A stretch of DNA of 44,842 nucleotides from assembly GCA_025965175.1 (NCBI GenBank), contig JAOPXL010000004.1, forward strand, positions 1 to 44,842. The letters run 5' to 3'. Position numbers and translations under genes: made by a program. Positions within the stretch are counted from its first letter, which is position 1, and every line of letters starts with the position of its first letter. This document shows, piece after piece, positions 1 to 44,842 of this stretch. Below the pieces are notes generated by a model. It had not been told where the DNA came from. It saw only the letters and a list, made by a program, of their open reading frames with translations, and made no database searches. The DNA is from Aeromicrobium sp. (GTDB lineage: Bacteria; Actinomycetota; Actinomycetes; Propionibacteriales; Nocardioidaceae).

Positions 1-1
1 C

Positions 2-1300
2 GGGCTGCTGGCGTTCCGCAAGATCTCCGAGGGGCTGGGAGAGACACACTGGTATCTGCGCAAGCTCCGCGACGAGGGTGCCGGCGCCGAGCAGCTCGCG
101 CACGTCCTGTCGTCGAGCCGTTACGTCACCGACCTGATCCTGCGGGCCCCCGACTCGGTGGCGCTGCTGGGTGACGACGCCGAGCTGCGCCCGCTCGAGC
201 CGTCCCGCCTCCGCACCGAGGTCGACCTCGCGGCGCAGCGCCACGCGGACCCGCAGGATGCGATCCGCGCGGTCCGCCGGGTCCGGCGCCGCGAGCTGTC
301 CCGGATCGGCATCGCCGACGTGCTGGGCCGGCTCGACATCACGGAGGTCGGCGAGGCGCTGACCGGCGTGCAGACCGCCTCCCTGGCGGGTGCGCTCAAG
401 GCTGCGACGTCGGCGGTGGAGTCCGCTCGGGGCGAGATGCCGACCCGGATGTCGATCGTCCTGATGGGCCGGCTGGGTGGCGGCGAGGCCGGCTACAGCT
501 CGGACGCTGACGTGATGTTCGTCCACGACCCGCTCGAGGGCGCGGACGAGACCGAGGCCGCCGCGGCCGCGATGGCCGTGGCCCAGGGGCTGCGCAAGAT
601 GCTGGCCGCCCCCGGTGACGATCCGCCGCTGGAGGTCGACGCCGAGCTGCGCCCCGAGGGCAAGAACGGACCGCTCGTGCGGTCGTTCGCCGCCTACCGG
701 GCCTACTACGAGAAGTGGTCCTCGGTGTGGGAGGCGCAGGCGCTGCTCCGGGCGAGTGCGACGATCGGCGACGAGGACCTCAACGCGCGGTTCACGACGT
801 TGATCGACCCGCTGCGCTGGCCCGAGGGTGGTGCGACCCCCGCCGAGGTGCGAGAGATCCGCCGGATCAAGGCCCGGGTCGACTCGGAGCGGCTGCCGCG
901 CGGTGCCAACCCCAAGACCCACCTCAAGCTGGGTCGCGGTGGCCTGGCCGACATCGAGTGGACCGTCCAGCTGCTGCAGATGCAGCACGCCCACGCCGTC
1001 CCGGAGCTTCGCACGACCCGGACCCTCGACGCGCTGCACGCCGCGGTCAAGGCCGATCTCGTGTCGGTCCAGGACGCCGAGGCGCTGGAGACGGCGTGGC
1101 GACTCGTCAGCCGCATCCGCAACGCCGTCGTGCTGATGCGCGGCAAGCCCGCCGAGTCGATGGTCGAGCACGCCGGGGACCGCGCCGGCGTCGCCCACCT
1201 CCTGGGCTACGGAATGGACCAGGGCGAACGCCTCAACGACGACTACCTCCGGGCGACCAGGCACGCCCGCCAGGTCGTGGAGCGCATCTTCTACGAGTGA
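2..1300 (+). CDS. glnE: Glutamine synthetase adenylyltransferase/deadenylylase, C-terminal part (5' end outside window)
   Basis: GlnE reversibly adenylylates glutamine synthetase to tune nitrogen assimilation. The frame is open from base 2 and codes for about 432 residues, so the N-terminal half (the deadenylylating domain) lies outside the window. The visible part carries the C-terminal nucleotidyltransferase signature GRLGGGEAGYSSDADVMF near fragment residue 152, with the paired acidic residues SDAD expected for metal-dependent catalysis. It is followed by DAELRPEGKNGPLV and by LGRGGLADIEW, both typical of the second GlnE catalytic domain. The gene converges with whiB, whose stop is 20 bases away. 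Its substrate gene glnA is also in the window but about 34 kb away. Confidence 0.93.
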   Translation, partial: GLLAFRKISEGLGETHWYLRKLRDEGAGAEQLAHVLSSSRYVTDLILRAPDSVALLGDDAELRPLEPSRLRTEVDLAAQRHADPQDAIRAVRRVRRRELSRIGIADVLGRLDITEVGEALTGVQTASLAGALKAATSAVESARGEMPTRMSIVLMGRLGGGEAGYSSDADVMFVHDPLEGADETEAAAAAMAVAQGLRKMLAAPGDDPPLEVDAELRPEGKNGPLVRSFAAYRAYYEKWSSVWEAQALLRASATIGDEDLNARFTTLIDPLRWPEGGATPAEVREIRRIKARVDSERLPRGANPKTHLKLGRGGLADIEWTVQLLQMQHAHAVPELRTTRTLDALHAAVKADLVSVQDAEALETAWRLVSRIRNAVVLMRGKPAESMVEHAGDRAGVAHLLGYGMDQGERLNDDYLRATRHARQVVERIFYE

Positions 1301-1319
1301 CTGGGCACCGTTGCCGGGG

Positions 1320-1604
1320 TCAGCCGGCCTTCTGCTGCTGCAGGATGCTGTCGCGCTCGTTGATGTTGAGGCCGCCCCACACGCCGTAGGGCTCACGCAC
1401 CGTCAGCGCGTGGTTGAGGCACTCCTGGACGACCGGGCAGACCGCGCAGAGGGCCTTGGCCGCCGCCTCACGGGCGCGTCGCCGGGGTCCACGCTCGGCA
1501 TCGGGGGAGAAGAACGTCTCGGGGTCGACGTCGCGGCACGCGCCGTCGTACTGCCACTCGTACGTCTCCTGGATCGGCATCGGCAGGCGGGCGATGGAAG
1601 CCAT
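1320..1604 (-). CDS. WhiB-family [4Fe-4S] transcriptional regulator
   Basis: This 94-residue protein has the four cluster-binding cysteines of the Wbl family (C23, C53, C56, C62) and the GVWGG turn at 74-78 preceded by REPY, which is closest to the WhiB2/WhiB3 style of protein. Wbl proteins bind a redox- or NO-sensitive iron-sulfur cluster and act with the principal sigma factor. The basic stretch RGPRRRAREAAAK lies between the first and second cysteines, and the C-terminal tail is short. The start lies 3 bases after the stop of the methyltransferase gene, so it is probably the last gene of the lipid operon. Which Wbl class it belongs to is uncertain; membership of the family is not. Confidence 0.93.
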   Translation of the reverse strand: MASIARLPMPIQETYEWQYDGACRDVDPETFFSPDAERGPRRRAREAAAKALCAVCPVVQECLNHALTVREPYGVWGGLNINERDSILQQQKAG

Positions 1605-1607
1605 GGC

Positions 1608-2840
1608 TCATGCCTCCGTCGGCCGGGTCATCTGGATCTGGAAGACGTCGATGTAGCCGACGCCGAAGCCCGCCTCGCAGTAGGCCAGGTAGAACTCCCA
1701 CATGCGGCGGAACGTCTCGTCGAAGCCCTGCGCGTTGATGGCGTCCCAGCCGGCGTCGAACCGCTCCCGCCACTGGCGCAACGTGTGGGCATAGTCCTGG
1801 CCCAGCGACCGGCTGTCGGTCACGGCGAGGGTCGTGTGCTCGGCAAGCGTCTGGTCGATCGCGTCGAGCGAGGGGATCAGGCCGCCGGGGAAGATGTACT
1901 TCTGGATCCAGCCGTACGAGTTGCGGGTCGCGAGGTAGCGGTGGTGGTCCATCGTGATCGCCTGGATCGAGACCTTGCCGCCGGGGGCGAGGAGCTTGTC
2001 GATCGTCGCGAAGTACGTCGGCCAGTACTCCTCGCCGACGGCCTCGATCATCTCGACCGAGACGATCGCGTCGTACTCGCCTGTGACCTCGCGGTAGTCG
2101 ACGAGCTGGAGGTCGACGTCGACGCCGGCCGCGACGAAGCGCTCCTGCGCGAGGGCGGCCTGCTCGGTCGAGATGGTGATCGTCGTGACCTTCGCGCCGC
2201 GCTGAGCGGCCCGGATCGCGAGGGCGCCCCAGCCGCTGCCGATCTCGAGGACGCGGGTGCCCGAGGTGACTCCGGCCTGGTCGAGAATGCCGTCGATCTT
2301 GCGCAGCTGCGCGGACTCCAGATCCTGATCGGGTGACTCGAACCAGGCTGCCGAGTAGCTCATCGACGGGTCGAGGAACTGGGCGAAGAGGTCGTTCGAC
2401 AGGTCGTAGTGCGCTGCGATGTTCTTCTTCGACCCGGTCACCGAGTTGCGCTGGTGATGGGGGAGCTTCTTGTCCACGAACGTGCGGAACTTCTGCAGCG
2501 GGACCGGCACGATCGTGCCCATCCGCTCGGCGAACGGGCGCAGCAGGTCGGCAAGGTCGGTGCCGTGCCCCGTGGTCCAGTCGCCGGCCATGTAGGCCTC
2601 GCCGAAGCCGATCTTGGTGTCGGCGCCGAGCCGGGCGAAGAACGCCTTGGGTCGCACGATGCGCATCTCGGGGGAGCCGGTCCCACCGGCGCCCCAGGTC
2701 GTGCCGTCGGCGAAGGTCAGCCGGACGGGCACCCGGTTGACGGTGGGACGAAGGATCGCCTGGGCAGCGCGTGCCTTCATCGGGGTGCGGGGCGTGCGGG
2801 CGATTCCGGGCCAGCGGGCGCTCGTGAGCTGCTGCGTCAT
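1608..2840 (-). CDS. Cyclopropane-fatty-acid synthase-type SAM methyltransferase
   Basis: A 410-residue enzyme of the Cfa/Mycolic acid cyclopropane synthase family, which transfers a methylene or methyl group from SAM to a double bond of a phospholipid-bound acyl chain. Seen directly: AHYDLSNDLF at about 143-152, the SAM motif VLEIGSGWG at 197-205 and the VSVEMIEAVG segment. The N-terminal extension resembles the longer Cfa proteins rather than the short mycolate enzymes. The ATG at 2840 follows an AGGAAGG ribosome site and overlaps the DUF1365 stop by 4 bases (ATGA). The upstream FAD oxidoreductase and DUF1365 genes form a set often found with Cfa enzymes. The product could be cyclopropane or 10-methyl lipid; the sequence alone does not decide. 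Confidence 0.9.
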   Translation of the reverse strand: MTQQLTSARWPGIARTPRTPMKARAAQAILRPTVNRVPVRLTFADGTTWGAGGTGSPEMRIVRPKAFFARLGADTKIGFGEAYMAGDWTTGHGTDLADLLRPFAERMGTIVPVPLQKFRTFVDKKLPHHQRNSVTGSKKNIAAHYDLSNDLFAQFLDPSMSYSAAWFESPDQDLESAQLRKIDGILDQAGVTSGTRVLEIGSGWGALAIRAAQRGAKVTTITISTEQAALAQERFVAAGVDVDLQLVDYREVTGEYDAIVSVEMIEAVGEEYWPTYFATIDKLLAPGGKVSIQAITMDHHRYLATRNSYGWIQKYIFPGGLIPSLDAIDQTLAEHTTLAVTDSRSLGQDYAHTLRQWRERFDAGWDAINAQGFDETFRRMWEFYLAYCEAGFGVGYIDVFQIQMTRPTEA

Positions 2841-3583
2841 TGCGTGCCTTCCTGCGGTTCGTGAGCCGGGCGGGGGATGACCGGCAGTCTGCGGATCCAG
2901 AGCCATACACCCTGTATTCGGATCAGCAGACTGGTGCGATGGGTCATCAGAGGCATCTTGACGAGAAATCTTGCGAGTCGCCCCGAGGTGGCCGGACGGG
3001 GAGTGCCCCGGAAGGTCGCGCTGAACACCGCGTCGCCGCCCTGGCGCAGGATGATGCTGGACGAGACCTTGTCGGGGGTCAGCACGAACTGCAGGTCGTA
3101 GGACCCGTCGACGGTGAAGAACGGGGACACGTAGAACGCCTTGTCGACCTGGGCCCGACCGGAGTCGTCGGTCTGCAGGAGATATGCGTGCCGCTCGCCG
3201 TACGTGTTGTGGACCTCGGCCACGATGCAGGTCAACGAGTCGTCCGGCGCGATGGCCCAGAAGACGCTGAGCGGGTCGAACGTGTGGCCAAGGACCCGGG
3301 CGTTGGCCAGCATCAGGAGACGGTGACCCGTCACGTCGACACCCTGGGCGTCGCAGAACCGCTCGATGTTGGTCCGGATCGCCTCGTCGGGGTCACCGAT
3401 GTGATCGGCAGCGCGGAACGAGGAGAACGCCCGCAGGGGCCAGCGCATGCGCGGCAGGTCGTCGACGTCGACCAGCCACTGGTAGACCCGGTAGGAGAAC
3501 CGATGACGCAGGGGCGTGCGACGCGTGTGCGCGACGGTCCCCTCGACGAGGGCCGGCAGCGTGGGCAGCAGCGTCGTGCTCAC
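2837..3583 (-). CDS. DUF1365 family protein
   Basis: A 248-residue protein of the DUF1365 family, recognised by the start LVEGTVAHTRRTPLRHRFSYRVYQWLVDVDDL, the block HTFDPLSVFWAI and the region AEVHNTYGERHAYLL. The family has no proven reaction, but it is typically encoded between an FAD-dependent amine-oxidase-like protein and a Cfa-type methyltransferase, as here, which points to unusual fatty acid modification. The GTG start at 3583 overlaps the upstream stop as GTGA, and the stop overlaps the next start as ATGA, so translation of three proteins is probably coupled. A longer in-frame upstream extension is a shadow of the FAD gene. Confidence 0.88.
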   Translation of the reverse strand: MSTTLLPTLPALVEGTVAHTRRTPLRHRFSYRVYQWLVDVDDLPRMRWPLRAFSSFRAADHIGDPDEAIRTNIERFCDAQGVDVTGHRLLMLANARVLGHTFDPLSVFWAIAPDDSLTCIVAEVHNTYGERHAYLLQTDDSGRAQVDKAFYVSPFFTVDGSYDLQFVLTPDKVSSSIILRQGGDAVFSATFRGTPRPATSGRLARFLVKMPLMTHRTSLLIRIQGVWLWIRRLPVIPRPAHEPQEGTQ

Positions 3584-4857
3584 CAGGTGGTCCCGAGCGC
3601 GGCCGCGGCCTCGACCCCGGAGCGGCAGCCGTCCTCGTGGAAGCCCCAGCCGTGGTAGGCGCCGGCGAACACGGTCTGCTGGGTGGACAGGTCGCGCAGG
3701 CCGCCCTGGGCCGCAACGGACTCGGGCCTGTAGATCGGGTGGGTGTAGGCCATCGTCGCGACGACCGAGGTGGGGTCGATGCGGTCGGTCGCGTTGAGGG
3801 TCACGAGGAACGGCTCGGCGGACTCGATGCCCTGCAGCCGGTTCATCCAGTAGGTCACGGCCGAGTGGTCGTTGCGATCGGCGCAGCCGTCCATCCGGTA
3901 GTTCCACGCCGACCTGGCGGCGGGGGCGACCGGGAGCTGTCGCGCGTCGCGGTGCAGCACGACCTCGTTGTCGGAGTAGCCGAACGCGCCGAGCACTCGT
4001 CGCTCCTCGTCGCTCGGGTCGGTCAGCAGGGCGAGGGCGTCGTCGGCGTGGGTCGCGATGACGACCGCGTCGAACCGGTGCAGGTCACCGCGCGAGTCGA
4101 TCAGTTCGACGCCGTCGGGCTTGCGGGTGACCTGCCGGATGGCGGTCGACGCTCGGACACTGCCGCCACCGTGGTGGGCGATCGCGGCGGTGACCTTGTC
4201 GATGTAGGTGCCCGACCCGCCGACGACCGTGAACCACTGCGGGGAGCCCTTGATCGAGAGGAAGCCGTGGTGCTTGAGGAACTCGAAGAGATAGCGCGCG
4301 GGGTACGACAGCGCGGTCTCGTGCCCCGAGGACCAGACGCAGGACACGACCGGGATCGCGTAGTGCGAGACGAAGTAGTCCGAGAAGCCGTGGATGCGTA
4401 GGAAGTCGCCGTACGTCTGCGGGTCCGTGGGCGACTCCTTGCTGTCGAGCAGCGCGTGGGCGAGGCGACCGAATCTCTTGACCCCCACCAGCATCGCGAG
4501 GTAACGCGGGTCGAGCAGCCGCCGGCGCTGCGCGAAGACGCCCTTGCCGCCGCGGCCGCCGGCGTACTCCAGCCCGCACCCGTCGCAGTGGATGCTCATG
4601 CTCATCTCGGTGGGGTGGACCTCGACGTCGAGCTCGCCGAACAGTCGCCGCAGCAGGGGATAGGTCCGGTCGTTGTGGACGATGAATCCCGAGTCGACCC
4701 GGTGGGCCCGGTCCGGGTCCTGGACGGTGTGGGTGTGGGCGTGCCCGCCGACGCGATCATCCGCCTCGAACACCGTGACGTCCCAGTCCCGGCGAAGGAC
4801 GTACGCCGCGGTCAGACCAGACACACCCGAGCCGATGACGGCCACTTTCCTCTGCAT
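3580..4857 (-). CDS. FAD-dependent oxidoreductase (amine-oxidase-like, NAD(P)-binding Rossmann)
   Basis: A 425-residue flavoprotein starting MQRKVAVIGSGVSGLTAAYVLRR, with the FAD-binding GSGVSG at residues 8-13, the acidic end of the fold (VFEADDRVGGHAHT), and a C-terminal FAD segment VFAGAYHGWGFHEDGCRSG. It belongs to the amine oxidase/protoporphyrinogen oxidase-like group that accompanies DUF1365 and Cfa methyltransferases. In several bacteria such sets are linked to photo-oxidative or acid stress and to furan or methylated fatty acids, so an acyl-chain oxidation or desaturation role is plausible but inferred. A strong ribosome site is not visible upstream of the ATG; the gene starts 15 bases after the 71-residue gene and overlaps DUF1365. 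Confidence 0.87.
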   Translation of the reverse strand: MQRKVAVIGSGVSGLTAAYVLRRDWDVTVFEADDRVGGHAHTHTVQDPDRAHRVDSGFIVHNDRTYPLLRRLFGELDVEVHPTEMSMSIHCDGCGLEYAGGRGGKGVFAQRRRLLDPRYLAMLVGVKRFGRLAHALLDSKESPTDPQTYGDFLRIHGFSDYFVSHYAIPVVSCVWSSGHETALSYPARYLFEFLKHHGFLSIKGSPQWFTVVGGSGTYIDKVTAAIAHHGGGSVRASTAIRQVTRKPDGVELIDSRGDLHRFDAVVIATHADDALALLTDPSDEERRVLGAFGYSDNEVVLHRDARQLPVAPAARSAWNYRMDGCADRNDHSAVTYWMNRLQGIESAEPFLVTLNATDRIDPTSVVATMAYTHPIYRPESVAAQGGLRDLSTQQTVFAGAYHGWGFHEDGCRSGVEAAAALGTTW

Positions 4858-4872
4858 GAAAGTGGTTCGTTG

Positions 4873-5088
4873 CTAGTCGGCGGCCGGATGGGTGTCCTCG
4901 ACGTCCTGTCCCGCTCTCTTGCTCGCCTCGGCGATCTCGAAGATCTCGGTCCCGAAGGCGCCGATCTCCGTCGTGATCTTGCGAGCCGTCTCGAACAGGA
5001 TCGCCACGACGTGGCCGGCACTGCCGATCGCCGCCTCCGTGGACTGCTGCAGGACGTCCTTCGCGATTTCACGCCGGCTCAGTGCCAT
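4873..5088 (-). CDS. Small conserved-looking protein of unknown function (71 aa)
   Basis: A 71-residue protein that I do not recognise. It starts with ATG after an AAGGGG ribosome site and lies in the lipid cluster, 24 bases after the desaturase and 15 bases before the FAD oxidoreductase, in the same direction. The body looks mostly helical: a polar N-terminus (MALSRREIAKDVLQQ) leads into a central amphipathic stretch (AIGSAGHVVAILFETARK) and a charged tail. There is no signal peptide and no cysteine. Its place suggests a partner or scaffold for one of the membrane lipid enzymes, but that is only inference from context. Confidence 0.7.
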   Translation of the reverse strand: MALSRREIAKDVLQQSTEAAIGSAGHVVAILFETARKITTEIGAFGTEIFEIAEASKRAGQDVEDTHPAAD

Positions 5089-5112
5089 TGATGTCCCCTT
5101 GCTCGAAGGTGG

Positions 5113-6429
5113 CTAGGAGGTCAATTGTGGCGCACGCGACTCCTGGAGGCGACGCGCGGTTTCCTCCCGCTTGGCCCGGCGCAGGGCCTTCGACTCGGGG
5201 CTGTTGCCGATCTTGTACGGGTCGCTGGGCTTGTGCCCGAGCTTCGCCAGCTGGCGGATGACGCTGCCGAGCTGCTTGGACAGCCGGCCGGTGTTGTACT
5301 GCAGGCCGTACTTCTGGACGAGGAGCTTGACGTCCTCGGCAACCTCGGGATAGCGGCGGGCCGGGATGTCGGGGAACAGGTGGTGCTCGATCTGGTAGCT
5401 CAGGTTGCCGGTCATCACGTGGAACGGCGCGTGGCCGGAGATGTTGGCGGAGCCGAGCAGCTGGCGCACGTACCACTGGCCGCGGTTCTCGTTCTGCGCG
5501 TCCTCCTCGGCGAACGTCTGCACCTCGGCGGGGAAGTGGCCGCAGAAGATGATGAGGAACGTCCACACGTTGCGGATGACGTTCGCGGCGATGTTGGCGC
5601 CCAGGATCGCGAGCGGGGCCCACCAGCCGACGAACGGGACGAGAGCCAGACCGAGCACAGGCCAAGCGATGTAGTCCTTGAAGACCTGCTTGCGGATCTT
5701 ACGGAAGGCGCGCTTCTTGCGCCCTTCGAAGTCCTCCTTGGTGATCTTGCCGTGGAGGTACTGGTCGAGCTCGACACCGTGGTACATGATGCCCCACTCG
5801 AACACCAGCATCAGGATGAACGCGAGCGGCAGGTTGAACCGGTGCGTCGCGTACCACGGCTGGTCCTCGTCGATGCGGAACATGTTGTAGCCGATGTCCC
5901 GGTCCATGCCGTGGATGTTGGTGTACGTGTGGTGGATGTAGTTGTGGCCGTGCTTCCAGTCCTGCGCGGGAGCGATGTTGTCCCACTCGTAGCGGGCGCC
6001 GTCGATCATCGGGTCGTTCATCCAGTCGTACTGGCCGTGCATGACGTTGTGGCCGATCTCCATGTTGTCGAGGATCTTGGCTACGGCGAGCAGCACGATG
6101 CCGGCGACGAACGCGGGCCAGAAGAACGGCATGAAGACGCCGATGCGGCCCAGGACCTCCGCGCCCTTGTGGAGGCGGATGACGCGCCGGATGTAGTCGG
6201 CGTCCTTCTGGCCGAGGTCGTCCAGCACGCGCTGACGAACGGTGTCGAGCTCACGCCCGAACTCGTCGAGCTGTTCGTACGTCATGTAGTCCAGCCCGAT
6301 CGTGGCCGGCTTCTCCGAGTCCGGGTTGATCAGCGTCAGGGGCGCGGCGTTGTGCCGGCTCGCGCTGTGCGGCTTGATCGGGGCGTTCTTCTTGAACGTG
6401 CGAGCGATGGCGGTCGTGAGTGCGGCCAC
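5113..6429 (-). CDS. Membrane fatty acid desaturase (DesA3-like acyl desaturase)
   Basis: A 438-residue integral membrane di-iron desaturase. The histidine boxes are visible: GHNVMH near 126-131, HNYIHH at 162-167 and QIEHH near 346-350, with hydrophobic spans around 97-120 and 255-297. It resembles the mycobacterial DesA3 type, which puts a cis double bond into stearoyl chains using electrons from an NAD(P)H oxidoreductase. The reductase gene lies immediately upstream. The GTG start at 6429 was chosen because of a perfect AAGGAG seven bases before it; a longer N-terminal frame is unsupported. The double bond made here would be the natural substrate of the Cfa-type enzyme farther down the cluster. 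Confidence 0.93.
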   Translation of the reverse strand: MAALTTAIARTFKKNAPIKPHSASRHNAAPLTLINPDSEKPATIGLDYMTYEQLDEFGRELDTVRQRVLDDLGQKDADYIRRVIRLHKGAEVLGRIGVFMPFFWPAFVAGIVLLAVAKILDNMEIGHNVMHGQYDWMNDPMIDGARYEWDNIAPAQDWKHGHNYIHHTYTNIHGMDRDIGYNMFRIDEDQPWYATHRFNLPLAFILMLVFEWGIMYHGVELDQYLHGKITKEDFEGRKKRAFRKIRKQVFKDYIAWPVLGLALVPFVGWWAPLAILGANIAANVIRNVWTFLIIFCGHFPAEVQTFAEEDAQNENRGQWYVRQLLGSANISGHAPFHVMTGNLSYQIEHHLFPDIPARRYPEVAEDVKLLVQKYGLQYNTGRLSKQLGSVIRQLAKLGHKPSDPYKIGNSPESKALRRAKREETARRLQESRAPQLTS

Positions 6430-6445
6430 GGGTGATCTCCTTGGC

Positions 6446-7534
6446 TCAGAGGGCGACGTTGACGTCGCCGATGGGGACCTGGACACAGATCTTGATGGTC
6501 TCGTCGGTGCTGGCACTGACCTCGCCACTGACGACGTGGCGGACGGCACCGCTGTTCTTCTTGATGGCGCAGGTGTTGCAGACGCCCATGCGGCAGCCGA
6601 ACTCGGGCTTCAGGCCCGCGGTCTCGGCTTGCTCGAGGATCGTGGCGCCGGAGTTGAACGCCTCCATCTTCGAGTCGTCGAAAGACAGCATGCCGGTGGC
6701 GTCGGCCGCGTCGAGGTCCACCGAGGGGACCTTGAAGTACTCCATGCGGAGCTGGTCGCGGGCGTCGAGCTCGGCGTAGGTGTCGCGGACTCCCGCGATC
6801 AACCCGGCCGGCCCGCACGCGAAGGTCAGCGTGCTGACGGGATCGACCCCGAGGTGCTTGAGGTGGTCGATGTGGAACCGGCCCGCGAGCTCGGCAGCGG
6901 GCTCGGGCTGTCGCGTGTAGACCCGCACCACCCGGAAGCCGGTGGTCGCGGCGATCTCGTCCAGCTCGGAGGTGAACATCTCGTCCTCGCGGGAGCGGGC
7001 GTAGTGCAGGAACGTGACCTGCCCGGTGTGGCGCGTGTCGCGCAGCGTCCGCAGCATCGACATGACGGGGGTGATGCCGGAGCCGCCGCTGACCAGCAGC
7101 AGGGACGCCGGGACCTCGCGGGGCAGGACGAACTCTCCCTCTGCCTGCGAGAGGTAGACGATAGTCCCCGGCTCGAGCTCCTGGTGCAGGAACTGCGACA
7201 CGTAGCCGTCGGGATGAGCCTTGACCGAGACGCTGAAGGTGCCCTTCTTGGCGGCCTTGGAGCTCGAGACGGAGAAGACCCGGACGCGACGCTTGCCGTT
7301 GACCTCGACACCGAACTGGACGTGCTGGCCGGGAAGGAAGCCCTTCCAGGCGCCGTTGGGGCGCATCACGACGGTGCTGGCGGCGCCGGTCTCGCGGCGG
7401 ACCTCCAAGACCCGGGCGCGAACGTTCTCGGCGGCCAGCATGGGGTGGATCTGCTCGAGGTAGTGGTCCACCGTGAAGGGGGAGGTCAGGGAGGCAATCG
7501 GCTTCGACGCTAGTGCCTTGCGGATGATGCCCAT
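6446..7534 (-). CDS. Ferredoxin-NAD(P) reductase with C-terminal 2Fe-2S domain (desaturase electron donor)
   Basis: A 362-residue reductase with an FAD-binding barrel (RVRVFSVSSS near 83-92), a nucleotide-binding half (LLLVSGGSGITPVMSML, GGSG at 150-153) and a C-terminal plant-type [2Fe-2S] domain with cysteines C314, C319, C322 and C350. This is the architecture of the mycobacterial partner of DesA3 and of Pseudomonas DesC. It would pass electrons from NAD(P)H to the desaturase whose start is 16 bases beyond its stop. The ATG at 7534 has an AGGAGG site six bases upstream; the longer frame starting 12 codons earlier would run into the operator. It is the first gene of the minus-strand lipid cluster. 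Confidence 0.93.
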   Translation of the reverse strand: MGIIRKALASKPIASLTSPFTVDHYLEQIHPMLAAENVRARVLEVRRETGAASTVVMRPNGAWKGFLPGQHVQFGVEVNGKRRVRVFSVSSSKAAKKGTFSVSVKAHPDGYVSQFLHQELEPGTIVYLSQAEGEFVLPREVPASLLLVSGGSGITPVMSMLRTLRDTRHTGQVTFLHYARSREDEMFTSELDEIAATTGFRVVRVYTRQPEPAAELAGRFHIDHLKHLGVDPVSTLTFACGPAGLIAGVRDTYAELDARDQLRMEYFKVPSVDLDAADATGMLSFDDSKMEAFNSGATILEQAETAGLKPEFGCRMGVCNTCAIKKNSGAVRHVVSGEVSASTDETIKICVQVPIGDVNVAL

Positions 7535-7550
7535 CGGGACCTCCTCACCA

Positions 7551-7574
7551 TTGAGTGAACGTGCGTACACTCAA
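7551..7574. promoter_or_regulatory. Palindromic operator (FabR/DesT-like) between reductase and tetR genes
   Basis: An inverted repeat TTGAGTG-N10-CACTCAA, with further symmetry inside (ACG...CGT), so that 20 of 24 positions are symmetric. It lies directly downstream of the -10 element of the reductase promoter, covering the expected start site, as a repressor site would. The core AGTGAACG...CGTACACT resembles, from memory, the palindrome bound by Pseudomonas DesT. The divergent TetR protein is the obvious binder. Confidence 0.75.
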
Positions 7575-7603
7575 ATACTGCCTGACGTGCGCGCTCGGTG
7601 CAA
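7574..7603 (-). promoter_or_regulatory. Candidate promoter of the reductase-desaturase cluster
   Basis: On the minus strand a -35 candidate TTGCAC (7598-7603) and a -10 candidate AGTATT (7574-7579) are separated by 18 bases. The predicted start falls in the palindromic operator, about 30 bases before the reductase start codon. Confidence 0.55.
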
Positions 7604-7630
7604 CCGACACGCCGCGTGACCTGCCCCACG

Positions 7631-7668
7631 ATGCGTACACGCGTTCACCGAAACGCAGGCACTACGCT
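7631..7668 (+). promoter_or_regulatory. Candidate promoter of tetR with a partial operator half-site
   Basis: A -10 candidate TACGCT at 7663-7668 lies six bases before the tetR ATG, the spacing of leaderless actinobacterial transcripts. Upstream, CGTTCAC (reverse complement GTGAACG, the half-site of the main operator) sits in the -35 region next to a GCGTACAC element. This may allow autoregulation, but the symmetry is weak. Confidence 0.4.
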
Positions 7669-7674
7669 GGGGGA

Positions 7675-8307
7675 ATGACCGAGTCCGCTCAAGTTGCCTC
7701 GCGTCAGGCCCAGAAGGAGCGCACGCGCCACCTGATCCTGGCGGCGGCGCTGGACCTCAGCCAGACGCAGGGCTTCGCGCAGATCAGCCTGCGCCAGGTG
7801 GCCCGGCACGCCGGCATCGTGCCGACGGCGTTCTACCGGCACTTCGACTCGATGGACGAGCTGGGGCTGGCACTGGTCGAGCAATCCTTCTCGACGCTGC
7901 GACACATGATCCGGGAGGCCCAGCGCGATCCCAAGGTCTTGGACAACATCATCGACGCGGCGGCCCAGGTCCTGGTCGAGACAGTCAAGCAGAGCAAGGC
8001 CCACTTCGCGTTCGTCGCCCGCGAGCGGGTCGGCGGCTCGGAGGCGGTGCGGCGGGCGATCCAGCACGAGCTGGACCTTTTCGTCAGCGAGCTGGCGGTC
8101 GTCCTGGCCCGGCTGCCCAACATCGAGACGTGGTCGTCCGAGGACGTCCAGATGGTGTCTCGGCTGTTCGTCCGCAACATGGTCTCCAACGCCGAGGAGG
8201 TCGTGGACATGCCGGACGGGCGCCCCGACCTGGAGGAGAAGATCAAGGAGGGCGCCCGGCGTCAGATGCGCCTGATCGTCATCGGCTTCCGGGATTGGCG
8301 CAGCTGA
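7675..8307 (+). CDS. TetR-family repressor, FabR/DesT-like fatty acid regulator
   Basis: A 210-residue TetR-family regulator. The helix-turn-helix region (ISLRQVARHAGIVPTAFYRHF, about residues 36-56) followed by DSMDELGLALVEQSF closely follows the pattern of E. coli FabR and Pseudomonas DesT, which sense the saturated-to-unsaturated acyl ratio and control desaturation genes. It diverges from the reductase-desaturase genes, and a palindrome lies between them. The ATG at 7675 follows GGGGGA; an upstream in-frame start would run through the operator. The gene ends in a hairpin shared with the convergent SRPBCC gene. The acyl-CoA ligand is inferred from the family. Confidence 0.88.
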   Translation: MTESAQVASRQAQKERTRHLILAAALDLSQTQGFAQISLRQVARHAGIVPTAFYRHFDSMDELGLALVEQSFSTLRHMIREAQRDPKVLDNIIDAAAQVLVETVKQSKAHFAFVARERVGGSEAVRRAIQHELDLFVSELAVVLARLPNIETWSSEDVQMVSRLFVRNMVSNAEEVVDMPDGRPDLEEKIKEGARRQMRLIVIGFRDWRS

Positions 8308-8322
8308 GCGAAGCTCAGCTGC
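8300..8322. terminator. Hairpin spanning both stop codons of tetR and the SRPBCC gene
   Basis: A perfect 10-base stem (left arm GCAGCTGAGC, loop GAA) contains the TGA of tetR and the TGA of the convergent gene. No T-tract follows, but the position in a 7-base convergent gap suggests a two-way terminator. Confidence 0.6.
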
Positions 8323-8728
8323 CGCTGGCGACCTGTCGCTTGCCGAAGGTGTCCTGCGCAGCGGTGGCCAGGTTGTCGAGCGCCTGGGAGAAGACGTCGT
8401 CGCCCAGCGTGTCCTCGAGCGTCGCAAGCTGCGTCGGCTCGGCAGTGAACTCGGCGAACCACGTGACGTACGACGTGGAGTCGCTGGCTGACTCGACGAG
8501 GATCGTGGCGCGGTGGTCCTTGATTGGGAACGGCGGGTCGGGCATGTGGTACGAGAGGGTCATGCCGTCCTCATCGCGCTCCACGACCGAGACCACAAGC
8601 TCAGCGGAGGCCTCGGGGCCGCCGGTGTAGATGCGGAGCTTGGGGTGCCACTCGGCGAAGTCGTCGGCGAGCGACCAGACGACGTCAGCCGGTGCGGCGA
8701 CGAACGTACGGCGTGAGATGCGGGGCAT
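8315..8728 (-). CDS. SRPBCC family (polyketide cyclase/START-like) protein
   Basis: A 137-residue SRPBCC-fold protein. The start MPRISRRTFVAAPADVVWSLADDFAEWHPKL is the classic first strand and helix of the family, followed by VVERDEDGMTLSYHMPDPPFPIKDHRATI and a long C-terminal helix (LATLEDTLGDDVFSQALDNLATAAQDTF). These proteins bind hydrophobic ligands in a deep cavity; the ligand here is unknown. The ATG at 8728 has AAGGA upstream. It lies on the other side of tetR from the lipid cluster, converging on it, so a lipid ligand is possible but not shown. Confidence 0.83.
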   Translation of the reverse strand: MPRISRRTFVAAPADVVWSLADDFAEWHPKLRIYTGGPEASAELVVSVVERDEDGMTLSYHMPDPPFPIKDHRATILVESASDSTSYVTWFAEFTAEPTQLATLEDTLGDDVFSQALDNLATAAQDTFGKRQVASGS

Positions 8729-8880
8729 GAGAGTCCTTGCGAGATGCTGAACAGGTACCCCCATTCAACCCCGCGGGACGGCCCCACGTCGCGCCGACGG
8801 CGTGAGGTATTTCTCACCCCGGCCGACCGCCGCGTGCGATGCTCGGGGTGAAAACGCTCGCCCCGTGGGAAGGATCATCC

Positions 8881-9801
8881 ATGACCGACCGCCACCTCGT
8901 GATCGGAGCAGGCCCCGTCGGCCGGCACGTCGCCGGGCTCATCGCCGCCCGCGGGTCGGAGGTCGTCGTCGCGACCCGGTCCGGCACCGACACCGGGGTC
9001 GCAGGCGTGACCCACCTGCGGCTGGATGCCTCTGACGGCGATGCGCTGACGGCTGCCGCTGACGGCTTCACGGTGCTGTACAACTGCGCCAACCCCTCCG
9101 ACTACACGACGTGGGAGGAGGTTTGGCCCCCGTTGGCGGCGGCGATGCTGCGGGCCGCCGAACGTACGGGCGCGGTGTACGCCATCACCGGCAACCTCTA
9201 TCCGTACGGTCCCGTCGACGGTCCGATGCACGAAGGCCTGCCCGACGCGGCGACGGACCACAAGGGCGTGCTGCGCGCGCGGATGTGGGCCGAGGCCAGC
9301 GCAGCGCACGCGGCCGGGCGACTGCGTGCGGTCGAGGTGCGGGGCTCGGACTACATGGGGGCGGGCGTGGGCCCCAACGGGCACGTCACGCGTCAGGTCC
9401 CCGGCCTGCTGAAGGGCAGGCGCGCGTGGGTCATCGGTAGCAAATACCTGCCGCACACGTTCACCGACGTCCTCGATGCCGCCCGGCTGCTGGTGGCCAC
9501 CGCCGAGGACGAGTCGTCACACGGCCGGATCTGGCACGTCCCGAGCAACCCGCCACGGACGCAGGAGCAGGCCCTGACCGACGTCATGGCCGCCATCGGC
9601 CGACCGCCGCCGAAGGTGTCGCAGATCCCTGGGCCGGTCCTCGCGTCCCTGGCGCCCGTCATGCCGGTCGTCCGCGAGCTGCACCAGCTGTCCTACCAGT
9701 GGACCCGGCCGTACGTCCTGGACGACAGCGCGGCCCGGGCCCACTTCGGCATGGAGCCGACTTCCTGGGACGAGGTCTGCCGTCGCTCCGCCCAGTCGTG
9801 A
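8881..9801 (+). CDS. NAD-dependent epimerase/dehydratase-family oxidoreductase
   Basis: A 306-residue Rossmann-fold protein starting MTDRHLVIGAGPVGRHVAGLIAARG, with the nucleotide-binding GAGPVG at 9-14. The region LYNCANPSDYTTWEEVWPPLAAAML and the segment AVYAITGNLYPYGPVDGPM are typical of extended SDR proteins annotated as NAD-dependent epimerases. The usual YxxxK pair is not clearly present, so it may be an atypical member. The ATG at 8881 follows GGAAGGA; a start 14 codons upstream is less likely. It converges on the GNAT gene with a 2-base gap. The substrate is unknown. Confidence 0.8.
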   Translation: MTDRHLVIGAGPVGRHVAGLIAARGSEVVVATRSGTDTGVAGVTHLRLDASDGDALTAAADGFTVLYNCANPSDYTTWEEVWPPLAAAMLRAAERTGAVYAITGNLYPYGPVDGPMHEGLPDAATDHKGVLRARMWAEASAAHAAGRLRAVEVRGSDYMGAGVGPNGHVTRQVPGLLKGRRAWVIGSKYLPHTFTDVLDAARLLVATAEDESSHGRIWHVPSNPPRTQEQALTDVMAAIGRPPPKVSQIPGPVLASLAPVMPVVRELHQLSYQWTRPYVLDDSAARAHFGMEPTSWDEVCRRSAQS

Positions 9802-9803
9802 GG

Positions 9804-10454
9804 TCAGTCCGTGCCCATGAGCGACAGCATCTCGAGCGTCGGGTCCCAGCCGAGTGACCGGTAGAGTGCCCGGCCCGGCGCCGATGCGGCGAGCACGCCC
9901 CGCTCGGCTCCGCGCCCCATCGCCTGCCCCGTGAGGACTGCCATGACGTGGCGCCCGAGGCCACGGCGCTGGAACCTGGGGGTCGTCTCGACCGCGTCGA
10001 ACGTCGCGACCGACCCGAGCACGCCGACCGTGCCCCCGGCGGCCACGGCGTCCCCGCACTCCACGGTGTACGTCACGACGTTCCCGTCGACGTCCCAGCG
10101 GAACGTGAAGTCGTCCTCCAGCGGGGGAAGCGGCCCGTCTTGCAGGACCGTCGTCATGAGGGTCTCGTCGTCGCGGTCGACCCGTACGCCGGGCGGCAGG
10201 GGAGCGATCCGATAGTGACCGACGTCCTCGGCGAGCACCGTGAGCATCCCCCGTGGATTGCCGGCGAGGGATGGCAACAGGTCGCGGAACGCGGCGACAC
10301 CGGGGTCGACGCACACCAGCTCGGTCTCCCGGGTCCGTGACCCGACGTGGACGAGCGGCCAGCCGTCCACCTCCGTCGCGGTGAGGCTCCTGACGTGCAT
10401 CCAGGTGTCGAGCCACTCGGCGGTGATCCGGTGCGCGGTGGTGTCGAGGGCCAT
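9804..10454 (-). CDS. GNAT family N-acetyltransferase
   Basis: A 216-residue protein whose C-terminal part is a GNAT domain: SVATFDAVETTPRFQRRGLGRHVMAVLTGQAMGRGAERGVLAAS, with the acetyl-CoA pyrophosphate loop RRGLGR near residues 163-168, then APGRALYRSLGW, the usual final strand and helix. The N-terminal 100 or so residues are a second, degenerate domain as often seen in actinobacterial two-domain GNATs. The acceptor cannot be predicted. The ATG at 10454 is preferred over an upstream start in the same frame because the extra 38 codons overlap the STAS gene promoter and read like non-coding sequence. Confidence 0.8.
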   Translation of the reverse strand: MALDTTAHRITAEWLDTWMHVRSLTATEVDGWPLVHVGSRTRETELVCVDPGVAAFRDLLPSLAGNPRGMLTVLAEDVGHYRIAPLPPGVRVDRDDETLMTTVLQDGPLPPLEDDFTFRWDVDGNVVTYTVECGDAVAAGGTVGVLGSVATFDAVETTPRFQRRGLGRHVMAVLTGQAMGRGAERGVLAASAPGRALYRSLGWDPTLEMLSLMGTD

Positions 10455-10481
10455 GGGTCGATCATGGCAGCACGATCTCGC

Positions 10482-10487
10482 TATGAT
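10482..10487 (+). promoter_or_regulatory. Candidate -10 element upstream of the STAS gene
   Basis: TATGAT at 10482-10487 is a near-consensus -10 and would give a leader of about 70 bases before the STAS gene. No clear -35 is seen. Confidence 0.4.
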
Positions 10488-10566
10488 CGGGAGCGGTACT
10501 GAAGCTGCCACAAGGGTGACGTCCGTGTCGCCGTGATCCTGCGGATGTGTTCGGGGTGTGGAGAGC

Positions 10567-10929
10567 ATGGCTCACAAGATGGACGTGGACGTCCGGCACG
10601 AGGACCCCTTCACAGTCATCGAGGTCATCGGCGAGATCGACATCGAATCGGCCCCGTGGCTTCGCGAGATCGTGACGGAGCTGACCGACGCGGGCGCGGA
10701 CCGCTTGGTCTTCGACCTGTCGCAGGTGACCTTCGTCGACTCGATCGGTCTCGGCGTGTTCATCCTGGCCCGCAAGAAGATGTTGCTGCGCCGCCGCACG
10801 GTCGGCATCGTCGCGTCGACCCGGCGGGTCGTCGCGATCTTCCGGATCGCGGGTCTTGAGCAGCTGTTTCGCATCCGCCCGACGCTTGCCGCGGTGCTCG
10901 CCGACGAGGATCCCGCCGAGCCCGCCTAG
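10567..10929 (+). CDS. STAS-domain anti-sigma factor antagonist
   Basis: A 120-residue single STAS domain of the SpoIIAA/RsbV type: FTVIEVIGEIDIESAPWLREIV, then LVFDLSQVTFVDSIGLGVFILARKK, with the phospho-acceptor serine S59 in the DSIGLG motif. Such proteins, when unphosphorylated, bind an anti-sigma kinase and free an alternative sigma factor. No partner kinase or sigma factor gene is adjacent, so its target is elsewhere in the genome. The ATG at 10567 with GGAG five bases upstream is preferred; an in-frame GTG lies three codons earlier. A hairpin about 36 bases after the stop may end transcription. Confidence 0.88.
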   Translation: MAHKMDVDVRHEDPFTVIEVIGEIDIESAPWLREIVTELTDAGADRLVFDLSQVTFVDSIGLGVFILARKKMLLRRRTVGIVASTRRVVAIFRIAGLEQLFRIRPTLAAVLADEDPAEPA

Positions 10930-10964
10930 GCGGCTGCCGGGCGGGCGGCCGCGGGCAAAGAAGT

Positions 10965-10993
10965 GTCCCCGCGCCGTTGGTGCGGCCGGGGAC
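10965..10993 (+). terminator. Hairpin after the STAS gene
   Basis: GTCCCCG and CGGGGAC arms with a 15-base interior that can pair further (GCCG/CGGC). No T-tract follows. The rest of the 230-base gap to the next gene holds only a weak -10 candidate, TACGAT at 11088-11093. Confidence 0.45.
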
Positions 10994-11160
10994 GTTGAGC
11001 CCGGTGCCGCTAGATAGGGCGGTCCGGAACTGCTCCCAGCCTACCTCGCCGAGGCTCTTGGACCGTCATCGCGTCCCGGCGCGGCAGTACGATGCCGGTT
11101 ACACGAGGCGGTTGACCTGGACGGGGCCTGCCATCGGGATCGACCGAGGAGATGACGTCC

Positions 11161-11628
11161 ATGGCGACTGCCAAGAAGTCCGGCGCGGGGAACGAGGCGT
11201 CCGCGGGATTCACCGCGGCAGAGAAGGCCGCGATGAAGGATCGTGCGGCCGAGCTCAGGTCCGGCAAGAGCGCGGCCCGCGGTGTCATGAAGGCGGCCGC
11301 CGACCTCCAGAACGTCCTGGACCGAATCGCCGAGATGCCCGAGAAGGACCGGGTCGTCGCGGAGCGGGTCCACGAGCTCGTGACCGCGGCAGCGCCGGAT
11401 CTCGCGCCGAAGACCTGGTACGGCATGCCGGCCTACGCCAAGGACGGCAAGGTGCACTGCTTCTTCCAAGGCTCGGACAAGTTCGAGAGCCGCTACTGCA
11501 CGCTGGGCTTCAGCGACGGGGCGAGCCTGGACGACGGCACGATGTGGCCGACGGCGTACGCCCTGACCGTGCTCACCGCGGCCGACGAGCAGGCGATCAC
11601 GGCGCTCGTCCAGCGCGCCGTGGGCTGA
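11161..11628 (+). CDS. DUF1801-domain protein (YdhG-like)
   Basis: A 155-residue protein with a lysine/alanine-rich N-terminus (MATAKKSGAGNEASAGFTAAEKAAMKDRAAELRSG) and a C-terminal DUF1801 domain, recognised by WYGMPAYAKDGKVHCFFQGSDKFESRYCTLGFSDGASLDDGTMWPTAYAL. The family includes YdhG-like proteins and has been suggested to bind iron, but its function is not established. The start at 11161 has GAGGAG nine bases upstream; an ATG three codons earlier touches the ribosome site and is less likely. It converges on the secreted hydrolase gene with 15 bases between stops. Confidence 0.82.
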   Translation: MATAKKSGAGNEASAGFTAAEKAAMKDRAAELRSGKSAARGVMKAAADLQNVLDRIAEMPEKDRVVAERVHELVTAAAPDLAPKTWYGMPAYAKDGKVHCFFQGSDKFESRYCTLGFSDGASLDDGTMWPTAYALTVLTAADEQAITALVQRAVG

Positions 11629-11643
11629 GCCGGACCAGGTGGA

Positions 11644-13176
11644 CTACGGCGGGCAGCCGCCGATGTCGTCGATGTCGCCGTCGGCGAGGCGGGTCTGCCC
11701 GTCCCGTGCGGTGAACCCGTAGGCCGAGCAGTAGTAGAAGCTCAGGGCGCCCTTGCGGCTGAGCGTCGTGGGCTTCCACTGGCTCTTCCCGACCGGCTCG
11801 AGGTAGGGGAACGTCGTCGCGAGCAGCGGGTCGGCACCATCGGGCCGGGCAGCAAGGCCCTCGTGCTTGAGGTAGCGGTCGAGCCAGCGCTGGACGTAGA
11901 CGCTCGCCAGGTCCTGGCCGTGTCGGCTGGCCGGGAGGACCAGCGGAATGTCGGTGTACTCCAGGTGCGTCGATGCCCGCGGCACGACGAGCATCGCGTC
12001 GACGCCGGCGGCCTGCCATGCGTCGAAGCCGCTCTCCCGCTCCCGCGTCGGCCGGGGCTCACCCGGGGCAGGCAGCAGCGAGCTGCCCCCGGACAGGCTC
12101 GAGGGGGCCACTGTGAACCCATACTCGGACTGGATGGCCAGCGCCGGCACCGTGGGGACGACCTTGCCGACATCGGTCAGCTCGCCGCCCACGTCGAGTC
12201 CGCCACCCTGCAGCTTGTCGAGGGCGACGACGGCCGACACCCGGTCGTCGGTGCCCTGGACCCGGGAGACCGCGAAGGCGCCCAGCGAGTGGCCGATGAT
12301 CGCGAAGCGGCTGGTACGTCCGGGGGTCGCCGTGTGGGGGTCGGGCGTGCGGTCGAACTGCTCCCAGCGCGGGTTGAACGCGTCGACCTCGGCGCTGCCC
12401 GCCCCGACGTTCGCGTACGGGTCGTCGGGGGTGGAGAAGAAGAAGTCCGTGGCGTCCTCGGTGCCCTTGACGAAGTTGGCCGGCTGCTGCGACGGGACTC
12501 CCGGGCATCCGAGGAGCTCCTCGGCCTCAGGAGCGGCGAGGGGGTTGCAGAACGGGACGTCGGAGCCGGGCTGGTGGGGGAGGGTCTCGCTCGTGCCCTG
12601 GCCCTGGACGTCGTAGACGAGGACCTCGTAGCCGCGCTCAGCCAGGTCCTGGGCGAGCCACCAGTACATGCGCTCGGACCCCTGCACCGAACCCGGCGTG
12701 ATCACGACGCCGGGGAAGGGTCCGGTCAGCAGCTTGCCGGTGTAGGGATCCTTGGCGCCGGGCTTCGGCGTGAAGACGTCGCCGCGCAGCAGCGCGCCGT
12801 ACCGGTTGGTGAAGGCGACCGGGGTGATGACGCCGCGCGTGCCGTCCCAGCCGACGCGAAGCGGGTTGCCGACGTTCCAGCCGGGGACCAAGTTGCCGGC
12901 GGTGAGTGCTGGACGCAGGGGGTTGGCTGCCTGCGCCACGAGCTGCGTGACGCTCGTCGCGGTGGCCTCCTGGACGAGGGCAGGAAGGTAGTTGAGGTTG
13001 CCGAGCTGTCCGCCGGGCCCGATGACCCGGCCGTAGGCGTTCGTGATGTTGCCGAGGTCCCGCAGGACGTACGGCAGGGAGCCCGGTGCCGGGGCGGTGG
13101 TTGCGCGGGCCGACCCCATGGGGCTGATCACGAGCAGGCTCGCGCAGATGGCAACGATCGATCGACGTACGTTCAC
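11644..13176 (-). CDS. Secreted alpha/beta-hydrolase (lipase/esterase-like)
   Basis: A 510-residue protein with a Sec signal peptide (MNVRRSIVAICASLLVISPMGSARA, likely cleaved near residue 25). The nucleophile elbow GHSLG is at 295-299 (Ser297), preceded by PGVVITPGSVQGSERMYWWLAQDLAERGYEVLVYDVQGQG, the oxyanion-side strand and helix of an alpha/beta-hydrolase. A late STHLEYTDIP segment may supply the catalytic histidine. Cysteines at 210, 224 and near the C-terminus could form disulfides after export. The gene starts with GTG at 13176 after AGGA. An operator-like half-site overlaps the start codon (see findings). The substrate is unknown; an ester or lipid is likely. Confidence 0.83.
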   Translation of the reverse strand: MNVRRSIVAICASLLVISPMGSARATTAPAPGSLPYVLRDLGNITNAYGRVIGPGGQLGNLNYLPALVQEATATSVTQLVAQAANPLRPALTAGNLVPGWNVGNPLRVGWDGTRGVITPVAFTNRYGALLRGDVFTPKPGAKDPYTGKLLTGPFPGVVITPGSVQGSERMYWWLAQDLAERGYEVLVYDVQGQGTSETLPHQPGSDVPFCNPLAAPEAEELLGCPGVPSQQPANFVKGTEDATDFFFSTPDDPYANVGAGSAEVDAFNPRWEQFDRTPDPHTATPGRTSRFAIIGHSLGAFAVSRVQGTDDRVSAVVALDKLQGGGLDVGGELTDVGKVVPTVPALAIQSEYGFTVAPSSLSGGSSLLPAPGEPRPTRERESGFDAWQAAGVDAMLVVPRASTHLEYTDIPLVLPASRHGQDLASVYVQRWLDRYLKHEGLAARPDGADPLLATTFPYLEPVGKSQWKPTTLSRKGALSFYYCSAYGFTARDGQTRLADGDIDDIGGCPP

Positions 13177-13179
13177 TCA
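13165..13179 (-). promoter_or_regulatory. Half-operator-like sequence at the hydrolase start codon
   Basis: On the minus strand the 15 bases TGAGTGAACGTACGT match the left arm and centre of the 7551-7574 operator at 14 of 15 positions, but the right arm is missing. It covers the GTG start of the secreted hydrolase. It could be a weak site for the same TetR protein or chance. Confidence 0.25.
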
Positions 13180-13297
13180 GGCATCCTCGAGGGTCGCCCT
13201 CCCACCGGAAACCTAGCCGATCGCCCCAGTTCGCGCCACAGGTCTGAACCTTGAGGGGAGGGCTGCCCGATCGCCCGCAGTGAGTAGGGTCGGCACC

Positions 13298-13639
13298 ATG
13301 AGCACGGATTGGCGGACCCAGACGGTGGACAAGGTGCGTTCGCTCGTGGTGCTCGCGGAGCCCGCGATCGTCGAGGAGGCGAAGTGGCGCAAGGCGTCGA
13401 ACCCCGACGGTGTGCCGACGTTCTCCAGCTCCGGACTGGTCTGCACGCTGGAGACCTACAAGGACAAGGTCAAGGTGACCTTCGCCAAGGGAGCGTCACT
13501 GGTCGATCCCGTCGGCCTGTTCAACGCGAGCCTGGATGCCGGCACCCGCCGGGCGATCGACATCCGCGAGGACGACTCGCTCGACGAGGACGCGTTCGTG
13601 GCCCTGATCCGCGAGGCCATTGAGCTCAATCGGTCCTGA
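13298..13639 (+). CDS. DUF1801 family protein
   Basis: A 113-residue single-domain DUF1801 protein: EEAKWRKASNPDGVPTFSSSGLVCTLETYKDKVKVTFAKGASLVDPVGLFNASLDAGTRRAIDIREDD is the full family pattern. It is only distantly similar to the other DUF1801 protein in the window (11161-11628). A -10 candidate TAGGGT (13285-13290) lies seven bases before the ATG, suggesting a leaderless transcript. The stop is 1 base from the convergent DUF427 stop. Function unknown. Confidence 0.82.
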   Translation: MSTDWRTQTVDKVRSLVVLAEPAIVEEAKWRKASNPDGVPTFSSSGLVCTLETYKDKVKVTFAKGASLVDPVGLFNASLDAGTRRAIDIREDDSLDEDAFVALIREAIELNRS

Positions 13640-13640
13640 C

Positions 13641-14420
13641 TCAGGTCGTCGGCCGGTGCTTCTTGGCGCTGAACGGCGAGGTGGGTCGCGGCTGGGGCGC
13701 GCCGTCAACCGTGATGTCGACGACCTCGTTGTAGAACGCCAGTCGGCCCGCGATCTTTCCGACCGCAGGCAGCGGCGCCGAGTAGCACCAGACGATGTCG
13801 ACGGCATCGGGTCGGCCGGTCACGCTCCAGTACTGGTCCGCGATGCCCTTGTAGGGGCAGCGGCTGCGATTGCTGGTCGGCGTCAGTGCCTCGAGGCGCA
13901 CGTCCTCCCGGGGCAGGTAGTAGCGCGTCGGCAGGTCGGTCTCCAGGAGGAGGACCGGCCGCAGGCTGTCCGCCAGCGTGGTGCCGTCGAGCCGGACGAG
14001 GACGTGCCGGCTGCTGGCGAGCGTCTCGACCCGCTTGTGCGGGTCGCGGGGGTGGCCGGCCACGAGCTCGTCTTCCTCCATCCATCGGTCCAGGAGGCCG
14101 GGCTGCCAGCTCAGGACGAGCCGGTCGCTGAGCGCCGGGTCGTCCCGCACCCAGGCCGCGTGCGGGGCGGTGCGCCGGCCCACCGTGACGTCGTACCACT
14201 GCGACACCGGGCCCTGGGGCAGGAAGAAGAAGGGCTCGCGCGGCGGCGCCCCGTGTGACTCGGTCAGCAGGTCGGTCCGCACGTCGTTGTGGGGAAACGC
14301 GTACGAGGGGACCGGGAAGTCCTCCTCCCAGAACAGGAGTGGGTCCCGGCTCTCGACGATCGCGACGTCTTCGAGGTAGCCCCGCACCCACTTGTCGATG
14401 GGCTCGGTCCGCACCCTCAC
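13641..14420 (-). CDS. DUF427 domain protein
   Basis: A 259-residue protein with two DUF427-like halves. The second is the clearer: LADSLRPVLLLETDLPTRYYLPREDVRLEALTPTSNRSRCPYKGIADQYWSV, ending in VDIVWCYSAPLPAVGKIAGRLAFYNEVVDITVDG. The first half carries VRVRTEPIDKWVRGYLEDVAIVESRDPLLFWEEDFPVPSYAFP. The family's role is unknown; the fold is a small beta structure with conserved Tyr and Cys-Pro-Tyr-Lys residues. The GTG start overlaps the stop of the upstream GH15 gene by 4 bases (GTGA), so the two are translationally coupled. A longer upstream frame is a shadow of GH15. Confidence 0.85.
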   Translation of the reverse strand: MRVRTEPIDKWVRGYLEDVAIVESRDPLLFWEEDFPVPSYAFPHNDVRTDLLTESHGAPPREPFFFLPQGPVSQWYDVTVGRRTAPHAAWVRDDPALSDRLVLSWQPGLLDRWMEEDELVAGHPRDPHKRVETLASSRHVLVRLDGTTLADSLRPVLLLETDLPTRYYLPREDVRLEALTPTSNRSRCPYKGIADQYWSVTGRPDAVDIVWCYSAPLPAVGKIAGRLAFYNEVVDITVDGAPQPRPTSPFSAKKHRPTT

Positions 14421-16285
14421 GTCACCCTCATCGGCGTCGACAGCTGCGGTGCCGGCTGCTTGTCGAGCAGGCGGTCGAGCGTCAGTGCCGCGTCGATCAG
14501 GGCGAGGTGCGTGAAGGCCTGTGGGAAGTTGCCGATCTGCTCGCCCGTGGGGGCGATCTCCTCGGAGTACAGGCCGAGGTGGTTGGCATAGGTGAGCATC
14601 TTCTCGAACGTGAGACGTGCCTTCTCCAGCTGACCCGCCCGGGCGAGCGACTCGACGTAGGCGAACGTGCACAGGGAGAACGTGCCCTCGGAGCCGCGGA
14701 GACCATCGGGGGACGCCTCGGGGTTGTAGCGGTAGACGAGGCTGTCGGTGACCAGCTCGTCGTCCATAGCCGCCAGGGTGGAGATCCATCGCGGGTCCGT
14801 GGGGGAGATGAACTCGGTGGTCGCCATCCGCAGCAGCGCGGAGTCGAGGACGTCGGTGTCGTAGTGCTGCACGAAGGCCTGTCGCTGGGGGTGCCAGCCG
14901 CGGTCCATGACCTGCGTGTAGATCGCGTCACGCTCGGCCCGCCACCGCTCGAGGGGAGCGGGTCGTCCGTTGTCGAGGGCCATCCGGATGCCGCGGTCCA
15001 GGGCCACCCAGCTCATGACACGGCCGTACGTGAAGTCCTTCCGCCCGCCGCGGGTCTCCCAGATCCCCTCCTCGGGCTGGTCCCAGTTCTCAGCGAGCCA
15101 GTCCAGCACGCTGCCCATCCCCAACCAGCCCTCGTGGCCGATCTCGAGCCCGCGCTGGTCGGCGAACCAGAGGCTGTCCAGAGCCTCGCCGTAGATGTCG
15201 AGCTGGAGCTGGTCGGCGGCGCCGTTGCCGATGTGCACGGGACCCGAGCCGCGATAGCCCTCCCAGTGGTCGAGGACCTCCTCGCTGAGGTCGCTGGAGC
15301 CGTCAATGCGATACATGATGTTGAGCGGTCCGCTCGCCCCGCCGCGCTGTTCCTGGACCCGGTCGCGGAGCCATCGCCCCAGTGCGGCGGCCTCGTCGGT
15401 GAAGCCCAGGCCGAGCAGGGCGTACACCGAGAACGACGCGTCCCGCACCCAGGTGTAGCGATAGTCCCAGTTACGCTCGCCGCCGATCTGCTCGGGGAGG
15501 GACGCGGTGGGTGCGGCGACCAGGCCGCCACTGGGCGCGTACGTCATGAGCTTGAGCGTGATCGCGGATCGCTCCACGGTCTCGCGCCAGCGCCCCCGGT
15601 ACGTGGACCCGGCGAGCCACGTGCGCCAGTACGTCGTGGTGGCGTCGAACATCCTCCAGGCCTCGTCGGGAGTGATCTCGCGGGGTGACTCGGTGCTGCC
15701 CGCGGCGAGGACAAGGCCCCGCATCTGGCCAGCCTCGAGCGTGATCTCCGCATGCAGGTCGATCGCGTCGCTCACGTGAGCGGCCGCGAGCCGTCCGTCG
15801 TCGGGCTCGCGCACCAGGTGGACCGTCAGGCGGCCCGCTTCGCTGGTGAAGACGGCACCGCTGTCACTCAGCTGCACCTCGTGCCGCGCGCGCCCGTAGT
15901 CGAAGCGGGGAGCGATGTCGACGGCGAAGGTCATGCTCCCGCGCACGCACCGGACCAACCGCACGACCCAGTGCTCGTCGGTGGCCGTGGTCGGATCGTG
16001 CACCGGCATGAAGTCGACGACCTCTCCGACCCCGTCCTCGGTGAGGAACCGGGTCACGAGGGCCGCGGTGTCCGGGATGTACAGCTGCTTGCGGGTGACC
16101 TCCGCGGCGGTCGGACGGATCCGGCAGTGTCCTCCACGTTCCTGGTCGAGCAGGCAACCGAAGATGCTGGGCGAGTCGAAGCGGGGCGCGCAGAACCAGT
16201 TGATCGTCCCGTCGGTGGACACCAGGGCGGCGGTCTGCAGGTCTCCGATGAGCCCATGGTCGGAGATGAGCGGGTAGGCGGACAT
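14417..16285 (-). CDS. Glycoside hydrolase family 15 protein (glucoamylase/trehalase type)
   Basis: A 622-residue cytosolic GH15 enzyme. The N-terminal beta domain starts YPLISDHGLIGDLQTAALVSTDGTINWFCAPRFDSPSIF. The (alpha/alpha)6 catalytic domain contains RNWDYRYTWVRDASFSVYALL and DQPEEGIWETRGGRKDFTYGRVMSWVALDRG, the regions of the substrate-binding Trp-Arg-Asp and the catalytic glutamate. In actinobacteria this group includes trehalases and alpha-glucosidases acting on trehalose or short glucans; the sequence does not settle which. There is no signal peptide. The ATG at 16285 with AGGAG five bases upstream is well supported; the frame continues 65 codons upstream without support. Confidence 0.9.
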   Translation of the reverse strand: MSAYPLISDHGLIGDLQTAALVSTDGTINWFCAPRFDSPSIFGCLLDQERGGHCRIRPTAAEVTRKQLYIPDTAALVTRFLTEDGVGEVVDFMPVHDPTTATDEHWVVRLVRCVRGSMTFAVDIAPRFDYGRARHEVQLSDSGAVFTSEAGRLTVHLVREPDDGRLAAAHVSDAIDLHAEITLEAGQMRGLVLAAGSTESPREITPDEAWRMFDATTTYWRTWLAGSTYRGRWRETVERSAITLKLMTYAPSGGLVAAPTASLPEQIGGERNWDYRYTWVRDASFSVYALLGLGFTDEAAALGRWLRDRVQEQRGGASGPLNIMYRIDGSSDLSEEVLDHWEGYRGSGPVHIGNGAADQLQLDIYGEALDSLWFADQRGLEIGHEGWLGMGSVLDWLAENWDQPEEGIWETRGGRKDFTYGRVMSWVALDRGIRMALDNGRPAPLERWRAERDAIYTQVMDRGWHPQRQAFVQHYDTDVLDSALLRMATTEFISPTDPRWISTLAAMDDELVTDSLVYRYNPEASPDGLRGSEGTFSLCTFAYVESLARAGQLEKARLTFEKMLTYANHLGLYSEEIAPTGEQIGNFPQAFTHLALIDAALTLDRLLDKQPAPQLSTPMRVT

Positions 16286-16467
16286 CGGCACTCCTTGGTC
16301 GGCGGGAGGGACCGCGTGCTCGGCCGGGAGGCCGTGGGTGCGACGGGACCCGAAGCCCAGAGTGCTGTCGGGGCGTCTGTCGGGCATCACCTGCAACGGG
16401 TGACGCGTCGGACGCCAGGCCCGGCACGCTGGTGGGCGGGGCCCGGGCCCGGGACAGGAGTCACTCG

Positions 16468-17880
16468 ATGGTTGACACACCGCCGCCGTCCACCGCGTCG
16501 AGGAGCGCGATGCCCCGCGTCCTCGCCCCGCTCGCCCTCGCCCAGTTCATCTGCAGCTTCGCGGGCTCGAACATGAACGTCATGATCACCGACATCAGCG
16601 AGGACCTCGACACGACGGTGCAGGGCGTCCAGGTCGCGATCACGCTGTTCCTGCTGGTGATGGCCGCGCTGATGATCCCGGGCGGGAAGCTGAGCGACAA
16701 GTACGGTCGCAAGCGCTGCTTCCTCGCCGGTCTGGTCATCTACGGCATCGGCGCCGTGCTGAGCGCCGCCGCCCCGGGGCTGTGGCTCCTGATCCTGGGC
16801 AACTCGATCCTGGAGGGCATCGGCACCGCACTGCTGATCCCGCCGGTCTACATCCTCACCACGCTGCTGTTCACCGAGCTCGGCTCCCGGGCCCGCGCCT
16901 TCGGGATCATCAGCGCGCTGGGCGGCATCGGTGCCGCGGCCGGGCCGCTGATCGGTGGCCTGATCACGTCGGCGGTCAGCTGGCGGGCGGCCTTCGCGTT
17001 CCAGGCCCTGATCATCGTGGTCATCGTGCTGCTGGGACGAAGGATCGACGACCCGTTGCCTGCTGATCCCCAGCGATCGTTCGACATCCGTGGTGCCGTT
17101 CTCTCCGCGGTCGGGCTCGTCCTCCTGGTCCTCGGCATCCTGGCTGCGGACGACAACGCCCTGCTGATGGTTGCCCTGATCGTGCTCGGCACCCTGGTCC
17201 TGGTCTGGTTCTTCCTGACCGCCCGGGCCATGGAGCGGGCGGGGCGCGAGCCGCTGCTGTCGCCGAGACTGTTCCGCAACCGCACCTCCAACCTGGGCAT
17301 GATGACCCAGAATGCGCAGTGGCTGCTCCTCAGCGGCATCGCGTTCGTCGTCTCGGCCTACCTCCAGGTGGTTCGCGAGTACGACGCGATCGAGACAGGT
17401 GCCATCTTCACCGCGACCACGCTGGGACTGATGGGCGCCTCGCTGGCCGCTGAGCGGCTGGCGCGCCGAGTCGCGCAGCGCAACCTGATCCTGGCCGGCT
17501 TCGTGCTCACGATCGGTGGCGTCCTGCTGCTGCTGGTCATGGTGAATGACCAGGCGCGGGCGTGGGAGCTGGTCCCGGGCCTCCTGGTCATCGGTCTCGG
17601 CATCGGCACGATGCTCACCCCGTCGGTCAACATTGTCCAGTCGGCCTTTCCGGAGGCCCAGCAGGGCGAGATCTCGGGTCTCTCACGCAGCGTGTCCAAT
17701 CTGGGCTCGTCCCTGGGGACCGCGGTGGCCGGCACGATCCTGGTCGCAAACATCACGGCCACCCCGGGGCGTTCCTACGCGCTGGCGCTCGTGGCGCTGG
17801 CGGTCATCGGCGCGGCCGGCCTCGTGGCGGCCGCGTTCCTGCCGAACGAGAAGCCTCGACAGGTCGCGCACGGGAACTAG
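16468..17880 (+). CDS. MFS transporter, DHA2 (14-TM) drug exporter type
   Basis: A 470-residue major facilitator with about 14 hydrophobic spans. Motif A is seen as GGKLSDKYGRKRCFL in the loop between helices 2 and 3, and motif C-like glycines in ALGGIGAAAGPLIGGLITSAVSWRAAF, typical of proton-driven exporters of the EmrB/QacA class. The substrate is unknown. The ATG at 16468 follows AGGAG with a seven-base spacer. The 182 bases upstream separate it from the divergent GH15 gene and include a GGGCCCGGGCCC palindrome near the ribosome site. Its TAG stop shares bases with the stop of the opposite small gene. Confidence 0.9.
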   Translation: MVDTPPPSTASRSAMPRVLAPLALAQFICSFAGSNMNVMITDISEDLDTTVQGVQVAITLFLLVMAALMIPGGKLSDKYGRKRCFLAGLVIYGIGAVLSAAAPGLWLLILGNSILEGIGTALLIPPVYILTTLLFTELGSRARAFGIISALGGIGAAAGPLIGGLITSAVSWRAAFAFQALIIVVIVLLGRRIDDPLPADPQRSFDIRGAVLSAVGLVLLVLGILAADDNALLMVALIVLGTLVLVWFFLTARAMERAGREPLLSPRLFRNRTSNLGMMTQNAQWLLLSGIAFVVSAYLQVVREYDAIETGAIFTATTLGLMGASLAAERLARRVAQRNLILAGFVLTIGGVLLLLVMVNDQARAWELVPGLLVIGLGIGTMLTPSVNIVQSAFPEAQQGEISGLSRSVSNLGSSLGTAVAGTILVANITATPGRSYALALVALAVIGAAGLVAAAFLPNEKPRQVAHGN

Positions 17881-18101
17881 GACCGGCGGCGGACCTGTCG
17901 GGCGGCGAGCCAGGACGAGAACCGACCCGATGCCGTGGCAAGGTAGCAACTCACCTCCACCTCCAGCTGCGCGATCTCGTCGCGCAGACCGAACATCTCA
18001 AAGTCGGTCCGGCGTTCGGGCAGGCACTCGTGCCTCGGACGGCCGCTTCGATCGACGGACGCTCCGCACGCTTGACAGGGCATGAACCGGGACTTGAACA
18101 T
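17877..18101 (-). CDS. Small zinc-ribbon-like protein (74 aa)
   Basis: A 74-residue protein: a start MFKSRFMPCQACGASV with a CxxC pair (C9, C12), a second half-knuckle RHEC (H24, C26), then a predicted helix LRDEIAQLEVEVSCYLATASGRFSSWLAAR. The pattern CxxC...HxC followed by LRDEI recalls a small uncharacterised actinobacterial family. The ATG has GAGGTGG upstream. The stop codon is shared: CTAG reads TAG on both strands, ending this gene and the convergent exporter. Zinc binding is inferred from the residues; function is unknown. Confidence 0.72.
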   Translation of the reverse strand: MFKSRFMPCQACGASVDRSGRPRHECLPERRTDFEMFGLRDEIAQLEVEVSCYLATASGRFSSWLAARQVRRRS

Positions 18102-18167
18102 GTTGCCACCTCACTTCTGCCAAGTGCTGTACCCCATTCGGGCGATCGGAACTCCCCCTCAGGCCTG

Positions 18168-18196
18168 TTGACCCTCACTGACCCCGGGACTAGCGT
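18168..18196 (+). promoter_or_regulatory. Sigma-A-type promoter of the SnoaL-like gene
   Basis: TTGACC (18168-18173) and TAGCGT (18191-18196) are separated by 17 bases, a good housekeeping promoter. The predicted start is about 30 bases before the SnoaL ATG. Confidence 0.65.
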
Positions 18197-18232
18197 TTCC
18201 GATGGTGGGCAGGTGCCAGAGCGGAGGCTCAA

Positions 18233-18676
18233 ATGGCAGAGAATGCAGACCTCGCACGCAGGGTGCACGAGGCATGGAACGAACGGAACTTCGACGAGAT
18301 CGCCGAAGTGACAGCACCCGACGCAACCATCACGATCGTCGGATCGGGCGACATCTTCACGGGTGTCGACGGCGCACGCGCGTACAACATGATGTGGGCC
18401 AACGGTTTCCCTGACGGGGAGGTGACCGTCGACCGGGTCATTGAGTCGGGCGATCACGTGGTGGTCGAGTTCACCGGCCGGGGGACGCACACGGGGACCC
18501 TGGTGACGAGCATGGGGGAGATTCCGGCGACCGGCCGGTCGCTGACGTTGGAGCTGTGTGACGTCATGGAGTTCAAGGACGGCAAGGTCCGGAGTCAGAA
18601 GACGTACTTCGACACCGGATCAATGATGGCTCAGCTCGGCCTCGCAGCCGAGCAGACGGCATCTCAGGACAAGTAG
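18233..18676 (+). CDS. SnoaL/NTF2-like protein (ester cyclase family)
   Basis: A 147-residue NTF2-fold protein: LARRVHEAWNERNFDEIAEVTAPDATITIVGSGDIFTGVDGARAYNMMWANGFPDGEVTVDRVIESGDHVVVEFTGRGTHTGTL is the SnoaL-like pattern. The C-terminal strand LELCDVMEFKDGKVRSQKTYFD is also typical. Members include polyketide cyclases, but most are uncharacterised; a role here cannot be given. The ATG follows GGAGG with a six-base spacer and a strong sigma-A promoter. The 125 bases after the stop hold no gene. Confidence 0.85.
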   Translation: MAENADLARRVHEAWNERNFDEIAEVTAPDATITIVGSGDIFTGVDGARAYNMMWANGFPDGEVTVDRVIESGDHVVVEFTGRGTHTGTLVTSMGEIPATGRSLTLELCDVMEFKDGKVRSQKTYFDTGSMMAQLGLAAEQTASQDK

Positions 18677-18793
18677 GCATCTCGGGACGACAGGTGCCGG
18701 CCCACCATCGAACAGGCCGCGTCGCTGGATCTTGGGCGCGGACGTCCGGCGCGGCGGCCCCCACCGCGATCTGGCGCAGGAACCGCTGAACGA

Positions 18794-18811
18794 CGGCAGC
18801 CTCAGCTGCCG
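18794..18811 (-). terminator. Hairpin over the prfC stop codon
   Basis: CGGCAGC and GCTGCCG arms, 7 bases each, flank CTCA, which contains the prfC stop codon. No T-tract follows. Possibly a terminator for the long minus-strand run. Confidence 0.35.
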
Positions 18812-20367
18812 CCGGCCGGCAGCTCGTCAAGCAGGACATCCGGGTTGTCGCGTGCAGCGTTGTTGGCCCGCCACTTATCGACGAACAGCGCCAGGTACGT
18901 GCCGTCCGTGCGCTGCAGGACCTCGGCGCCGCGTACGCCACGCAGCGCCAGCGCGCCGTCCGCATCCGTACGACGAGCGACCTGGTAGTCCAGCCGGGTG
19001 AGCCGGATCGGGGAGTTGAACTCGTGCGTCATGCGCTCCTCGACGACCTCGAACTGCAGCGGACCGACCGCCGCGAGGACGGGGCTCTGGTCGCCGCGCA
19101 GGTCTGACCGCAGCACCTGGACGACGCCTTCCTGGTCGAGCTGCTCGATGCCGCGACGGAACTGCTTGTAGCGTCCGATGTCGCGGGCGGTCGCCGTCAT
19201 GAAGTGCTCGGGGGCGAAGCTCGGGACGGGGGGAAAGTCGATCGGCTTGCCCTCGTAGACCGTGTCGCCGACCCGCAGCGCCTGGGCGTTGACGAAGCCG
19301 ATGATGTCGCCCGGCGAGGCGTGCTCGACCGCGCTGGTCTCGCGACCGAACAGCGACTGGGCGTACTTCGTCGCGAAGGGTCGACCGGTCGAGGCGTGGG
19401 TGACGACCATCCCTCGTTCGAACGATCCCGACACCACACGGGCGTACGCCATCCGGTCGCGGTGGGAGCTGTTCATGCCGGACTGCACCTTGAAGACGAA
19501 AGCGCTGAAGTCGTCCTCGACCTGGCGGACCGAACCGTCCACGCCGGCCGTCGCGCTGGGGGCGGGAGCCAGGTCGAGCAGCAGGTCGAGCAGCTGGGCG
19601 ACGCCGAAGTTCTGCAGTGCGGAGGCGAACATGACCGGCGTGGTCTCGCCGGCGAGGAACCGGTCCTGGTCGTGGTCGGCGTCGTCGAGGGTCAGGAGCT
19701 CGTGCTCGTCCACGGCGGCGGACCAGGCCGAGGCGTCGACCTCCTCGACGTCGGACGCGGCCAGCCGGCGCTCGGGTGCCCGGGTCGCACCACCGGCGGT
19801 GCGGGTGTACTTCACGAAGTCGCCCGTACGACGATCCAGGACGCCCCGGAAGTCACCGGCCTCGCCGACCGGCCAGGTCAAGGGAGTCGGGCGCAGCTTG
19901 ATCTGCTTCTCGATCTCGTCCATCAGGCCCAGCGGCGACAGGCCCGGGCGGTCCCACTTGTTGATGACGGTGATGACCGGGATGCCGCGCAGCGCGCACA
20001 CCCGGAAGAGCTTGAGCGTCTGTGGCTCGAGGCCCTTGCCGGCGTCGACCAGCATCACGGCCGAGTCGACCGCCGACAGGACCCGGTAGGTGTCCTCGGA
20101 GAAGTCACTGTGACCAGGCGTGTCGACGAGGTTGATCACGTGGTCGCGGTAGACGAACTGCAACGCGGCGGACGTGATCGAGATGCCGCGGGCCTTCTCC
20201 ATCGCCATCCAGTCCGAGACCGTGGCGCGACGGTCGCCCTTGCCGTGCACGGCACCGGCCTCGGTGATGACCCGGGCGTGCAGCGCGAGCGCTTCGGTGA
20301 GTGTGGACTTGCCGGCATCGGGGTGGCTGATCACGGCGAAGGTGCGGCGGGGGCGTTTGTCGGACAC
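18802..20367 (-). CDS. prfC: Peptide chain release factor 3
   Basis: A 521-residue translational GTPase. RF3 recycles RF1/RF2 from the ribosome after termination. Visible motifs: the P-loop ISHPDAGKST near residues 13-22, switch II DTPGHSDF, the base-specificity motif NKWD and the RF3-type C-terminal domain (FMTATARDIGRYKQFRRGIEQLDQEGVVQVL ... GPLQFEVVEERMTHEF). Length is normal for the family. The GTG start at 20367 is the only reasonable one before the P-loop. It lies 18 bases after the exonuclease gene and may be co-transcribed with it. Confidence 0.96.
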   Translation of the reverse strand: MSDKRPRRTFAVISHPDAGKSTLTEALALHARVITEAGAVHGKGDRRATVSDWMAMEKARGISITSAALQFVYRDHVINLVDTPGHSDFSEDTYRVLSAVDSAVMLVDAGKGLEPQTLKLFRVCALRGIPVITVINKWDRPGLSPLGLMDEIEKQIKLRPTPLTWPVGEAGDFRGVLDRRTGDFVKYTRTAGGATRAPERRLAASDVEEVDASAWSAAVDEHELLTLDDADHDQDRFLAGETTPVMFASALQNFGVAQLLDLLLDLAPAPSATAGVDGSVRQVEDDFSAFVFKVQSGMNSSHRDRMAYARVVSGSFERGMVVTHASTGRPFATKYAQSLFGRETSAVEHASPGDIIGFVNAQALRVGDTVYEGKPIDFPPVPSFAPEHFMTATARDIGRYKQFRRGIEQLDQEGVVQVLRSDLRGDQSPVLAAVGPLQFEVVEERMTHEFNSPIRLTRLDYQVARRTDADGALALRGVRGAEVLQRTDGTYLALFVDKWRANNAARDNPDVLLDELPAGGS

Positions 20368-20385
20368 CTGCTGAATTTACCGGGG

Positions 20386-21402
20386 TCAGTGCAACGCGGC
20401 GGAGGCGGGATCCGTACTGAGCACCCGGATCGCGAGTGATGTCGTCGTCTCGACGTTGAGGAAGCCCACGACCCTGTGGACGCGGTCTGGGTCCAGCGGG
20501 AGCAGGCCCGGCGTGCCGGGGACGTCGGGGGTCAGGCCGAGGTCGAGGTCGTCGTGACCTGACATGATCCGCACGTTGAAGTCGTAGCGCTCGCGGGCGT
20601 CGGGGGCGCTGAGCCGCCGGACGACGGTTGCCCCCATCCGTCGCGAGCCCATCTCGGTCGCCCACGAGTCGAGGGTCGCGGCGACGACGCGTCCCGCGTT
20701 GTGGTCGATGTCGGCCCATACGCTCTGCATGGACCCGACCTGGGTGAGAAGGATCGCTGCGGTCTTCTCGCCGATGCCGACGACGCCGGGCAGGTTGTCG
20801 CTGGCATCCCCGCGCAGGGCGGCGAAGTCGAGGTAGTGCTCGGCCGCGACGCCGTACAGGGCGATGAGCCGTGCCGGGTTGAGCAGGGGGGACGCACCGA
20901 TGCCGCCGTTGATCAGTCGGAGCACCTGGGTGTGGTCGCTGATGTGCGAGAAGGCGTCCCGGTCGGAGGTGATGATGACGCAGTCCCAGTCATGGTCAAC
21001 CGCCCACCTGGCGCCAGAGGCGCTGACGTCGTCGGCCTCTAGGCCCGGGGGAGTGAGGGTAGCCAGGCCGAGGGCATCGAGTAACGCACCCGCGCGCTCG
21101 AGCTGGTCGACCAGCGCCGCGTCCTTGTCGGCTCTCCCCGCCTTGTAGGCGGGATAGAGGTCCGAGCGCACGGAGGCGGTCCGGTCGTCGAGCCCGAAGA
21201 TCACGGCGTCGGGTGCGAATCCGTCGATCGCCTCGAGGATCTGGCGCAGCATGCCGTGCAACGCCCAGGCAGGTCGCCCCGACCGATCCGTGATCGCGGT
21301 GTGTGCCCGGGCGTGGTGGTTGCGGTGCAGGAGCGAGGGAGCGTCGACCACGAGAAGCAGCTTGCGGGGGCGGTCTCTTGAAGCAGGCATGGAGGTCGCC
21401 AT
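20386..21402 (-). CDS. 5'-3' exonuclease (polymerase I N-terminal-like, stand-alone)
   Basis: A 338-residue FEN-type nuclease like the stand-alone 5'-3' exonuclease of mycobacteria. The metal-binding acidic residues appear in order: LLLVVDAPSLLHRNHHA, VIFGLDDRTASVRSDLYPAYKAGR, GLEADD, ITSDRDAFSHI and the helix-hairpin-helix LRGDASDNLPGVVGIGEKTA. It would remove RNA primers or flaps during replication and repair. Two in-frame starts are possible (21402, or 21390 four codons later); neither has a strong ribosome site. It is encoded just upstream of prfC, and the DUF2231 gene lies 39 bases upstream of it. Confidence 0.9.
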   Translation of the reverse strand: MATSMPASRDRPRKLLLVVDAPSLLHRNHHARAHTAITDRSGRPAWALHGMLRQILEAIDGFAPDAVIFGLDDRTASVRSDLYPAYKAGRADKDAALVDQLERAGALLDALGLATLTPPGLEADDVSASGARWAVDHDWDCVIITSDRDAFSHISDHTQVLRLINGGIGASPLLNPARLIALYGVAAEHYLDFAALRGDASDNLPGVVGIGEKTAAILLTQVGSMQSVWADIDHNAGRVVAATLDSWATEMGSRRMGATVVRRLSAPDARERYDFNVRIMSGHDDLDLGLTPDVPGTPGLLPLDPDRVHRVVGFLNVETTTSLAIRVLSTDPASAALH

Positions 21403-21441
21403 CGTACGGTCCGGGCACCCGCCCTGGCGCGCGGCGTGCGA

Positions 21442-21924
21442 TCAGCTCTGGCGGCTCGAGCTCATGTCGGTGTCGGCCCAGGCGGCTCGAGCGCCGCTGT
21501 GCCCGATCCGGGCGATCTGGACGCCCGTGCCGCTCGCGGCCAGGACCGACAGGACCGCCACTGTGATGACCGCCGCCCTGCGCGCCGCGTGGCCCCGGCC
21601 GTGACGCCAGTGGATGCCGTACCCGACAACCGAGGTGACCAGCAGCGCGATCGTCCAGGGCAGGAGCCCGTCCGCGAGCTGCGTGTGCTTCTCGAGCAGC
21701 GCGGATCGCTCCACGTGTCTCTCCAAGGTCTCGCCGGTCGACGTCGAGAGCGGGATGAGGATGAGTGCGGCGGCACTGATGCCCACGGGCAGCGGACCCG
21801 CCCACGACCTGAACCTGGGCCAGGCGGCGGAAAGGACCACGGTGAGCGCAGCCAGCGGGACCATGACCACCGTCGCGTGGACGATCAGGGGGTGGAGGGG
21901 AAGTCCCAGGAGCTCGTTCGGCAT
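21442..21924 (-). CDS. DUF2231 family membrane protein
   Basis: A 160-residue protein with four predicted membrane helices. The N-terminus MPNELLGLPLHPLIVHATVVMVPLAAL is the DUF2231 signature, including the HPLIVH pair of histidines that in related proteins suggests haem or metal binding. A polar loop around STSTGETLERHVERSALLEKHTQLADG follows helix 2. Function unknown. It lies in the minus-strand run with DedA and PAP2 upstream, 28 bases after the DedA gene, so an envelope or membrane-stress setting is likely. Confidence 0.85.
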   Translation of the reverse strand: MPNELLGLPLHPLIVHATVVMVPLAALTVVLSAAWPRFRSWAGPLPVGISAAALILIPLSTSTGETLERHVERSALLEKHTQLADGLLPWTIALLVTSVVGYGIHWRHGRGHAARRAAVITVAVLSVLAASGTGVQIARIGHSGARAAWADTDMSSSRQS

Positions 21925-21952
21925 GGTGGCCTTTCAGGTGGGTCTCGGGGGA

Positions 21953-22588
21953 CTACGACACGGTCGTGCGTGCTGGGATGGAGCGCCGGGTGGAGCGGTT
22001 CCGTCCGAAGGCGATGAGTGCTGGGACGACGGAGCATCCGGCGAGGCCGATCGTGATCAGCTCGATGTGGTGCGCGACGAAGGGGATGCCTGCGAAGGAG
22101 AAGCCTGCGGCGACGATGCCGATCGACCACACGGTCGCGCCGATGACGTTGTACGTCGTGAAGCGTCGGCGGTCCATCGCGCCGACGCCGGCGGTGGCGG
22201 GCACGAACGTCCTGACGACCGGGACGAAGCGCGCAAGGATCACGGCCTTGGGACCGTGGCGGACGAAGAAGCGTTGGGCGCGGTCCGCGTGTGCCGGGGA
22301 GAAGAAGCGGGATTCGGGTCGGGCGAAGAGTCGTGGCCCGAACCGGCGGCCGATCAGGTAGCCGACCTGGTCCCCGGCGACGGCCGCGACCAGCACGCCG
22401 GCGGCGAGCGCCCAGATCGCCACGCCGATGACGTGGGAGGCGACGAGGGCGCCAGCGAGGAACAGCAGGGAGTCACCAGGGAGGAAGAACCCGATGAGCA
22501 GGCCGCTCTCCGCGAACACGACTGCCATGACTAGCAGGATCGCCGCAGGACCCAGCGAGTAGAGGAGGGGGGTCAGCAGAGCGATCAT
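21953..22588 (-). CDS. DedA family membrane protein
   Basis: A 211-residue DedA/SNARE-associated (VTT) membrane protein. Visible: FAESGLLIGFFLPGDSLLFLAGALVAS with the re-entrant FLPGDS motif, GYLIGRRFGPRLFARPESRFFSP, and the conserved arginine region AVILARFVPVVRTFVPATAGVGAM. DedA proteins flip lipids such as undecaprenyl phosphate or phosphatidylethanolamine across the membrane. The ATG at 22588 overlaps the PAP2 stop as ATGA. Coupling with a PAP2 phosphatase strongly suggests recycling of an isoprenoid or phospholipid carrier. Confidence 0.92.
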   Translation of the reverse strand: MIALLTPLLYSLGPAAILLVMAVVFAESGLLIGFFLPGDSLLFLAGALVASHVIGVAIWALAAGVLVAAVAGDQVGYLIGRRFGPRLFARPESRFFSPAHADRAQRFFVRHGPKAVILARFVPVVRTFVPATAGVGAMDRRRFTTYNVIGATVWSIGIVAAGFSFAGIPFVAHHIELITIGLAGCSVVPALIAFGRNRSTRRSIPARTTVS

Positions 22589-23277
22589 GGGTCGATGCTC
22601 CTGCCGGGCACCTGACTGCCGCCTGACTGCCGACGATCGACCAGCGCGACGCTCGCTGCGTGTGCCGCGGCGAGCAGGACGATGGCCAGCAGCCAGGAGG
22701 CGATGACGTCGGTCGTCCAGTGGTAGCCGAGATAGACGCGGCTCCCGCCGATGCTCGCAGCGAGCAGCACGCTCACCACGATGACCGCGCGCCGAACCGG
22801 GGGACGGGCCAGGGGCAGGAGCAGCAGGCACACCAGACCCAGCAGCACGGCCGAGTTGAGCGTGTGACCGGACGGGAACGAATAGCTGGTGTCGAGCGCG
22901 CCGAGCCGGTCCACAGCACCCGGTCGGTGGCGGCCGAAGACCAGCTTGATCGTGACGGTCAGGAAGGCGGACGAGGCCATCGTGACCGCCGCGATGCCGG
23001 CGCACCACGGACCGCGACGCTCGAGGAGCGCGATCACCAGCAACAGAGCCAGGATGCCGACGACGGCTTCGCTGCCGGCGAGGCTCAGCACGTGTGCCGC
23101 ATGGGTCAGCAGCCCTGTGCGGTGGTCGACCACGTCCTCGGCCACGTGGGGGTCGACGGCCGTGATGCCCGAGTGCTCGTGCACCGAGACGGCCAGGGCG
23201 GTGAACCCCCCGACGGCGACCCCGGCGACGGCCATGGGTGTGGCAAGACGGGTGCGGGGCAGCTGGCCGGTGGTCAT
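22585..23277 (-). CDS. PAP2 superfamily membrane phosphatase
   Basis: A 230-residue type 2 phosphatidic acid phosphatase with about six membrane helices. All three catalytic blocks are present: KLVFGRHRPG (block 1), SFPSGHT (block 2) and SRVYLGYHWTTDV (block 3, with the catalytic histidine). Substrates in this family include undecaprenyl diphosphate and lipid phosphates. The stop overlaps the DedA start. The ATG at 23277 lies 30 bases after a hairpin that probably ends the DUF347 transcript, so it may have its own promoter or rely on read-through. Confidence 0.92.
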   Translation of the reverse strand: MTTGQLPRTRLATPMAVAGVAVGGFTALAVSVHEHSGITAVDPHVAEDVVDHRTGLLTHAAHVLSLAGSEAVVGILALLLVIALLERRGPWCAGIAAVTMASSAFLTVTIKLVFGRHRPGAVDRLGALDTSYSFPSGHTLNSAVLLGLVCLLLLPLARPPVRRAVIVVSVLLAASIGGSRVYLGYHWTTDVIASWLLAIVLLAAAHAASVALVDRRQSGGSQVPGRSIDP

Positions 23278-23306
23278 GCTGGGGGCTCCTGGTGATGGTA
23301 GATGAA

Positions 23307-23340
23307 GGCCCGCCCGGACGCGGGGACATCCGGACGGGCC
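23307..23340 (-). terminator. Hairpin between the DUF347 and PAP2 genes
   Basis: Arms GGCCCG-C-CCGGA and TCCGG-A-CGGGCC pair over 11 of 12 positions around a 10-base loop, 18 bases after the DUF347 stop. The T-tract is weak. Confidence 0.6.
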
Positions 23341-23357
23341 GGCTGGTGGAGGCAGCG

Positions 23358-24182
23358 TCAGGCTGCCTGGAGACGGAGGTCCTGCTGACGGGCCCGGACA
23401 CTGAACCAGACGACGCACCCGACGATCACCGCGAGGAAGATCGCGCTGGTGCCGTTCGTGCCGAGGCCGAGGCCGCCGTGCTTCGTCGAGGCGGTGAGGT
23501 AGTCGCCCATCGAGGCGCCGAACGGGCGCGTGATGACGTACGCGGCCCAGAACGCCACGACGGCGTTCGTCTCCAAGCCGTAGAACGCGGCCGTGATCGC
23601 AGCGATGATCGCACCGAAGATCAGGGCGGACGGCAGGTATCCGACCGCGAGCTTCTCGGCGACCAGGTCGCCGGCAGAGGTGCCGAGGGCGAACGTGAAC
23701 AGGATCGTCAGCCAGTAGTACGCCTCGCGGCGGCGGGTCACGATCGTGTGGATCGACAGCGTCCTCTCCGAGCGGTACCACGCCACGAACGAGGTGACGA
23801 GCCCCACGACGAAGATCGCGCTCGTCGTCCAGAGGCTGACCCCGAGGTTGTCCACCAGGTTGTCCGAGAACAGGGTGCCGACGACGCTTATCAGCACGAC
23901 GGCGAGCCAGTAGATCCATGGGACGTACTTCTTGGCGCAGATCTGGACGATGAGCACGGCCACCAGCAGCAGCGCCATCAGCGCGGTCGTGGCGGACAGC
24001 CCCAGGCCCACGTTGTCGTTCAGGAAGTCGGCAGCCGTCTCGCCGACCGTGGTCGACAGGATCTTGACGACCCAGAACAGCACCGTGACTTGGGGAACCT
24101 TGTTCAGCAGGACGCGCGTCCACGCGCTGTCCTCGACGTACGTCGTCGACCGATCGGGCAGGGGGACGTGGGAGGGACTCAT
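23358..24182 (-). CDS. DUF347 (COG4705) multi-pass membrane protein
   Basis: A 274-residue membrane protein built from repeats of the DUF347 unit. Three copies of the unit's G-(T/S)-x-G-(D/E) pattern can be seen: STTVGETAADFLN, LGTSAGDLVAEKL and RPFGASMGDYL, each at the start of a hydrophobic helix pair. The family is described as a membrane-anchored protein of unknown function. The ATG at 24182 is preceded, with exactly 19 bases between, by a direct repeat that I take as a response-regulator site; there is no ribosome site, which fits a leaderless transcript. The sensor kinase gene lies 47 bases upstream. Confidence 0.88.
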   Translation of the reverse strand: MSPSHVPLPDRSTTYVEDSAWTRVLLNKVPQVTVLFWVVKILSTTVGETAADFLNDNVGLGLSATTALMALLLVAVLIVQICAKKYVPWIYWLAVVLISVVGTLFSDNLVDNLGVSLWTTSAIFVVGLVTSFVAWYRSERTLSIHTIVTRRREAYYWLTILFTFALGTSAGDLVAEKLAVGYLPSALIFGAIIAAITAAFYGLETNAVVAFWAAYVITRPFGASMGDYLTASTKHGGLGLGTNGTSAIFLAVIVGCVVWFSVRARQQDLRLQAA

Positions 24183-24219
24183 GCAGACACCGTGCCGGCG
24201 CGAACCTGCCAGGAACCTG
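24183..24219 (-). promoter_or_regulatory. Direct-repeat response-regulator site and leaderless promoter of the DUF347 gene
   Basis: On the minus strand, two identical CAGGTTC heptamers (24213-24219 and 24202-24208) are separated by 4 bases, an 11-base period as for OmpR/PhoB-type regulators. Nineteen bases follow before the ATG; a CACGGT element lies six bases before the ATG, where a -10 of a leaderless promoter would be. The same arrangement precedes 26291. Confidence 0.65.
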
Positions 24220-24229
24220 ACTGACAGCC

Positions 24230-25540
24230 CTAGTAGCGCGGAAGGGTCAGCGTGAACGTCGTCGGCTGGGCAGCGGACGTGACACCCACGTCCCCGCCGA
24301 GGCTGCGAGCCACCCGCCTGGCCAGCGCCAGGCCGAGTCCCGCGCCGGCGCTGCCGATCCCGCGGCGGCCCGACTCGAACAGCAGTTGCGGGTCGTCGGC
24401 GCCGACTCCCGGTCCGTCGTCGGTGACCGCGATCTCGAGGCTGCGACCGGTGGCGGTGACCGCGATCGTCACCTGGGAGCGCGCGTGCTCGACCGCATTC
24501 TCGACGAGGGGCGAGAGCGCCCGGGCAGCCAGGTCGAGCGGCGCGGGCACCTCGATCCGAGCATGATCGAGGACGATATCGACGCCGTCGCGGCGGGGAC
24601 CCTCGTCGGTCACCGCCGCGAGCAGGTCGGTTGACGTCGTCCGGGCAACTGCGCGGGCATCCCCCCGCGCGATGGCCAGCAGCGACGCGATCGTCGTGCC
24701 CATGCGGTCCACGAGCGCCATGACCCGCTCCAACCGGGCGTCCGCCTCCGGGCTCAGCCGGGCCATGCGGGCCAGCTCCGCCTCGCCGCGGATCGCGGTC
24801 AACGGGGTCCGCAACTCGTGGGCCAGCTCGGCCGTCAGCCGCTGCTCGGTGCGCAAAGCACCGGCGACCCGGTCGAGCAGGACGTTCAGCGTGCGACCCA
24901 GATGGGCGAGCTCGTCCTTCGTGCCGGTCGCGTCGAACCGGGCATCGAGGTCGTGCTCGCTCCAGTCCTCGGCCCGGCTCACCATCGACTCCACCGGGGC
25001 CAGGGTGCGGCGCACGGCCCAGGCCGCCACGGCTGCCGAGCCGGCCGTCACCGTGACCCCCAGCGCGAGCAGCCCGATCAGAACCGCGTTGCGGGTCGAC
25101 TCGTACGGCTCCCGCGAGGCCTTCACGACGACCACGGCCTGCCGCTGCCCGGCCGCCTCCACGGGGGCGGCGAGATACACCCGCTCGTCCTTCTCGACCC
25201 GGGTCCGCGTGCCGACCCGGGCCAGCGAGTCCGCCACGGCACTTACCTTCGGCCCGACGTGGGGACCCTCGACGAGGTCTCCGTCTCGGTCGTACACCCA
25301 GGTCGTGTCGTCGATGGCGTCGTTGGGGGTCTCCAACGCGGTGACCGTCCCGTCCGGAGCCACCCGGACAGTCGTGGAGACGGCCGACACCTGGTCGCGC
25401 AGCCGTCGGTCGATGTTGGTGGTGGTGAACGCCGCAAGCGAGAGCAGGACCGTCCCGATCATGGCGGCCATCGCAAGGGCGGATGCGATCGTCGTCGTCC
25501 AGACGATTCGGGACTGCAGCGTGCGGCCGGACGTCCTCAT
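24230..25540 (-). CDS. Sensor histidine kinase (HAMP, HisKA, HATPase)
   Basis: A 436-residue membrane sensor kinase. Two membrane helices (about 13-36 and 155-178) enclose an extracytoplasmic sensor of about 120 residues. A HAMP linker (RRTLAPVESMVSRAEDW), the dimerisation/phospho-acceptor helix AELAHELRTPLTAIRGEAELA (phospho-His in HELRTP) and the ATPase domain with N box LVENAVEHA, G1 DDGPGVG and G2 GSAGAGLGLALARR follow. Its ATG overlaps the response-regulator stop as ATGA. The signal is unknown. Neighbouring envelope genes suggest a membrane or wall cue. Confidence 0.94.
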   Translation of the reverse strand: MRTSGRTLQSRIVWTTTIASALAMAAMIGTVLLSLAAFTTTNIDRRLRDQVSAVSTTVRVAPDGTVTALETPNDAIDDTTWVYDRDGDLVEGPHVGPKVSAVADSLARVGTRTRVEKDERVYLAAPVEAAGQRQAVVVVKASREPYESTRNAVLIGLLALGVTVTAGSAAVAAWAVRRTLAPVESMVSRAEDWSEHDLDARFDATGTKDELAHLGRTLNVLLDRVAGALRTEQRLTAELAHELRTPLTAIRGEAELARMARLSPEADARLERVMALVDRMGTTIASLLAIARGDARAVARTTSTDLLAAVTDEGPRRDGVDIVLDHARIEVPAPLDLAARALSPLVENAVEHARSQVTIAVTATGRSLEIAVTDDGPGVGADDPQLLFESGRRGIGSAGAGLGLALARRVARSLGGDVGVTSAAQPTTFTLTLPRY

Positions 25541-26199
25541 CGCAGGCTGAACCCGACACCACGCACGGTCGTCAGCTCGACCGGCGCGTCGATCGTGGCG
25601 AGCTTGACGCGGATCCGCCGGACGTACGAGTCGATCGTGTTCTCGTTGACGATCGCGCCGTCGGGCCAGGCGGCCGCCACCGCCGTGCGGCGTCGGACGA
25701 CGTTGCCGGCCTCGGCCGCGATGGCCCCGAGCAGCCGGAACTCGGTCGGCGTCAGAGCGACCTCCCGGTCCCCGACGCGTACGGAGAGGCGCTCGGGGTC
25801 CAGGGCCAGCCCGCTCGTGCTGGCCGGCACCGGACGGGACCGGCGCACGAGTGACTCGATGCGGACCAGGACCTCGGCGATGGCGAACGGCTTGACGACA
25901 TAGTCGTCGCCGCCCGACCTGAAGCCCGAGACCCGGTCGTGCACGGCGTCGAAGGCCGTGAGGAACAGTGCCGGTGCGTGCTGCCCCCCGGAGCGGAGGG
26001 CCTGGCAGACGTCACGGCCATCCGCGTCGGGCAGCCCGATGTCCAGCACCAGCACGTCGACCCCGCTGTGGCGACCGAGGTTCTCGACCGCCTCGCGACC
26101 GTTGCGCGCGATGACGACGCGGTGCCCGTTCATCTTGAGGGCGTCCGTCAGCACCCGGCGCACGTCCGGGTCGTCCTCGCAGATGCCAACGACAGTCAT
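25537..26199 (-). CDS. OmpR/PhoB-family response regulator
   Basis: A 220-residue response regulator. The receiver has the acidic pair E8/D9/D10, phospho-acceptor D53 in VLVLDIGLPDADG and K103 in VVKPF. The C-terminal winged helix reads LTPTEFRLLGAIAAEAGNVVRRRTAVAAAW ... NTIDSYVRRIRVKL ... VRGVGFSLR, typical of the OmpR group, whose members bind head-to-tail direct repeats with an 11-base period. Two such repeats flank this gene pair (24202-24219 and 26254-26271), making it the best candidate binder. A hairpin lies in its leader (26218-26246). Confidence 0.94.
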   Translation of the reverse strand: MTVVGICEDDPDVRRVLTDALKMNGHRVVIARNGREAVENLGRHSGVDVLVLDIGLPDADGRDVCQALRSGGQHAPALFLTAFDAVHDRVSGFRSGGDDYVVKPFAIAEVLVRIESLVRRSRPVPASTSGLALDPERLSVRVGDREVALTPTEFRLLGAIAAEAGNVVRRRTAVAAAWPDGAIVNENTIDSYVRRIRVKLATIDAPVELTTVRGVGFSLR

Positions 26200-26217
26200 G
26201 ACGCCATCGTGCCGCAT

Positions 26218-26246
26218 GGTCCCGGGAACGAGGGAGTTCCGGGACC
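26218..26246 (-). repeat. Inverted repeat in the leader of the response-regulator gene
   Basis: GGTCCC-G-GGAAC and GTTCC-GGGACC pair over 11 bases with a single bulged base and a 6-base loop. It lies 18-47 bases upstream of the regulator's ATG and could be an autoregulatory site or leader hairpin. Confidence 0.4.
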
Positions 26247-26253
26247 ACGCAGT

Positions 26254-26290
26254 CAGGTCCGTTGCAGGTTGTCTGCCAGATGGTGTGCTC
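26254..26290 (+). promoter_or_regulatory. Direct-repeat response-regulator site and leaderless promoter of the glycosylation operon
   Basis: CAGGTCC (26254-26260) and CAGGTTG (26265-26271) are separated by 4 bases, and 19 bases lie between the second copy and the ATG at 26291. The bases GGTGT occur at the same distance before the start codon as in the DUF347 promoter (24183-24219). Confidence 0.6.
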
Positions 26291-27835
26291 ATGACTGCTC
26301 CGGTCGCCTCGGTGACCCGCTTCGCGGGCCGGCACCGAGATCTGCCGAGGTGGACGGTCCCGGTGGCCGTCGCAGCGGCGGTGCTGGGACGACTGCACTT
26401 TCTCGGGCACGCTCCGGGACCCGACGAGTCGGGATTCCTGCTCGTCGGTGGGCAGTGGGACGGGCGGGGGTCGTCGCTCTACGGGAGCTACTGGGTCGAT
26501 CGCCCGCCGCTGCTCATCACGATCTTCCGGCTCGCGTCTCGCAGTGGTGGTCTGACCTCGCTCCGGCTCATCGGGTGCCTCGCGGTGCTGCTGATCGTGC
26601 TGGGCTGCGCGCAACTTGCCCGGACGATCGGGGGTGCCAGCGCGTCGCGATGGGCCGCGGTTGGTGCGGCCGCGCTGTGCCTCTCTCCGCGCCTCGGTGG
26701 CTACGAGGTCAACGGCGAGCTGCTGGCCGCCCCGTTCACGCTCGCCGGGATGCTGGCTGCCGCCTCTGCTGTACGGGCCGCCGATCGCCGGCTCGCTCTG
26801 CGTTGGTCGGCGCTCGCCGGAGCACTCGCGGTGTGCTCGTTGCTGATCAAGCAGAACCTGGCAGATGTCCTGGTGTTCGGCGCGGTCGCCTACGCGGTGT
26901 CGTGGCTGCGACGTGACGTGACGCGTCACCGGCTCGTCGACCTGGTCTGCGCCGCGATCGGGGGTGCCTGCGCGATGCTGCTCGGGATGGCGGTGTGGAC
27001 CGCGGCGCACGGGACGTCGCTCCCCGGTGTCTTCGACGCGATGTACCCGTTCCGCTTCCGGGCCGATCAGGTCATCTCGGCCGGCGGAGGGCCCCACGTG
27101 ACCTCCCGCCTGCACGGGCTCCTGGCCGCGGCGGTCCTGTGCGGCCTGGTCGGCATGATCCTCGTGCTGGTCGCGGATGTGGTGAGGCGCCGCGCGACGG
27201 CGCCGGTCGTGTGGGCGCTGATCGCGACGACCGCCTTCGCGGCGGTGTCGGTGCTGATGGGTGGCAATTACTGGCACCACTACCTCGTGGAGCTGGTGGC
27301 TCCGCTCTCGGTCGCCGTTGGAGTGGTGGCGAGCACCCACGCTGCAGCGCGGGTGGCGATCGCGTACGCGTGCGTCGCCGGCGTCATCTTCTGGGGCGTT
27401 GCGCTCAACGCGCCACAGGGCGGGGGCCCGCAGACGGTCGGCCGCGCCGTTGGCGCCGTCGCCGCGCCGACCGACACGATCGTCAACGCCTGGGGGAGCC
27501 CCGACGTCGTGGCCGCCTCCGGGCTGTCCTCGCCGTACGAGCACCTGTGGAGCCTCCCGGTCAAGACGCTCGACCCGCGACTCGACGAGCTGGACCGAGT
27601 CCTCACGAGTCCTGACGCTCCCACGTGGCTCGTCACCCGCCCCACGGTCCGGTCGTGGGGGCTCGACACCGCCCGTACTCAGGCGATCATCGTCCACGAC
27701 TACCAGCACGTGCAGACCGTCTGCGGTCGGTGGGTCTACCTGCATGCCGGGCTCGTGCGAGACCGCCCGTCCCCACCATCCACCTGCACCGGTGCTCCGT
27801 CCGCCGTGGCACGACTCCGGGAGATCGCTCCATGA
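26291..27835 (+). CDS. GT-C family membrane glycosyltransferase (PMT_2/ArnT-like)
   Basis: A 514-residue polytopic protein with about ten hydrophobic helices. The first periplasmic loop carries GPDESGFLLVGGQWDGRGSSLYGSYWVDRPPLLI, the acidic-residue motif (D/E pair) and the Asp-Arg-Pro-Pro region of GT-C enzymes that use polyprenyl-phosphate sugars. The C-terminal 130 residues form a soluble extracytoplasmic domain. The ATG at 26291 lies 19 bases after a direct repeat; earlier in-frame starts run through the regulator gene. The stop overlaps the next start as ATGA. It probably transfers a sugar made available by the downstream synthase; the acceptor is unknown. Confidence 0.85.
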   Translation: MTAPVASVTRFAGRHRDLPRWTVPVAVAAAVLGRLHFLGHAPGPDESGFLLVGGQWDGRGSSLYGSYWVDRPPLLITIFRLASRSGGLTSLRLIGCLAVLLIVLGCAQLARTIGGASASRWAAVGAAALCLSPRLGGYEVNGELLAAPFTLAGMLAAASAVRAADRRLALRWSALAGALAVCSLLIKQNLADVLVFGAVAYAVSWLRRDVTRHRLVDLVCAAIGGACAMLLGMAVWTAAHGTSLPGVFDAMYPFRFRADQVISAGGGPHVTSRLHGLLAAAVLCGLVGMILVLVADVVRRRATAPVVWALIATTAFAAVSVLMGGNYWHHYLVELVAPLSVAVGVVASTHAAARVAIAYACVAGVIFWGVALNAPQGGGPQTVGRAVGAVAAPTDTIVNAWGSPDVVAASGLSSPYEHLWSLPVKTLDPRLDELDRVLTSPDAPTWLVTRPTVRSWGLDTARTQAIIVHDYQHVQTVCGRWVYLHAGLVRDRPSPPSTCTGAPSAVARLREIAP

Positions 27836-28590
27836 GCACCATCGTCATCATTCCGACCTACGACGAGGCGGCCGGCATCGAAGCCGTCCTCGACGCGGTC
27901 CTGCGGCACGCGCCGTCGGCCGACATCCTCGTCGTGGACGACAGCAGCCCGGACGGCACGGCGGCACTGGTGGTCGGCCACCCTGCCTTCCCGGAGCGAA
28001 TCTTCCTGCTCGGTCGTCCGGAGAAGGACGGTCTAGGAGCCGCCTACCGGGCGGGCTTCGCCTGGGCGCTGGACCGCGGCTATGACGTCATCGTGCAGAT
28101 GGACGCCGATCTCTCGCACCCCCCGGCCAAGATCCCAGAGCTGATCGAGGCCCTGCGCGCCAGTGACATCGCGATCGGTTCCCGCTACGTCCGCGGCGGT
28201 GGGGTCAGCGACTGGGGCCTGGGTCGCCGGTTGATCTCGTGGGCGGGGAACACGTACGTCCGGACTGTCCTGGGTCTGTCGATCCGTGACACCACGGCAG
28301 GCTTCCGCGCCTTCCGCCGGGACGCCCTGACGCGGATCGGGGTCCTGGACTCGCAGTCCAACGGTTACTCGTTCCAGATCGAGAACAGCTGGCGAGCGTC
28401 CCGTCTGGGCCTGACCACGACGGAGGTGCCCATCACCTTCACCGACCGCACCGCCGGGACGTCCAAGATGACTACCGGCATCGTGCGGGAGGCGCTCGCC
28501 CTGGTGCTCGTGTGGCGGTGGAACGAGCTCCGTCGCGGCCGCCCAGAGGGCTCGACACCTCGATCGGACTCGGTCGATGCTGCGACGTGA
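27832..28590 (+). CDS. Polyprenol-phosphate mannose synthase-like glycosyltransferase (GT2)
   Basis: A 252-residue cytosolic GT2 enzyme of the dolichol/polyprenol-phosphate mannosyltransferase type. Visible: IIPTYDEAAGIEAVLDAVL, the nucleotide-binding VVDDSSPDGTAALV, the DxD motif in VIVQMDADLSHPP, the IGSRYVRGG loop and DTTAGFRAFRRD, all characteristic of Ppm1/DPM1 catalytic domains. It would make polyprenyl-phosphate-mannose (or another hexose) for the preceding GT-C enzyme. Unlike DPM1 fusions it has no membrane domain; the next gene (GtrA) could supply that. Coupled by ATGA to the upstream gene and overlapping the next by 14 bases. Confidence 0.9.
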   Translation: MSTIVIIPTYDEAAGIEAVLDAVLRHAPSADILVVDDSSPDGTAALVVGHPAFPERIFLLGRPEKDGLGAAYRAGFAWALDRGYDVIVQMDADLSHPPAKIPELIEALRASDIAIGSRYVRGGGVSDWGLGRRLISWAGNTYVRTVLGLSIRDTTAGFRAFRRDALTRIGVLDSQSNGYSFQIENSWRASRLGLTTTEVPITFTDRTAGTSKMTTGIVREALALVLVWRWNELRRGRPEGSTPRSDSVDAAT

Positions 28591-29053
28591 CCTCAGCTCC
28601 CGGTGGCTGAGCCCGGAGGTGCTGACCTTCCTGGCGGTCGGCGGGATGGGCTACGTCGTCGACGTGGGCGCGTTCAACCTCCTGAGGTCGGTACCGATCT
28701 TCAGCGATCACGACCCGGCGCTCGCCAAGACCGGCGCGGTGTGCCTCGCCATGGCGTTCACCTACCTGGGGAACAGCGCCCTGACGTGGCGCGGGTCGGC
28801 CTCGGCCGACAGACGCCGCGAGGTGCTCCTGTTCGTCCTGTTCAACACGATCGGTCTCGGGTTCTCGATCGTCACGCTGTTCGTCTCGCGCCACCTGCTC
28901 GACCTCACCAGCGGGCTGGCGGACAACATCTCGGCCAACGTCGTCGGGATCGGGCTCGGCACGATCTTCCGCTTCTGGTCATACCGACGGTTCGTGTTCA
29001 CTGCACGGAGTCGGGACCGACGTGAGTCGGGCCGGACGGTGCCCGCCGGATGA
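28577..29053 (+). CDS. GtrA family membrane protein
   Basis: A 158-residue protein with four membrane helices of the GtrA type: LTFLAVGGMGYVVDVGAFNLLR, a second helix ending FTYLGNSALTWRGSAS, a third helix VLLFVLFNTIGLGFSIVTLFVSRHLL, and the final NVVGIGLGTIFRFWSYRRFVF with the family's terminal RFxxYRRFVF. GtrA proteins are thought to flip or stabilise polyprenyl-phosphate sugars. The start overlaps the GT2 gene by 14 bases, so the three genes form one operon that ends in the hairpin at 29162-29195. Confidence 0.9.
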   Translation: MLRRDLSSRWLSPEVLTFLAVGGMGYVVDVGAFNLLRSVPIFSDHDPALAKTGAVCLAMAFTYLGNSALTWRGSASADRRREVLLFVLFNTIGLGFSIVTLFVSRHLLDLTSGLADNISANVVGIGLGTIFRFWSYRRFVFTARSRDRRESGRTVPAG

Positions 29054-29424
29054 TCCCGGGTGACGCCGACGCGCAGAGAGCGACGACCCCTGAACCTCTG
29101 GGGGTCTCTGCGGATCTTGACGCTGCACGAGGTCGAGGATCTCGGTCAGCACGAGTAGTGCAGGAGCCCCTGATCCTGGCGGATCAGGGGCTCCTCGGTC
29201 GTCATATAGCCTCATGACCCTTGCGTCACGGCATCGTGACCGGTGCTTCGGTCCGGTCCAGGCGAGCGACGACGGGGTCACCCCGTGACGTTGTCCCTCC
29301 TCGGCTGGTCCACCGGTCGAATGTCGGAGGTGTGAAAACTTCGAAGAGCTCGATGCGGCCGCGGCGGCCCGGTTGATGCAGGCCCGCGGCGGTGGCTGGG
29401 GCAGTCGCTGGCTCTGCCAGGAGG
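29054..29424. other. Non-coding gap between GtrA and LuxR genes with several hairpins
   Basis: I see no gene in these 371 bases. It contains the perfect 15-base hairpin at 29162-29195, a GACCCC/GGGGTC pair at 29085-29106, GTCACG-GCAT-CGTGAC at 29225-29240 and ACGGGG-TCA-CCCCGT at 29272-29286. The last two lie on the LuxR side and may end the LuxR transcript. Confidence 0.5.
29162..29195. terminator. Perfect 15-bp hairpin downstream of the glycosylation operon
   Basis: AGGAGCCCCTGATCC and its exact reverse complement are separated by TGGC. This is the strongest hairpin in the window and lies about 110 bases after the GtrA stop. There is no T-tract, as is common in high-GC actinobacteria. Confidence 0.75.
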
Positions 29425-30447
29425 TCAGCCCCGCCGCGGCTGGGGGGCATCCGGCAGCGGGGGGATATAGCACCCCTCCCGCTCGGCCCGGACCGCGGCC
29501 AGCGTCCTTGTCGGCGCCTCCAGCTTGTGCAACAGGTGCTCCACGTGCGCGGCGATGGTGCGTACGGCCACGGCCAACCGGCTGGCGATCTGCTGGTTGG
29601 AGAGGCCGTCGACCAGCAGTCCCAGCACCTGGAGCTCGCGGGATGTGAGGCCTCGGCAGTCGACATCGGGTGTCACCAGGAGTGTGCCCAGCACGAAAGC
29701 CGGTGCCTCAGTCGCAGTCAGCACTGTGATGCGCACGTGACCGCTGTCGCCGGAGCCGTTGCGCGCCGGCCACATGAACGACCGGTAGACCTCGCCCGCC
29801 AAGAGATTCCCCCGGCCGACCTCCACGACTGGCGAGTTCGAGATCAAGAGCGCGTGGTCTTCGAGTCCTGGAAGCGGGCGGGCGGTGCCGTCCTGGAGCA
29901 GGACGGCACCCGCCGTGGCGCCTTGCACTATGCGCGCGGTAGCGAGCAACGAACGCACGGGGGACACACCCCGGGCCATCAGCGGCGAGAGCCGCGCGAC
30001 GCAGGCGCGCATCGAAGCCGACGGTGGCTCGCCGCTGGCGAACAACAGGTTGAGGATCCCTACGTGAAGGCCACCGGGTTCGAAGAGCCCGATGCTCAAT
30101 ACTTCCCGGAAGCCGGCCGGAATGAGGCACTCGGCCCATGTGGGCAGTTCCTCAATGGCTGCGGGGAGCTCCGCCAGGCTGACCGGCGGCTGGTTGCGGT
30201 TGAGTCCGGTCAACTGGATCTCGTGCGCAATCGTCGGCCGGTTGAGGTAGTCGATGGCGGATTGGTCCAGCCCTGTGCTGCTCACGGTCGCGTAGAGGTT
30301 CGACCGAGGATAGGTCAGAGCCAGCCATGCGGCTTGGAATGGCACGCTTCGGTTCAGCCTCTCCAAGAGGCCTTGTGCTCGTTCCGGGAGAGGAGCGGTG
30401 GAGGCAGCGATCTCGATCATCTCAGCGACGGACGAATCGTCCCGCAT
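29425..30447 (-). CDS. LuxR-family transcriptional regulator
   Basis: A 340-residue regulator. The C-terminal GerE-type helix-turn-helix reads LTSRELQVLGLLVDGLSNQQIASRLAVAVRTIAAHVEHLLHKL, near residues 262-305. The first 240 residues look like a GAF-type sensory domain (SVPFQAAWLALTYPRSNLYATVSSTGL ... LSIGLFEPGGLHVGILNLLF) with no visible receiver domain or Walker motif. The ATG at 30447 has GGAG five bases upstream. It is divergent from the dehydrogenase operon, whose promoter carries a palindrome at the position used by LuxR-type activators. A 14-base inverted repeat CTGCC-TTTT-GGCAG lies in its own upstream region (30550-30563). Confidence 0.87.
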   Translation of the reverse strand: MRDDSSVAEMIEIAASTAPLPERAQGLLERLNRSVPFQAAWLALTYPRSNLYATVSSTGLDQSAIDYLNRPTIAHEIQLTGLNRNQPPVSLAELPAAIEELPTWAECLIPAGFREVLSIGLFEPGGLHVGILNLLFASGEPPSASMRACVARLSPLMARGVSPVRSLLATARIVQGATAGAVLLQDGTARPLPGLEDHALLISNSPVVEVGRGNLLAGEVYRSFMWPARNGSGDSGHVRITVLTATEAPAFVLGTLLVTPDVDCRGLTSRELQVLGLLVDGLSNQQIASRLAVAVRTIAAHVEHLLHKLEAPTRTLAAVRAEREGCYIPPLPDAPQPRRG

Positions 30448-30676
30448 AGGGACTCCCTACGGCGATGCGAATCGGACGCGCCGGGATCTCAAAGAAGATC
30501 GGACGCTGGTGATCGGTAAAGACCCCGGCCAGCGGGTCGGCGACCGTTCCTGCCTTTTGGCAGAGCAACTTATTCTCTCGACTAGCGTACCCCGTCATGC
30601 GATCGGAGGCGATTGCACCGGCGTTCTTGCGGAGCCGGGGTGCGCCGGGCCTCGCCGCGTCGGCTCCCCGGAGAGC

Positions 30677-30725
30677 GGTATCGGCATTTCTGCCAATACC
30701 GATCTCGCGCCGCACCGCGTGTAAT
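30677..30725 (+). promoter_or_regulatory. Palindrome and promoter of the dehydrogenase/DJ-1 operon
   Basis: An operator-like palindrome ATCGGCA-TTTC-TGCCAAT (30680-30697), within a wider GGTAT...ATACC symmetry, ends 22 bases before a -10 candidate TGTAAT (30720-30725). Its centre would be near -43, the position of class II activator sites. The same sequence and spacing occur upstream of the DUF2254 gene (35020-35065). Confidence 0.6.
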
Positions 30726-30736
30726 GGAGTGGCGAG

Positions 30737-30758
30737 CCCGGATGGGCCGCCATCCGGG
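30737..30758 (+). repeat. Leader hairpin just before the dehydrogenase ribosome site
   Basis: A perfect 9-base stem CCCGGATGG/CCATCCGGG with loop GCCG ends two bases before the GAGGAGG ribosome site of the dehydrogenase gene. It should form in the mRNA leader. Confidence 0.6.
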
Positions 30759-30771
30759 ACGAGGAGGCAGC

Positions 30772-31926
30772 ATGAAGGCATTGGTGTACGACGGACCACG
30801 GCAGGTCAGCGTCAAGGAGGTACCGGACGCGCGGATCGAGCGGCCGACCGACGTCCTGGTGAGGGTCACGTCGGCGAACATCTGCGGCTCGGACCTCCAC
30901 ATGTACGAGGGTCGGACCGATTTCGAGACCGGCCGCTGGTTCGGGCACGAGAACTTGGGTCAGGTGGTCGAGGTCGGCGACGGGGTCGACAAGGTCCAGG
31001 TGGGTGAGTACGTCGTCCTGCCGTTCAACATCGCTTGCGGTCACTGCAAGAACTGCGAGCGCCAGCTCACGAACTACTGCCTGACCGCTCAGCCGGACCC
31101 GAAGATGGCCGGCGCCGCGTACGGCTTCGCCGACATGGGGCCGTGGGCCGGGGGTCAGGCCGAGCTGCTGCGCGTGCCCTGGGGTGACTTCAACTGCCTG
31201 CGTCTGGGGGAGGATGCCGAGGAGCGCCAGACCGACTACGTGATGCTCGCCGACATCTTCCCGACCGGCTACCACGCCACCGAGATGGCCGGCGTGAAGC
31301 CCGGCGACCAGACGGTCATCTACGGTGCCGGCCCGGTAGGGCTGATGGCCGCCCTCTCGGCCACCATCCGGGGGGCGAGCAAGGTGATGGTGGTCGACCG
31401 GCACCCCGACCGGCTGCGGCTGGCGGAGTCGATCGGCGCGATCGCGATCGACGACTCGAAGGTCGATCCGGTGCAGGTCGTTCTTGACCAGACGATGGGG
31501 CTGGGCGCGGACAACGGCTGCGAGTGCGTCGGTTATCAGGCGCACGAGCCCGACGGCCAGGAGCGGGCCAACCTGACGATGAACCGGTTGGTCGCCTCGG
31601 TGCGCTTCACCGGGCAGATCGGGTGCGTCGGCGTCTTCGTGCCCGAGGACCCCGGGGGCCGCGACGAGCTGGCGAAGCAGGGCAAGCTCGCCTTCGACTT
31701 CGGCATGTTCTGGTTCAAGGGTCAGCACCTCGGCAGCGGCCAGGCCCCGGTCAAGAAGTACAACCGGCAGCTGCGCGACCTGATCGCCGGGGGCAAGGCC
31801 GAGCCGTCGTTCATCGTCAGCCACGAGCTGCCGCTGGGCCAGGGACCGGAGGCCTATGAGCACTTTGACAACCGCGACGACGGTTGGACGAAGGTCGTCC
31901 TGCACCCGGCGATGGCTGGGAGCTGA
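30772..31926 (+). CDS. Zinc-dependent alcohol dehydrogenase (glutathione-independent formaldehyde dehydrogenase-like)
   Basis: A 384-residue medium-chain zinc dehydrogenase. Catalytic zinc ligands C38 and H59-E60 (ICGSDLHMYEG, FGHE) and the structural zinc cysteines C89, C92, C95 and C103 are intact; the NAD-binding fold shows VIYGAGPVGLMA. The long insertion and the VPWGDFNCLRLGEDAEERQTDYVMLADIFPTGYHATEMAGV region place it with glutathione-independent formaldehyde dehydrogenases rather than simple alcohol dehydrogenases. The substrate is an aldehyde or alcohol; formaldehyde is inferred. The gene leads an operon with a DJ-1 protein, 1 base downstream, and two damaged genes. Confidence 0.9.
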   Translation: MKALVYDGPRQVSVKEVPDARIERPTDVLVRVTSANICGSDLHMYEGRTDFETGRWFGHENLGQVVEVGDGVDKVQVGEYVVLPFNIACGHCKNCERQLTNYCLTAQPDPKMAGAAYGFADMGPWAGGQAELLRVPWGDFNCLRLGEDAEERQTDYVMLADIFPTGYHATEMAGVKPGDQTVIYGAGPVGLMAALSATIRGASKVMVVDRHPDRLRLAESIGAIAIDDSKVDPVQVVLDQTMGLGADNGCECVGYQAHEPDGQERANLTMNRLVASVRFTGQIGCVGVFVPEDPGGRDELAKQGKLAFDFGMFWFKGQHLGSGQAPVKKYNRQLRDLIAGGKAEPSFIVSHELPLGQGPEAYEHFDNRDDGWTKVVLHPAMAGS

Positions 31927-31927
31927 C

Positions 31928-32503
31928 ATGGCCGGGGAGCTGAACGGAAGGCGGGTTGCGATCCTGGCCGCCGACGGCGTGGAGCGCGTGGAGCTGGAGC
32001 AGCCTCGCCAAGCCCTCGAGGACGCCGGTGCCCGCACAGACGTCGTCTCCATCAAGAGCGGCGAGATCCTGGCGCGCAACCAGGACCTGGAGGACGCCGG
32101 GACCTTCGGCGTCGACCGGCTCGTCGGGGACGCCTCGATCGATGACTACGACGCCCTGCTGCTGCCTGGGGGGACGGTGAACCCGGACAAGCTGCGGATG
32201 GAACCTGCCGCCGTGCGGTTCGTCCGGGACTTCGTGCAGTCGGGCAAGCCGGTCGCCTCGATCTGCCACGGCCCGTGGAGCTTCGTCGAGGCCGACGTCG
32301 CGCGCGGCCGCCGGCTGACCTCGTGGCCGAGCGTGCGCACCGACCTGCGCAACGCCGGGGCGGAGGTGGTCGACGAGCAGGTCGTCACCGACGGCAACAT
32401 CACGACCAGCCGGTCACCCGACGACCTGCCGGCGTTCTGCGAGCGCATCGTGCAGGAGTTCGCCGGCGCCCCTCAGTCCGCCGGTGTGGGCGGTGGCTCG
32501 TGA
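31928..32503 (+). CDS. DJ-1/PfpI family protein
   Basis: A 191-residue PfpI/YhbO-type protein. The nucleophile elbow SICHGPWSF gives the catalytic cysteine C113 followed by His114, and E22 (VERVELEQP) is the conserved glutamate that lowers its pKa. PGGTVNPDKLRM is the usual glycine loop. Members act as stress proteins, deglycases or glyoxalase-like enzymes that handle reactive aldehydes, which fits co-transcription with the dehydrogenase. It starts 1 base after the dehydrogenase stop. The tail APQSAGVGGGS is short and flexible. Confidence 0.92.
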   Translation: MAGELNGRRVAILAADGVERVELEQPRQALEDAGARTDVVSIKSGEILARNQDLEDAGTFGVDRLVGDASIDDYDALLLPGGTVNPDKLRMEPAAVRFVRDFVQSGKPVASICHGPWSFVEADVARGRRLTSWPSVRTDLRNAGAEVVDEQVVTDGNITTSRSPDDLPAFCERIVQEFAGAPQSAGVGGGS

Positions 32504-32999
32504 CGAGTGCGCCGGGGAGCGTGGCGTCGCTGGCCGCCCGGGCGGTGGCACCGTCGTCCGCCGAGTCCGCTCGGTCTTCGAGCACGGGAGTGGCCCCGGC
32601 GCGGCGAGCGCTCCGGCGTCCGGATGGCTGGTGGTGAGCACCTACCGCGAGTCGACTCAGATCGACGCCACCTCGCTGCCGGCGCCGCTGGCCGCGTACG
32701 GCGACCGCATCGAGACACGGATCCGCCCGGCGCCCGGCGCCCGGCGCCGGGCGGCAAGGGCACCGAGCTGGCCGCGCGGTTGACCCAGCGGTCCTCGGGG
32801 AGCGCCTCCGGTCCAGCGAGGCAGACGGGCAGCGATCCGCAGGGCGACTTGCGCTCCGCGCTGCGCAAGGCCAAGCAGCTGATCGAGGTCGGCGAGGTGC
32901 TGGCGGTCGACCCCGCCCCGCACGGCAAGCGGAACGCCACGCCGGCCGGCGCGGCGCTGGAGGCGGCCACGAAGCGGGCGCCCAAGGGGGGTGCTGTGA
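32484..32999 (+). pseudogene. Frameshifted gene of an uncharacterised actinobacterial family
   Basis: No single frame is open, but the pieces join into one protein. Frame 3 gives GWLVVSTYRESTQIDATSLPAPLAAYGDRIETRIRPAPG, and after a tandem repeat (32726-32746) another frame gives GGKGTELAARL ... SDPQGDLRSALRKAKQLIEVGEVLAVDPAPHGKRNATPAGAALEAATKRAP. Two extra copies of a 7-base unit (+14) and a G-run one base too long (5 to 6 G before TGCTGTGA, +1) explain the breaks; undoing both restores a frame ending in TGA that overlaps the next gene's GTG. From memory, this family often sits beside zinc dehydrogenases. Function unknown. Start uncertain (GTG at 32484 overlaps the DJ-1 gene). Confidence 0.7.
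32726..32746 (+). repeat. Three tandem copies of CCCGGCG in a pseudogene
   Basis: CCCGGCG is repeated three times. With one copy the surrounding reading frame would be IRPAPGGKGTEL, matching the expected protein; the two extra copies shift it by +2. This is a clear slipped-strand expansion. Confidence 0.85.
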
Positions 33000-33483
33000 A
33001 GGCGGTGACCTGCGGGGCGTCAACGAGGTCGGGGTGGAGGACGTCCCGGAGCCGAAGATGCTCAACGACCACGACATCATGCTCGAGGTCAGCCTGTCGG
33101 TGACCTGCGGCTCGGACCTGCACCTGCTGGGCGGCTACATTCCCGCGATGCGCGCCGGTGACGTGCTTGGACACGCGTTCATGGGCACGGTGGCCGAGGT
33201 GGGCAAGAACGTCACGAAGCACAAGATCGGCGACCGGGTCGTGGTGGTCTCGTTCATCGGCTGTGGGCAGTGCTGGTACTGCCGGCAGGGGCTGTGGTCG
33301 CTGTGCGACAACGGCAACCCCAACCCGGGGATCACCGAGGCGCTGTGGGGTCAGGGGATCGGCGGCTGCTGCGGGGTACTCCCACGCGTTGGGCGGCTGG
33401 GCGGGCAGTCACGCCCCCTACATCCGTGCCCTACGCCGATCAGGGGGCGTTCGCGATCCCGGATGGCGTCTCCGACGAGGGGG
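32996..33483 (+). pseudogene. Truncated, frameshifted second zinc alcohol dehydrogenase
   Basis: The N-terminal 160 or so residues of a medium-chain zinc dehydrogenase, paralogous to the intact gene at 30772. Readable: VKAVTC, then a 1-base loss, GVNEVGVEDVPEPKMLNDHDIMLEVSLSVTCGSDLHLLGGYIPAMRAGDVLGHAFMGTVAEVGK and GCGQCWYCRQGLWSLCDNGNP (zinc cysteines still present). A further shift near 33375 gives YSHALGGWAGSHAPYIR, and another near 33427 gives VPYADQGAFAIPDGVSDE, after which similarity stops. The NAD-binding half is missing; the DUF2254 gene on the other strand ends 25 bases on. The GTG overlaps the upstream pseudogene stop. Confidence 0.82.
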
Positions 33484-33507
33484 GGGCCGGCCCATCGAAG
33501 CAGCCCA

Positions 33508-34854
33508 CTACCCCTGCGTGCGTGCGGGCCGGCCATCGGCGTCCGGCGTGCCGCTGTCCAGGCGCACGGCGGTGGTGACGTCGGCTCCGGACCCGATGCC
33601 CTCGGAGTCGGGCGTGAGGGCGGCGACGATGTCCTCCTCGTCCTCGTAGGCCCGATGGACGGCGGCGGTCAGCAGCCGCAGCTGGCGGTCGAGCGGGGCC
33701 TGTCGGTCGGGCGGGGCGACGCTCTTGAGGTCCTGCAGCGCCCCGGACAGGCGACGGGTCACTTGTGGCGAGGCCGCGCCGGCCAGCCGAATCTCGTCGA
33801 ACGCAAGTCGCACGTAGCCGTCCCAAGACAGCGTGCGCTCGACCAGACGGACCACCCCGTCCTCGTCCGGGTGCTCGCCTGCGGGGAGCGGGCGGGTTGC
33901 GAGCTGGCGCAGCAGGTCGTGCAGCCGGTGCAGCGCCTGCAGGGTCGTTGTCGGGTCGTCGAACGGCTGAGCGATCGACCGCTCGGCGATGTCAACCAGC
34001 TTCCGCAGCCCGTAGGGAGGGTCCTCCGTGTGCACGCGCTCGGGGCCCACGAGAACCAGTCGCGCGATCTCCTCGACCCGCAGCCGCGTGGCCGGCCCGG
34101 CGACGTCCGCCGCCCGTCGGGGGCCGGGGTGCACGCGGAACAACGGTGCCCCGCCCGACACGAAGTCGCCGACGACGGGCACCAGCTCGAGGACGCAGTC
34201 AGCGCGGCGCGCGGCGGCGACGAGCCCGGAGCGGTCGACCCGGACGACATTCCCCGGCTCCTGCGCGGTTATCACGTCGGGGTCGGCGTCCGGGAGGGGC
34301 GCCGCGGGGAAGGACGACTCGATGAGGTCGCGGGTGCGGTCGCCGACCAGGTCGATCAGCCCAGTCGCCCGCATGGTCTGCCCGGAGTGGTGTACGAAGA
34401 CGATCAACGTCACGAGGCTGGCGAACATCAACAGGTAGGCCAGCAGCACCGACAGGCCGGGAACGGTGCCGGTGTCCGAACCGCGGAGCTCGCGGAGAGT
34501 GAGCACGGCGACGACGAACGTCCCCGCGAACAGGCCGATCGCCAGCTGGCTGAACCGGTCTGACAGCAGCGCGCCCACGATCCGCGGGGAGAACTGCCCC
34601 ATCGCCAGCTGCACCACCACCAGCGTCACGGTGAGCACGAGGCTGATCAGCGAGGCCATCGCGGTGGCGAACACCGACAGGCTCGTCTGCACGCCGCTGG
34701 GCGTTCCCGTCACGCTCTGGGGGACCAGGGTGTAGCCCGACCGGCGGTCGAGCCAGAGCGCGCCGATGACGATCAGCACGCCGGCCAGGACGCACAGCAG
34801 GGGAATCAGCCACAGGCTGGTCCGTAAGGTGTGCACGAGGCGGGTGAGGCGCAT
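33508..34854 (-). CDS. DUF2254 family membrane protein
   Basis: A 448-residue protein with four membrane helices in the first 170 residues (LWLIPLLCVLAGVLIVIGALWL; SVFATAMASLISLVLTVTLVVVQLAMGQFSPRIVGALL; LAIGLFAGTFVVAVLTL; GLSVLLAYLLMFASLVTLIVFVHHSG) and a large soluble C-terminal part. QFSPRIVGALLSDRFSQLAIGLF and VGDFVSGGAPLFRV are typical of DUF2254, whose function is unknown. The ATG at 34854 follows AAGGGGGG. It has its own promoter with a palindrome matching that of the dehydrogenase operon, so the two are probably co-regulated although transcribed toward each other. Confidence 0.87.
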   Translation of the reverse strand: MRLTRLVHTLRTSLWLIPLLCVLAGVLIVIGALWLDRRSGYTLVPQSVTGTPSGVQTSLSVFATAMASLISLVLTVTLVVVQLAMGQFSPRIVGALLSDRFSQLAIGLFAGTFVVAVLTLRELRGSDTGTVPGLSVLLAYLLMFASLVTLIVFVHHSGQTMRATGLIDLVGDRTRDLIESSFPAAPLPDADPDVITAQEPGNVVRVDRSGLVAAARRADCVLELVPVVGDFVSGGAPLFRVHPGPRRAADVAGPATRLRVEEIARLVLVGPERVHTEDPPYGLRKLVDIAERSIAQPFDDPTTTLQALHRLHDLLRQLATRPLPAGEHPDEDGVVRLVERTLSWDGYVRLAFDEIRLAGAASPQVTRRLSGALQDLKSVAPPDRQAPLDRQLRLLTAAVHRAYEDEEDIVAALTPDSEGIGSGADVTTAVRLDSGTPDADGRPARTQG

Positions 34855-35019
34855 CGGGCCCCCCTTTAGGGCTCGGTCCGGGGGCCGGTGGGTGTGATCG
34901 GGAGGGCGTGGTCTCCGTCGTGCCGGCTGCCGGAGTCCGACGTCCTCCACGTCTTCGGCCCGCCGCGGCCTGCACGACCCGGCAGTGATGCAGTCATCGT
35001 TCAGCGATGGCCTGAACCC
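34855..35019 (-). other. Leader region of the DUF2254 gene
   Basis: About 160 bases between the DUF2254 promoter and its start codon. I see no gene in it; a long untranslated leader is likely if the -10 at 35020-35025 is right. Confidence 0.4.
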
Positions 35020-35065
35020 ACCATATCGAGCCCGGGAGACGCCGCCTATCGGCAGATCTGCCGAT
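35020..35065 (-). promoter_or_regulatory. Palindrome and promoter of the DUF2254 gene
   Basis: A perfect 18-base palindrome ATCGGCAGATCTGCCGAT (35048-35065) lies exactly 22 bases upstream of a -10 candidate TATGGT (35020-35025, minus strand). The sequence and spacing match the site before the dehydrogenase gene at 30680-30725; both palindromes are also followed on the plus strand by a shared GATCTCGCGC. Confidence 0.65.
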
Positions 35066-35098
35066 CTCGCGCGGTGGGACAGCCGGCGCACGCCGACG

Positions 35099-35157
35099 AA
35101 AAACGACCGCTGAGGCTGGAAGACGTCGGAAGACGTGTCACAGTCAGCGGCCGTTTC
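35099..35157 (-). terminator. Intrinsic terminator of glnA
   Basis: On the minus strand a 13-base stem with one mismatch (TCAGCGGTCGTTT pairs with AAACGGCCGCTGA) encloses 30 bases and runs into six T residues. The loop contains a tandem GGAAGACGT repeat (35119-35137). This is the only hairpin with a clear T-tract in the window. Confidence 0.75.
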
Positions 35158-35168
35158 GGCACCTGGCA

Positions 35169-35186
35169 CGTGGGTCTGAACCCACG
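35169..35186 (-). terminator. Short hairpin after the glnA stop codon
   Basis: CGTGGGT and ACCCACG arms of 7 bases around CTGA, five bases after the glnA stop. It precedes the T-tract terminator. Confidence 0.45.
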
Positions 35187-35191
35187 CTCAA

Positions 35192-36613
35192 TCAGATGTC
35201 GTAGTAGAGCTCGAACTCGTGCGGGTGCGGCCGCAGCTGCACGGGCAGGATCTCCTCGGTGCGCTTGTAGTCGATCCACGTCTCGATCAGGTCGGGCGTG
35301 AACACGTCACCGGCGGTGAGGAACTCGTGGTCGGCCTCGAGGGAGTCGAGGACGGCGTTGAGCGAGGTCGGGACCATGTCGATGGCCTCGTACTCCTCGG
35401 GCGGCAGCTCGTAGATGTTCTTGTCGATCGGGGCCGGCGGCTCGATCTTGTTCTTGATGCCGTCGATCCCGGCCAGCAGCAGCGCCGAGAAGGCGAGGTA
35501 CGGGTTGGCCGACGGGTCGGGGCAGCGGAACTCGATGCGCTTGGCCTTGGGGTTCGAGCCCGTGATCGGGATACGGACGCACGCCGAGCGGTTGCGGGCC
35601 GAGTAGACGAGCGCGATCGGCGCCTCGAAGCCCGGGACCAGGCGGTGGTAGGAGTTGACCGACGGGTTCGTGAATGCCAGCAGCGACGGCGCGTGCTTCA
35701 GGATGCCGCCAATGTAGTGCCGCGCCATGTCCGACAGTCCGCCGTAGCCCGACTCGTCGTAGAACAGCGGCTCACCGTCGTTCCAGATCGACTGGTGCAC
35801 GTGCATGCCCGAGCCGTTGTCACCGAAGAGGGGCTTCGGCATGAAGGTCACGGTCTTGTCGTTGGCCCACGCCGTGTTGCGCACGATGTACTTGAACTTC
35901 ATGACGTCGTCCGCGGCCTTGAGCAGAGTGTCGAACCGGTAGTTGATCTCGCCCTGACCAGCGGTGCCGACCTCGTGGTGGCCACGCTCGAGCGTGAGGC
36001 CCGCGTTGGTCAGGTTGGTCATCATGTCGTTGCGCAGGTCGGCCGTGCGGTCAGTAGGCGCGACCGGGAAGTAGCCGCCCTTGTAGCGGACCTGGTAGCC
36101 GCGGTTGCCGTCGACCTCGTCGCCCGTGGACCAGGCGGCCTCCGACGACGTGATCTCGTAGAACGACTTGTTGGCGCTGGTGCCGTAGCTGACCCGGTCG
36201 AAGATGTAGAACTCCGCCTCGGGGGCGAAGAACGCGGTGTCGCCGATGCCGGTCGTGGCGAGGTACGCCTCGGCCTTGCGAGCGATGTTGCGCGGGTCGC
36301 GGGAGTACGCCTCACCCGTGATCGGGTCGTGGACGAAGAAGTCCATCGCGATGGTCTTGCGACGCTTGAACGGGTCGACGTACGCCGTCTTGACGTCGGG
36401 GAACAGCACCATGTCGGACTGGTCGATCGTCTGGAAGCCGCGGATCGAGGAGCCGTCGAACGCCACACCGCTCTCGACCATGCTCGCGTCGAACGTCGAG
36501 GCAGGAAGGGTGACCTGCTGCTGGATGCCCGGCAGATCGGTGAAACGGACGTCGAGGTACTCGACGCCCTCGTCCTTGATGAACTTGAACAGCTCGTCGG
36601 CATTGCCGAACAT
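35192..36613 (-). CDS. glnA: Type I glutamine synthetase
   Basis: A 473-residue GSI-beta enzyme that makes glutamine from glutamate, ammonia and ATP. Visible: [35 protein letters not shown], the [17 protein letters not shown] metal and glutamate site, the [13 protein letters not shown] region, [13 protein letters not shown] and [17 protein letters not shown]. The adenylylation tyrosine is Y401 in NIYELPPEE, the target of GlnE, whose gene is at the window's left edge. The ATG has AGGAGG five bases upstream. An inverted repeat lies in the upstream region, and a hairpin with a T-tract lies downstream. Confidence 0.97.
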
Positions 36614-36653
36614 GTGGCCTCCTCGACCGCGGGGGGTTGCGGCCTTCGTTTGT

Positions 36654-36689
36654 CGATACGGCAGGTAAGTGCGTCACTGCACCGTATCG
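36654..36689. repeat. Inverted repeat upstream of glnA
   Basis: CGATACGG and CCGTATCG, perfect 8-base arms 20 bases apart, 41-76 bases before the glnA start codon. It could be a regulator site or a leader hairpin. I did not find a convincing GlnR box. Confidence 0.4.
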
Positions 36690-36781
36690 TCGAGCGTAGA
36701 AGGGCGCAGTTTCCCACCCGTCTCCGGATTGTTTCGAGCATGTTACAAGTGGCTGCCCGAGGCGCGAGGGGCACCCATCGG

Positions 36782-36787
36782 TACGCT
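36782..36787 (+). promoter_or_regulatory. Leaderless -10 element of the RDD gene
   Basis: TACGCT lies six bases before the GTG at 36794, the spacing of actinobacterial leaderless promoters; no ribosome site is present. The same element and spacing precede tetR. Confidence 0.45.
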
Positions 36788-36793
36788 CGCGAG

Positions 36794-37153
36794 GTGGAGA
36801 TCCCCTCGCTCGGCCGCCGTCTGCTCGCGCTGCTCATCGACTGGGTCATCGCGGCGCTGAGCGCCGTGGCGCTCGCCGGTGTCGACTACCCGCCGAAGAA
36901 CATCGAGCAGAACCTCATCATCACGGCGTTCTTCATCGCCGAGGTCACTCTGCTGACTGGGCTGGTCGGCATGTCGATCGGCAAGCGGCTGCTCGGGATG
37001 AGGGTCGAAAACCCCGACGGCCGGCCGATCGGCATCCCGCGGGCGCTGGTGCGCACGCTGCTGCTGAGCGTCGTCCTGCCGGCGATCATCATGACCGACG
37101 ACAAGCGTGGGCTGCACGACCTGGCGGCCGGATCCCGGGTCGTGCGGGCCTGA
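36794..37153 (+). CDS. RDD family membrane protein
   Basis: A 119-residue membrane protein with three helices: LGRRLLALLIDWVIAALSAVALAGV (the RDD-type R...D pair), an LIITAFFIAEVTLLTGLVGMSIGKRLLGMRV segment and LVRTLLLSVVLPAIIMTDDKRGLHDLAAGSRVV, which carries the third family motif DxxxRxLHDxxAGT. It is the counterpart of Rv2219A next to glnA1 in M. tuberculosis. Function is unknown; some relatives are linked to ion transport. The GTG at 36794 is preferred with a leaderless promoter; an ATG 18 codons upstream is possible. Confidence 0.85.
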   Translation: MEIPSLGRRLLALLIDWVIAALSAVALAGVDYPPKNIEQNLIITAFFIAEVTLLTGLVGMSIGKRLLGMRVENPDGRPIGIPRALVRTLLLSVVLPAIIMTDDKRGLHDLAAGSRVVRA

Positions 37154-37164
37154 TCAACGCCCAG

Positions 37165-37289
37165 GGCGGTGCACCAGTCGCCTTTCGCCGGCGTCGGCGG
37201 TGCACCAGTGGGCCGATGTGCGCGGGTGAGGCGACTCATGCACCGCCCACGGCGCGGCCTGGCGGGGTTGGGCGACCCGTGCACCGCCC
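37165..37289. repeat. Four-copy 18-bp repeat in the RDD/DUF4191 convergent gap
   Basis: GGCGGTGCACCAGTCGCC at 37165-37182 and a close copy at 37196-37213 are followed by two inverted copies at 37230-37247 and 37272-37289. The copies can pair in several ways to form long hairpins between the convergent genes. It looks like a REP-type intergenic element and may end transcription from both sides. Confidence 0.8.
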
Positions 37290-37311
37290 CGACCTGGGTT
37301 TCGGGGCAGGA

Positions 37312-38019
37312 TCAGCCGCGCATGGCCTTGCGGGAGCCCTTCATGCTGGTCGGCACGGGGCCGCGGGGCATGGGGGCGGCCGGACGCATGGCGTCGAGCG
37401 CCTTGATCTTGTAGAGCACCGCGGTCATCTGGGCGGGCTTGATCTTCTTGGGCAGCTTCTGGATGTGCTTGACGAGCTTGGTCAACCGAACCTCGCCCTC
37501 ACCCGTGCCGACGACGATCGACGTCACGGGGACGTCGTCACCGCCGATGCGCGCGTGCTTCTTGACCTCGGAGGCGAGCAGCGCACGAACCGCGTTGGGG
37601 TTGCCCTCCCCGATGAGGATGATGCCGGGACGGCCGACGACGCGGTGGATGACGTCCTGGTTCTTGTTGAACGCGACGGCGGGCTTGGTCTCCCAGCCAC
37701 GGCGCAGCATCTGCAGCGCGCCGGCAGCGGCACCCTTCTGGCCCTCGACCTGGGCGTAGGCCGCCTTCTCGGCGCGGCGGCCGAAGACGATCAGGACTCC
37801 CAACAGCCCTGTCAGCAGGCCGAACAGGATCGTGACGATGAGTCCGAACGTGCCAGTCCCGAACAGGAAGTGGCCCAGCGTCGCGAAGACGCCTCCCACC
37901 ACGAGGAAGGTGAGCAGCAGGATCAGGCCGATGTTGCGATCGCTGCGCTTGGTGATCGTGTACGCCTGGCGCATCTGACGGATGCGGCCCTTGGCGGGTT
38001 CAGGAGCGGTGTTGGACAT
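37312..38019 (-). CDS. DUF4191 family membrane protein
   Basis: A 235-residue protein with a basic N-terminus, two adjacent membrane helices (NIGLILLLTFLVVGGVFATLGHFLF and FGLIVTILFGLLTGLLGVLIVFGRRAEKAAYAQVEG) and a soluble C-terminal domain (GRPGIILIGEGNPNAVRALLASEVKKHARI). It is the counterpart of Rv2219 and has the same position, after lipA and before glnA. The family's function is unknown. The ATG at 38019 lies 10 bases after the lipA stop, so lipB, lipA and this gene are probably one operon. Confidence 0.9.
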   Translation of the reverse strand: MSNTAPEPAKGRIRQMRQAYTITKRSDRNIGLILLLTFLVVGGVFATLGHFLFGTGTFGLIVTILFGLLTGLLGVLIVFGRRAEKAAYAQVEGQKGAAAGALQMLRRGWETKPAVAFNKNQDVIHRVVGRPGIILIGEGNPNAVRALLASEVKKHARIGGDDVPVTSIVVGTGEGEVRLTKLVKHIQKLPKKIKPAQMTAVLYKIKALDAMRPAAPMPRGPVPTSMKGSRKAMRG

Positions 38020-38029
38020 GAGGGACAGT

Positions 38030-38980
38030 CTACGGCGCAGCGTGGGCTGCGCCCATGCCGCGTCCTGACTCGATGGCCTGCTTGTAGAGCGTTCCGGCCC
38101 GGTACGACGAGCGGACGAGCGGTCCGGACATGACACCGGCGAAGCCGATCTCGTCGGCCTCGGTCTTGAGGTCGACGAACTCCTCGGGCTTGACCCAGCG
38201 CTCGACGGGATGGTGCCGCACCGAGGGGCGGAGGTACTGCGTGATCGTGATGAGGTCACAGCCGGCCTCGTGCAGGTCGACCAGCGCCTGGGAGACCTCC
38301 TCGCGGGTCTCGCCCATGCCGAGGATGAGATTGGACTTGGTCACCAGGCCGAAGTCCCGGGCCTGGGTGATGACGTCGAGCGACCGCTCGTAGCGGAACG
38401 CCGGGCGGATGCGCTTGAAGATCCGCGGGACGGTCTCGACATTGTGGGCCAGGACCTCGGGGCGGGACTCGAAGACCTCGGTCAGCAACTCGGGGATGCC
38501 GTTGAAATCAGGGATGAGGTTCTCGACACCCGTCCCAGGGTTGAGCTCGTGGATCTTGCGGACCGTCTCGGCGTACAGCCAGGCCCCGCCGTCGGGCAGG
38601 TCGTCGCGGGCGACACCGGTGATGGTGGCGTAGCGCAGCTCCATCTTCTGCACCGACTCGGCGACCCGACGGGGCTCGTCGCGGTCCAGCGGGTCGGGCT
38701 TGCCGGTGTCGATCTGGCAGAAGTCGCACCGACGCGTGCACTGCTCGCCCCCGATGAGGAAGGTGGCCTCGCGGTCCTCCCAGCACTCGAAGATGTTGGG
38801 GCAGCCGGCTTCCTGGCAGACGGTGTGCAGGCCCTCGCCCTTGACGAGCTTCATGAGCTCGTTGTACTCCGGTCCCATCTTCGCCCGGGTCTTGATCCAG
38901 GTGGGCTTCTTCTCGATCGGCGTCTCCGCGTTGCGGACTTCCAGACGCAGCATCTTGCGTCCCTCAGGTGCGATGGTCAC
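38030..38980 (-). CDS. lipA: Lipoyl synthase
   Basis: A 316-residue radical SAM enzyme that inserts two sulfurs into octanoyl chains bound to lipoyl domains. The auxiliary cluster cysteines C55, C60 and C66 ([12 protein letters not shown]) and the radical SAM cluster C81, C85 and C88 (CTRRCDFC) are present, and the C-terminal RSSYRAG contains the conserved serine ligand. The start is GTG at 38980; an ATG nine codons in is an alternative. It follows lipB by 9 bases. The lipoyl-bearing E2 and lpdA are encoded nearby, so the whole lipoate pathway is local. Confidence 0.96.
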
Positions 38981-38989
38981 CCGGCCAGC

Positions 38990-39715
38990 CTACGCCTGTG
39001 CCCCAGCGCTCAGACCGAGCACCGGAACGGCGGGACGATCGTCGTGGACCAGGTCGGGGGAGGGCGTGTACGGCTGCCACTCCAGCAGCTCGACGAGGTG
39101 CGAGGCCACCGCGGCGGCGGCCTCCGGCACCGTGACGTCACGGCCCAGCTCGGCACTCAACGAGGTCACGCCGGCGTCGGCGATGCCGCACGGGACGAAG
39201 CGTTCGTAGTAGGCCAGGTCGACGTCGGCATTGAGGGAGAAGCCGTGCATCGTAACTCCCCGCGACACCCGGATGCCGATCGCGCCGACCTTGCGCTCCG
39301 GACGACCGGCGGACGCTGCCAGCCAGACCCCGGAACGTCCCTGCACCCGTCCGGTGAGGACCCCCAGGTCGGCGGCCGCGCGGATGACGGCCTCCTCGAC
39401 CCGCCGAACGTAGTCGACGACCAGGACGTGCGAGGGAAGCTTGGTGATGGGATAGCCGACCAGCTGCCCCGGTCCGTGGAACGTGATCTTGCCGCCGCGG
39501 TCGACGTCGACGACGGGTGTTCCGTCGAACGGCCGCTCGTGCGGCTCGGTGCGGCGGCCCGCGGTGAACACCGGCGGGTGCTCGAGGAACAGCGCGGTGT
39601 CCGGGATCTCGTCGGCGACCCGCTGGGCGTGGATCTCGCGCTGGAGCGCCCACGCGTCCTCGTAGTCGATCGCGGCGGAGCCGTACCAGTCGTCGACGAT
39701 CTGCAGGGAGGTCAC
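38990..39715 (-). CDS. lipB: Octanoyl-[acyl-carrier-protein]:protein N-octanoyltransferase
   Basis: A 241-residue octanoyltransferase, which transfers octanoate from ACP to lipoyl-domain lysines before LipA acts. Visible: [12 protein letters not shown], the [18 protein letters not shown] signature at 73-90, the catalytic lysine K142 ([10 protein letters not shown]) and catalytic cysteine C176 (ERFVPCGI). The GTG at 39715 fits the family start; the frame continues upstream without a good site. It is the first gene of the lipB-lipA-DUF4191 run and diverges from the small gene at 39792, with a 76-base gap. Confidence 0.95.
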
Positions 39716-39791
39716 CCGGCCAGCGTATCCCCGCGCGCCAGCCTGTGGACGAGCGGCGACGCCGGGCGCGCATCGGCGGCACAGTGGCGTC

Positions 39792-40232
39792 ATGGACTGG
39801 CTCTGGGTCGTCGTGATGGCCGTGCGCGCGGCCTCGCCTGCCGCCGACGACCGGTGGGCCGTGACCCTGGCGGGGCTCGACGAGCAGCGGGCGGTCGCGT
39901 TCGCGCGGGCCGAGCCGCGCCGGCTCGAGGGGGTGTACGCCCGGGGGAGTCGTGCGCTGTCGGCGGATGCGCGGACTATCAGCGGCTACGCCACGCGGGA
40001 CGCCCGCGTCGTCGGCGCCCGGCTGCGGATCCTGTCGTGCCGTGTCATCGACTCGTCGTCGCGGCAGGTCCGGCTCGACGTCGTCGACCGGCTGGGCCCG
40101 GCCCGCATCGCGTGGGGCGACGGCTCGACGACTCCGCTGCCCGACGACGAGCCGTCCCGGCGGGTCGTGACGCTGTCCCGCACGGATCACGGGTGGCGGA
40201 TCAGCGCGTCGGCGGCGATCCGGGCGGGGTGA
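39792..40232 (+). CDS. Hypothetical protein (146 aa)
   Basis: A 146-residue protein that I cannot assign. After a short hydrophobic start ([53 protein letters not shown]) it has alternating strands, ending [19 protein letters not shown], a pattern common in small alpha+beta (NTF2-like) actinobacterial proteins with a C-terminal W-R-I. The N-terminus may be a degraded signal or anchor. It is divergent from lipB and converges on the DinB gene with a 1-base gap. Codon use looks like its neighbours. Confidence 0.65.
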
Positions 40233-40233
40233 A

Positions 40234-40734
40234 TCAGGCCTCCGTGATCAGCTCGTGGGCGATGTCCAGGTGGCCGGCGTGGCGGGCGTACTCCTGGAGC
40301 ACGTGGAACAGGATCGCGAGCAGCGTCGGTCGCTCGTCACCGTCGGCGAACTGACCGCCGGTCGAGGAGAGCGCCGACGGGTCGTGGGTCGCGACGATCT
40401 CGCGGGTGCGGACACCACCGGCGTCAAGCGCGTCGAGCAGCTCGTCCAAGGGCCGTCGGGTCACGAACCGGCCGTCGGTGTCGCGGTCGGCCTGCGGATC
40501 GGGCACGTCCTCGCCGAGGAATCCCCACACCAGCCAGCGACGCTCCATGTGGACCAGGTGCCCGACGAGCTCGGGGACCGACCAGCCCGACGGGGCGACC
40601 CGACGTTCCAGCTGCTTCGCGGACAGGCTCGTGGCGAGCCGGCGGACCTCGGACCGGAAGTGGTCGAGGTACCCCACGATCCGGGCGACCGGGTCCGTCA
40701 CGGTGGCGTTGGGCTCCGGGAGCGGGACGCTCAT
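40234..40734 (-). CDS. DinB/DUF664-family protein (putative thiol S-transferase)
   Basis: A 166-residue four-helix protein of the DinB group: ARIVGYLDHFRSEVRRLATSLSAKQLERRVAPSGWSVPELVGHLVHMERRWLVWGFLGE, with a possible metal-binding histidine in HLVHMERRW and two more in HVLQEYARHAGHLDIAHEL. Members in actinobacteria include mycothiol-dependent S-transferases and hydrolases; activity here is inferred only. The ATG overlaps the stop of the epimerase gene as ATGA, so it is the last gene of the lpdA-E2-epimerase run. Confidence 0.85.
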   Translation of the reverse strand: MSVPLPEPNATVTDPVARIVGYLDHFRSEVRRLATSLSAKQLERRVAPSGWSVPELVGHLVHMERRWLVWGFLGEDVPDPQADRDTDGRFVTRRPLDELLDALDAGGVRTREIVATHDPSALSSTGGQFADGDERPTLLAILFHVLQEYARHAGHLDIAHELITEA

Positions 40735-41621
40735 GACAGGGCGGAGGCCAGGGCCGATCGGAGGTCGGGGGTCTCGAACTCGAAGCCGGCGTTGAGCAGC
40801 GCGACGGGGGACACCCGCAGCGAGCCCAGCAGGTCCTCCGAGATGCCACCGAGGGCCGCCTTGACCGCGAAGCGCGGGGCGGCCAGGAACGTCGGCCGGT
40901 GCACGGCCTCACCGAGGGCGTCGGTGAACTCCGCGTTGGTGACCGACTCGGGCATCGCGAAGTTGAACGGGCCGGCGGCGTCGTCGCGCTCAACCAGGAA
41001 CGTCACCCCGCGTACCCAGTCGACCAGGGAGATCAGTGACATGTACTGACGGCCGGTGCCCAGCCTGGCTCCACCGCCGAGCTTCCAGACGGGGGCCATG
41101 AGCTTGAGGACGCCGCCGCTGCCGTCCAGCACCAGGGACGTCCGGACGAAGCAGGTCCGTGCGCCGGCCTCGAGCGCGGCCGCCGCCGAATCCTCCCACT
41201 GCCGGGACACCTCGGCGAGGAAGCCGCTGCCGGTCGAGCCGGCCTCGGTGAGGATCTCCCCACCACGGTCGGTGCCGTACCAGGACATGCCCGATCCGGA
41301 GATCAACGTGGTCGGGCTGCTGGAGGCCGCGACGGCCTTGGCCAGCGTGCTGGTGGCCATGACCCGGGACTGCAGGATCTCCTGCCTGCGGGCCTTGGTG
41401 CGGGGCCACTTCGAGATCGGGGAGCCGGTCAGGTTGACCACGGCGTCCGCGCGATCGACGAGCTCCTGGTCGACCCGGCCGGCGTACGGGTCCCAGAGGG
41501 ACGCGTCCGCAGCCGGCTCGCCGGAGCGCACGAGGCGGGTGACCTCGTGGCCCTGGCGACGCAGGTGTGCCGTCAGCGCGGATCCGAGGAACCCGGAGGC
41601 CCCACCGATCACGACGTGCAT
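40731..41621 (-). CDS. TIGR01777 family oxidoreductase (NAD-dependent epimerase-like)
   Basis: A 296-residue Rossmann protein of the TIGR01777/YfcH family, the counterpart of Rv2216. Visible: [32 protein letters not shown], the NLTGSPISKWP segment, a catalytic-like SGMSWYGTDRG motif, VRTSLVLDGSGGVLKLM, and the C-terminal DUF1731 domain (FLAAPRFAVKAALGGISEDLLGSLRVSPVALLNAGFEFETPDLRSAL). Its reaction is unknown; the link to lipoate/E2 genes is conserved across actinobacteria. The start shares one base with the E2 stop (TGATG). Confidence 0.93.
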   Translation of the reverse strand: MHVVIGGASGFLGSALTAHLRRQGHEVTRLVRSGEPAADASLWDPYAGRVDQELVDRADAVVNLTGSPISKWPRTKARRQEILQSRVMATSTLAKAVAASSSPTTLISGSGMSWYGTDRGGEILTEAGSTGSGFLAEVSRQWEDSAAAALEAGARTCFVRTSLVLDGSGGVLKLMAPVWKLGGGARLGTGRQYMSLISLVDWVRGVTFLVERDDAAGPFNFAMPESVTNAEFTDALGEAVHRPTFLAAPRFAVKAALGGISEDLLGSLRVSPVALLNAGFEFETPDLRSALASALS

Positions 41622-43417
41622 CAGGAGCCGAGCTCTGCCTCGAACGAGCCGGTCTCGAGGCGCTGCTTCATGGCTGTCAGGAACCGACCTGCGTCGGCTC
41701 CGTCGACGATGCGGTGGTCGTACGTCAGCGCCAGGTAGGCCATGCTGCGCACCGAGATGCTGTCGCTGCCGTGGGCGTCCGTCACGACGACGGGACGCTT
41801 GACGACGGCGCCGACACCCAGGATCGCGACCTGCGGCTGGTTGATGATCGGCGTGTCGAACAGGGCACCGTTGCTGCCCAGGTTCGTGATCGTGAAGGTC
41901 GCGCCCGACAGCTCGTCCGGCGTGATCTTGTTGGTCCGGGTGCGCTCGGCCGCGTCGGCGATCTTGCGCGCCAGCCCGGCGATCGACAGGTCGCCGGCGT
42001 CGCGGATCGTCGGGACGATCAGCCCCCGCTCGGTGTCGACCGCGATGCCGAGGTGCTCGCCGGCCGGGTAGGTGATGGTGCCCGCGTCGAGATCCAGGGC
42101 CGAGTTGACCTTGGGGTACGACTTGAGCGCCTCGACCGCGGCCTTGGCGAAGAACGGCAGGAATGTCAGCTTGACGCCCTCGCGCTCCAGGAACGCGCCC
42201 TTGTGGAGGGCGCGGAGCCGGGCCACCTCGGTGACGTCGACCTCGTGGACCTGGGTCAGCTGCGCCGAACCCTGCAGCGACTGCACCATGCGGGTCGCGA
42301 TCGTGCGACGCAGGCGGGTGACCTTCTCGGTCTTGCCACGCAGCGGCGACGGATCGGACGACCGGTCCGGAGCCGATGCCGCGGCGGCTGCCGGGGCGGG
42401 CTCGGCGGGCTTCTCCGCGGCGGCAGCGGCGTCGAGGACGTCCTGCTTGCGGATGCGGCCCCCGACACCGGTGCCCGACAGGGCGGCCAGGTCGACGCCG
42501 TGCTGCTTGGCGAGCTTGCGGACGATCGGGGTGACGTAGGAGTCGCCGTTGCTGTCGGAGGACTCGGCGGGCGCGGGAGCCGCGGCCGGGCTGGCCTGGG
42601 TCTCGGGCTGGGCCGGCTCCGGGGTGGGCGCCTGCTTGGCGGCGGGCTCGGGCTCCGGTGTCTTCTCGGGCTCGGGCGCCGGCTCCGGGGCCTTCTCCGC
42701 CTCGGGCTCGGGTGCCTTCTCGGCGGGAGCAGCGCCCTCCGCACCGATCACCGCGAGGACGGCGCCGACCTCGACGGTCTCGTCCTCCTCTGCCCGGATC
42801 TCGAGCAGCTTGCCCGCGACGGGCGACGGGATCTCGGTGTCGACCTTGTCGGTCGAGATCTCCAGCAGCGGCTCGTCGACGGCGACGTCGTCACCGACGG
42901 CCTTGAGCCACTGGGTGACGGTGCCCTCGGTGACGCTCTCGCCGAGCGCGGGCAGGGTCACCTCGGTGCCACCGCCGGACGCCGGAGCGGTGTCGGCCTG
43001 CGGCGCTGCCGCGGTCTCGGCGACGTCGTGCTCGGCCTCGGCGCTCTGCTCGGGGGTCACCGCGCGCTCCTCGGCCTCCGCGGCCGGCTCGGGCTCGTCG
43101 CCGGAGGCGGGCTCCGCGGCCGGCTCGGGGGCGGCCTCGGCGGACTCGGCGGCGGGGGCGTCTCCGCCCGCGCTCTCACCCTCGTCACCGATGACGGCCA
43201 GCACCGCGCCGACCTCGATGGTGTCGTCCTCCTCCGCCTTGATCTCGAGCAGCACGCCCGCGACCGGGGAGGGGATCTCGGTGTCGACCTTGTCGGTCGA
43301 GATCTCCAGCAGCGGCTCGTCGACGGCGACGCTGTCACCGACCTGCTTCAACCATTGGGTGACGGTGCCCTCGGTGACGCTTTCGCCGAGTGCGGGAAGG
43401 GTGACTTCGGTAGCCAT
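41621..43417 (-). CDS. sucB: 2-oxoacid dehydrogenase E2 (dihydrolipoamide acyl/succinyltransferase) with two lipoyl domains
   Basis: A 598-residue E2 core enzyme of the pyruvate and/or 2-oxoglutarate dehydrogenase complex. Two lipoyl domains with modified lysines K43 and K191 in STDKVDTE, Ala/Pro/Glu-rich linkers (about 81-149 and 228-290), a peripheral subunit-binding domain at 294-330 ([36 protein letters not shown]) and the catalytic domain with H568 and D572 in DHRIVDG. In mycobacteria the counterpart (dlaT) serves pyruvate dehydrogenase; succinyl versus acetyl specificity cannot be read here. It is 18 bases downstream of lpdA (E3). LipB and LipA next door supply its lipoate. Confidence 0.94.
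42706..43417 (-). repeat. Internal duplication encoding the two lipoyl domains of E2
   Basis: The DNA for lipoyl domain 1 (about 43170-43417) and domain 2 (about 42720-42970) is nearly the same over some 240 bases, including long identical runs around the [15 protein letters not shown] codons. Such repeats can recombine to lose or gain a domain. Confidence 0.8.
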
Positions 43418-43435
43418 AGTGTCCTCTAAGTCGGG

Positions 43436-44818
43436 TCAGGCGTGGGAGTGGAGGGGCTTGCCGGCGAGGGCGAGGGCAGCCTCGCCGAGCGCCTCGTTCT
43501 GGGTGGGGTGCGCGTGGATGAACTGGGCGACGTCCTCGGGATAGGCCTCCCAGTTGACCATCAGCGAAGCCTCGCCGACCTGCTCGCCGTAGCGGGCGCC
43601 GATCATGTGGACGCCGACGATCGGGCCGTCCTTCTCACGGACCAGCTTGATCGAGCCCGCCGTGCCGAGGATCTGGGACTTGCCGTTGCCGCCGAGGTTG
43701 TACTCGACGGTCTCGATGCCGTCGTCGCCGTACTTCTCCTTGGCCTGCGGCTCGGTGATGCCGACCGACGCGATCTCGGGGTCGCAGTACGTCACGCGTG
43801 GGATGCCCGAGTCGACGACCGGCTGCGGCTTGAGGCCCGCGATCTCCTCGGCCACGAAGATGCCGTGGGCGAAGCCGCGGTGCGCCAGCTGCAGGCCCGG
43901 GACCAGGTCGCCGACGGCGAAGACGCCCTCGATGTTGGTCGCGAGCCGCTCGTTGGTGGGGACCCAGCCACGGTCGACCGTGATGCCGGCCTCCTCGTAG
44001 CCCATGCCGGCGGAGTTGGGGCCGCGACCGACGGCGACGAGGACCAGGTCGGTGTCGATCGTGTCGCCGTTCTCCAGGGTCACGGTGACGCCGGAGTCGG
44101 TCTGCTTGACCGACTCGAACTTGACGCCCGTCTTGAAGTTGATCTTGCGCTTGCGGAACGCCCGCTCGAGCTGCTTGGACAGCGAGGGGTCCTCCAACGG
44201 GACCAGCGACGGCAGGCCCTCGATGATCGTGACGTCGGCACCGAACGACTTCCAGACGCTCGCGAACTCCACGCCGATGACCGAGCCGCCGATGATGACG
44301 ACCTTGTCGGGCACCTCGCTCATCGTGAGCGCCTCGGAGCTCGTGATGACCCGTCCGCCGATCTCCAGGCCCAGCGTGCGGGACACCGAGCCGGTGGCCA
44401 GGACCACGTTGGTGCCGGTGTAGCGCTCGCCGTTGACCTCTACGGTCTTGGTGTCGACGAGCCTGCCCTCGCCCTCGACGACCGTGATGCCGCCGGACTT
44501 GATGAGTCCCTGCAGCCCCTTGTAGAGGCGGTCGACGACGCCGTCCTTGTAGGAGTTGACGGCCGTCATGTCGATGCCCTCGAGGGTCGACTTGATCCCG
44601 AAGTGCGCGCTCTCGCGGGTACTGTCAGCGACCTCCGCGGAGTGCAGCAGCGCCTTGGTCGGAATGCAGCCGGTGTGCAGGCACGTGCCGCCCAGCTTGC
44701 CCTTCTCGATCAGGGCGACTGACTTGCCCAGCTGCACGGCGCGGAGCGCGCAGGCGTACCCGCCACTGCCGCCGCCGAGAATCACGATGTCGAAGTTGTT
44801 GCCGGCGACGTCCGCCAC
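43436..44818 (-). CDS. lpdA: Dihydrolipoyl dehydrogenase (E3)
   Basis: A 460-residue flavoprotein disulfide oxidoreductase that reoxidises the lipoyl groups of E2 and makes NADH. Visible: FAD site VILGGGSGGYACALRA, redox-active C46 and C51 in GGTCLHTGCIPTK, NAD site VIIGGSVIGVEFASVW, the second FAD motif TNIEGVFAVGDL and the dimer-interface His435/His437 and E442 in HAHPTQNEALGE. Length is normal. The GTG at 44818 has an AGGA site four bases upstream. It is the first gene in the window of the minus-strand run lpdA, E2, epimerase, DinB. Confidence 0.96.
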   Translation of the reverse strand: MADVAGNNFDIVILGGGSGGYACALRAVQLGKSVALIEKGKLGGTCLHTGCIPTKALLHSAEVADSTRESAHFGIKSTLEGIDMTAVNSYKDGVVDRLYKGLQGLIKSGGITVVEGEGRLVDTKTVEVNGERYTGTNVVLATGSVSRTLGLEIGGRVITSSEALTMSEVPDKVVIIGGSVIGVEFASVWKSFGADVTIIEGLPSLVPLEDPSLSKQLERAFRKRKINFKTGVKFESVKQTDSGVTVTLENGDTIDTDLVLVAVGRGPNSAGMGYEEAGITVDRGWVPTNERLATNIEGVFAVGDLVPGLQLAHRGFAHGIFVAEEIAGLKPQPVVDSGIPRVTYCDPEIASVGITEPQAKEKYGDDGIETVEYNLGGNGKSQILGTAGSIKLVREKDGPIVGVHMIGARYGEQVGEASLMVNWEAYPEDVAQFIHAHPTQNEALGEAALALAGKPLHSHA

Positions 44819-44842
44819 GGTGTCCTCCCAGAGAAGATGTGC

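Follow-up and report, generated by a model that had tools for sequence, protein, structure and literature searches.

We describe a putative regulatory switch, conserved in several actinobacterial groups, by which a LuxR-type regulator would probably activate stress-related genes through a palindromic box. What we computed directly is how well the box is kept, how far it stands from a -10-like element, which genes it mainly precedes and how often it accompanies the LuxR gene; that this LuxR protein binds the box and acts as an activator we infer from sequence comparison.

The locus lies in a 44,842-nt stretch of Aeromicrobium DNA (the window), in which Pfam identified all of the genes named in the original prediction: those for a LuxR-type regulator, a dehydrogenase, a DJ-1 protein and a DUF2254 protein. 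The regulator (340 aa; 29425..30447, minus strand) has a GAF-like N-terminal region and a GerE helix-turn-helix (HTH) domain at residues 267-320. The plus strand encodes a formaldehyde-dehydrogenase-like Zn-dehydrogenase (384 aa; 30772..31926; Pfam ADH_N and ADH_zinc_N) and a DJ-1/PfpI protein (191 aa; 31928..32503; Pfam DJ-1_PfpI, E = 1.7e-51) that also passes TIGR01382, the model of the DJ-1/PfpI/YhbO subfamily (156.8 bits versus a cut-off of 139.05). The tail of this operon is broken (32544..33479, plus strand): tblastn recovered two pieces of a gene for a 162-aa protein (32544-32992) and two of a second dehydrogenase gene (33013-33479), both of which are unbroken in L073, L193 (cut at its end) and L198. 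The DUF2254 membrane protein gene (448 aa; 33508..34854, minus strand) is a clear family member, with 325.6 bits versus a Pfam gathering score of 28.8 (E = 4.3e-97). The Zn-dehydrogenase is predicted to be a relative of glutathione-independent formaldehyde dehydrogenase (TIGR02819) and not a member of that group, scoring 316 bits versus an equivalog cut-off of 636.95; the solved structure nearest to it is such an enzyme, 4jlw.

Two 18-bp palindromes are present where they had been predicted. Box 1 (ATCGGCATTTCTGCCAAT; 30680..30697, plus strand), one base off a perfect palindrome, lies upstream of the dehydrogenase operon, and the perfect box 2 (ATCGGCAGATCTGCCGAT; 35048..35065, minus strand) lies 194 nt upstream of the DUF2254 start codon. 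Their proposed identical spacing is also borne out, with exactly 22 nt between each box and a TNNNNT element: TGTAAT after box 1 (30720..30725, plus strand) and TATGGT after box 2 (35020..35025, minus strand). The pattern ATCGGCA-N4-TGCCNAT is matched nowhere else in the draft genome (2,961,451 bases, 87.7% complete), for which a hand estimate that assumes 70% G+C gives about 0.04 matches by chance.

Comparison with relatives supports the palindrome pair as a genuine regulatory, operator-like site, because it is conserved there. Among 197 genomes of the family, ATCGGCAnnTCTGCCGAT lies upstream of 14 of the 20 full-length dehydrogenase genes with at least 74% identity. All 14 upstream regions that we compared (the window's and those of 13 relatives) keep 14-16 of the 16 consensus bases of the box. 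A count of 14 was attained by only 2 of 7,000 shuffled regions, and dehydrogenase homologues from genomes without the LuxR gene (n = 11) get to 9-10 bases. Scanning 84,980 species genomes for the box plus the -10 pattern returned 22 actinobacterial records, with the same dehydrogenase downstream in 17. Exact-pattern and one-mismatch scans were noisy and were superseded by two sequence models, R1 and R2; the string TCGGCANNTSTGCCGA, for example, is present in 38 of the 197 family genomes, mostly ones without the LuxR gene, and a minority of these sites was inspected individually. Weak sites in the LuxR-negative L172, L175, L322 and L323 were set aside as chance, as none has a target gene of the set, and the LuxR-negative L173 has no site at 12 bits. 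Separately, the LuxR-negative L324 and L325 have a common 22.5-bit site ahead of homologous genes.

The box is similarly maintained at DUF2254 genes. A DUF2254 protein of at least 55% identity is found in 3 of 15 genomes, boxed in all three and in one of them on a contig other than that of the dehydrogenase; overall, DUF2254 genes are boxed in 8 genomes, and the distant DUF2254 proteins of G087 and G184 have no box. Sites also precede kinds of genes beyond the dehydrogenase, DJ-1 and DUF2254; the sole box directly ahead of dnaK is in a draft genome (G062) that has no LuxR orthologue. The proposed label of "aldehyde stress" is too narrow, since the dehydrogenase falls below the TIGR02819 cut-off and other kinds of genes are preceded by sites.

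The distance between box and -10-like element is conserved at the dehydrogenase and DUF2254 promoters. In the dehydrogenase promoters of relatives, a TGnAAT-like element follows the box by 22-24 nt. Across 54 readings that were not chosen by the -10 pattern, a T....T hexamer lies 22-23 nt past the box in 32; other pairs of offsets average 1.8 such cases and never exceed 6. The spacing is not kept at every target: it is found in only 2 of 7 genomes at third-dehydrogenase sites and in 0 of 2 at glycosyltransferase sites, and the second base of the element itself, TGnAATGG, is an unusual G. No -35 hexamer was detected above chance (4 of 53 show a best TTGACA match of 4, versus 4.9 after shuffling).

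Co-occurrence across genera and orders supports a link between the palindrome and the LuxR gene. The LuxR protein is encoded in 21 of the 22 actinobacterial genomes with box and -10 element and in none of 11 chance-match genomes. Within the family, 14 of 197 genomes have a LuxR orthologue (E < 1e-70), and every one of these belongs to the 15 genomes whose dehydrogenase is boxed; no orthologue was found in the six genomes whose 74-77% identical dehydrogenase lacks the box. A class sample of 394 genomes contained 11 with the box (E <= 1e-3), 13 with LuxR and 7 with both (Fisher p = 1.9e-9, or 1.5e-5 without genomes of the window's own family). In G457, a LuxR gene of 33% identity has a 29-bit box immediately upstream.

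The association is incomplete in both directions. The complete genome G087 has a boxed dehydrogenase but lacks a LuxR orthologue, showing matches to the HTH region alone, and in the drafts G062 and G200 a box is present and no orthologue was found. Conversely, of the 13 class-sample genomes with LuxR, 6 lack a box at E <= 1e-3; on inspection, one of these loci has a 24.6-bit site, two have weak sites and three have none at 15 bits. One of the last three, G502, has the whole gene cluster. LuxR pieces of 40-52% identity on contig C40 of G116 have no box within 12 kb, and among four distant LuxR proteins (L135-L138, 30-32% identity) three loci have no box at 11 bits and the fourth, L137, has two weak ones. 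In addition, because LuxR, box and dehydrogenase share one cluster in most genomes, linkage can mimic co-occurrence. The original prediction of a single regulon under one regulator, which was to be checked by scanning relatives for the motif and the LuxR gene, is partly supported: the co-occurrence and the unlinked DUF2254 box favor it, while the refuting case that it had named, a box without LuxR, is encountered in G087, G062 and G200.

The regulator shows the N-terminal domain of neither of the two well-known types of LuxR-related protein that we considered. Its C-terminal GerE HTH is unambiguous (Pfam E = 2.9e-15; 56 bits versus a cut-off of 23.5), is shared by all 26 relatives in set A6, and matches DevR structures. 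GerE is the only Pfam match at E <= 0.001, so that neither a receiver domain, as in NarL/DevR response regulators, nor an autoinducer-binding domain, as in LuxR/TraR quorum-sensing regulators, was detected; against TIGR03541, a model of autoinducer regulators, the protein scores 19 with a cut-off of 215.6. An AlphaFold model of the regulator (mean pLDDT 85) gave phytochrome PAS-GAF-PHY and CviR/SdiA structures as best Foldseek matches, all with low TM-scores.

We consider it likely that the regulator is a one-component activator with a GAF-like sensor that drives class-II-like promoters of a stress island. The adjacent LuxR-type protein would bind the 18-bp box ATCGGCAnnTCTGCCGAT as a dimer. 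Since 22-23 nt separate the end of the box from a TNNNAT-like -10 element at the dehydrogenase and DUF2254 promoters, the center of the box would fall near -42, over the position of the -35 hexamer, and the bound protein could then recruit RNA polymerase in the manner of class II activators. Predicted island targets are the formaldehyde-dehydrogenase-like enzyme and DJ-1, often with the 162-aa protein and the second dehydrogenase; DUF2254, a third dehydrogenase and a second DJ-1 would be further targets, along with other genes in single lineages. Such an island may serve in defense against chemical or protein damage.

We weighed this activator model against three other explanations. The box could be the operator of another regulator (TetR, LacI, another HTH family or another LuxR protein), with the adjacent LuxR gene merely co-resident. 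The boxes without a LuxR orthologue in G087 and two drafts are consistent with this, as is the presence of LysR-type genes near some boxes and, in G116, of a MEDS-LuxR gene downstream of one. Among the regulators noticed at the loci, however, no rival family showed comparable constancy; the LuxR gene is present in 21/22 and 14/15 of the box-bearing genomes, and the LuxR-type protein TraR is described as using an inverted repeat of 18 bp that lies over the -35 region (PMC3907764). We judge this explanation unlikely. Alternatively, the LuxR protein could bind the box and repress by obstructing the -35 region, as a site in this position can, and the sign of the effect is not legible from sequence; since no -35 element stands out from chance and the distance to the -10-like element is a constant 22-23 nt, an activator fits better, and we regard repression as quite improbable.

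We see scarcely any likelihood that the palindromes arose by chance, or as copies of a single sequence that moved or was duplicated. The 10-mer GATCTCGCGC after both palindromes had been read as a hint of common origin, but it begins 3 nt past box 1 and overlaps the final 3 bases of box 2, and the plus strand of the window holds four copies (at 11398, 30701, 35063 and 39632). Given these four copies and the lack of a common register, we attribute the 10-mer to chance and reject a shared origin based on it; it is not conserved in the dehydrogenase upstream regions of relatives that were inspected. Conservation contradicts this explanation further: in other genera, too, a counterpart of each box lies ahead of the corresponding gene family.

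The activator model offers a testable set of regulator, box and targets for families whose role is unclear: DUF2254, the 162-aa protein and the formaldehyde-dehydrogenase-like enzymes. The set is conserved in, among others, Geodermatophilus and Blastococcus, which are desiccation- and radiation-tolerant. If the link to the regulator is true, the box can be used to find the remaining regulon and the signal. Among the open-access titles and abstract openings returned, from a collection that lacks bioRxiv preprints and the majority of subscription articles, there was no description of the LuxR/box/target set in searches on DUF2254 with LuxR, on the half-site strings and on the gene set.

The predicted arrangement resembles that of the LuxR-type activator TraR and the tra box of Agrobacterium Ti plasmids, likewise an 18-bp inverted-repeat operator. 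The tra box, ATGTGCAGATCTGCACAT, has 14 of 18 bases in common with box 2. In the account of PMC3907764, TraR has class II promoters with the box about 45 nt upstream of the transcription start, partly over the -35 element, and divergent operons can be served by one such region. TraR differs in responding to an acyl-homoserine lactone and controlling conjugation, whereas here the sensor region is of a different type (no autoinducer-binding family above its cut-off), the hosts are actinobacteria and the targets are stress-type genes. The DevR/DosR and OsdR dormancy regulons of actinobacteria, as outlined in PMC5069765, likewise combine a GerE-type regulator and a palindromic operator with a regulon of stress genes that surrounds the regulator gene. 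There OsdR, a response regulator, has the consensus AGGGCCGATCGGCCCT, unlike the box described here, ATCGGCAnnTCTGCCGAT, and its regulator without a Pfam receiver domain. HTH-less LuxR paralogues occur in the same islands as the regulator, and in Cereibacter sphaeroides an HTH-less LuxR homologue is reported to antagonize a LuxR regulator (CerM/CerN; PMC11655674), with the difference that CerN works with acyl-homoserine lactone. By analogy, we tentatively raise the rather doubtful possibility that a horizontally moving actinobacterial stress island (Nocardioidaceae, Geodermatophilus, Blastococcus, Curtobacterium) is run by a two-protein device, in which the HTH-less paralogue retains the sensor and, as a guess at its partner role, tunes the one-component, box-binding activator with its GAF-like sensor folds as an anti-activator or heterodimer partner.

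The original prediction placed two palindromes (boxes) at 30680-30697, before the dehydrogenase operon, and at 35048-35065, before the DUF2254 gene. Both coordinates are exact (boxes on the plus and minus strand, respectively), as are the 22-nucleotide spacers to the -10 candidates TGTAAT (30720-30725) and TATGGT (35020-35025). The pattern ATCGGCA-N4-TGCCNAT occurs at these two places only in the draft genome. A common origin had been suggested from a shared tail, GATCTCGCGC; this tail does not keep the same register relative to the two boxes, and the window contains it four times, so it is uninformative on origin. In the motif scan of relatives, the palindrome recurs before the same gene families (dehydrogenase and DUF2254) in other genomes, which supports the proposal in part.

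The operon (30772-32503, plus strand) encodes, by profile and structure matches, a Zn-dehydrogenase and a DJ-1/PfpI protein. The nearest solved structures to the dehydrogenase are glutathione-independent formaldehyde dehydrogenases, and the protein scores far under the cut-off of that family. Convergent to the operon is the DUF2254 gene (33508-34854, minus strand; Pfam DUF2254). Behind the DJ-1 gene, 32544-33479 holds decayed pieces of a 162-aa protein gene and a second dehydrogenase gene, both intact in some relatives. The divergent neighbor of the operon (29425-30447, minus strand) encodes a 340-aa LuxR-type protein with a GerE helix-turn-helix (HTH) as its only Pfam domain at E<=0.001. Its AlphaFold model (12 sequences, mean pLDDT 85) shows mixed alpha/beta folds ahead of the HTH. 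The 50 Foldseek matches listed have low TM-scores to the query (0.27-0.37); they are mostly phytochrome PAS-GAF-PHY modules and also include CviR, SdiA and VqmA. GAF_2 and GAF match 5 and 3 of 26 relatives, respectively, at E<=0.01, and we infer a GAF-like sensor, perhaps of two domains.

We searched 197 genomes of the family by protein with the dehydrogenase, and found 13 full-length homologs at >=90% identity (the window's included) and seven at 74-77%. The palindrome lies upstream of 14 of these 20 genes, namely the 13 and the 75% homolog of genome G107, and matches 14-16 of 16 consensus bases; 2 of 7,000 shuffled upstream regions scored 14. It is absent upstream of the other six (in G164, G106, G160, G154, G004 and G173). 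In G171, which yielded a 91% dehydrogenase fragment at a contig end, the palindrome is on the contig carrying the start of the gene. Eleven homologs, the six unboxed ones and five of 54-59% identity, have best matches of 9-10 of 16, and all belong to genomes that lack the LuxR gene.

The LuxR gene is present at E<1e-70 in 14 of the 197 family genomes (three others have weak matches, 32-33%), and all 14 belong to the set of 15 whose dehydrogenase is boxed. It is found in none of the six family genomes with an unboxed 74-77% dehydrogenase. The predicted tie between box and LuxR gene holds in 14 of 15 boxed genomes but not in G087 (boxed dehydrogenase, one contig), where a LuxR profile search gave HTH-region matches only. 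A scan of named species for the box plus -10 pattern returned 33 records, 22 actinobacterial and 11 others. The box precedes the dehydrogenase in 17 of the 22 and other genes in five (L183, L186, L197, L200, L207); no query gene was found in the 11. Of the 22 actinobacterial genomes, 21 have a match to the LuxR protein at E<=1e-15 (partial or split in G215 and G210), versus 0 of the 11; the sole exception is an Aeromicrobium MAG, G200. Five of the 22 (L179, L180, L185, L187, L204) are apparently also in the family sample, so the two counts cannot be treated as independent. Among 394 genomes sampled across the class, the box (E<=1e-3) occurs in 11, the LuxR gene (E<=1e-30) in 13 and both in seven (Fisher p=1.9e-9; 1.5e-5 after dropping three own-family genomes). 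In the four genomes with a box alone, the sites are weak (E 1.4e-4 to 7.2e-4). Of the six with the LuxR gene alone, G537 carries a site of 24.6 bits before its dehydrogenase, and G278 and G487 carry weak ones (17.5 and 15.4 bits). No site was found at 15 bits in G502, G465 or G480, even though the whole gene cluster is present in G502.

A sequence model from 40 sites, run on 48 genomes, matched all 32 picked for box or LuxR gene at E<=7.6e-6, a result that is not independent because most of them gave training sites. It found nothing at E<=0.05 in 12 of 16 LuxR-negative family genomes; best values in the other four were 6.5e-4 (G173), 2.2e-3, 5.0e-3 and 0.034. Only the two known palindromes pass in the window's genome. 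Separately, a 22.5-bit site is common to two LuxR-negative genomes (L324:7016-7033, L325:6931-6948), where it precedes homologous genes that resemble TrkA on visual inspection.

In the loci examined, 75 site readings score >=20 bits and are followed by a predicted gene start within 350 nt; one palindrome may count on both strands. By genome, sites precede the dehydrogenase (30), DUF2254 (8), third dehydrogenase (7) and second DJ-1 (4) genes, those for a glycosyltransferase, LuxR, the 162-aa protein and SRPBCC (two each), and other genes (10), counts that are not a genome-wide sample because loci were chosen for boxes or island genes. Sites in single genomes, which may be chance matches, precede genes for DnaK (in G062, a draft without a detected LuxR ortholog), a MEDS-LuxR ahead of a dnaK operon, a molybdopterin protein, cytochrome bd, DUF1931, DUF2267 and DUF308. 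Among the 14 family genomes that carry the LuxR gene together with G087, 15 in all, three have a DUF2254 protein of >=55% identity, and all three genes are boxed; in G123 the boxed DUF2254 gene is on contig C9, whereas C3 holds the dehydrogenase cluster. No site at 12 bits was found for the more distant DUF2254 genes of G087 (33%) and G184 (28%). G164 lacks the LuxR gene; it has a similar cluster and a 54% DUF2254, and its 20 kb contain no site at 10 bits. Variant palindromes (L132:1360-1377 and 4183-4200) flank a second LuxR gene of G107 (44%), preceding COX1 and glycosyltransferase genes.

For promoter spacing we used the 54 of 75 readings that do not fit the box plus -10 scan pattern. A T....T hexamer starts 22 or 23 nt past the box in 32 of them (other offset pairs: mean 1.8, maximum 6). 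This spacing is seen at the dehydrogenase in 29 of 30 genomes and at DUF2254 in 7 of 8, but at the third dehydrogenase in only 2 of 7 and at the glycosyltransferase in 0 of 2. Over the 53 promoters with the spacing, part of them preselected by such a pattern, the -10-like element reads TG(C/T)AAT(G/C)G, with a G at the second position that is unusual for a -10; no -35 element rises above chance. GTACCC recurs upstream of the box, near 30587 in the window and before the dehydrogenase in L005, L006, L007, L008, L009, L011 and L014. On the opposite strand it reads GGGTAC, which resembles an actinobacterial stress-sigma -10 and would be oriented to the divergent gene.

Several islands (clusters of LuxR gene, boxes and target genes) also encode a sister protein, 34-38% identical to the putative activator (the LuxR regulator) and aligned over its full length (hhalign probability 100). 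GerE matches 0 of 7 sister paralogs versus 26 of 26 activators; the paralog HTH is degenerate and the sensor region kept. These seven (L259:14035-15060, L260:10254-11261, L261:15156-16151, L269:15039-16055, L271:11999-13039 and L072:6120-7106, all minus strand; L263:1595-2611, plus strand) are candidate non-DNA-binding partners of the LuxR regulator. CerN, described as a LuxR antagonist without an HTH (PMC11655674), offers a precedent for such a role. LuxR genes split over two frames (L073:8726-9723, L261:8522-9531, L134:1228-2975) may reflect either sequencing errors or regulator decay.

At fourfold sites, the Geodermatophilus sabuli dehydrogenase (L210:2004-3155) is as close to the window's (30772-31923), at 0.77, as those of two congeners of the window's genome, at 0.74 and 0.62. 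GlnA within that same genus reaches 0.61, lower than the Geodermatophilus sabuli value, which hints that the island moved by horizontal transfer.

The finding is real, and the predicted LuxR control of the boxes, which we consider probable, is its best available reading. A literature search of open-access titles and abstract openings found no earlier description of this system. Judged from sequence, it is of a known kind, a putative LuxR-type activator with an inverted-repeat box, and is widespread in actinobacteria. Its geometry fits a promoter that depends on an activator, the box being centered, by sequence arithmetic, near -42; in this predicted position it would resemble TraR class II promoters, for which a comparable box placement has been described (PMC3907764).
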